Source: a bacterium (GTDB taxonomy: Bacteria > Lernaellota > Lernaellaia > JACKCT01). From it: DNA of 40,314 nucleotides. The notes beneath the pieces were generated by a model. The model had not been told where the DNA came from. It worked only from the letters and a program-made list of their open reading frames with translations, and did not search any database. Positions 1-40,314 of the stretch are shown here, in pieces. Position numbers and translations under genes: made by a program. The stretch is taken from assembly GCA_019912885.1 (NCBI GenBank), contig JAIOHV010000008.1:1-40314 (forward strand), written 5' to 3'. Positions within the stretch are counted from its first letter, which is position 1. Every line of letters starts with the position of its first letter.

Positions 1-461
1 GCCGTCGGCCCGACCGCGCCGCCGTACACCCACGGCACGCCGCGCGCCACGGCCCAGTCGTTCAGCAGGTAGCGCGTCTCCACGTTGTCGGAGCCGTCGC
101 AAACGACGTGCGCGCCGTCGAGCAGGGCGTCGATGTTGCGCGCGGAAAGATCGGACACATGCGGAACGAGTTCGACCTCGCCGTTGATGGCCGCCAGATG
201 CGCCGCCGCCGCGATCGCCTTGGGCCGCCCCTCGCGCGCGTCGTCCTCGATGAAAAGCGCCTGGCGATGAAGATTCGTCCACTCGACGATGTCGCGATCG
301 ACAAGGACGAGCCTTCCTGCGCCCGCGCGCGTAAGAACCTCCGCAACGTGCGTTCCAAGCGCTCCGCACCCGACCACGGCGACGGTCGCCTGCCGCAGCC
401 GCGCCTGCCCCGCGGGGCCGAGCGGCTCGAAGAGCGTCTGGCGCTGGTAGCGGTCGTTCAC
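1..461 (-). CDS. ThiF/MoeB/HesA-family adenylyltransferase, C-terminus cut by window edge
   Basis: E1-like enzymes of this family adenylate the C-terminal Gly of a ubiquitin-like sulfur carrier (MoaD, ThiS or similar) in molybdopterin, thiamine or cysteine synthesis. The 153 visible residues start at a GTG (459-461) and read VNDRYQRQTLFEPLG, then the nucleotide-binding GCGALG and LVLVDRDIVEWTNLHRQ, in which the Asp and the Arg/Asn/Arg/Gln set contacts ATP. They continue to CDGSDNVETRYLLND, another family hallmark. The catalytic Cys and zinc-binding Cys pairs would lie beyond position 1, so MoeB, ThiF and HesA cannot be told apart. The GTG is chosen because an upstream ATG runs into a stop after three codons and the family usually begins near the (N)DRYxRQ motif. 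Confidence 0.85.
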   Translation of the reverse strand, partial: MNDRYQRQTLFEPLGPAGQARLRQATVAVVGCGALGTHVAEVLTRAGAGRLVLVDRDIVEWTNLHRQALFIEDDAREGRPKAIAAAAHLAAINGEVELVPHVSDLSARNIDALLDGAHVVCDGSDNVETRYLLNDWAVARGVPWVYGGAVGPT

Positions 462-477
462 GCGGACATTGTGGGCA

Positions 478-534
478 GGATTGAGGATCGAGGATAGAGG
501 ATAGAGGATCGCAGGAGGGAGGATTGAGGATTGT
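478..534. repeat. GAGGATTGA-type microrepeat cluster
   Basis: Tandem degenerate copies of a 9-10 bp unit (GGATTGAGGATCGAGGATAG and variants) lie between the adenylyltransferase start and the oxidoreductase gene. The same family recurs at 6060-6093 inside a coding region and at 33253-33292, with an A-richer version at 1629-1791. Confidence 0.8.
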
Positions 535-637
535 GTTTGGCGCGGCCGTGCCGGCGCCCGCCCCGCCCGGGTTTCCCATTTTCTTGTCGCCGGGGACCTG
601 TCGCCTGTAAGCTGTCGTCTTCCAGGGGAGGCGATCG

Positions 638-1627
638 ATGAAAGCGGTTCAGGTGGACAGGCTCGGAGGACCGGACGTCCTTCAGATCAAGGATATCGAG
701 CGGCCGGCGCCGGGCGACGACGACGTGCTCGTCAAGGTCGAAGCGGCGGGGGTGAATTTCGCGGACATCCTCATGCGCCGCGGGGAGTACGTGTTCAAAC
801 CGCGGCTTCCGTACACGCCGGGTTTGGAGTTCGTCGGGCGCGTCGATACGGTCGGCGGAAACGTCAAACATCTCAAGAAGGGCGACCGCGTCGCGGCGAT
901 CGCCCCGCTTGGCGGATACGCCGAATACGCCGTCGCGGCGGCGGCCTCCGCGCTGCCGCTGTCAAGCGGGATCACCGCCAAGTTCGGGTGCGCGCTGCCG
1001 ATTTCGGGCATGACCGCCTATCACCTGGCGCACACCGTCGTGGATTTGCGCGGCGGCGAGACCGCTGTCGTTTACGCGGCGGCGGGAAGCGTCGGCGCGA
1101 TCCTGTGCCAGCTTCTGAACCTGCGCGGCGTGCGCGTCATCGCGCTTGTCGGCAGCGAAAAGAAAAAGGCGTTCCTTCGCAGGCTCGACTGCGCGGAGGG
1201 CATCATCAATTACACCAAGGAAAACGTCGCCGAACGCGTCCTCGAAATCACGAGCGGGCGCGGCGCGGAGGTGATTTACAACTCCGTCGCCGCGAAAACG
1301 GTTCGCGACGATTTCCGCATGGTGTCCGACCTCGGCACGGTCGTCATCTACGGCCAGGCCGGCGGCGCGCCAAGCCCGAAAGAACTTTACGTCTCGCTGA
1401 TGAAAGAGTTCACGCGAAGCCCCGCGCTGCGTTTGTATTACCTCACCTCGAGCATCCGCGAGCGCCCGCGCGAACATCAGGCCGGCTGGTTCCGCATGCT
1501 CGCCCTGGTCGAGAACAAGCACCTGGATATCCCCATCCACGGCATGTATCCACTCGAGGACGCGGCGTACGTTCAGGAAGCCGTGGAAACGCGAAAGACA
1601 AGCGGGAAGGTATTGCTCAAACCGTAG
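638..1627 (+). CDS. NADPH:quinone oxidoreductase, VAT-1-like zinc-free medium-chain dehydrogenase
   Basis: This 329-residue protein belongs to the medium-chain dehydrogenase/reductase superfamily, quinone oxidoreductase branch, which uses NADPH to reduce quinones or enals in the cytoplasm. It begins MKAVQVDRLGGPDVLQIKDI and carries GVNFADILMRRGEY near residue 38. A Rossmann nucleotide-binding segment AAAGSVGAILCQLLNLRG follows near residue 150, and the family ending is SGKVLLKP. The structural-zinc Cys cluster of alcohol dehydrogenases is absent. The start is fixed by a strong ribosome binding site, AGGGGAGG at about 623-631. A second gene of the same subfamily lies at 24531-25547. The substrate cannot be inferred. 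Confidence 0.88.
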   Translation: MKAVQVDRLGGPDVLQIKDIERPAPGDDDVLVKVEAAGVNFADILMRRGEYVFKPRLPYTPGLEFVGRVDTVGGNVKHLKKGDRVAAIAPLGGYAEYAVAAAASALPLSSGITAKFGCALPISGMTAYHLAHTVVDLRGGETAVVYAAAGSVGAILCQLLNLRGVRVIALVGSEKKKAFLRRLDCAEGIINYTKENVAERVLEITSGRGAEVIYNSVAAKTVRDDFRMVSDLGTVVIYGQAGGAPSPKELYVSLMKEFTRSPALRLYYLTSSIRERPREHQAGWFRMLALVENKHLDIPIHGMYPLEDAAYVQEAVETRKTSGKVLLKP

Positions 1628-1628
1628 G

Positions 1629-1791
1629 AATTGAAAATTGAAGATCGAAGATTGAAGATTGAAACGACGCGACAGTCGCGCGGAAACGAAGGTCGCTCAT
1701 CGACAGGCATTGCACATTGCGCCTGTGGCGAAACAGGCACGGACGCTCGTTGCGATTCCGATCTTCAATTTTCGATCTTCATTCTTCAATC
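1629..1791. repeat. Element flanked by inverted ATTGAAGATCGAAG repeats
   Basis: The left arm, 1629-1664, repeats ATTGAAGAT-type units. The right arm, 1760-1791, is its inverted counterpart (GATCTTCAATTTTCGATCTTC). About 95 bp of unrelated GC-rich sequence lie between. The right arm abuts and includes the stop codon of the convergent hydrolase gene. The layout resembles a small non-autonomous element, or a hairpin between convergent genes. Confidence 0.65.
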
Positions 1792-2914
1792 AAACGGCTT
1801 CGATCTGCTTTTCGATCTCCTCGCCCGTCGCTTCGGATAGCGCCTCCTCGGGCGTGCCGTCGTGGTCGATCAGCCACTGGCCGACCGCGAGGATGGCGTC
1901 GTTGGGGGCATTGCGCCCGAAGATGATGTCGCCGTGGCCGTAGTCGGTCGAGCCTTCGGCCTCCTTGTAGACCACGTACGTCTTGTCCTCGCTTCCCATT
2001 CGCTCGTACGCGTATTCCACGGCGTAGGGACGCACGAGCAGATCGCCCGGCGAGGCCGCGAGGAAAAATGGCGTGCGGATTTTCGCGAGGCCCTTTTCGT
2101 AGCTTTCGCCGTCGCGCGCGCTGATGTCGCGGGTCTTGATCCAGCGCGAAAAGTCGTGCAGCAGCGACGAAGGCGTATCCGCCAGCACGTTCGCGACGAC
2201 GCGGCGCATTTCCTCGCGATCGAGATTGTCCGGACGGATCATCGGCCGGTGGACGATGCCGGGCATGTTGTGCATGTACGGTACGATGAGCCGCGTGAAA
2301 AACTGGTTGTGGATGACGGGAATGAGGCCAAACAGGAAATCAAGCGGCAGCACGCTTCGCAGCCAACTCTTGCGAAGATATCCGAGCGTGGCCGGACTCG
2401 CGACCGCGCACGCGCCGGCGATTTTTTCGGCGCACGGACCCTGCGTGATCGCGTAGGCCACCATGCCGCCCATCGAATGTCCGACCCAGTACACCTTGTC
2501 CGCGCCGGTTTCGGCGAGCACGCGATTGATGGCCGCCGGCGCGTCACGGCGGACGAAATCCTCGAAGTGCACGTCGTCGCGCCCCGGCGTGCGCGCGTTT
2601 TTCGGGCGCGATTGTCCCGAGCCCGACAGCTCCAGGCAAAAGACGTCAAACCCCAGCCGCGCCAGATGACCGGCGACGCTGTTCTTTCCGGGCAGCGCCA
2701 TGTTGAAGCGGTTGGCCCCAAGTCCGTGGCACGCGATGACCGGATACCGGCGGCGCGCCTCGCCCTCGGGCAGCACGCGGTAGAGAACAACGTGCCGCGT
2801 TTGGCTGACGCGTACGTGGTGCGTCTGGGCGGGATACCACTCGACCGCCCAACGCGAGCCCCAGAGGTACAAGCCCCAGACGATGAGGATCGCCAGGATG
2901 ACGGCGGCTATCAT
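1790..2914 (-). CDS. Membrane-anchored alpha/beta hydrolase
   Basis: The 374-residue protein has an N-terminal hydrophobic helix (residues 2-22, MIAAVILAILIVWGLYLWGS) that should anchor it in the inner membrane. An alpha/beta hydrolase fold follows. CHGLGANRFNMALPG looks like the oxyanion-hole HG motif, LELSGSGQSRP follows it, and the nucleophile elbow is GHSMGG. Late Asp (SPGDLLVRP) and His (YGHGD) residues are plausible triad members. The architecture resembles lipases/esterases of the PHA synthase-like group, but substrate is unknown. The start ATG follows a good Shine-Dalgarno (GGGAGGGAAG). The stop codon lies in a repeat shared with the intergenic region. Confidence 0.85.
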   Translation of the reverse strand: MIAAVILAILIVWGLYLWGSRWAVEWYPAQTHHVRVSQTRHVVLYRVLPEGEARRRYPVIACHGLGANRFNMALPGKNSVAGHLARLGFDVFCLELSGSGQSRPKNARTPGRDDVHFEDFVRRDAPAAINRVLAETGADKVYWVGHSMGGMVAYAITQGPCAEKIAGACAVASPATLGYLRKSWLRSVLPLDFLFGLIPVIHNQFFTRLIVPYMHNMPGIVHRPMIRPDNLDREEMRRVVANVLADTPSSLLHDFSRWIKTRDISARDGESYEKGLAKIRTPFFLAASPGDLLVRPYAVEYAYERMGSEDKTYVVYKEAEGSTDYGHGDIIFGRNAPNDAILAVGQWLIDHDGTPEEALSEATGEEIEKQIEAV

Positions 2915-3004
2915 CTTCCCTCCCGTTCACCTGATCGCGGCGCGCGCCAGGGGCGCGCCATTGCGATCGTCACGCCCCGTTGGCCGGCGCCATCCGCGCC
3001 GGCA

Positions 3005-3640
3005 TCAGTTCGCGCCGGCCGGCGTCGACTCCGCGGATTTCGGCGCGCCCGCGGCCGGCGGCGGCGACCCGGATTCGCCTTCGGGCCCGTCCTCCGAACC
3101 CTCCACGGCATCGCCGCCGTGCGGGCCGGTTTCCGCGCGCGCGCGGCGCAGCGTCTGCACGAAATCGCGCCCGCAACTCATGACGGCGTCGCACTCATCG
3201 GCGGCCGCGCCGCAATCGACAAAGGCCTGCGGCAACAAGCCCGCCATGCACGGATCGTAGCACAACAGCTTGCAGCGCTGGACCTTCGCGAACGGTCCCA
3301 GGCGGCACTTGGCGGCCTTGGGACACCATTCCGTGCAAAACGTGCGGCAGGAGTCCTCGTTCGCGACGGCCTTCGGCACATCCTTGAGCAATTCGCGCAG
3401 CCGCGCGACGCGCGCGCCGGGCGGGGGGCCCGCCGGCGTTTCCCCCGGTTGGCCGGGTTGCATCGGCGTCATGCCGGCACCGCCGTACGCGCCCGAAAGA
3501 CGATCGAGCGTCTCCGGCGCGGCCGGCGTCGGCGCCGCCGGTTTCGGTTCGGATCGGCTTTTGCACCCCGCGACGGCGATCGCAAGGATCGCGGCGGCGC
3601 CAAAAATGACGATGCGGGACAGGTTCGGGCGCGATTTCAT
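3005..3640 (-). CDS. Cys-rich lipoprotein of unknown function
   Basis: A 211-residue predicted lipoprotein. A basic N-terminus and hydrophobic stretch end in IAVAGC, with Cys26 as the lipidated residue. A Pro/Ala-rich linker follows, then a compact region with nine Cys (CRTFCTEWCPKAAKC through CDAVMSC), probably disulfide-bonded in the periplasm. A low-complexity Pro/Glu/Gly-rich tail ends the protein. The open frame extends far upstream, but the ATG at 3640 is chosen because it starts the signal peptide and follows GAGG eight bases upstream. I do not recognise the family. The Cys pattern suggests a small disulfide-stabilised or metal-binding domain; that is inference. Confidence 0.8.
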   Translation of the reverse strand: MKSRPNLSRIVIFGAAAILAIAVAGCKSRSEPKPAAPTPAAPETLDRLSGAYGGAGMTPMQPGQPGETPAGPPPGARVARLRELLKDVPKAVANEDSCRTFCTEWCPKAAKCRLGPFAKVQRCKLLCYDPCMAGLLPQAFVDCGAAADECDAVMSCGRDFVQTLRRARAETGPHGGDAVEGSEDGPEGESGSPPPAAGAPKSAESTPAGAN

Positions 3641-3735
3641 GGACGTGACCTCAAGGCGCGATTGCGCCGTCACGTCGCCGCAAATCCTGAGGAAAGTCAA
3701 GCGGACACGCGCGGAATTCGCGCGCGGGTTTCGCG

Positions 3736-4272
3736 TCAATCCCCGCCGGTTTCGGCCGGTGCGATGACGCGTTCGAAATAGCAATCGACGCTCGAGGAGT
3801 CGCACCCGGCGCCCTCGTAAAAGACGTCGCTGATGAGCCGGCCCTCGATCGTGCCGGTTTCCTCGTCGACGCGCACGCTGTAGTTCTGGCCTTCGAACTT
3901 GGCGCAATCGGCGCCGGTGAGCGGGCTCGTGACAAGCTCGAGCTTGACGATCGTCGTGCCGAAGGTTTCACCCTGGAAAAGTTCGACCTTCTCGCCGCCC
4001 TGGCCGGCCTTCTGATAACGCACCCAGCCGACGCGCAGATCGCCGGACTGCTCGATCTCGATGATCCAGTCCTCGAACTCGCCCTCGTTGTCCGGCTGGC
4101 AACCGTCGCTCTCGATCGTCATGCGGGCGGGGTAGAGGCCCTCGATATCCTGGCCATAGCTGCGGGGCTTGTCGTCGTCATCGTCATCGCCGCCACCCTG
4201 GCAGCCGGCGATCGCGACGAACGCGAGCGTGAGGAAGACGGCGAGGGTCGCCGGGAAAAGACGTGCGCGCAT
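3736..4272 (-). CDS. Asp-tract lipoprotein, unknown function
   Basis: A 178-residue lipoprotein with lipobox AIAGC (Cys24), immediately followed by QGGGDDDDDDK. The rest looks like a small beta-rich domain (YPARMTIESDGCQPDNEG, then a segment with repeated Glu/Val strands) and has three further Cys pairs or singles. No known family is recognised. The start ATG (4270-4272) has GGAGG five bases upstream and follows a strong promoter at 4336-4364. It shares the Cys-then-poly-Asp leader with the proteins at 20002-20358, 20716-23397 and 37313-40063, which otherwise look unrelated. Confidence 0.82.
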   Translation of the reverse strand: MRARLFPATLAVFLTLAFVAIAGCQGGGDDDDDDKPRSYGQDIEGLYPARMTIESDGCQPDNEGEFEDWIIEIEQSGDLRVGWVRYQKAGQGGEKVELFQGETFGTTIVKLELVTSPLTGADCAKFEGQNYSVRVDEETGTIEGRLISDVFYEGAGCDSSSVDCYFERVIAPAETGGD

Positions 4273-4335
4273 GCGTTCCTCCGCTTCGCGCGCCCGGCGC
4301 GCGGGCACGCGGATAGCGATTGTGGTGCGTCTGAC

Positions 4336-4364
4336 ATTAAAGATTCGTTTGCTTTCATTGTCAA
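4336..4364 (-). promoter_or_regulatory. Sigma70-type promoter for the Asp-tract lipoprotein
   Basis: Reading the minus strand, TTGACA (4364-4359) is separated by exactly 17 bp from TTTAAT (4341-4336), placing transcription start near 4329, about 57 bases before the start codon at 4272. A 9-bp inverted repeat, GTGCGTCTG at 4325-4333 and CAGACGCAC at 4377-4385, brackets the promoter core and could be an operator. Base composition is much AT-richer than the surroundings. Confidence 0.72.
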
Positions 4365-4417
4365 CATTTGGTGGGCCAGACGCACATTGACTACCGGATA
4401 TGGTGGCGAATGCGTCG

Positions 4418-4450
4418 ATGGACAAAATGGACATGATGGACCGAATGGAC
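4418..4450. repeat. ATGGACnnn microrepeat cluster
   Basis: Four near copies of GATGGAC spaced 8-10 bp apart lie between the divergent lipoprotein and activator genes. The family recurs at 8425-8458, 24352-24393, 27655-27689 (inverted), 30806-30846 (inverted) and, more weakly, 31574-31622. Confidence 0.8.
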
Positions 4451-4534
4451 TTGACGCGTTGACGAACGGGCATTCGCTCCGGATGTTCGCTCTTCCCGAT
4501 CGGCCGCGTCTTCGTTAAAACTACGCTCACGCTT

Positions 4535-6238
4535 ATGCCGGCTCCCAACACCTCGCGCGCCTGGATCGAAATCCGCGACGACCGACGCCGCGTGGTAACA
4601 CTTGCTTTATCCGCGGAGGGCGTCACGGTCGGCGGCGGATCGAATGCGGACATCACCTTGCCCGAACTTTCCGAACGCACGCTCGTGCGCGCGCAGCCGG
4701 GCGACGGCGCGGTGGAGCTGACGCTGCTGGCCGGCCCCGACGAGCGGTGGGGAAAATTCGTATCCGCCTCGGCGGGCGAACGCGTGACGCTCGGCCCGTA
4801 TGCACTTTTGATCGGCGCGCCGAAAAAGACGAAGAAGGATCCCACGCGCGAGCTTGTGCTGCGCGCGGGCGGCGACGCGCTTGTCGTCAACGCGCCCTAC
4901 CTCGTCGTGCGCGCGCCGGAAAACGGCCCCGAGCGCCGCGTCGAGATCCCCGAAGGCGGGCTCGTGATCGGCAAGAATCCCGAATGCGATCTCGTGCTGA
5001 CGGACACGTACGTCTCCGGGCGGCACGCCATGATCGAGGCTCGCGCGGGACGCCTGACGCTGCGCGATCTCGCCAGCCGCAACGGCACCTTCCTCGATGG
5101 CGCGCGCGTCGAGGCGTCGGAGATCGGCCAAGGGCAGGAGATCGTCCTCGGGCGCACGTCGATTCGCGTCGCGTCCGAGCGCACGGAAGAGGCCATCGAG
5201 CCCGCGCCGCCGATCCCGGGCCTCGCCGGTGAATCCGCGACGATGCGCCGCGTGGCCGCCGTGGCCCGCCGCGTCGCCGCGACCGACGTCACCGTCTTGC
5301 TGACCGGCGAAACCGGCACGGGCAAGGAGGTCGTCGCGCGCGCGATCCATCGCCTGTCCCCGCGCGCCGACGGGCCGTTCATCCCCGTCAACTGCGGCGC
5401 GATCCCGAAGGAGCTGATCGAAAGCGAGCTATTCGGCCACGTGCGCGGCGCGTTCTCCGGCGCGAACGCGGACCGCAAGGGGCTCTTTCCACTGGCGGCC
5501 GGCGGCACGATTTTTCTCGACGAGATCGGCGAACTTCCGCCGGACGCGCAGACGCGATTGCTGCGCGTGCTCGACGACGGCCACGTGCGCCCGCTTGGCG
5601 CCGAACGCGAAATCTTCTGCGACGCACGCGTCGTCGCCGCGACAAACCGCGACCTCTCGATCCTCGCGGGCGACGGCAAGTTTCGCGAGGACCTTCTCTA
5701 TCGCCTGCGCATGATCGAGATCGCGCTGCCGCCGCTGCGCGAGCGCGGGGAGGACATTCCCGCGATCGCGCGGCATCTGCTCGAGCGCGAGGCCGCCGCG
5801 CTTGGGCGATCGAATCCCGGATTCACGAGTGAAGCGCTCGCGCGCCTTCGCGCATATGACTTTCCCGGCAACGTGCGCGAGATGCGCGCCGCGCTCGTGC
5901 ACGCCCTCGTGATGACGGACGTCGGACCGATCGACGCGGCCGACCTCGTCTTCGTCCGCGGCGCCGCCGCACCCCGCGATCCGGACCGCACCGAACAGAG
6001 CCGCGCCGAACAGAGCCGCGACCGTCAGGGAGCGGGTGGCCCCGCACGCGCCGGGACGGAACTCAATCCTCAATCCTCAATCCTCGATCCTCCCTCTCCC
6101 CTCGAATCCGCCGAACGTGACGCCATCCTCCGCGCGCTCGCGCACGCGCCCACGCGCAAGGCCGCGGCGCGGACGCTCGGCATCGCGCCCTCGACGCTCT
6201 ACCAGAAAATCCGGAAGTACGGCCTCGAGGACCGCTGA
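4535..6238 (+). CDS. Sigma54-dependent transcriptional activator with FHA domain(s)
   Basis: This 567-residue bacterial enhancer-binding protein would remodel RNA polymerase-sigma54 holoenzyme by ATP hydrolysis. Residues about 10-95 look like a degenerate FHA-like domain (VTVGGGSNADITLPELSER). Residues about 130-212 form a canonical FHA domain (GLVIGKNPECDLVLTD, SGRHAMIE, DLASRNGTFLDG), which binds phosphothreonine peptides. The AAA+ domain has Walker A GETGTGKE (near residue 258), the sigma54-contacting loop as GAFSGA instead of the usual GAFTGA (near 305), and Walker B GGTIFLDEIGEL. A Fis-type helix-turn-helix ends the protein (KAAARTLGIAPSTLYQKIRK). The linker before it, from about 5985 to 6095, is built from genomic repeats. 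Input may be a Ser/Thr kinase signal, as in myxobacterial FHA activators. No clear ribosome binding site precedes the ATG. Confidence 0.9.
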   Translation: MPAPNTSRAWIEIRDDRRRVVTLALSAEGVTVGGGSNADITLPELSERTLVRAQPGDGAVELTLLAGPDERWGKFVSASAGERVTLGPYALLIGAPKKTKKDPTRELVLRAGGDALVVNAPYLVVRAPENGPERRVEIPEGGLVIGKNPECDLVLTDTYVSGRHAMIEARAGRLTLRDLASRNGTFLDGARVEASEIGQGQEIVLGRTSIRVASERTEEAIEPAPPIPGLAGESATMRRVAAVARRVAATDVTVLLTGETGTGKEVVARAIHRLSPRADGPFIPVNCGAIPKELIESELFGHVRGAFSGANADRKGLFPLAAGGTIFLDEIGELPPDAQTRLLRVLDDGHVRPLGAEREIFCDARVVAATNRDLSILAGDGKFREDLLYRLRMIEIALPPLRERGEDIPAIARHLLEREAAALGRSNPGFTSEALARLRAYDFPGNVREMRAALVHALVMTDVGPIDAADLVFVRGAAAPRDPDRTEQSRAEQSRDRQGAGGPARAGTELNPQSSILDPPSPLESAERDAILRALAHAPTRKAAARTLGIAPSTLYQKIRKYGLEDR

Positions 6239-6241
6239 CGC

Positions 6242-7888
6242 GTGTCCCACTTTCGACCGGACGAGCGAGGTCGAAGGTGTGCGTCGTCGAGCCTTGATGG
6301 ACGTCGCCGCGCCGCGCTTATCGTCGCCGCCATCGTCTTCGTCCTCGCCCTCGCGCTGCGCCTTTGGATCGCGGTCGAGGCGCGCTGGTGGCCGATCGCC
6401 GACGCGCACGCCTATCACGTGCTCGCCGCGAACCTCGTCACGCACGGCGAATACACCGACGGCGCGCAGTCCGACGACGGGCGCGCGAGTTCACAGAACG
6501 AGCGCCGCGTCACGCGGGCGTACCGCGCGCCGGGGTATCCGCTTTTCGTCGCGGCGATCTATTCCGCGTTCGGCGCCGGCAATCACCCCGCGGTGTTCAT
6601 CGCGAACGCGATGCTCGAATCGCTCGCGATGGCGCTGCTGTTTCTCGTCGCGCGGCGGCTGTGGCCGGATCGCCAGGGCGCCGCGGCGATCGCGCTCGCG
6701 CTGTTCGCACCGTATGTGGCCTGGACGCCGAACGCGATGTCCGAAAGCCTTTTCGTCGCACTCGTCATGGCGACGCTCGCGCTCGTCACGATGCCGCGGG
6801 AGCTGACGCGCATCGAAACCATCGGCGCCGCGCTCGTCATCCTCGCGGCGTTCGTGGTGCGTCCGGTGGGGATTGTCTTGGTGATTGTCGTTTTATTCTC
6901 ACCGCCCTTCGGCTTCGCTCAGGGTAAACTCCGACGCGAAGAAGAAGCGAAGAGCGCAAATTCACCGCGAAGACGCGAAGGACGCGAAGAAAAAGGAAAA
7001 AATCTTTGCGTTCTTTGCGTCTTCGCGGTGAAAAAATATTCCATCGCCCTCCTTGCGCTCCTCTTCATCGCCCTCTACCTCGTCGCGTGGGGCGAGCGGA
7101 ATCGCGCCGTTCTTGGTGAACGCTTCTATTCGACAACGAACTTCGGCTGGCACAACGCGCCGTCGTTCGGCGTCAGCCGCGCGGATTCGCCGTGCGCGCA
7201 AATCGACGGCGAGATCGCGCGAGACGCCTGCTACCGCGACGCCATCAAGGCGAACGTGACGCGCAAACCGCTGCTTGCCGCGTGGGTGTACGCGACGCGC
7301 GTCGCGCAACTATTCGATCCCGCGCCGACGTACGAGGTCTGGGCGATCCACCAGCGACGGACGTTCGCGGTCGATCCGCGCGACCCGACGAAACAGAAAG
7401 CGGCGGGCGCCGTTTATCGCGCGCTGACATCGTTCACGCCGTATCTCTGGGTGCTCTACGGGCTCGGCTTCGCCGGCCTCGCGCTCGGCACGGCGCGTGG
7501 TTTCTTACGACGCTCGACCGCGTCGCACTCCCACTCTTGTCATTCTGAGCGAGCCCCTTGTCATTCTGAGCGAAGCGAAGAATCTCCCGCGCGCGTTTGT
7601 CATTCTGAGCGAAGCGAAGAATCTCCCGCGCGCGTTTGTCATTCTGAGCGAAGCGAAGAATCTCCCGCGCGCGTTTGTCATTCTGAGCGAAGCGAAGAAT
7701 CTCGCCTCGCGCCGCCACCCCTCTTCATCCCCGCGTTCGTCATCGCGTACGCGCTCCTGCACGGCGTCGTCTCCGACGGCAACGCGCGCTTCGCCGCACC
7801 TCTCGTTCCGTTTTTTTGTTTGGGAATCGCGTGGCTGTTGGCGGGAGGGTGGCGGCCTGGGAGCGCAGGCGTCCCGCCTGCTTCGTAG
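6242..7888 (+). CDS. Multi-pass glycosyltransferase (GT39/ArnT-like) with in-frame repeat insertions
   Basis: A 548-residue membrane protein of the GT-C type (PMT_2/ArnT-like), expected to transfer a sugar from a polyprenyl-phosphate donor on the periplasmic face. It has an N-terminal membrane helix, then ADAHAYHVLAANLVTHGEY with an Asp in the usual catalytic-loop position, RAPGYPLFVAAIYSAFG, and further hydrophobic helices. It starts at GTG 6242, three bases after the activator gene. Oddly, four genomic repeat families are translated in frame: SPPFGFAQGK (about 6898-6930), an inverted repeat at 6963-7030, 39-bp units giving HSERSEESPARVC at 7561-7703, and the C-terminal GSAGVPPAS. They sit between predicted helices or at the end. 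Whether the enzyme still works is unknown. Confidence 0.78.
   Translation: MSHFRPDERGRRCASSSLDGRRRAALIVAAIVFVLALALRLWIAVEARWWPIADAHAYHVLAANLVTHGEYTDGAQSDDGRASSQNERRVTRAYRAPGYPLFVAAIYSAFGAGNHPAVFIANAMLESLAMALLFLVARRLWPDRQGAAAIALALFAPYVAWTPNAMSESLFVALVMATLALVTMPRELTRIETIGAALVILAAFVVRPVGIVLVIVVLFSPPFGFAQGKLRREEEAKSANSPRRREGREEKGKNLCVLCVFAVKKYSIALLALLFIALYLVAWGERNRAVLGERFYSTTNFGWHNAPSFGVSRADSPCAQIDGEIARDACYRDAIKANVTRKPLLAAWVYATRVAQLFDPAPTYEVWAIHQRRTFAVDPRDPTKQKAAGAVYRALTSFTPYLWVLYGLGFAGLALGTARGFLRRSTASHSHSCHSERAPCHSERSEESPARVCHSERSEESPARVCHSERSEESPARVCHSERSEESRLAPPPLFIPAFVIAYALLHGVVSDGNARFAAPLVPFFCLGIAWLLAGGWRPGSAGVPPAS
6963..7030. repeat. Inverted repeat CACCGCGAAGACGCGAAG inside the glycosyltransferase gene
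   Basis: The arms at 6963-6980 and 7013-7030 (CTTTGCGTCTTCGCGGTG) pair with one mismatch around a GACGCGAAG-rich, A-rich loop. The element is read through in frame as a basic, Arg/Glu/Lys-rich segment followed by NLCVLCVFAVKKY. Related sequence occurs at 35715-35801, 31685-31725 and 37203-37280. Confidence 0.85.
7561..7703. repeat. 39-bp tandem repeat TCATTCTGAGCGAAGCGAAG inside a coding sequence
   Basis: Units start at 7561, 7600, 7639 and 7678 (last one partial), with a degenerate copy at 7538-7557. The period of 39 is a multiple of three, so each unit adds HSERSEESPARVC to the protein without shifting frame. There are no spacers, so this is not a CRISPR array. Confidence 0.93.
7865..7881. 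repeat. GCAGGCG/CGCCTGC palindromic repeat
   Basis: A 7-bp stem with a 3-nt loop encodes the end of the glycosyltransferase (GSAGVPPAS) and lies just before the convergent atpC stop. Relatives (GGGACCGC, palindrome, GCTTCG) occur at 14252-14278 and 14350-14377. It is followed at 7890-7918 by an inverted copy of the GACCGTCAGGGAGCGGGT family. It has no T-tract and so is a poor terminator. Confidence 0.7.
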
Positions 7889-7931
7889 CCACCCGCTCCC
7901 TTACGGTCGCGGCTCTGACGCCGCGAGGAGC

Positions 7932-8372
7932 TTAATTCGCCGCGGCTTTTTCCGCTTCGGTCTTGACCTGTTTGCGGACGGTCGCGCGGCGCAGCGCGAG
8001 TTGGGCGCGGTCGATGTCGATCGCGTTGTCGATCGCGAGGCGCGCGAGACGATCCTCGGCGCGTTTTTGGGCGACGGCCGCGCGGTCGATGTCGATCTCC
8101 TCCACCGGCTCGCAGACCTCGGCGAGGATGCGGACGTGGCGGTGGCCGATCTCCGCGTAGCCGCCGGCGACGAAATAATACGTCGCGCGCGCCTCGTTGA
8201 AGACACGCAGCGCGCCGACCGACAACAGCGCGAAGACGTAGTCGTGGCCGGGCAAGACGCCCATCTCGCCGTCAAAGGCGGGAAGCTGCACGAGGTCCGC
8301 CTCGCCCGCGGCAAGTTCGCGCAGCGGGGTGACGATGGTGACCTGGAGTTTTTCGGTTGCGGGTTGCGCCAT
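7932..8372 (-). CDS. atpC: ATP synthase F1 epsilon subunit
   Basis: This 146-residue protein is the central-stalk epsilon subunit, which couples gamma rotation to the catalytic head and can inhibit ATP hydrolysis. The N-terminal beta-sandwich is clear (LQVTIVTPLRELAAGEADLVQLPAFDG, then MGVLPGHDYVFALLSVG, the signature region). A two-helix C-terminal domain follows (DIDRAQLALRRA and a Lys/Glu-rich end). It is the last gene of atpFHAGDC and lies 192 bp after atpD; the gap contains repeats. The ribosome binding site is weak. Confidence 0.95.
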   Translation of the reverse strand: MAQPATEKLQVTIVTPLRELAAGEADLVQLPAFDGEMGVLPGHDYVFALLSVGALRVFNEARATYYFVAGGYAEIGHRHVRILAEVCEPVEEIDIDRAAVAQKRAEDRLARLAIDNAIDIDRAQLALRRATVRKQVKTEAEKAAAN

Positions 8373-8424
8373 GGGTGTTGCTGCCTTGGGCGTCGGTTCA
8401 GGGGCGCCCGGTTTTCGCCGGGGC

Positions 8425-8563
8425 GATGGACATTATGGACATTATGGACTCAATGGACCCGGTAGACGCGATATGCGTTTCCTCGATGCCGACCGCGCAC
8501 TCCGCTTCGCTTCGTTTGCGGCCCTGACATCGCAAGACGTTTGCGGCACTGACATCGCAATGG
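8425..8563. repeat. Repeats in the atpD-atpC gap
   Basis: 8425-8458 has four ATGGAC units. 8490-8530 is an inverted copy of the CAGGGCCGCAAACG...GTGCGCGGTCGGC family found at 40196-40314, followed by a partial second copy (GTTTGCGGCACTGACATCGC) to about 8560. Both sit inside the ATP synthase operon transcript. Confidence 0.8.
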
Positions 8564-8564
8564 C

Positions 8565-10153
<1,589 letters not shown>

Positions 10154-10164
10154 TCGTACGATTC

Positions 10165-11040
10165 CTATCCCTTAAGCGCTTCCGCGCCGTTGATGATTTC
10201 CATCAGCTCGACGGTGATCCTGGACTGGCGCGTGCGGTTGTACACCAGCGTCAGCTTGTCGATCATGTCCGAGGCGTTTTTCGTGGCGTTGTCCATCGCC
10301 GTCATGCGCGCGCCCATCTCCGCCGCGAAGCTTTCGAGGAACGCGCGGTAAAGCTGGATGTTCACCTGGCGGGGCAGAAGCTCGGCGAGAATCTTCTCGC
10401 GGCTCGGCTCGTATTTGTAATCGACGAGAAATTCCTCCGTCGCCTCCTCGACCTTCGGGATCTCCACCGGCACGAGCCGCTTGGCGACGATCTCCTGGCT
10501 GATCGCGCTGACGAACTCGTTGTAGACGATATAAACCTCGTCCACCTTGCCGCTTTCGAAGTCGTCGATGAGCTGCTGCCCGACGCGGATCGCGAGCGAC
10601 AGATCGAAATCGCGCAGGTAGTTGATCCACGCGTGGCGGATCGGCCACGGCCGGCGCTTGAAAAACTCATGCGCCTTGCGCCCGACGAACGACAGCCCGA
10701 CGTGATCGTAGGAACCGTCGACCTCGGCCAGGCGACGCGTGACGTAGCGGATGATGCTCGAGTTGAACCCTCCCGCGAGGCCGCGATCGGACGTGAGCAC
10801 GAGGAACTCGATCTTCTTCGGATTCTCGCGCCCGTTGATGAGATCCCAGCCGGTCAGGTCCGTGTGCTCGGCGAGCGACGCGATGAGCCGGTCGAGCTGC
10901 TTGGCGTACGGGCGCGCCTTTTTCAGACGCTCCTCCGCGCCGCGCAGCCTCGCCGCGGCGACCATCTTCATCGCCTTGGTGATCTGCTGCGTGCTCTTGG
11001 TGCTCTTGATCCGCTTGCGGATGCTCGCCAGGCTCGCCAT
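10165..11040 (-). CDS. atpG: ATP synthase F1 gamma subunit
   Basis: A 291-residue rotor shaft subunit. The N-terminal helix ASLASIRKRIKSTKSTQQI, then TKAMKMVAAARLR, and the C-terminal helix ending in RQSRITVELMEIINGAEAL are family signatures; the two helices form the coiled coil inside the alpha3beta3 head. SDRGLAGGFNSSIIR is the conserved Rossmann-like segment. It lies 10 bp downstream of atpA, consistent with co-transcription. Confidence 0.97.
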   Translation of the reverse strand: MASLASIRKRIKSTKSTQQITKAMKMVAAARLRGAEERLKKARPYAKQLDRLIASLAEHTDLTGWDLINGRENPKKIEFLVLTSDRGLAGGFNSSIIRYVTRRLAEVDGSYDHVGLSFVGRKAHEFFKRRPWPIRHAWINYLRDFDLSLAIRVGQQLIDDFESGKVDEVYIVYNEFVSAISQEIVAKRLVPVEIPKVEEATEEFLVDYKYEPSREKILAELLPRQVNIQLYRAFLESFAAEMGARMTAMDNATKNASDMIDKLTLVYNRTRQSRITVELMEIINGAEALKG

Positions 11041-11050
11041 CGATACTCCG

Positions 11051-12601
<1,551 letters not shown>

Positions 12602-13132
12602 TTAGTCCTTCCTCACCGTTCCAGCGAAGCGGGACAGTTGCCCCGCGAGGGTTCCGTCGATCACGAGCGAGCCGACCTGCGTCTTCATGCCGCCGATCAC
12701 CGAGGGATCGACGATGGGGCGGATCGTCACGCTCTTTCCGAATTTTCTCGTCAGTTTCGCGCGCAGGCGGCCGACCGTCGCGTCGTCAAGCGGCGCCGCG
12801 CTCGTGACGCGCGCGGTCAATTCGCCCGCGGCCAGGGCGGCCAACTCCGCGTACGCCTGCGCCACGCTGGGCAATTCGCCGATGCGTCCCTTGTCCGCGA
12901 GCACGCGAAGCAGGTTGGCGACATCCGCCGGCGCACCGGCCGCCGTCGCGATCGCGTCGACGACGCTTGCGCGCTGCTCTCGCGCGAGCAACGGGCTCGC
13001 AAGACGCGCGAGTTCCGGCGCCATCGCCTCGGCCAGCGCGGTCAGCGCCGTGGCGTAGGATTCCACCGCGCCTTTTCCCGACGCGATCTCGAGAAGCGCC
13101 TTCGCGTATCGCCTGGCGGCCGCTTGCGACAT
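12602..13132 (-). CDS. atpH: ATP synthase F1 delta subunit
   Basis: A 176-residue peripheral-stalk subunit joining the b subunit to the alpha N-termini. It begins MSQAAARRYAKALLEIA, the family's conserved start, and ends with the signature region VDPSVIGGMKTQVGSLVIDG. The ATG at 13132 is preferred to an upstream in-frame ATG at 13189, which lies inside atpF. The spacing to atpF is four bases and the ribosome binding site is within the atpF end. Confidence 0.96.
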   Translation of the reverse strand: MSQAAARRYAKALLEIASGKGAVESYATALTALAEAMAPELARLASPLLAREQRASVVDAIATAAGAPADVANLLRVLADKGRIGELPSVAQAYAELAALAAGELTARVTSAAPLDDATVGRLRAKLTRKFGKSVTIRPIVDPSVIGGMKTQVGSLVIDGTLAGQLSRFAGTVRKD

Positions 13133-13136
13133 CGGG

Positions 13137-13931
13137 TTACGCCTCGTCCACGCGGTTGATGTATTCGTCGACGAGCTTGCGCTGCGCACTTGCGTCGACG
13201 CGCTCTTTCAATAGGTCGCGCGCCACGTTCACGACGCGTTCCGCCAATTCGACCGACAAGGCGTCGAGCGTCTCGCGCAATTCCGTCTGAACCGTGGCCT
13301 CGGCGTCAGCGAGGATGCGCTCGGCCTGCTTGCGCGCGGCCTCGACGCCCTCGCGGCCATGCTTTTCGGCGGCGGCGCGGGCGTTTTCGAGGATTCGCTC
13401 GGCCTCGTCGGTCATGCTGGAAAGACGCGCGGTCAGCTCTTCTTGCGTCGCCTTGGCCTCGGCCATCGCGGCCTCGGCCTCGCGCACCGCCGCCTGCAAG
13501 GTCTCGGCGCGGCGTTTGTAATACGAACGCACGCCGCTTTTGGCGAGCCACACGAGAAGCGCGACGAAGATGACGAAGTTGATGACGGACGCGACGATCT
13601 CGCCGATGGGGAAATGGTATTCGGCGCCGTGCCCGCCGGCGTCGCCCGAACCGTGCGTTTCCTCGGCCGCATGCGCGTCCGTCGAGGCGACGATCAGATC
13701 GGCGGCGTCGCCGACGTGCCCGTGCGGCTCTTCCAGCTCATGCGCATGGGCGATGCCCGCGGTCGTCGCCGCCTCGACATCGTAATCGGACAGATGCGCG
13801 TGGGCCTCGGAAAGCGGGTGCGCAAACGCGCTTCCACCCAGTCCCACGACGCACAGCGCGAGCGCGATGCCAAGCGCAAAACGTGGGGAAACCGGGCGGA
13901 TGGCGGCGTTCCGAAGGCGGTCCGTACGCAT
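13137..13931 (-). CDS. atpF: ATP synthase F0 b subunit with signal peptide and His-rich periplasmic extension
   Basis: A 264-residue b subunit, long for the family (about 160-200). Residues 1-37 look like a cleavable signal peptide (ALALCVVGLGGSAFA, then HP). The next 70 or so residues contain 11 His in motifs such as HAHL, HAHE and PHGHVG. Then comes the usual membrane helix (IVASVINFVIFVALLVWLAKSG) and a long Ala/Glu-rich coiled coil for the peripheral stalk, ending LVDEYINRVDEA. Signal-bearing b subunits are known in some deltaproteobacteria. A His-rich metal-binding or chaperone-like role is speculation. No atpB, atpE or b-prime gene is near, so the rest of F0 must be encoded elsewhere. 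Confidence 0.9.
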   Translation of the reverse strand: MRTDRLRNAAIRPVSPRFALGIALALCVVGLGGSAFAHPLSEAHAHLSDYDVEAATTAGIAHAHELEEPHGHVGDAADLIVASTDAHAAEETHGSGDAGGHGAEYHFPIGEIVASVINFVIFVALLVWLAKSGVRSYYKRRAETLQAAVREAEAAMAEAKATQEELTARLSSMTDEAERILENARAAAEKHGREGVEAARKQAERILADAEATVQTELRETLDALSVELAERVVNVARDLLKERVDASAQRKLVDEYINRVDEA

Positions 13932-14391
13932 GTCGAAATTCCAGATTCGCGAAGGGGAAAAGGACGCAAAAACACCCGCGCCCGAAGGCGCGGGGACTCG
14001 TACCATGAGGCGTGATTCCGTGCAACCCCCTGGCGGAGAAAAGAGAAAGGAGAAAAGAGGAAAGAGGAAAGAGGAGAGAGGAATCGCCGCGTCGCCTATA
14101 ACGCGGAGACGCCCAGGCACGGAGGCGCGGCGGAGCGTTGCGGCGTCAGAGCCGCAAACGAAGGCCCCGCTCCGAGCGGGGCCGGAGTGCGCGGGTGACA
14201 TGTGTATGCTGGGCCGGTTTTCGGCGCTCCCAGGGTCGTTCCGTCGTCGCCGGGACCGCGGGCGGCCCGCCCGCTTCGATCCAAACTTCCGCGCAATCGA
14301 TACGCCATCAAAAACCACGACGCGCGTCTGCCCGTCCGGGCCACTCCCTGGGACCGCAGGTGTCCTCACCTGCTTCGGCGTGAAACGACAA
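13932..14391. other. Non-coding region upstream of the atp operon
   Basis: No convincing gene is seen. The stretch holds a purine-rich run of GAGAAAAGAGGAAAGAGG units (14036-14083), a perfect stem GGCCCCGCTC/GAGCGGGGCC (14163-14183) that read on the minus strand is followed by TTCGTTTG and could be a weak terminator, and two palindromic GGGACCGC...GCTTCG repeats (14252-14278, 14350-14377). The atp promoter must lie here, but I could not pick it out. Confidence 0.6.
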
Positions 14392-14610
14392 TCAGCGCTC
14401 GGCGATGTCCTCCGGGAATGTCAGATGCCACAGGCCGTGGTCGATTAGCGCCAGAACGTGAACGACTCCATTATGAGCTACCGCAAAATCGATCGGAAAG
14501 TTCGGCCAACTGTAAAACGGATAGATTTCCTTCGCTTGCACCGGGAGGATTTGTTCAAACGCCCACACTGATCCCGGGCGCCGTGCGAACGAAAAGCGAT
14601 GGGTGACCAC
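14392..14610 (-). CDS. Hypothetical protein, probable gene fragment
   Basis: A 72-residue ORF from a GTG start (14608-14610), with GGAGG ten bases upstream. Its sequence (YPFYSWPNFPIDFAVAHNGV, HVLALIDHGLWHLTFPEDI) looks protein-like, and local base composition is lower in GC than the core genes. I recognise no family. The same frame stays open upstream through the terminal inverted repeat of the neighbouring insertion sequence, so this may be the 3' end of a gene cut by that insertion. Low confidence that it is expressed. Confidence 0.4.
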   Translation of the reverse strand: MVTHRFSFARRPGSVWAFEQILPVQAKEIYPFYSWPNFPIDFAVAHNGVVHVLALIDHGLWHLTFPEDIAER

Positions 14611-14632
14611 GGCGGGAATACCTCCGGTATCT

Positions 14633-16475
14633 GACTCATTTTCGACAGTGAAATTTTGAAAGCAGCGTCTTTTCAGCCAGTTGCGGGCGCTGGTGTCGGG
14701 TTTACCACTACATTTCGGTTGTCGGTAGGGGGTTAACGGCGGGCGGGGGCCTCAGTCCGGCGGCGGCGAAGGCTTGGTGGGCGGCGCCGACGAGGTCGGT
14801 GCGCAGGCGGTACTCGCGACCGTCCAGTTCCAAGTGGATCGCCTGGACGCGCTTCAAGTCGCGCATCAAGTCGAGCCAGGGCGTTTTGGCGCCGCGTTCG
14901 TCGAGTCGCCTTTGCAGATCGACCTCCAGGCGCAGCGCGAGGAAGGACGCCACGATGTGGCCGATGCGCGTGTCGTCGTTGTGGTGAAAGAGCGGGCGCA
15001 ATTCGAGCGTGGATTTCTGCTCGCGAAACGTGCGTTCCACGCGCCACAGGCCCTTGTAGGTTTTGACGACCTCGGCCGCGGGCAGGTCGGTGTTGGTGCG
15101 CAGGACGAAGACGCCGTCGTAGAGCGCGTCGTCCTTCGCCTTTTGGAAGTCGATCCGCCAGGAGCCCTTCTCGCCTTTCAGGAATCGGCGATACCCGGTG
15201 TTTCCGACGAGGCTCTTCGACTCGCCGGCTTCGAGTTTTTCCATGAGCGACTGGACCATCGCCTCGCGCGCGGCGGCGTCCTTTTTCGCCTCGACCTCGT
15301 TGTAGCAGACGACGTAGCGCTTGCCGTCGAGCGTCCGCTCCGCGACGCCGAGGCCGGGCGCGATCTCGTCGAACTCACGCGTCATGTGCAGCAGGTCCGT
15401 CACGTCGAGGTCCCGGCGCATGCGGCAGCCGAGGATGAAATCGAACGGCGCCTCTTTATCCCCCGTGAGCAGCTCGATCGAGTCCTTCGAGATCATGCCG
15501 CGATCCGCCACCACGACGACGCGCCGGATCTGAAAGCGCTCGCGAAGGCGCGTGACCACGTGCGAGAAGGCGTCCTTGTCCGCGGTGTTGCCGGGAAAGA
15601 CCTCCCACGCGATCGGCCAGCCGTATCGATCCACCGCGACGCACAGCACCATCTGCGGCAGGTCCGGCCGCTTGTCGCGGGAGTAACCGCGTTTGCAAAA
15701 CGCCGTCTCCTGGTCGCGATAGACGTACGTGCTCGTCGTGTCCAGGAAGACCAGGTCAATCTCCTGATGAAACAGGTCGCGATCACGATGGAAGAGCGTG
15801 CGCTCCAATTCCTCGCGGACCTCGGCAAGCCACCCCACGGCGCGGTACATCTGGTGCAGGCCGATCTCGGGCAGACCCTCGACGTCCTTCAACCACTCCG
15901 ACCCCTGAAGATCGCTGCCCGGCTCGCACAACCGCTGCAACGCCAGCGCGAAGGCCACGCGCTCCGGGTCAAAGGCGAACTTGCGCCCCGCCGCCAGGCT
16001 CCTGAGCACGTGCGGCAAACCCTGCCGCTCCCACAAACGGCCGAAAACCAGCGCCGGACCCCAGCAGCGCGTCACGCAGTGATCGAAACGGCCTTCCTGA
16101 AACGCAAGAAACGCCGCATTCGCCTCGGAAAAGCGGGCCAGCGCCGCGGTAATCCGGTCCAACTCGCCCGACGCCCTCAACTCATCGAGCCGCCCGAGGT
16201 TTGCCACGACCTTCTGCCGAACCTTGCCGTCCTGGCGAAACGCCTCGACGATTTGCAGGTATTCGTACGAATGGCCCTTGGAATGGACGATCTTGGTCCT
16301 GACAAACATGCGCGCATGATAGCCGGATCGCGGAACAAGGCAAGGGATAAACGCGGCGGGTTTGCACTACATTTTCGACGTTTTCGCACCCAAGCAACCC
16401 GTAAGTACCTGAAATCGCTCAGGTCAGGTCATGCAAAATCGGCCGCAATTGTCGAAAATGAGTCGAAAATGAGTC
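14633..16475 (-). mobile_element. IS1634-type insertion sequence
   Basis: A complete transposase gene is bracketed by a perfect 15-bp inverted repeat, GACTCATTTTCGACA at 14633-14647 and TGTCGAAAATGAGTC at 16450-16464. The last 11 bp (GAAAATGAGTC) are repeated once more to 16475, so the right boundary is either 16464 or 16475. No flanking direct repeat is obvious. A similar segment, CACTACATTT(T)CG, occurs near both ends in direct orientation (14707-14718, 16365-16377). Confidence 0.75.
14708..16309 (-). CDS. IS1634-family DDE transposase
   Basis: A 533-residue transposase of the IS4 superfamily. The catalytic triad is visible as FLDTTSTY (first Asp), VVVADRGMIS (second Asp) and YKGLWRVERTFREQKSTLEL (Glu in the YREK-type motif). 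HHNDDTRIGHIVASFLALRL follows, as expected in IS1634 relatives. The N-terminus KGHSYEYLQIVEAFR and VVANLGRLDEL are also typical. The ORF is intact, full length and GC-rich like the host genome, so the element may still be active or be a recent arrival from a similar genome. Confidence 0.93.
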   Translation of the reverse strand: MFVRTKIVHSKGHSYEYLQIVEAFRQDGKVRQKVVANLGRLDELRASGELDRITAALARFSEANAAFLAFQEGRFDHCVTRCWGPALVFGRLWERQGLPHVLRSLAAGRKFAFDPERVAFALALQRLCEPGSDLQGSEWLKDVEGLPEIGLHQMYRAVGWLAEVREELERTLFHRDRDLFHQEIDLVFLDTTSTYVYRDQETAFCKRGYSRDKRPDLPQMVLCVAVDRYGWPIAWEVFPGNTADKDAFSHVVTRLRERFQIRRVVVVADRGMISKDSIELLTGDKEAPFDFILGCRMRRDLDVTDLLHMTREFDEIAPGLGVAERTLDGKRYVVCYNEVEAKKDAAAREAMVQSLMEKLEAGESKSLVGNTGYRRFLKGEKGSWRIDFQKAKDDALYDGVFVLRTNTDLPAAEVVKTYKGLWRVERTFREQKSTLELRPLFHHNDDTRIGHIVASFLALRLEVDLQRRLDERGAKTPWLDLMRDLKRVQAIHLELDGREYRLRTDLVGAAHQAFAAAGLRPPPAVNPLPTTEM

Positions 16476-16581
16476 TAGGCGATTTTGCACGGGCGACTCA
16501 ATAAGTGCCGCAGATTTTTGCGGCCTCGAATCACCGAACCGAGTTTTTTTCAACAACTCATCGCCCGTTACTTTCAGAAAT

Positions 16582-17085
16582 TCAACCACCACCGTCGCAG
16601 TCCGGTTGAACAAAGAAATCGAGTTGCACAACCGTCTGTTTTAGTAGCTGATCCACGTCAACTCCGTCAGATGCGCTTATATCACAGGTGCCGTGGCCAT
16701 ATCGATCAATGGACACTATTACTCTGTCACCCCCTTCGATAAGTTCAGATTCTATATCGATATAGTAGTAACCGCTCGCATTGCTATTTATAGCGTAATA
16801 GTCGACGTCCTGTTGAAACGGCGGCTCACAGCTTTCATCTTCGAAGCGATTGCACGGATAATACCACACATGAATCTCCGCATCGCTTACATAACCCTTT
16901 ATATCTCCGTTATCCTTCTCTAGAAAAATACGCCCCCATATCCTTACGGAATCTTTTGGAAGCGGCACCAGCCCGAAAGGATAAATCGCGATAGCACCAG
17001 CGTTTCCACCACCGCCCGTGTCGCAACCAAAGATAACGATATAAACGACATAAAATAAAACTATGATAAATATTCTCGGCTTCAT
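16582..17085 (-). CDS. Small AT-rich lipoprotein, unknown function
   Basis: A 167-residue predicted lipoprotein: MKPRIFIIVLFYVVYIVIFGC gives a hydrophobic signal with Cys21 as the lipid site, followed by a Gly-rich spacer (DTGGGGNAG). The mature part reads like a carboxypeptidase-regulatory or transthyretin-like beta-sandwich (IWGRIFLEKDNGDIKGYVSDAEIHV, then NASGYYYIDIESELIEGGDRVIVSI), a fold common in surface lipoproteins. That call is tentative. Base composition is much AT-richer than the rest of the window, suggesting transfer. Its ATG overlaps the stop of the upstream ORF (ATGA at 17085-17082), so the two are probably translated together. Confidence 0.7.
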   Translation of the reverse strand: MKPRIFIIVLFYVVYIVIFGCDTGGGGNAGAIAIYPFGLVPLPKDSVRIWGRIFLEKDNGDIKGYVSDAEIHVWYYPCNRFEDESCEPPFQQDVDYYAINSNASGYYYIDIESELIEGGDRVIVSIDRYGHGTCDISASDGVDVDQLLKQTVVQLDFFVQPDCDGGG

Positions 17086-17315
17086 TTCAGCCTCTCCGCA
17101 AGCGGACGACCAAACGGGATTCCAAATCCATCGTAGCGTTTTTCTCGTTGATCCCGATAATAATCGTCGTACTCTTCCCAAATTAGCGTCCGATAATAAA
17201 ACATATCTCTTACTTCTCGTCTTTCCTCGCTCCATCTTCGGGCAATTACTTGATTATCTGCCCTGACGATATTAAAATTCGCATATGTGATTTTTCTCGA
17301 CGGGTCCTCTCCCAT
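17082..17315 (-). CDS. Unrecognised ORF coupled to the lipoprotein, possibly a truncated C-terminal fragment
   Basis: A 77-residue ORF rich in charged and aromatic residues (ARRWSEERREVRDMFYYRTL, WEEYDDYYRDQREKRYDGFG). It overlaps the next gene by ATGA. The same frame is open a little further upstream (RCIAANQAG before the Met). A different frame of 17323-17456 reads as protein-like sequence, so a one-base indel may have split a longer gene. No family is recognised. No good ribosome binding site precedes the ATG, which supports the fragment view. Confidence 0.45.
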   Translation of the reverse strand: MGEDPSRKITYANFNIVRADNQVIARRWSEERREVRDMFYYRTLIWEEYDDYYRDQREKRYDGFGIPFGRPLAERLK

Positions 17316-17456
17316 ACCGGCCTGATTCGCGGCGATGCAGCGAAACGATTAACTGGACGATCGCGATCGAAATATCCGATTTCATGATCACGGTGCCGAT
17401 GAGCCCATCGTTCGTTATGTATATCATTGGCGGGGTCATCCGGGTTTTCTACATTT
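17316..17456 (-). pseudogene. Possible upstream part of the frameshifted gene ending at 17082
   Basis: In a frame offset by one from the downstream ORF, this stretch reads VENPDDPANDIHNERWAHRH, then RDHEIGYFDRDRPVNRF, without stops. A single-base change near 17339-17343 would join it to RCIAANQAGMGEDPSRK in the downstream ORF. It ends upstream at the 65-bp tandem repeat. This rests only on reading-frame appearance. Confidence 0.3.
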
Positions 17457-17460
17457 GTGT

Positions 17461-17585
17461 AAAATAGGGGACAGTCACCTATTTTTTCCCTCGAATCGAA
17501 GGAAAAGGCGCGACATGACCGAGGTAAAATACGGGACAGTCACCTATTTTTTCCCTCGAATCGAAGGAAAAGGCGCGACATGACC
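17461..17585. repeat. 65-bp tandem repeat with GGGACAGTCACCTATTTT motif
   Basis: Two 60-bp copies (17461-17520 and 17526-17585) differ by one base and are separated by GAGGT. Each contains GGGACAGTCACCTATTTTTT and an imperfect hairpin TTTTCCCTCGA/TCGAAGGAAAA. From memory, the GACAGTCACCTATTTT sequence resembles repeats linked to REP-associated tyrosine transposases in other genomes; no such transposase is present here. Confidence 0.9.
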
Positions 17586-17992
17586 GTGGCGCGTTGTCGG
17601 TTCGTAACGCGTTTCACGAACGCACCTCTCCGGCGCTTGCCAGGGTGTCGCCATCTGCTTGAGGTCGTGTGCGTCTCCTTCGGGTTCCACGTCCCCACGC
17701 CATCCGACGGATTGAACGGGCTGCCGTCCGTGCTGTCGTCGTTGTTCTCGCTGAACACTTCGCAGACGATCCTCAATAAGGAGCTTTCGCCGACGCACAG
17801 GCTACGACGAAGCGTGGCGTCCTGGGTATAGGGGTTGGTCGTACCCGCCTTCACGTGGATCGTCGTCACGTCCGTGATCAGCCCCGTAATCAGGCTGAAA
17901 ACGCCCGTGAACGTCTGCTTCGCGGTGGCCCAGCTTAAGCCATCGCCCGTGTCGTCCGGCCGGTCCGCACTAACATAAAATTCCGTGGCCAT
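17540..17992 (-). pseudogene. Truncated N-terminus of a parallel beta-helix type surface protein
   Basis: The ORF starts at an ATG with GGAGGGG upstream and reads MATEFYVSADRPDDTGDGLS, then WATAKQTFTGVFSLITG and IHVKAGTTNPYTQDATLRRS. This matches the DUF1565/right-handed beta-helix N-terminal pattern (YYVSPxGxDxNDGLSWATA). After about residue 110 the sequence turns into Arg-rich low-complexity residues and ends inside the 65-bp repeat, whereas such proteins normally run for several hundred residues. The gene therefore appears cut off by whatever brought in the repeat. It lacks a signal peptide. Confidence 0.65.
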
Positions 17993-18448
17993 AACCCCTC
18001 CGTTTGGTTTCGGCTCCGGAGGGTTTCGGCTCCGGAGCGGTTCGGCCCCGGAGCGGTTCGGCCCCGGAGCGTCTTTAAAGAGCGTTTAATATACGTCTAT
18101 CATGACGGAAATGCCGTGTCAAGTGAAAAATATCGCGATCGGCAACAAACATCACGGCGGCCGAATGACAACGCCTTAAGGAAATAGGTTAACGCAGCGC
18201 GTCATATTCAAGGCGGACATAACATTAAGGTTCGAAATACACGTGAATTCAAGTAGATGGGTGACGATTGTTAATACTCCGACGCCGCGCCCGGAAATTC
18301 AAAACGACACGCGAGATGGCAAGGTCGGTTTGCGAGTTGAATTCGGGTGGGACGCTTGCGCTCCCGGGGCCGATCCTTCGGCTGCGCCCCAAGAGACTTT
18401 CCGCGGACCCAGGATATGTGCCGAACTGGGGCTCGGCGTTCCCAGGTA
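17993..18448. other. Non-coding gap with tandem CTCCGGAG repeats and a candidate promoter
   Basis: No gene is supported. Reading the minus strand, TTGACA (18122-18117) has no good -10 at 17 bp but has TATATT (18093-18088) at 23 bp, so the promoter call for the truncated gene is weak. The remainder (18125-18340) is AT-richer than average and featureless apart from GAATTC-containing short repeats near 18243 and 18340. Confidence 0.5.
18006..18070. repeat. Four tandem copies of a 16-17 bp palindrome-containing unit
   Basis: Units GGTTTCGGCTCCGGAG, GGTTTCGGCTCCGGAGC and two of GGTTCGGCCCCGGAGC run head to tail just upstream of the truncated gene's ribosome binding site. The first two contain the 8-bp palindrome CTCCGGAG; the last two carry the variant CCCCGGAG. 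The spacing of roughly 1.5 helical turns and the location are compatible with an operator array, or with a simple tandem expansion. Confidence 0.85.
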
Positions 18449-19825
<1,377 letters not shown>

Positions 19826-19946
19826 GAGTCCCCCTCGGCGCCTTGCGGCGCGGCGCGTAACGTCCTCGCAACATTATGCAACGATTTGATTCGAAACCGC
19901 GATGGCCATGCGGACGACCCGAGTTCGTCCGGCGAGCGCGCATAAG

Positions 19947-19982
19947 AAAACGCCCCGGCTTTTTGCGGCCGGGGCGTTTTTT
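19947..19982. terminator. Bidirectional intrinsic terminator
   Basis: The perfect stem AAAACGCCCCGGC (19947-19959) / GCCGGGGCGTTTT (19968-19980) has an A-run before and a T-run after, so it works on either strand. It lies 20 bases beyond the stop of the small Asp-tract lipoprotein (minus strand) and upstream of the activator gene, ending the former's transcript. Confidence 0.9.
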
Positions 19983-20001
19983 GGTTTCGATCAGCGGTCG
20001 A

Positions 20002-20358
<357 letters not shown>

Positions 20359-20423
20359 CCCTCCTTCGGGTGTTGATCCGCAACAAGGGCGCGGCCCGCG
20401 AAGAGTCCGCGCGATTTCGGCGC

Positions 20424-20451
20424 ATTTAACACGGGTAGCGCGAAGAATCAA
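20424..20451 (-). promoter_or_regulatory. Candidate sigma70 promoter for the small lipoprotein
   Basis: On the minus strand TTGATT (20451-20446) is followed after 16 bp by TTAAAT (20429-20424), in an otherwise GC-rich setting, about 66 bases upstream of the start codon. Confidence 0.5.
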
Positions 20452-20459
20452 CGCACGCG

Positions 20460-20652
20460 AGGGAAGAGAAGAGAGGAAAGAGGAAAGAGGTTCAAAGCAC
20501 TCGCGCGATATCCGTGGCTTGCGTCGGCTGTTGATCGATTCCTTTTTTCCGCTTGCTGGCCTTGTTGTCTTTTGGAATATCGGCTTGCCGGCACTTCAGA
20601 CTTTCAGCCTTGCAGACTTCCCGACTTTCAGACGTCCAGGCTTCCAGGCCCT
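20460..20652. repeat. Mixed repeats upstream of the small lipoprotein gene
   Basis: 20460-20491 is a purine run of GAGAGGAAAGAGG units like that at 14036-14083. 20588-20652 has six or so copies of the CTTTCAGCCTTGCAGACTTC family, also found in the atpG-atpD gap. Nothing else is seen in this gap. Confidence 0.75.
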
Positions 20653-20669
20653 CGGTCTCAATAACGCAC

Positions 20670-20695
20670 CGGCCCCGGCGCGGTCACCGGGGCCG
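20670..20695 (-). terminator. Candidate terminator of the caspase-like lipoprotein gene
   Basis: The stem CGGCCCCGG (20670-20678) / CCGGGGCCG (20687-20695) lies 20 bases past the stop at 20716. On the minus strand it is followed only by GTGCGTTATT, so the T-tract is poor. Confidence 0.45.
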
Positions 20696-20715
20696 ATGCC
20701 TCTCTCGTCAGATCG

Positions 20716-23397
20716 TTATCGGCAAGCGTCGCACGCGGTCTCGCACGCCGACGAAAGACGAACCGGGGGCGCTCCGAGCGGCGGATGGCTTCCCTGCACG
20801 TCGGTTTCGTCTCCGAAGTCGTCCTGATTGTCCGAGGGCGTTCCCGCGTTCGTCCAGGTGGCGAAGCGGATCGGCGGCAGGTTTTCCTGGAAGTCCAGAC
20901 CTTCCGCCTGCGGGATCATGAAGAACAGGAAGTTGTCGATGACGTCCACCGTCGCGTTCGTCAACTGCGGCTGGAACTCGCCGAGCACGGCATCGAACCG
21001 GAAGATGTTCCACTGCTGATTATTGAAGGCCGCGATGTACACGCGATCCGAATCGTGCGGCGGTCCTTCGCCCTCGTAGTTCTGGCCGAAAGGATCCACG
21101 TCGATGGCGAAGTAGAACTCGAAGAATCCCGGGCCGCTCAACGGCAAGATGGCCGCCATCTGCATGTACGCCACGACGTAGTCCGTGATCGTTCCGACGC
21201 CGTAAAAGAGGATGTCGAGGATCGGCAGGTCGCCCGGCGTTCCGGTTCCTTCCCAGAGGAATTCGTCATCCGGCGGGTCCTGCCACGACTCGTCAAGCGT
21301 TTCGCAGACGCAGTTGCAATCCGAGCCGTTGTGACGCTGCGGATCGGATCGGCCGCCGCCGTAGCGCTCCTCCGCCCACTTCATCGCCTCCTCGGGCGAC
21401 ACCGTGCCGTCGCCGTCACCATTGGGCGGATTGTCGGCCTGGTTGTCCTTGAACGCGTCCCAGAACGCGTTGGACACGTAGCTGCCGTCGCCGTTTCGCT
21501 GGCCGTAAGACGACTTGTCCTTGGAGGCCGAGGTCAGGATGTTCACGCCGGGGATCGCCATCGAGTCGTCACCCTCCGTGAAATTGCCGGAATGGCAGCT
21601 CTGGATGATGAGGTTCGTGTTGCAATAGCCCGGCTGCCGGCACTCGCCCGCGTAATAGTTCATCGGATTCGGGCAATGCGGATTGGCGGTGAGCAGATCG
21701 TTGATATCCTTGACTGTCACGCGGCCGTGGCCATTTTGCGCGGCGATGTAGCCGCTCGAACCGCCGTGGCCGACGATATAGAGCCAGTTTTCGTCCAGGC
21801 ACAGCCCGGCGTCGAAGAACGCCTCGATCGCCGCCTTCGCCTCGGCGGCCGTCGGCTTGTCGAGGTATTCGACGTTCTCCTCGCCGATCTTCTTGCCGAA
21901 AAACGCATTGGCCTTCTCGCCGTTACGTTTCATCCAGCCCTTGCCCGGGGCGTCGCCGAGGTTGATGACGAGCGCACGGCAAACCGTCGGTATCGGGATG
22001 TTATCGGTCGAGCAGATGTACACGCAGCCCTCGTCCACGTCTTCGGTCGGGTCGTCGCCGTCCGGGTCTTCCGGATCGGGCGGGCCGTCGTCATCGTCGT
22101 CGTCGTCCGCGTCGTCGTCGGGATCGGTATCGTCGTCGTCATCATCGTCGTCGTCGTCGCCGTACCAGGACAGGAAGTTGAAGTAGTGGTCCTCGATCTC
22201 GCCGTGGCCAAACTCGCCGGAGCCGTCCCAGCCGTCTTCGCCGAACGGATCGCCGTCCACCTCCTCGCGCGTCAGCGAGACGCGGATCCACGACTCCCAC
22301 CCGAACTTGCCGTTGGTGACCGGATACTCGACCGGGTCGGTGAGCACCCACTTCGACTCGCCGGGCGCCACGTCATCGACCGGGAAATTCTGCACGAGCC
22401 ACTCGACACCGAGGTTGTTGCGCTTCCACTCGCCGTCGCGGTTCGTGTCCACGAGGATATTGATGTAGCGCGTGGTGTCCGGCGCGTCTTCGTGCACACT
22501 GACCTTCACCAGGAAACGCACCGTCAGCTCGAAGGTCTGCGGATCGATATAGAACTGCCAGTATACCTCGTTGTCCTTGTCGTTGTTGACGAGGTTCGGA
22601 ACGCCGTCCGGATCGGCCGGATCGTCCGCGTCTTCCTCGCCGGAGACATCGTCGCCGATCCACTCCTCGTCCCACACGAGCGTGTGGCCGCCGGGGCGGT
22701 CGTTGATCGAGTTGTCCGTGTTCCACAGCGTCGGGAAATGGCCGTCGATGTCGCCAATGACGTAAGCGCCGACGTTGCCGGGATCGAGCGTGTCGTCCGG
22801 CGCGTCGCCGTAGTCGCCCTCGGGGCCGCCGAGCTTGGGCCGGGCGCCGCTCTTGGACGAGCCCGTCACATCTTCGGTGATCGGCGAGAACATGCGTACG
22901 ATTTCCACGTCCGCGACGAATAGCCCCGTGTCGTTCAGCACCGGCCACCAACGCTGATTCTCGACGTCCATCGAGCCGGTGTCGGGGTCGGTATACACGA
23001 AGCGTGCGTCGTGTTCGTAGTCCGCGAACGGCTGATCGTCGAGGAATGCAAACCAGTAGTCGCCGTCCGGCGCGTCCGTCTCGCCGTCGTAGGGTTCGAG
23101 CGTGTCGCCCGCGCCAAGCTTGCTTGCGACGGCATAGGCCACGAACGCGCCGTCATCCGGATCGCCGCTCGTGTCGAGCTGTTCGACGATGCGCGTCAAA
23201 AGCGCCTGGACATCGGGCACCTCGCCGGCGTCGTCATCGTCGTCGTCGTCATCGTCGCCGCCGAGGCTGTCGTCGTCGTCCGCGTCATCGTCGTCGCCGC
23301 GGTCATCGTCGTCGTCATCGTCACCGCATGAGCATCCGGCCGAAACGGCCAGGGCGATGCCCAAAAGAAACACCAGAAAAAACCGGAACCGTGCCAT
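20716..23397 (-). CDS. Large Asp-tract lipoprotein with GEVED-like and caspase-like peptidase domains
   Basis: An 893-residue surface-type lipoprotein. The signal ends in VSAGC (Cys22), then SCGDDDDDDDRGDDDDADDD and a second Asp run (to about residue 60). Residues about 190-290 resemble a GEVED domain (GDYGDAPDD, DGHFPTLWNTDN, DEEWIGDDVSGEEDADD). A second Asp-rich hinge lies at about 415-455. The following region has a caspase/legumain-like fold: WLYIVGHGGSSGY supplies the candidate catalytic His544 and NLIIQSCHSGNF the candidate Cys601. A perfect EF-hand-type loop sits at 659-670 (NGDGDGTVSPEE), as in some calcium-dependent clan CD peptidases. The last 200 residues look beta-rich. Presumably it is a secreted or surface Cys protease with a flexible acidic stalk. 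Substrate is unknown; orientation on the outer membrane is inferred. Confidence 0.82.
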   Translation of the reverse strand: MARFRFFLVFLLGIALAVSAGCSCGDDDDDDDRGDDDDADDDDSLGGDDDDDDDDDAGEVPDVQALLTRIVEQLDTSGDPDDGAFVAYAVASKLGAGDTLEPYDGETDAPDGDYWFAFLDDQPFADYEHDARFVYTDPDTGSMDVENQRWWPVLNDTGLFVADVEIVRMFSPITEDVTGSSKSGARPKLGGPEGDYGDAPDDTLDPGNVGAYVIGDIDGHFPTLWNTDNSINDRPGGHTLVWDEEWIGDDVSGEEDADDPADPDGVPNLVNNDKDNEVYWQFYIDPQTFELTVRFLVKVSVHEDAPDTTRYINILVDTNRDGEWKRNNLGVEWLVQNFPVDDVAPGESKWVLTDPVEYPVTNGKFGWESWIRVSLTREEVDGDPFGEDGWDGSGEFGHGEIEDHYFNFLSWYGDDDDDDDDDDTDPDDDADDDDDDDGPPDPEDPDGDDPTEDVDEGCVYICSTDNIPIPTVCRALVINLGDAPGKGWMKRNGEKANAFFGKKIGEENVEYLDKPTAAEAKAAIEAFFDAGLCLDENWLYIVGHGGSSGYIAAQNGHGRVTVKDINDLLTANPHCPNPMNYYAGECRQPGYCNTNLIIQSCHSGNFTEGDDSMAIPGVNILTSASKDKSSYGQRNGDGSYVSNAFWDAFKDNQADNPPNGDGDGTVSPEEAMKWAEERYGGGRSDPQRHNGSDCNCVCETLDESWQDPPDDEFLWEGTGTPGDLPILDILFYGVGTITDYVVAYMQMAAILPLSGPGFFEFYFAIDVDPFGQNYEGEGPPHDSDRVYIAAFNNQQWNIFRFDAVLGEFQPQLTNATVDVIDNFLFFMIPQAEGLDFQENLPPIRFATWTNAGTPSDNQDDFGDETDVQGSHPPLGAPPVRLSSACETACDACR

Positions 23398-23550
23398 GGG
23401 ACCCTCCCATTCGGGGGACGGCGGCGCGACCGAAAATCACCACGGACGCGCGCCGCCCGCGTTCACCACGTATTTTAGTCGACGACGATAACACGATTTC
23501 GGAGCGACGGGGCGGATTTTTTATCGGGACGGGAGGAGAGGGACCGGTCC

Positions 23551-24306
23551 TTACGGATTGCCGAGCGCGACAAGTCCGAAAAATACCGTGTTGTTCACGA
23601 AATGCGCGGCCATACCCGGCAAAACGGAGTCGGTGCGGTCGCGCATGAGTCCGAAGAGGGCGCCAAGAAGCGTCACGAACACCAGGCCCGTTACGTTGTA
23701 CGCAAATCCGACATGCGCGTAGGCGAAAAACGCGGTCGTTATGACGATTGCGACAACCGGGCCGAACGACTTCTTGATGCCGCGGAACAGGAAGCCGCGG
23801 AACAACAATTCCTCGACGACCGGCGCGCCGACGCACACCACGGCGAACATCAGCCCGCGTGATTGCGTCAACTTGTAGGCGGTTTCGTACCACTCGCCCG
23901 TTTCGAGCCCGGCAAGCCGCACCACCGCTTCCGATACGATGGTGAAAACAATGAAGACGCCCATCCAGAAGCCGAACGCTCGCCACGACACGCGCGCAAC
24001 GCCCATGTATTCGAGCGCGCCCCATGACGTTTGCCTTCGAATGAGAAAAGAAACGATGAGAAGCAGGACGATTTGATAGAACAGATTGCCGATCCAGTGC
24101 GACGGATAAACGCCTTGCTGAAGCGAAGTTTCGAACTGCTTCAGGCTGTCGTATTCGAGGTCGGTTTCGACGAGCATTTCGCCCATGCCGATAAGCGATA
24201 TGGCGAGCGATCCGAGAAACGTCGCGACAAACCAGACGCCAATAAAAATCAGGATGGTCGATAATCCGCCGTAGCCATCGCGTTCCTGTCGATAGATCGG
24301 ACGCAC
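23551..24306 (-). CDS. CPBP-family intramembrane metalloprotease
   Basis: A 251-residue multi-pass protein of the CAAX protease/bacteriocin-processing (Abi, CPBP) family. The conserved motifs are present: EELLFRG (EExxxR, near residue 164), AFFAYAHVGF (FxxxH) and MAAHFVNNT (HxxxN). Together these supply the metal-binding Glu/His residues within the membrane. Start is GTG (24304-24306) with GGGAGG seven bases upstream. Bacterial members process peptides, regulate secretion or protect against bacteriocins; nothing nearby narrows the role. Confidence 0.92.
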   Translation of the reverse strand: MRPIYRQERDGYGGLSTILIFIGVWFVATFLGSLAISLIGMGEMLVETDLEYDSLKQFETSLQQGVYPSHWIGNLFYQIVLLLIVSFLIRRQTSWGALEYMGVARVSWRAFGFWMGVFIVFTIVSEAVVRLAGLETGEWYETAYKLTQSRGLMFAVVCVGAPVVEELLFRGFLFRGIKKSFGPVVAIVITTAFFAYAHVGFAYNVTGLVFVTLLGALFGLMRDRTDSVLPGMAAHFVNNTVFFGLVALGNP

Positions 24307-24351
24307 GCCGCGCCTCCCGGATACGAGTTTGTTTGTAATTGCGCTTTATAC

Positions 24352-24520
24352 ATGGACCAGATGGGCGATAGGAACAAGATGGACGGGATGGACTCGCGTG
24401 CTACGCACGTCCGTGCCCGTGCGTCAATACGCGTATCGCGGATGCAAAACCGACCGCGCACTTCGCCGCCCCGCCCGGCGCGGGGCGGCTTCGTTTGCGG
24501 CACTGATCGTAGCGCCCACC
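24352..24520. repeat. ATGGAC microrepeats and a GCGGGGC hairpin repeat
   Basis: 24352-24393 carries ATGGACnnn units. 24447-24518 is a variant of the GTGCGCGGTCGGC/GCCGCAAACG family with a GCCCCGC/GCGGGGC hairpin in the middle followed by CTTCGTTTGCGGC. This fills the gap between the CPBP gene and the oxidoreductase. Confidence 0.65.
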
Positions 24521-24530
24521 GCGGCGTGGA

Positions 24531-25547
24531 CTAGGGCACCAGAAGCACCTTGCCGAAGTTCTTGTGGTCCTGGATGTAGGCGTGCGCGGCGCTGGCCTCG
24601 GCGAAGCTGAACTTGCGATCGACCACGGGGCGCAGCGTGCCGTCGTCGAACAGCGGCGCCATTTCCTCGGCCATGCCGCGCAGCTTGTCGACCTCATCCC
24701 ACAGGTGGCCGAGGTTGACGCCCGACACCGTGCGGTTTTCGTTCATCAGTTTGATCGGAAAAAAGATGGGCATCGAAACGACGCCCTTGAGCGCCGAGAG
24801 GATGCTGCGCGTCTTGCCGGTCGACATGCTCGACGCGCCGAACTGAAACAAACGCCCGAGCGGCGCGAGGATCCGATAGCCCTTTTTCGCGCTTGCGCCG
24901 CCGACCGCGTCGAGCACGATATCGACGCCGCGCCCGCCGGTCCGCGTCATCACCTCGCGCTCGAAGTCCTGCGTGTGGTAGTCGATGCACTCCGCGACGC
25001 CCATCTCACGCAAGCGCTCGTGCTTGCCCACGCTGGCCGTGCCGAACACGCGCGCGCCGCGCCACTTGCAGATCTGCACCGCCGCGAGCCCCACGCCGCC
25101 GGCGGCCGCGTGCACCAGCACCGTTTCGCCCTCGCGGACGCCGCCGAGATACACGAGCATCAGCCAGGCGGTGAGATAGTTGACAGGGATCGCCGCCGCG
25201 TCGCCGGTTTTCATGTTCGCCGGTACCGGGAAAACCTGATTCGCCGGCACGACGACGCGGTCGGAATAGCCGCCAAACCGCGTCAGCGCGAAAACATGCC
25301 GCCCTTCGCGAAAGCCCTCGACGCCCTTGCCAACGGCGTCAATCTCGCCGGAGACCTCGTAGCCGACCACCGCCGGGAGTTTGGGGGCGTCCGGGTAAAG
25401 CCCGACGCGCGCCATGATGTCCGCGAAGTTGACGCCCGCGGCATCGACGCGGATGCGCACCTGCCCCTGGCCCGGGTTGGGATCGGGCGCCTCGCGAATT
25501 TCGAGCACATCGGGGTTGCCGATTCGGGGGATCCATATCTGACGCAC
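24531..25547 (-). CDS. NADPH:quinone oxidoreductase, VAT-1-like (second paralogue)
   Basis: A 338-residue medium-chain dehydrogenase/reductase of the zinc-free quinone oxidoreductase branch. It shows GVNFADIMARVGLYPDAP, LTRFGGYSDRVVVPANQVFP and the nucleotide-binding AAAGGVGLAAVQICKWRG. It also has VLDAVGGASAKKGYRILAPL and the ending FGKVLLVP. The start is GTG at 25545-25547, with AGGAG seven bases upstream; the longer upstream frame has no support. It is an out-paralogue of the gene at 638-1627. The closest named relatives are VAT-1/synaptic vesicle-type reductases, but no substrate can be inferred. Confidence 0.88.
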   Translation of the reverse strand: MRQIWIPRIGNPDVLEIREAPDPNPGQGQVRIRVDAAGVNFADIMARVGLYPDAPKLPAVVGYEVSGEIDAVGKGVEGFREGRHVFALTRFGGYSDRVVVPANQVFPVPANMKTGDAAAIPVNYLTAWLMLVYLGGVREGETVLVHAAAGGVGLAAVQICKWRGARVFGTASVGKHERLREMGVAECIDYHTQDFEREVMTRTGGRGVDIVLDAVGGASAKKGYRILAPLGRLFQFGASSMSTGKTRSILSALKGVVSMPIFFPIKLMNENRTVSGVNLGHLWDEVDKLRGMAEEMAPLFDDGTLRPVVDRKFSFAEASAAHAYIQDHKNFGKVLLVP

Positions 25548-25656
25548 GAAAAGTCTCCTGTCGAAAGTCCGCCGAGTATAGCGGAAACGGCGCGCGTTGC
25601 GATGCGAGCGCGTTCGAAACCGAAATTGGGAGTGACCGTTGCAGCCGTGTGAATGA

Positions 25657-25716
25657 CCAATCCCCTTTTCGTTGCCGGACATTCCCCATGCGCAATTTCC
25701 AATTCCCCATTGACGG
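25657..25716. repeat. CCCCATTGnnnATTCCCC microrepeat cluster
   Basis: Degenerate units such as ATTCCCCATGCGCAATTTCC and AATTCCCCATTGACG abut the stop codon of the permease gene. The family recurs, in either orientation, at 27577-27605, 30707-30745, 35659-35692 and 37284-37310. Confidence 0.6.
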
Positions 25717-25718
25717 CG

Positions 25719-26774
25719 TTAGTCCCCCGCGCTCAGGCGTTCGCGGTGGCGCATCAACAGGAACAGGAAGAACGGGCCGCCGAGCATGGCGGTCAGCACG
25801 CCGACCGGGATCTCCGCCTCGCCAAGGATCATGCGCGCGGCGATGTCGCAGAAAATCAGAAACGCGCCGCCCGCGCACATCGATGCCGGCACCACAAGAC
25901 GCATGTCGGGCCCGGTGAAAAAACGCACCGCGTGCGGAACGATCAGTCCGACAAAGCCGATCGGCCCCGCCGCGCTCACAACCGCGCCCGTCATCATCGA
26001 CGCGAAGATGAAGGTCGCCTTTTGCGTTCGGGGGACGTTCACCCCCTTGCCGTGCGCGTAGGTGGACCCGAACGAAAGCACGTTCAGGTCGGGCGAAAGC
26101 AGAAACACCGCGATCATGCCGACAAGCCACAACGGAACGACCTGGATCACGGCGCGCATGCCGACGACATCCAGGCCGCCCATCATCCACCGGATCATCT
26201 GCTGGTTTTCGGTGAAGTCCGCGAGGTAGTGGATGAACAGGATCATCGACGCGAAAAAAAAGCTCACCGTCACGCCCGCGAGCAGAAGCACGGACGTCGG
26301 AAACGCGCCGCGCCCGCGCGACAGGCCGTAGATGACGCCCATCGCGACAAGCGACCCGGCGAACGCCGCGAACGGAATCGGGGAGACGCCGAGGATCGAC
26401 ACGTCGAGCCCCAGCTTGATGGCGAATACCGCGCCGAGCGCCGCGCCGGAACTGACGCCGAGCGTGTAGGGCTCCGCGAGCGGATTGCGCAAGAGCGCCT
26501 GGAACGCCGCGCCCGCGGCCGCGAGCGCGCCGCCGCAAAGCATGGCGAGGATCGTGCGCGGCACGCGCAGCGAAAGAAGCACGGTGCGGTCCTCATTCAG
26601 CGCGGCGGGGATCGTGGCGTCGAGCGCGCGCGCGAAGTCGATCTTCACCGGGCCGACCAGCGGGCCAAGCACGGCCGCGGCGGCAAGCGCGAGCACGAAG
26701 GGCGCGAGCCTCGCCGCGAACCGCGCGGGCGAGAGCGGGCGCATGCCGGCGGAGATTTCGATTGGCCCGCTCAC
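25719..26774 (-). CDS. FecCD/BtuC-family ABC transporter permease
   Basis: A 351-residue permease with about ten hydrophobic segments, of the type that imports cobalamin, haem or ferric siderophores. Typical motifs are LRVPRTILAMLCGGALAAAG, FQALLRNPLAEPYTLGVSSG, and GPIGFVGLIVPHAVRFFTGP (the ATPase-contact loop), followed by LGEAEIPVGVLTAMLGGPFF. The start is the GTG at 26774, whose GTGA overlaps the stop of the ATPase gene upstream, so the two are translationally coupled. No periplasmic binding protein or TonB receptor is in the window, so the substrate (B12 or an iron chelate) cannot be fixed. Confidence 0.93.
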   Translation of the reverse strand: MSGPIEISAGMRPLSPARFAARLAPFVLALAAAAVLGPLVGPVKIDFARALDATIPAALNEDRTVLLSLRVPRTILAMLCGGALAAAGAAFQALLRNPLAEPYTLGVSSGAALGAVFAIKLGLDVSILGVSPIPFAAFAGSLVAMGVIYGLSRGRGAFPTSVLLLAGVTVSFFFASMILFIHYLADFTENQQMIRWMMGGLDVVGMRAVIQVVPLWLVGMIAVFLLSPDLNVLSFGSTYAHGKGVNVPRTQKATFIFASMMTGAVVSAAGPIGFVGLIVPHAVRFFTGPDMRLVVPASMCAGGAFLIFCDIAARMILGEAEIPVGVLTAMLGGPFFLFLLMRHRERLSAGD

Positions 26775-27571
26775 GCGCGCCCCGAGGGAAACGGCACGAT
26801 GAGCGGCGTGCCGTCCGGGTGCCGCTGCCACGTCACCTCGACGCGCCACACGCGGCGCACGAGATCCGCGTCGAGCACGTCCACCGGCGCGCCGTCGGCG
26901 GCCACGCGGCCCTGATCGAGCACGACGACGCGCGGGAAAAACAGCGCGGCGAGATTCAGGTCGTGCGTTACGACGACGACGGTGATGCGCCGTTCGCGGT
27001 TCAGCCGCGCGAGCAGCTCGTGGATCTGAATCTGGTAGTGAAGGTCGAGGCTCGCCGTCGGCTCGTCGAGGAGCAGCACGGACGGATCCTGCGCGAGCGC
27101 GGACGCAATGACGACGCGCTGGCGCTCGCCGCCGGAAAGCTCGGTGAGCGCGCGGCCGGCGAACGCGGCGGTTTCCGTCTCGCGCATGGCGCGCTCGCCG
27201 GCGGCGCGGTCCTCCTGGCTGTCAAACGGCAGGACGCCGTGATAAGGGCGGCGGCCGAGCAGCACGAAATCCGCCGCGGTGTATCCGAACATCACCGGCG
27301 TTTCCTGCGCGACGAACGCGACGTACCGCGCCACCTCGCGGCGCGTGTAACCGGCCAGCGGTTTTTCGAACAGGCGGACGTCGCCTGTGCGCGGCGAAAG
27401 ATGACCGCTCGCGCACTTGAGCAGCGTGCTTTTCCCCGAGCCGTTCGGCCCGACGATGCACACCATCTCGCCGTCGTTGACGGCGACATCGACGCCGTGA
27501 AGGACATCCTCGCCGCGATAGGCGAAGCGAACGCCGGCAAGCGAAAGGGCGCGCATGGGCTTGTCCGTCAT
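26771..27571 (-). CDS. FecE/BtuD-family ABC transporter ATP-binding protein
   Basis: A 266-residue ATPase partner of the downstream permease. Walker A GPNGSGKST is at residues 41-49, the signature is LSGGERQRVV, Walker B VLLLDEPTASLD, and the switch His lies in VVVTHDL. The Q-loop is VAQETPVMFGY. The ATG at 27571 is chosen because the upstream extension of the frame is encoded by microrepeats. It is coupled by GTGA to the permease gene. Confidence 0.94.
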   Translation of the reverse strand: MTDKPMRALSLAGVRFAYRGEDVLHGVDVAVNDGEMVCIVGPNGSGKSTLLKCASGHLSPRTGDVRLFEKPLAGYTRREVARYVAFVAQETPVMFGYTAADFVLLGRRPYHGVLPFDSQEDRAAGERAMRETETAAFAGRALTELSGGERQRVVIASALAQDPSVLLLDEPTASLDLHYQIQIHELLARLNRERRITVVVVTHDLNLAALFFPRVVVLDQGRVAADGAPVDVLDADLVRRVWRVEVTWQRHPDGTPLIVPFPSGRA

Positions 27572-27690
27572 GGCGATTGCGGATTTCGGACTTCGGATTC
27601 CGGACGGGATTCGCAACGGCCGCGATGAAAGCGCTCAACCCTCTTGTTCATGCGGTCCATCCTGTCCATGCCGTCCATGATGTCCATTAT
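27572..27690. repeat. Microrepeats upstream of the ABC transporter genes
   Basis: 27577-27605 has ATTGCGGATTTCGGACTTCG-type units, and 27655-27689 has four inverted ATGGAC units (GTCCATCCTGTCCATGCCGT). I saw no riboswitch-like structure in the gap between the kinase and the ATPase. Confidence 0.7.
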
Positions 27691-27720
27691 TCAGGGAATC
27701 CCTGCCTTCACCAGCGCTGA

Positions 27721-30639
27721 TCAGCTCCCCAAAACGCGCGTCACCTCACCGATGAGTTGCGGGATGTCGTAGGGCTTTTCCAGGAATCCCGCGACGCCGA
27801 GCGTGAAGAGACTTTGCGCCACGTTGTCCTCGGAGTATCCCGACGACAAAAGCACGCGCACATCCGGACGGATCGCCTTCATTTTCTGAAAGGCGAGCTC
27901 GCCGCCAAGCTTGGGCATGACCATGTCGAGCAGCACGAGGTCGAAGTCGCCTTTCTCGCTTTCGAAAATCTCGAGCGCGCGCAGCCCGTCCGCCGCGGAC
28001 ACGACATCGTACCCCTCGCGCGTCAGCACGGTTTCGCAAAACGTGCGCAGCATCTCCTCGTCCTCGGCGATGAGCACGCGCGTCGGGCGACCCTTCACCG
28101 GGGCCGCGCGCAAAGTCGCCTCGGCGGCCTTTCCGGGCGACGCCGCGCCGGCCGGCGCGTCGTCCTTTTCGCGCGCGGCGCGCCTTGATTTCGCGCGGTC
28201 CTTGCCCGACGCCGCCTCGCGCGACAGTTCGTCGAGATCCTGCTCGAGCGCGGAGATTTCCGTCTCACCGGGAGCCGGCCTTTTTCGCGCGGTCGTCTCG
28301 TCCGTTTCGCTTTCGGTCGCCGCGGCGACGGCCTCGATCCGCGGAAGATAGATGCGAAACTTCGCGCCGCGCCCGACATCGGAGGACACCGTGACGTAGC
28401 CGTCATGATGCGCGATGACGCCGTCCACGACGGCCAGGCCAAGCCCCGCGCCCGTCTCGCGCCCCTTGGTCGTGTAATACGGATCGAACAGGCGCTCCAT
28501 GTCCTCGGGCCGGATGCCCGCGCCGGTGTCCGCGACCTCGACGACCGCCCACTTGCCCGGCCGGATCGGCGTCGGCCCGTCGTTGACCGGGTGATCGAAC
28601 GCGCGCGTGCGAAGGGAAAGCGTGATGCGCCCCTCCTCCCCCACCGCGTCGCGCGCGTTGAGGATGAGGTTCATGATCGCGCCGGAGAGCTGCCCGCGAT
28701 CGCCGAGGACCAGCACCTCCTTGCCGGGCAGCGCGGCGATGACGTTGAGCCCCGGCGGCACCGAGTGCGCCACGATGTCGCGCAGCGACGACACCAGCCG
28801 GCCAAGCTCCACTGGACGAACCTGGTATTTGCCTCCGCGCGCGAAGGCCAGAAGCTGGCCGGTCAATTCCTTGGCGTTGCGCGTCGCGGCCAGGATGTTC
28901 CGCACGGCCTCGGACGCGCGCGGGCTCGCGGGAATCTCCTCGTTGAGTAGCGAAGCGTAGCCCATCACCGCGCCGAGGAGGTTGTTGAAATCGTGCGCGA
29001 TGCCGCCGGCGAGCGTGCCGATGGATTCCATCTTCTGCGAATGCACGAGCTGCGTTTCGAGCGCGACGCGGTCGGTCACGTCGCGCGCGGCGATCTGGAA
29101 GCGATCGGGCGAAAGGCGCACGCCGGTCACTTCGGCGGGGAAGGTTTCGCCGCCGAACCGGCGCATGACGATCTCGCGCCGCGTCAGGTTGCCCGTGGTT
29201 TTCAGCTCCGCGAACGCGGCGTCGAACGGCGCGCGCTCGTCGTCCTCGGGCGCGAGGCGCGACAGGCGCATGTCCACGAGTTTTTCGCGCTCGCGCTTGA
29301 ACATCGCCGCGGCCTCGGAGTTGACCTCGATCACGTCGCCGCTTTCGTTAAAGACGACGATGGCGTCGCGGCTCGCCTCGAACAGCGCGCGGTAGCGGGC
29401 CTCCGACTCGCGCAGCGCGCGGATCGCCTCGCCGCGGCTTGAGACGTCCTGAAAGATCATGACCGCGCCGACGATGCGGCCGTTTTCGTTGCGAAGCGGC
29501 CGGCCCTGCACGCGCATGTCCGCGGTCGCCCCGCCCGTCAGCAACAGGCCCTCGGTTTCCGTATCGAACGATTTGCCGTCGAGCAAATCGATCATCGATT
29601 GCGCCAGGCGGTTTTGCGTGACCATCTCGGAGGAAAAGAAATTGCGCCCGATGAGGCTCGAGGGCGTGATCTCGCTGATGCGGCAGATCGCCATGTACTC
29701 CGAGTTGACCTGCGTGATGCGCCCTTCGGTATCGATGGAGATGATGCCAAGCGGCGCCTCCTCCAGCACCATGCGCGTCGCCGCCTCCAGGCGCGACAGA
29801 TCGCGCCGCACCTGTGCGCGCTGAATCGCCGCGGAGGAAATATCCGCGAGGCCCTGCAACACCTTGAGATCCGTTTCGCTGAAGAATTTCGCCTCGCGCG
29901 CGAAAACCGAGAGCACGCCGACGGTGCGCGCCTCGTGCATGAGCGGAACGTGGATGTACGAGTCCATCTGCATGAGCGCCGCGGGATCGTCCGCGGGCAA
30001 AGTCAGCGGCCGCTCGGTCTCGAAAACCTCGCGCCCGCGCGCGAGAACGCCGCCGATAACGCCGTCGCCCTCGTGCATGGGGCGCGTCGCGACGATCTCC
30101 TTCACGTTCACGTGCCCGGCGACGCGCAAAAGGCCGGTGACCTGATCGCGCAGATAGACGGCCGCCGCGTCCGCGCGCGTCAGGATTTGCGCGCCCTTGG
30201 CGACGTTGACGACGATCGGGCCGAGATCGGAGATGAGGTTCAGGCTTTTCGCAAGTCCCATGAGACGCGACAGGATCGACGCGGGCAGGCGCGAGAGAAT
30301 GCCGGGAGCGGGCGCGCCGACGACGCCGGTGACCAGAATGGCCGAAAGCTTTTCGCCGGCGCCGCGCATCGGCGCGAAACGCAGCGTGCATTCGGTGGTC
30401 GCCCCGTCGGGCGCGGCGAATTCGGCGCGCGTCGGCTGCACCGCCTGCCCGGCCAGGACGGCCTTCATCACCGAATCCATCCGCTGCTGATCGCGCAGCG
30501 CGCACGCCTCGGGCAACGGTTTGCCGAAACGCGCGGCGAGCGCGTCGCGAACCGCGTCGGGCGCGCCCGGCGCAAGCGCGCCGATCCGCGCGGCGGGATC
30601 GAGCATCAGTGTGAATTCGCGTTCGTCGTCGGCGGGCAA
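27721..30639 (-). CDS. Hybrid sensor histidine kinase (PAS-GAF-PAS-PAS-HisKA-HATPase-REC)
   Basis: A roughly 970-residue cytoplasmic-type kinase with no clear membrane helices. From the N-terminus: a PAS-like domain, a GAF domain (ILTRADAAAVYLRDQVTGLL to LKVLQGLADISSAAIQ), two PAS domains (PLGIISIDTEGRITQVNSEY and YRALFEASRDAIVVFNESGD), a HisKA domain with the phosphoacceptor in GTLAGGIAHDFNNLLGAVMG, and an ATPase domain with N-box NLILNARDAVG, DTGAGI, DPYYTTK and GAGLGLAVV. A Lys/Ala-rich linker precedes a receiver domain with the phosphorylatable Asp in LVLLDMVMP. The start is uncertain: TTG at 30639 (GGAG five bases upstream) keeps the first PAS strand intact, and ATG at 30606 is the alternative. 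No output gene partner is adjacent. The frame further upstream is repeat DNA. Confidence 0.9.
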   Translation of the reverse strand: MPADDEREFTLMLDPAARIGALAPGAPDAVRDALAARFGKPLPEACALRDQQRMDSVMKAVLAGQAVQPTRAEFAAPDGATTECTLRFAPMRGAGEKLSAILVTGVVGAPAPGILSRLPASILSRLMGLAKSLNLISDLGPIVVNVAKGAQILTRADAAAVYLRDQVTGLLRVAGHVNVKEIVATRPMHEGDGVIGGVLARGREVFETERPLTLPADDPAALMQMDSYIHVPLMHEARTVGVLSVFAREAKFFSETDLKVLQGLADISSAAIQRAQVRRDLSRLEAATRMVLEEAPLGIISIDTEGRITQVNSEYMAICRISEITPSSLIGRNFFSSEMVTQNRLAQSMIDLLDGKSFDTETEGLLLTGGATADMRVQGRPLRNENGRIVGAVMIFQDVSSRGEAIRALRESEARYRALFEASRDAIVVFNESGDVIEVNSEAAAMFKREREKLVDMRLSRLAPEDDERAPFDAAFAELKTTGNLTRREIVMRRFGGETFPAEVTGVRLSPDRFQIAARDVTDRVALETQLVHSQKMESIGTLAGGIAHDFNNLLGAVMGYASLLNEEIPASPRASEAVRNILAATRNAKELTGQLLAFARGGKYQVRPVELGRLVSSLRDIVAHSVPPGLNVIAALPGKEVLVLGDRGQLSGAIMNLILNARDAVGEEGRITLSLRTRAFDHPVNDGPTPIRPGKWAVVEVADTGAGIRPEDMERLFDPYYTTKGRETGAGLGLAVVDGVIAHHDGYVTVSSDVGRGAKFRIYLPRIEAVAAATESETDETTARKRPAPGETEISALEQDLDELSREAASGKDRAKSRRAAREKDDAPAGAASPGKAAEATLRAAPVKGRPTRVLIAEDEEMLRTFCETVLTREGYDVVSAADGLRALEIFESEKGDFDLVLLDMVMPKLGGELAFQKMKAIRPDVRVLLSSGYSEDNVAQSLFTLGVAGFLEKPYDIPQLIGEVTRVLGS

Positions 30640-30699
30640 TCCGGCTCCGGGAAATCGGGTCCAATCCGGGACGATAGCAAGCCGCCTGTTGGGGTCAAC

Positions 30700-30846
30700 C
30701 AAACGGCGAATGGCGAATTGCGAACGCGGAACTGGGAATGAAATCGCGGCTCGACTTCGGACTATGGATATCGGAAGCGCAAATTCCGCCGAAGGCGGGA
30801 CCTTTTGTCCGTGTCCATCCCGTCCATCATGTCCATTTCGTCCATC
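30700..30846. repeat. Two microrepeat families in the gap upstream of the kinase
   Basis: 30705-30745 contains GCGAATGGCGAATTGCGAAC-type units; 30806-30846 contains inverted ATGGAC units (GTCCATCCCGTCCATCATGT). The other bases of the 30640-30893 gap show nothing I can name. Confidence 0.75.
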
Positions 30847-30893
30847 GCCCATTCGGAAACGGCGTCCGGCCCAAGCTGCCTTCCAGCCGTCAT

Positions 30894-30927
30894 AAAAAAA
30901 CGAACCGGAGGCACCATTGCCTCCGGT
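30894..30927 (-). terminator. Intrinsic terminator of the small secreted protein gene
   Basis: On the minus strand the perfect stem ACCGGAGGCA (30927-30918) / TGCCTCCGGT (30913-30904) is followed by CG and a run of seven T (30900-30894). It is 55 bases past the stop codon of the gene at 30982-31353. Confidence 0.92.
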
Positions 30928-30981
30928 CCTGGAGAGGGGGGCGTTTGCTGGAGACTTTCGCCTCCGGCTTGTTAGACTCGG

Positions 30982-31353
30982 TTAGCGGCCCTGGTAATCG
31001 ACGAGGATCGTGAACACCGTGTGCGCGATGTTCGAATAGCGCACGCAGTCCTCGTGACGGCCGTCAAGACGCGCATCCCACGCGGCTTCGTACATCTCGA
31101 ATCCGGCGCGGAACCACTGGGCCGACGTGCGCGTTTCGCCGCGGACCGTAATTGGCTCGCCGCCGGTGTAATGCGCGGGCGCCCAACTCTGGCCGTCGAA
31201 TCCGCCGTAGAACTGACGCATCGCAAGGCCCAGCGTATCGTCCACGCGATCGAGCGCGGCCGCCGCGGCGCCTTCAGTCATCCGGAAATTCGCCGCGAAA
31301 GCGGGAGCCGCCATCGCCGCGATCAGAATCGCTACCAGCATCGCCTTACGCAT
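30982..31353 (-). CDS. Small secreted protein, probable sigma54 regulon member
   Basis: A 123-residue protein with a clean type I signal peptide (MRKAMLVAILIAAMAAPAFA, cut before ANF). The mature 100 residues are helical-looking, with no Cys in the first part and motifs VDDTLGLAMRQFYGGFDGQS and WFRAGFEMYEAAWDARLDGR. I recognise no family. The ATG follows a near-perfect Shine-Dalgarno (AGGAGGTGG) at good spacing. An intrinsic terminator (30894-30927) and a sigma54-type promoter (31412-31427) make it a well-defined single-gene unit, likely highly expressed on demand. Confidence 0.82.
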   Translation of the reverse strand: MRKAMLVAILIAAMAAPAFAANFRMTEGAAAAALDRVDDTLGLAMRQFYGGFDGQSWAPAHYTGGEPITVRGETRTSAQWFRAGFEMYEAAWDARLDGRHEDCVRYSNIAHTVFTILVDYQGR

Positions 31354-31411
31354 CGGACCACCTCCTGATTTTTTTCTTTCCGTGCGCCTCAATGCGCACG
31401 AGCGGGAGAGA

Positions 31412-31427
31412 TGCACCCCGCGTGCCA
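31412..31427 (-). promoter_or_regulatory. Sigma54 (-24/-12) promoter
   Basis: The minus strand reads TGGCACGCGGGGTGCA, against the consensus TGGCACG-N4-TTGCW: one mismatch, with exactly ten bases between the invariant GG and GC. Transcription would start near 31400, about 47 bases upstream of the ATG at 31353. Two sigma54 activators are encoded in the window (4535-6238 and 18449-19825); which one, if either, acts here is unknown. Confidence 0.72.
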
Positions 31428-31879
31428 AGCGCGAGAAATAAGAGAAGCATTGAGATAATTCGCCGTGATTACGGCATGTTATGAGCTGCCATGCGCGCAA
31501 TACCGACGCTATTGAGCCCGTTGGCACGCGTTACTTCGCCTCCACTTTCGTAAGCCACGCGGAAAATGCGTAATGGTTGGACCGATGGGACGTCATGGGC
31601 GTGATGGACACGAAGGACCATCGACGAACGCCCGCGCCACGGCGATTTCATTCTGCATTCCGCGCTCCGCATGGCCCCTTCGCCCCCCCCGTGCCCTCCG
31701 TGTCTTCCCCGTGGCCTCTGTGTACCGCCGGATGCGATGGGCGCGCTTGTCTCTCGCGAAATGCCATGATAGTTCTGACGCGCTGCGTCGAAACGCACCG
31801 GGGGCCCTGTGTCCCCGCGCCGCCGGCCGGCGGAACGCCGCGCGATTTGCCCCAATAGTATTTCCTTCAGGAGGCGTCG
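31428..31879. other. Intergenic region between divergent genes, repeat-bearing
   Basis: No gene is supported. Any activator binding sites for the sigma54 promoter should lie at about 31450-31570, where the DNA is less GC-rich. 31574-31622 has weak ATGGAC units, 31646-31672 an ATTCnGCATTCCGC-type unit, and 31685-31725 a CCGTGCCCTCCGTGTCTTCC repeat also found at 37228-37275. The strong ribosome binding site of fadI (CAGGAGGCG) ends the region. Confidence 0.6.
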
Positions 31880-33250
31880 ATGCCGACAGCCAAGTCTTCC
31901 ACGCCCAAAAAATCGACCGCTAAGGCGGGCTCGCCGAAAAAGGCGCCGATTCCCAAATCCCGCCCCGAACCGAACGGGCGGCGGATCGCGATCGTCGACG
32001 GCGTCCGCACGCCGTTTCTACGCGCGGGCACGGACTTCAATGACCTCATGGCGTACGAGCTTGGCCGCTACGCCGTCTCCGGGCTTTTACACCGAACCGC
32101 GCTCGATCCGACCCTCATCGACCAGGTGATCTTTGGCAACGTCATCGCGGAGCCGCACACGGCGAACGTGGCGCGCGAGGTCATGCTCGCGGCGGACATC
32201 CCGGTGAAAACGCCGGCCTACACGGTGAACGAAGCGTGCGTTTCCGCGCATCAGGCGATCTGCGCCGCGTCCGATCAGATCGCGCGCGGCTATGCCGATG
32301 TCGTCATCGCGGGCGGCACCGAGACGCTCTCCGACGTTCCGATCCGCTTCTCGAAGGTCATGCGCCAGAAGTTTCTGCGCGCGAACAAGGCCCGCCAGGC
32401 GACCGACTATCTGAAGATCTTCAAGGACGTGCGCCCGAAGGATCTCATCCCCGAGCCGCCGGCGATAGCGGACTTCTTCACCGAGCAGTCGATGGGCGCG
32501 GCCTGCGAACGCACCAGCCGCCGACTTGGCATCACGCGCGAGGAAGAGGACGCCTTCGCGGTGCGTTCGCACCAGCTCGCCGCCAAAGCCGCGGCCGACG
32601 GCCATTTGCAGGAAGAGATGGTGATGGTCGCGCCGCCGCCATCGTTCAAGCCGATCACCGCGGACAATGGCGTGCGCGGCGACTCGACGATGGAAAAACT
32701 CGCCAAGCTTCCGCCCGCGTTCGACCGCCAGTACGGCACCGTCACGGCCGCCAACGCGAGCTTTCTGACCGACGGCGCGTCCGCGGTGCTGCTGATGAGC
32801 GAGGAAGCGGCCCGGCGCCTTGGCTACAAGCCGCGTGGCTACATTCGCTCCTACGCGTTTTCCGGCACGGATCCGCTTGACGAAATGCTGCTCGGCCAGA
32901 CCTACGCGACGCCGATCGCGCTTGCGCGCGCGGGCATCGAATTCAAGGATATCGGCGTGATTGAAATCCACGAGGCGTTCGCCGGCCAGATGATCGCGAC
33001 GATCAAATTGATGGGCAGCAAGGAGTTCGGGCAAAAGCTCGGCCTGCCCGGCAAGATCGGCGACGTGGACATGGACGTCCTGAACAACTGGGGCGGCAGC
33101 CTTTCGATCGGCCATCCGTTCGGCGCGACCGGCGGACGCATGATCACGACGTGCGTCAATCGCCTCATCAAGGAAGACAAGAAATTCGGGCTCGTCTCGG
33201 CGTGCGCCCTGTCGGGCCTCGGCAACGCGACGATCATCGAGCGCGCGTGA
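31880..33250 (+). CDS. fadI: Acetyl-CoA C-acyltransferase (3-ketoacyl-CoA thiolase), FadI type
   Basis: A 456-residue thiolase that releases acetyl-CoA from 3-ketoacyl-CoA in beta-oxidation. RRIAIVDGVRTPFLRAGTDF begins the conserved core after a Lys/Ser/Pro-rich N-terminal tail of about 32 residues, which is unusual. The nucleophile Cys120 lies in VNEACVSAHQAI. The other active-site residues are in IHEAFAGQ, IGHPFGATGGR and CALSGLGNA (the last normally CxGGGxG-like). The region GTVTAANASFLTDGASAVLL is typical of the FadI/trifunctional-beta branch. Start ATG follows AGGAGG. It is the first gene of a two-gene unit with fadJ, 201 bp apart. Confidence 0.92.
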   Translation: MPTAKSSTPKKSTAKAGSPKKAPIPKSRPEPNGRRIAIVDGVRTPFLRAGTDFNDLMAYELGRYAVSGLLHRTALDPTLIDQVIFGNVIAEPHTANVAREVMLAADIPVKTPAYTVNEACVSAHQAICAASDQIARGYADVVIAGGTETLSDVPIRFSKVMRQKFLRANKARQATDYLKIFKDVRPKDLIPEPPAIADFFTEQSMGAACERTSRRLGITREEEDAFAVRSHQLAAKAAADGHLQEEMVMVAPPPSFKPITADNGVRGDSTMEKLAKLPPAFDRQYGTVTAANASFLTDGASAVLLMSEEAARRLGYKPRGYIRSYAFSGTDPLDEMLLGQTYATPIALARAGIEFKDIGVIEIHEAFAGQMIATIKLMGSKEFGQKLGLPGKIGDVDMDVLNNWGGSLSIGHPFGATGGRMITTCVNRLIKEDKKFGLVSACALSGLGNATIIERA

Positions 33251-33433
33251 GCGGAGGATTGAGGATTGAGGATCGAGGATTGAGGATTGAGTCCATCGCA
33301 TCGCGAAAGATCTCGGTTCTGCAATGACCTTTCAGTCTTTCGGTCTTCCAGCCTTTTCCATCGATACGAACCGCGACCGTCAGGGAGCGGGTCTTTTCCA
33401 TCGATACGAACCGCGACCGTCAGGGAGCGGGTC
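33251..33433. repeat. Repeats in the fadI-fadJ gap
   Basis: 33253-33292 has five GAGGATTGA units, 33326-33353 has CTTTCAGTCTTTCGGTCTTC units, and 33354-33393 and 33394-33433 are two perfect 40-bp tandem copies ending in GACCGTCAGGGAGCGGGTC. That last motif also occurs at 6019-6036 and, inverted, at 7890-7910. Confidence 0.92.
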
Positions 33434-33451
33434 TGACAAAGGGGTGACGCG

Positions 33452-35653
33452 ATGGCGACGGCGGAACGCGAAACGAAAAATTCGGCGCAACCGATGCGCC
33501 TGGAGAAACGCGGCGACGTGGCGCTCGTCTGGTTCGATGACCCGGCGGACAAGGTCAACAAGCTTTCGCCCGCGCTGTTTGACGTGTACGGCAAGATCAT
33601 GGACGAGCTCGAAAAGGACGGCTCGGTCAAGGCGGTCGTATGGATCAGCGCGAAAGAGGGCAACTTCATCGCCGGCGCGGATGTGAATGTCTTCCGCACG
33701 ATCACGTCGGCTGAGCAGGGCGCCGAGTTTGTCGCGAAGGGCAAGGAAGCGTTCGATCGCATCACGAATTCGAAGAAAGTGCAGATCGCGGCGATCGGCG
33801 GCGCGTGCCTGGGCGGCGGCCTTGAGTTCGCGCTCGCCTGCCACTATCGCATCGCGACCAGCTCCCCGAAAACGGTTTTCGGCACGCCGGAGGTGAAGCT
33901 CGGCCTTCTTCCCGCGGGAGACGGAACGCAAAAGCTTCCGCGCGTCGTGGGCCTCGCCGCCGCGCTCGACATGATGCTGACCGGCAAAAACATCTACGCA
34001 CGCAAGGCCCGGTCGATGGGCCTCGTGAACGAGGTCGTCATCCCCTTCGGCCTGGATCGCACCGCCGAAATCGCCGCGCGCCGCCTCATCAAGAACGGAT
34101 ACCCCGATCCGAAATCGCCGACGTTGCCCGATCGCCTGATGAAGGAACTCGGCCCGCTGCGCCACATCGTGCTGAACAAGGCCAGGGAGTCGGTGCTCGC
34201 CAAGACCAAAGGCAACTACCCCGCGCCGCTCGCGATCATCGAGTGCGTCGGCGACGGACTCGACAAGGGCGTCACCGCGGGGCGCGCCACGGAATCGCGC
34301 AAGTTCGGCGAGCTGTTGGTCACCCCCGAGTCGCGCCGCCTCGTCGGGCTTTTCTTCGCCATGCAGGACAACAAAAAGCACCCGCTCGCCAGGGGCGCGA
34401 AGCCAACCGAACATGTCGGCATGCTCGGCGCGGGCCTGATGGGCGCGGGTATCGCCCTTGTCAGCTCGCAAAACGCGGATACGCCCGTGACGCTCAAGGA
34501 CATCGACGCCAAGGGCCTGGCCGGCGGCGAGAAATACGTCTTTGACCGCGTGGACAAACGCTTCCGCAAAAAGGCAATCACGCGGCTTGAGCGCGACCGC
34601 ATCCTCGCGCGCGTGCACGGATCGTTGATGTATGAAGACTTCGCGCGCGCCGACCTCGTCATCGAGGCGGTGTTCGAGGATCTCGATCTCAAAAAGAAGG
34701 TCATCAAGGAAGTCGAGGCGGTGACGGGGCCGGAGTGCGTTTTCGCCTCCAACACTTCCGCGCTGCCGATCGGCGAAATCGCGAAGGCGAGCAAGCGCCC
34801 GGAGACGGTGATCGGCATGCACTACTTCTCGCCCGTCGAGAAGATGCCGCTTCTCGAGGTGATCCGCGCCGAAAAAAGCGCGGACTGGGCGATCGCGAAG
34901 GCGGTGGCGTTCGGCATCCGGCAGGGCAAGACGGTCATCGTCGTCAAGGACGGGCCGGGCTTCTACACGACGCGCATCCTCGGGCCGTACATGAACGAGA
35001 CGTGCGTGCTGCTCGAGGAAGGCGCGCGCATCCGCGACATCGACCGCGCGCTGACCGCGTGGGGCTATCCCGTCGGGCCGGTTGTTCTGTTCGACGAGGT
35101 CGGCATCGACGTGGCCGCGCACATCAGCGAGTTTCTGGGCGGCAAGCTTGCGGCCGAGCGGCCCTCGACGCGTACCTCGCACGCCATCCATGAGATCGCC
35201 AAGGCGGGATACTACGGACGCAAGAACCGCAAGGGCTTCTACACGTACGCCGCGCGGAAAAAGGGGCCGTTCGCGTCGCTGCCGTTCATCGGCGGATCGG
35301 GCGGCAAGGAGCCGAACGAGGAGATCTACCGCTTCTTCGGCGGCGCGAAGATCCGCAAGGACATCCCCGCGGACCAGATCGCCGAGCGCATCGCGCTTGC
35401 GATGGTGAACGAAGCCGCGCGCTGCCTGGACGAGGGCATCATCGCAAGCCCGACCGATGGCGATCTCGGCGCGATCCTCGGCCTTGGCTTCCCGCCGTTT
35501 ACGGGCGGGCCGTTCCGCTACATCGACGCCGAAGGCGCGGACAAGATCGCCGATCGCTTGAAGCGCCTGGAGGAAAAGCACGGCGGCACGTTCGCCCCGG
35601 CGGACGGCATCCTCGCGAACGCGAAAAAAAGCGGGACGTATTACAAGGACTGA
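33452..35653 (+). CDS. fadJ: Fatty acid oxidation alpha subunit (enoyl-CoA hydratase / 3-hydroxyacyl-CoA dehydrogenase), FadJ type
   Basis: A 733-residue bifunctional enzyme for the middle steps of beta-oxidation, partner of FadI. The N-terminal crotonase domain has FIAGADVNVF (oxyanion loop), GGACLGGGLEFALACHYRI and the catalytic-Glu segment EVKLGLLPAGDGTQKLPRVV. The latter has AGDGTQ where PGxGGTQ is usual. The dehydrogenase domain begins VGMLGAGLMGAGIALV (NAD binding, near residue 330) and has the catalytic His region MHYFSPVEKMPLLEVI and DGPGFYTTRILGPYMNE. The length matches FadJ/FadB. It starts at ATG 33452 with AAGGGGTGA upstream. Confidence 0.95.
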   Translation: MATAERETKNSAQPMRLEKRGDVALVWFDDPADKVNKLSPALFDVYGKIMDELEKDGSVKAVVWISAKEGNFIAGADVNVFRTITSAEQGAEFVAKGKEAFDRITNSKKVQIAAIGGACLGGGLEFALACHYRIATSSPKTVFGTPEVKLGLLPAGDGTQKLPRVVGLAAALDMMLTGKNIYARKARSMGLVNEVVIPFGLDRTAEIAARRLIKNGYPDPKSPTLPDRLMKELGPLRHIVLNKARESVLAKTKGNYPAPLAIIECVGDGLDKGVTAGRATESRKFGELLVTPESRRLVGLFFAMQDNKKHPLARGAKPTEHVGMLGAGLMGAGIALVSSQNADTPVTLKDIDAKGLAGGEKYVFDRVDKRFRKKAITRLERDRILARVHGSLMYEDFARADLVIEAVFEDLDLKKKVIKEVEAVTGPECVFASNTSALPIGEIAKASKRPETVIGMHYFSPVEKMPLLEVIRAEKSADWAIAKAVAFGIRQGKTVIVVKDGPGFYTTRILGPYMNETCVLLEEGARIRDIDRALTAWGYPVGPVVLFDEVGIDVAAHISEFLGGKLAAERPSTRTSHAIHEIAKAGYYGRKNRKGFYTYAARKKGPFASLPFIGGSGGKEPNEEIYRFFGGAKIRKDIPADQIAERIALAMVNEAARCLDEGIIASPTDGDLGAILGLGFPPFTGGPFRYIDAEGADKIADRLKRLEEKHGGTFAPADGILANAKKSGTYYKD

Positions 35654-35658
35654 CGTCC

Positions 35659-35803
35659 AATGGGGAATGGGGAATGCGGAATTGCGAATGGAATCGCAGG
35701 CACGCCATTCACCGCGGGAGACACAGAGGGCGCGGAGAATCGAAGCTTCGTGCCCCTTCACCTTTGCGTCCTTGCGTTTCGTTTGCGTCTTTGCGGTGAC
35801 CTG
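35659..35803. repeat. Repeats between fadJ and the small membrane protein gene
   Basis: 35659-35692 repeats AATGGGGAATGGGGAATGCGG-type units. 35710-35801 has CGCGGGAGACACAGAGGGCG and CCTTTGCGTCCTTGCGTTTC elements that can pair partly, akin to the inverted repeat at 6963-7030. Confidence 0.75.
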
Positions 35804-35892
35804 CGATTCCATTCGTCACTCGTCACTTTTCGCTCGACACTTTCTCGTCGCCTCGCTATCGTCCTTGGGACCGCAACAACTCTCCAAGGGGC

Positions 35893-36252
35893 ATGGCGAT
35901 GGAATACCAGTTTCAGGCGAGTCAGGGTCCGGGCGTCCTCCAGATTGTCCTCATGGTCGTCTTCTATCTCTATTTCGCCTACTGCCTGTGGGTCATCGGC
36001 AAAAAGACGAACACGCCGAACGAGTGGATGGCCTGGGTGCCGCTGCTCAACATCTACTACATGTGCGTCGTCGCCGGAAAACCCGCATGGTGGCTCATTT
36101 TCTTCCTCATTCCGCTCGTCAACATCATCTTCGCGATCATCGTCTGGATGGCGATCGCCCGGGTGCGCAATAAACCCGCCTGGCTCGGCGTGCTGATCAT
36201 CGTGCCGATCGCGAACCTCGTCGTACCGGCGTATATCGCGTTCTCGGATTAG
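35893..36252 (+). CDS. Small multi-pass membrane protein (DUF5684-like)
   Basis: A 119-residue protein with four hydrophobic segments (ILQIVLMVVFYLYFAYCLWVI, YYMCVVAG-PAWW-LIFFLIPL, NIIFAIIVWMAIARV and LGVLIIVPIANLVVPAYIAF). The pattern NEWMAWVPLLNIYYM, then AGKPAWWLIFFLIPLVN, matches the DUF5684 family, whose function is unknown. AAGGGG sits one base from the first ATG (35893) and seven from the second (35899), so the second Met is the likelier start. It ends at a bidirectional terminator. Confidence 0.85.
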   Translation: MAMEYQFQASQGPGVLQIVLMVVFYLYFAYCLWVIGKKTNTPNEWMAWVPLLNIYYMCVVAGKPAWWLIFFLIPLVNIIFAIIVWMAIARVRNKPAWLGVLIIVPIANLVVPAYIAFSD

Positions 36253-36274
36253 CGTAAGCGGCCGCTCGCGAACG

Positions 36275-36305
36275 AAACGCCCCGGTCATTCGGCCGGGGC
36301 GTTTT
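36275..36305. terminator. Bidirectional terminator between convergent genes
   Basis: The stem AAACGCCCCGG (36275-36285) / CCGGGGCGTTT (36294-36304) with flanking A and T runs separates the plus-strand membrane protein gene from the minus-strand zinc-ribbon gene. It closely resembles the terminator at 19947-19982. Confidence 0.88.
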
Positions 36306-36336
36306 GCGTTGGAGGACACGCGCGTTACACGCGCGG

Positions 36337-36996
36337 TCAGTCGTTGGTGAAGGTGTGGACCGTCTCTCCTTCGGCGTGCTTTGTCGTGAAGACGAAGCCC
36401 GTCGCGGAAGCGTGCAGAAACTCGAACGTCACGGCCGGGTCGTCCGTCAACGTCGCATTGATGGCAAGCAACTCCGCAAGGTTCCCGGAATACCCGCCTT
36501 CCTGATTCTCGCGGCGAGCCTCCTGCGCGATCCTGGCGTTGGCGCCGGCGACCTTCGCGGATACGTCATAAGCCTTGGAGCGATAGGCCACGAAATTCGG
36601 AATGGCGATCGACGCGAAAATCCCCGCGAATACGATCGCCGAAAACGCGATGTTGACCCAGTTCACGATCACGCCCGCCTGCGCGATGCCGGCGCTCTTG
36701 AAGCGCCCGGGATTCTCGCGTATTTCGCGACGCGCCCGATAGCCGACGATCAGGCCGGGTATGGACACGAGCGCTCCGCACGTCAGGAAACTCGCGCAGC
36801 CCAGGATCAGCGACACGACCGCCAGTCCCGACGTCTCGCGCGCGTCGACCGCGACCGACGCGGGCTCGATCGGCACACCCGATGCGATTGCCGGAGGGGT
36901 GCGAAACGCCTTGCCGCACGCGCAATACACGACCGTGTCCGGCGGGATGCCGGTTGTATCGCGAATATCGCCGCAATGAGGACAGGTGACGTGCAT
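36337..36996 (-). CDS. Zinc-ribbon / DUF4190 membrane protein with pilin-like segment
   Basis: A 219-residue protein. Residues 1-30 form a zinc ribbon (VTCPHCG ... VYCACGKAF). After a linker, a DUF4190 two-helix membrane unit follows (SGLAVVSLILGCASFLTCGA, then IPGLIVGYRARREIRENPGR). Then comes a hydrophobic stretch reading IFASIAIPNFVAYRSKA, very like the end of a type IV pilin N-terminal helix (AAIAIPNFxxYxxKA), and a C-terminal domain with YSGNLAELLAINATLTDDP. No GFxxxE prepilin cleavage motif is visible. Function unknown; a small-peptide-sensing or pseudopilin-like role is speculative. Confidence 0.8.
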   Translation of the reverse strand: MHVTCPHCGDIRDTTGIPPDTVVYCACGKAFRTPPAIASGVPIEPASVAVDARETSGLAVVSLILGCASFLTCGALVSIPGLIVGYRARREIRENPGRFKSAGIAQAGVIVNWVNIAFSAIVFAGIFASIAIPNFVAYRSKAYDVSAKVAGANARIAQEARRENQEGGYSGNLAELLAINATLTDDPAVTFEFLHASATGFVFTTKHAEGETVHTFTND

Positions 36997-37098
36997 GAGA
37001 ATTTGTATCCGGAATTTGTGACGACCGGATCATGCACCGCGGCGGGCGTGAATGACAATGTGGTGGGACGTTGAGGCCGGCGCGTCCGCAAACGTCGC

Positions 37099-37199
37099 GG
37101 GTGCCACACTTTTACCGGCCTTCAGGCCGGGAAAGGTGTGCACGATCCTTCTTCTCGCACACCTTTGGCCTCGCAAACTCGGCCAAAAGTGTGGCACCC
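37099..37199. repeat. Nested inverted-repeat element (about 100 bp)
   Basis: Outer arms GGGTGCCACACTTTT (37099-37113) and AAAAGTGTGGCACCC (37185-37199) are perfectly complementary. Inner arms GAAAGGTGTGC (37131-37141) and GCACACCTTT (37157-37166) pair as well, and CCGGCCTTCAGGCCGG forms a further stem. It looks like a small non-autonomous palindromic element. 37203-37310 continues with GTGCCCTCCGTGTCTTCTCG and CATTCGCCATTCCGCATTCG repeats up to the next gene. Confidence 0.88.
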
Positions 37200-37312
37200 G
37201 GAAAACAGAGGGCACGAAGCGTTTAACGCTCCGTGCCCTCCGTGTCTTCTCGGTGCTCTCCGTGTTCCGCCGGATGCGACGGCATTCGCCATTCCGCATT
37301 CGCAATGGGCGA

Positions 37313-40063
37313 TCAGCTTTCGGGGACGAACGCCTTCATTGTCACCGTCGCATCCAGGATCGGCTGCGGCGCGTGCGGCATCTCGTAGTATTCGCCGTCA
37401 AGCCACATCTGCATCAGGTCCAGCTCGTTCGGATCGCCGGCCACGGGCTTCATGCCGCCGGGGATGTGCGCCCAGGTCGTGATCGCGCCGTCCTCGAACT
37501 GATGAATGATACGCAGGCTCGGCCCGGAGCCGACGGTGTACCCGCCAAGGCCCGACGCGTTCGCCACGTTGACCGTGTACAGGCCGCCGCTGCGCGCGAA
37601 CGGGCCGCGGTTGAAGATGTCGATGCCGAACGGATCGAACGCGATGTGCGACAGTGACACGACGTGCAGCCGACCCCAAAACCACTCGTCCATATCGACG
37701 CCGTCGAACGCGGGCGCCGGATCGAGATCGCGGCGCTTGTAGGTCGGAATCGCGGCAAGCGCGTCCGCAAGGGCCGCAAGTACGGTGTCACGCCGGTCTT
37801 CCGTGCCGCCCGTTGAGGTGTCGTCAAAGACATCGTCCTCGACGCCCGCCTCGAGCAGCCACAGAAGCGCAAGCCGCGTCGCCTCGCTGCGCGACACGCT
37901 ATCGAGCCCCGCGTCGTCGAACTCGTCCGCAAAGGTGTTCTCGATGAGTTGCGACTCGAACTCCGCGAAGATCATCGCCGCGACCGCGTCGTTGCGCTCG
38001 TCCTCGTCGGACGACGGCGCGCTCGATGCCGGGTCGTCGCCGTCAAGACCGGTCACCGCGTTGCCGCTCCAGTTCGCCAGGTATTCGAGCGCGTCCTGCT
38101 GATCGGCCGGCAGGGCGCCCGGATCGCCGATGATGTCGAGGACCGCCTCAAGCCAGCGCGCGGCGTACATCCAGTAGATGTCGAGCTGCGTCGCCATCAT
38201 CGAATCCAGCGTGAAGCCGCCGTCGTTCATCTGCTCATCGAGCAACGCCTCGATGCGCGCCGCGCGGAAGCCGATCGCGCGTTCGACGTACCAGTAATGC
38301 TCGTCGTTGATCGGATTGCCGTCCACGAGCGTGCCGTAGATGTCGTTGTTCGCCGTCGCGATCCACCCGCGATCCGGGTTCTGGATGCGTGCGACGTCGC
38401 TTGCGGGGATGAAGCCGTCCCACTCCGCGCTTCCGTCGCCGGGCAGCACGAACCACGGCTTGTAAGTATCCAGATCCCAGTCGCGGTTCGGCACGTTCGC
38501 GTTCGGGAAATAGCCGATGTTGCCCTGCGTGTCCTGAAGGACGAAGTTCTGCGCGCCGACCTTGAAGTTGTCGACCGCCTCAAGGCCCGCCGTCACGTCG
38601 CCCGCGCGATGCAGGCCGTCGAACGCCTTGGCCTCCTGCGTCGGCTCGTGGCCGGTCCAGCGGAACGACAGCGCCGTCTCGGCGTCCGTGTCGATGCTGT
38701 CCGGGATGATCGGCCCGTGGTGCGGCACGAGGTAGATGTCGCGCATCTCGGGCGTGTCGTCATGCAGCGCGTAGAATTCCTCGCTCACCTTGATGACCGG
38801 AACGGTGCCGCCGTCGAAATCGACGCTCACCGGCTCGTCGCCGGAGAAGTTGACGTTCTCGGCGTACACGTCGAGCACGTCATAACCCGCCACGGTTTCG
38901 CCCCAGGCGAGGTTGTCGTTCGCGCCGATGACCACAAGCGGCGTGCCGGGGAAGATCGAACCCCACGCACGCACCCCGCCGCCGCCGCCCAGCTCCTTCG
39001 TGTCCATGTAGCCAAGGATGAAGATCGACGGGAACGTCAGCGAAAGATGCGGATCGTTCGCGAGGAACCCCACGCCGCCGTTGATGTCCGGCGAGAGCGT
39101 CCAGTTGTTGCTCGCGCGACGTTCCGCGCCGGCGATCGCGCCCCATTCCTTCGCTTCACGCACGCGGGCGATCGCGCGCGACAGGCCCTTGAATCCGTCG
39201 GGCAGCACCTTCGCCATTTGTCCCGCGTGATACGGAGCGGACTTCTTGGCCATGTCGCCGTCCTTCAGCACCGTGGTGTCCTCGGCGATGCCCGTGGGAA
39301 ACGCCTTGGCGTAAAGCGCCGCGCCGAGCGCGTCCGCGCGCTCGGTGTTGGTCATGTCGTCGCCGAGCGATTCGGAAAGATCCCAGGTCTGATAGCGCGC
39401 GATGGACAGCGTATCGCGCACGGTCCAGTCGGGCACCTGGTCGGGCGAAAGCGCCACGAAGCCGTATTCCTCCGGCCACGGCGTTTCTTCCGCCGGCCAC
39501 ATTTCGCGGATATCGGCAAGCCACGCGTTCACGCCCTCGGCGTACGCGTGGATGTAATCGTTCAGGGCGGGGTCGAGATCGTCCTCGATCTTGTCGAGCA
39601 CCGATGTGCCGTCGGAGGACATGAACGCGGCGCGTTGATAGACATCGGTGTCGATCGCGATCGAACCGGCGATCTCCGCGATGCGCCCTTGCGCGAGGCG
39701 CCGCAGGAAGTCCATCTGGAAGATGCGGTAGCTCGCCTCGACGTACCCGAGCACGCGCGCGAGATCGAGGTCCGATTCGGCGAACACGTACGGGATGCCG
39801 AGGCTGTCAACCGCGACGCGCGCCTCGCCGGTCATGCCGGGAAGTTCGATCGTCTCGTCGACAGGGTAATCGAGCACGGGCGAGCTGTCGTCGTCGTCAT
39901 CCGCGTCGTCGTCGCCCTCCGTGTCGTCGTCGTCGTCATCCGTCGGGACGCCGCCGTCGTCGTCATCGTCGTCGTCGCCGCACGAGCAGCCCGGCGCGAA
40001 CAGCGCGAGCGCGAGCAGCGTCACCAGAACACCGAACATCTTGATCCACGAACCCTTGGTCAT
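37313..40063 (-). CDS. Penicillin acylase-family Asp-tract lipoprotein (N-terminal nucleophile hydrolase)
   Basis: A 916-residue precursor. The signal ends in FAPGC (Cys26), followed by SCGDDDDDDDGG and more Asp runs to about residue 60. The acylase A-chain region follows (ARVAVDSLGIPYVFAESDLD, LGYVEASYRIFQMDFLRRLA, QGRIAEIAG). The B chain would begin at Ser318 after autocatalytic cleavage: SNNWTLSPDINGGVGFLAND is the family's SNNW nucleophile motif. Other conserved parts are GANDNLAWGETV, HHGPIIPDS and NRDWDLDTYKPWFVLPGDGS. Relatives cleave beta-lactams, bile-acid amides or acyl-homoserine lactones; the substrate here is unknown. The ATG follows GGGAGG at good spacing. The acidic stalk suggests display at the cell surface. 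Confidence 0.92.
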   Translation of the reverse strand: MTKGSWIKMFGVLVTLLALALFAPGCSCGDDDDDDDGGVPTDDDDDDTEGDDDADDDDDSSPVLDYPVDETIELPGMTGEARVAVDSLGIPYVFAESDLDLARVLGYVEASYRIFQMDFLRRLAQGRIAEIAGSIAIDTDVYQRAAFMSSDGTSVLDKIEDDLDPALNDYIHAYAEGVNAWLADIREMWPAEETPWPEEYGFVALSPDQVPDWTVRDTLSIARYQTWDLSESLGDDMTNTERADALGAALYAKAFPTGIAEDTTVLKDGDMAKKSAPYHAGQMAKVLPDGFKGLSRAIARVREAKEWGAIAGAERRASNNWTLSPDINGGVGFLANDPHLSLTFPSIFILGYMDTKELGGGGGVRAWGSIFPGTPLVVIGANDNLAWGETVAGYDVLDVYAENVNFSGDEPVSVDFDGGTVPVIKVSEEFYALHDDTPEMRDIYLVPHHGPIIPDSIDTDAETALSFRWTGHEPTQEAKAFDGLHRAGDVTAGLEAVDNFKVGAQNFVLQDTQGNIGYFPNANVPNRDWDLDTYKPWFVLPGDGSAEWDGFIPASDVARIQNPDRGWIATANNDIYGTLVDGNPINDEHYWYVERAIGFRAARIEALLDEQMNDGGFTLDSMMATQLDIYWMYAARWLEAVLDIIGDPGALPADQQDALEYLANWSGNAVTGLDGDDPASSAPSSDEDERNDAVAAMIFAEFESQLIENTFADEFDDAGLDSVSRSEATRLALLWLLEAGVEDDVFDDTSTGGTEDRRDTVLAALADALAAIPTYKRRDLDPAPAFDGVDMDEWFWGRLHVVSLSHIAFDPFGIDIFNRGPFARSGGLYTVNVANASGLGGYTVGSGPSLRIIHQFEDGAITTWAHIPGGMKPVAGDPNELDLMQMWLDGEYYEMPHAPQPILDATVTMKAFVPES

Positions 40064-40150
40064 CGGAAACCTCCCGGATGCCGGAAAAAACGCATGCTTG
40101 CAAATTCGCGCGCGGCTGACAACGACCGCCAGCCGCGCCTGGTAGCGGGA

Positions 40151-40314
40151 TCAGGGCCGCAACCGCAGCGAAGCGGGGCGCGCTTGCTAGCGATGTCAGG
40201 GCCGCAAACGCAGCGAAGCGCAGTGCGCGGTCGGCCCCGCCCCGGCAATCCGGCAAGCCGCGCTCGCCATCCGGTCAGGGCCGCAAACGCAGCGAAGCGC
40301 AGTGCGCGGTCGGC
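40151..40314. repeat. CAGGGCCGCAAACGCAGCGAAGC repeat family upstream of the acylase
   Basis: Two identical 40-bp copies (40196-40235 and 40275-40314, ending GCAGTGCGCGGTCGGC) and a divergent copy (40151-40182). Inverted or variant copies occur at 8490-8530, 14141-14200 and 24447-24518. The array continues past the window edge. Confidence 0.88.

Follow-up and report, generated by a model that had tools for sequence, protein, structure and literature searches.

We propose that the open reading frame (ORF) at 20716..23397 on the minus strand of the window (the whole stretch of DNA analysed, 40,314 nucleotides) encodes a lipid-anchored, extracytoplasmic clan CD peptidase of C13-like type that carries a calcium-type loop and, at its N terminus, a dedicated accessory domain, a reading to which we assign a probability of about 0.7. 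The enzyme type is already known, and the unnamed N-terminal domain is the new part. The ORF is confirmed, with exact coordinates, strand, and length (893 aa). The original prediction named the correct enzyme class and got part of the architecture right, and it overlooked the conserved domain at residues 58–172.

All features of the protein lie on the minus strand. A signal peptide and lipobox, judged by eye (residues 1–22, 23332..23397), end in Cys22 preceded by S-A-G, which supports the predicted placement of a lipoprotein outside the cytoplasm. A first, interrupted Asp tract (residues 26–56, 23230..23322) completes a C-S-C-G-D(n) head that is common to other proteins. The conserved N-terminal domain (N-domain; residues 58–172, 22882..23226), defined by profiles, alignment, and a structure model, is followed by a DYGDAPDD...DEEWIGDDVSGEEDADD block (residues 194–276, 22570..22818), in which GDYGDAPDD occupies residues 194–202 and DEEWIGDD residues 243–250. 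A GEVED-like domain (residues 311–407, 22177..22467) and a second Asp tract (residues 414–437, 22087..22158) lead to the peptidase domain with its Cys-rich tail (residues 472–699, 21301..21984). The C-terminal region (residues 720–893, 20719..21240) belongs to no family and is mainly beta in the predicted model. The lipobox and both Asp tracts are present as described, and GHGG with His544 (21766..21768), QSCHSG with Cys601 (21595..21597), and the loop at residues 659–670 (21388..21423) lie where they had been placed from the sequence.

Membership in clan CD is well supported by C13 profile matches together with structural matches to caspases. Searched as a fragment, residues 460–695 matched Peptidase_C13 (PF01650) with E = 0.0012 and 18.9 bits, under the Pfam cut-off of 22.8, and in a genome search two homologous loci (L002 and L003) scored 30.6 and 25.0 bits, above that cut-off. 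The peptidase domains of all five family members matched PF01650 (best 3.5e-8). The NCBIfam EACC1-associated caspase model matched the window protein with E = 9.5e-5, far under its cut-off, and an alignment of the family profile with yeast metacaspase-1 (E = 0.075) spanned GHG as well as SCxSG. Neither the window protein nor the other family members had a Pfam match to Caspase C14 (PF00656). Of the profile families named in the original prediction, C13 matched with the window protein itself under the cut-off, C14 did not match, and GEVED stayed below its cut-off. Full-length queries returned no match in Pfam or PDB sequence searches, probably because of length and Asp bias, and it was fragments that gave matches.

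An AlphaFold2 model of the full protein built with five sequences had a mean pLDDT of 47, with block means of up to 84 in the peptidase core. Compared with the PDB by Foldseek, this low-confidence full-length model returned caspases at the top (probability 1.00, best E = 8.6e-4), which points to the caspase-hemoglobinase alpha/beta fold and agrees with the structural likeness that had been anticipated. The segments LYIVGHGG and LIIQSCHSG, each behind a hydrophobic strand, carry the clan CD motifs and are invariant. Taken with the C13 profile matches and the invariant His and Cys, these results bear out the predicted clan CD peptidase. Within the clan, we assign the protein as C13-like rather than as a proven C13 peptidase, with His544 and Cys601 as its predicted catalytic dyad.

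Similarities to known clan CD enzymes were spread across several families. As in C13 (legumain, GPI8; PF01650), the HG and Cys motifs lie on successive strands, a TSA-x(4)-SSY-like segment follows the Cys, and two orthologues exceed the Pfam C13 cut-off. However, the residue at position −2 from the catalytic Cys is Gln in the window protein and Glu in legumain, and a C-terminal prodomain of the legumain type was not recognised here; the N-domain, GEVED-like insert, EF-hand-type loop, and lipid anchor are further additions to the C13 plan. Caspases and metacaspases (C14) share the matched fold, and their motifs are close (caspase IIQAC and metacaspase DSCHSG, compared with IIQSC in the window protein), but the window protein lacks a Pfam C14 match, and no sign was seen of caspase-like processing into subunits. 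Gingipain (C25) and clostripain (C11) are also secreted bacterial clan CD enzymes, calcium-dependent or calcium-bound, and gingipain has an N-terminal pro-region. These two differ in their Arg/Lys specificity, and they showed no sequence match and no relation to the N-domain.

In caspases, the S1 pocket is lined by the Gln of QACRG, a position at which metacaspases have Asp, and by an Arg from the loop that follows strand 1. All five family members conserve Lys/Arg491-Asn-Gly together with Gln599-Ser-Cys601, and in our own reading of the alignment, Arg491 and Gln599 would occupy the positions of the caspase S1 Arg and Gln. On this reading, P1 is predicted to be Asp or Asn, and cleavage after Arg or Lys is less likely. 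Our literature search returned no biochemical data on a close relative, and legumain-like peptidases of bacteria seem to have received little attention in the open-access literature searched.

Homologues were present in three related genomes, with 49% identity over the whole alignment for L002 and L003 (same family as the window genome), 47% for L004 (another family of the same class), and 39% for a paralogue, L008. One scan of genome contigs yielded one orthologue only. In the remaining three genomes of the class (G004–G006), the peptidase profile had no match, and a plasmid search found no plasmid-borne copies. His544 and Cys601 are invariant in the four homologues (39%–49% identity) and in the aligned distant relatives, and in the five-member family so are Gln599 and, two residues past the Cys, the SG. 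Because the first strand was misplaced when distant relatives were aligned with GEVED-bearing proteins, we kept those alignments for the dyad and EF columns only, not for structure. The DYGDAPDD block is retained by L002, L003, and L004 and is absent from L008, which also lacks the first half of the GEVED-bearing insert. Similarly, the second Asp tract is Asp-rich in L002–L004 and reduced in L008. A Cys cluster after the peptidase core (residues 694–698) has C694, C696, and C698 invariant in L002–L004 and L008, and other invariant Cys precede it; disulphides or a metal site are possible. Orthologous loci had no conserved neighbour of the peptidase gene beyond generic regulators, and an operon partner was rejected for this reason.

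The loop behind the catalytic core resembles a calcium-binding EF hand. The sequence NGDGDGTVSPEE follows the DxDxDGx[ILV]xxxE spacing, and its position is conserved: the homologues have TGNDDGEVTPEE, NGDDNGEVSNEE, NGNDDGEVDPQE, and GGNADGHVSPDE at the position of residues 659–670, and distant relatives carry a loop at the same place (L072, DTNMDGIVDMYE; L065, DSDDDGTVTAHE; L071, DMNGDGHVSYYE). The loop had been described as perfect, which holds for the spacing of N659-G-D-G-D-G-T-V-S-P-E-E670 but is slightly strong given that the first residue is Asn. Across 32 peptidases with the N-domain, the strict pattern was found in 13 compared with 0.03 expected by shuffling, a search that covered the 110 residues after the catalytic Cys, with several of the 32 loci ending earlier. 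The loop is therefore a conserved feature of much of the group, though not of all branches. Its likely role is to bind Ca2+ and so stabilise or activate the enzyme, and calcium gating of the peptidase is conjecture.

The N-domain is an accessory domain associated with clan CD peptidases across distant bacteria. No Pfam or NCBIfam model covers residues 58–172, and our literature search gave no relevant description of the domain or of a bacterial C13 peptidase with an EF-hand. Modelled alone, the domain consists of one helix and seven strands (pLDDT 92.3, pTM 0.86), and in alignment H129 and P152 are invariant and D120 is nearly so. Foldseek returned nothing significant for this fold in the PDB or a viral library; the comparison spans these two collections, and we do not claim a new fold. 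A PepSY- or cystatin-like fold was considered and rejected, as the top PDB matches were at chance level (E > 1, TM < 0.3).

A profile of residues 58–172 found the N-domain in nine loci (L064, L065, L067–L069, L071–L073, and L094; E < 0.01 in a small set) and, as a tenth and borderline match, in L077, all from a set gathered solely by C13 or C13-like peptidase matches. With the N-domain alone as query, searches of 386 genomes and then of three phyla located it at 36 distinct places, spread over 27 genomes and 17 families. A clan CD peptidase lies downstream in the same ORF in 26 of the 36 (peptidase profile E < 1e-3), including 13 ORFs that belonged to the N-domain seed. Six places have the His and Cys motifs without profile support (L114, L115, L118, L119, L121, and L127), and two have a peptidase that continues in another frame (L112 and L132). 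At the other two (L110, and the 220-aa ORF of L135/L139), the N-domain stands alone in a small ORF, with a clan CD peptidase gene immediately downstream. The peptidase profile was trained on the five members of the family, eight relatives with the N-domain, and two further C13-like proteins, and beyond the N-domain ORFs it matched only three, which neighbour L110, L112, and L132. The N-domain was seen only before or directly upstream of clan CD peptidases, which makes a dedicated role as helper or safety catch probable, although the seed was drawn from C13 matches and the exclusiveness of the association may be overstated.

Some details of these loci are worth recording. Separate N-domain ORFs directly upstream of the peptidase gene occur in two unrelated genomes, the pair of neighbouring ORFs lying at nucleotides 1372–1869 and 1848–3296 in L110 and measuring 220 and 493 aa in L135. 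The neighbouring peptidase in L135/L139 carries an N-domain of its own too. The frameshifts between N-domain and peptidase in L112 and L132 may be assembly errors. A small unnamed domain beside such peptidases in 17 bacterial families offers a handle on their folding or inhibition, and its profile should help to annotate those secreted clan CD peptidases whose Pfam scores are too weak.

The region between the N-domain and the peptidase contains a weak match to GEVED (PF20009), with 16.6 bits (E = 0.014) in the window protein and 17.8–18.7 bits (E = 0.003–0.006) in three orthologues, all under the cut-off of 24.4. GEVED domains have been defined as parts of fibrillar adhesins (PMC10952558). The window protein shares with GEVED proteins the GEIED motif and a weak profile match over the full length, but here the match is paired with a peptidase rather than an adhesin repeat stalk. 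A GEVED-like region is supported at this sub-threshold level (residues ~311–407), and its signature is G399-E-I-E-D403, not the DYGDAPDD block that had been read as such.

The acidic head, originally interpreted as a special stalk, is better described as a lineage-wide lipoprotein feature. C-x-C-G-DDDD heads occur at no fewer than 79 places in the window's genome and at 33 and 57 in two relatives, compared with zero in 14 outgroup genomes and zero with a reversed control pattern. A looser pattern found 32 heads in G004 and 13 in G005 (family f3, same class), and since f3 has heads without the peptidase, the two are independent. Sampled carriers included a penicillin amidase, an imelysin, and a PKD-domain protein. 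Many heads in the window's genome run on into acidic (DDDT/DDDA)n linkers, on proteins that are otherwise unrelated (e.g., L040–L059). For surface display in Bacteroidota, acidic residues immediately behind the lipidated Cys suffice, and the export signal (C-S-D-D-D-D) is likewise shared by unrelated lipoproteins (PMC5080379). By this analogy, the CSCG-D(n) head may be a surface-sorting signal. It differs in its form, C-x-C-G-D(n), in being much longer, and in belonging to another phylum. The head is a second lead, concerning lipoprotein sorting in an uncultured candidate phylum.

Together, these features suggest a protein that would be exported by Sec, anchored by the lipid on Cys22, and probably routed to the cell surface by its acidic head. 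His544 and Cys601 would act as the catalytic dyad, the EF-type loop would bind Ca2+, and residues 58–172 would most likely serve as a prodomain, either chaperoning the peptidase or restraining it. Pro-regions commonly restrain clan CD enzymes, several of which require Ca2+ (PMC4357240), and a prodomain or chaperone is the likeliest role for the N-domain. However, the GEVED-like insert lies between the N-domain and the peptidase, a separation that is unusual for a classical propeptide and argues against a prodomain. A more specific version holds that residues 58–172 are a new clan CD-specific family of prodomains or folding partners, with a fold absent from the PDB and, in some cases, a gene separate from that of the adjoining peptidase. 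In this lineage, the domain would tether the peptidase to the membrane until self-cleavage in the Asp-rich linker frees it. We regard this version as tentative and somewhat improbable.

Self-release is also conceivable as a special case of our main reading, in which the zymogen cuts after Asp in the linker at residues 414–437, sheds the peptidase, and leaves the lipid and N-domain on the cell. The caspase-like S1 positions Arg491 and Gln599 fit such cleavage, as does an Asp-rich linker before the peptidase in four out of four full-architecture members, but the specificity is deduced from sequence, the L008 linker has little Asp, and long Asp runs are generally poor protease substrates, so we consider self-release unlikely. 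More doubtful still is that the protein is an inactive clan CD homologue, with GEVED-like and C-terminal beta regions acting at the surface as a binding or adhesin scaffold. This would suit the description of GEVED in fibrillar adhesins (PMC10952558) and the degenerate motifs of some distant N-domain relatives (SGHSG/ETCYAE in L118 and AHATG/DACFSG in L115). However, inactive copies usually lose the dyad, and His544, Cys601, Gln599, and SG are invariant in the family.

Two further roles for the proposed lipid-anchored peptidase seem very unlikely. The abundance of Asp-tract heads in this genome and its relatives, beside an enzyme with a predicted acidic P1, could indicate a sheddase of the cell's many Asp-tract lipoproteins, but this is weakened by G004 and G005, which bear heads and have no relative of the peptidase. 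A dedicated attack role, such as predation or toxin maturation, was part of the original prediction and draws on extracellular location and protease class only. We give it equally little credence, as conserved neighbours are absent from orthologous loci and no toxin or secretion partner lies beside the gene.

Elsewhere in the window, G+C content falls to 0.52 at 16001–18000, beside a DDE transposase ORF (14708–16309, minus strand), and ORFs 16582–17235 and 17540–17992 belong to no family. The FEN-1099 candidate phylum (Ca. Lernaellota / Podoxiota), the likely host group, has a reported G+C content of 61.5%–64.3% (PMC11382960), which fits the window. Just downstream of the peptidase gene, a small Cys-rich ORF (20002–20451, minus strand), antisense to plus-strand ORFs, has an Asp-tract head (VVACGDDDDDDDDDDDDAGDDDDDAS). 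A second Asp-tract lipoprotein, a penicillin amidase at 37313–40063 on the minus strand (PF01804, E = 5.9e-140), begins with the head CSCGDDDDDDD.
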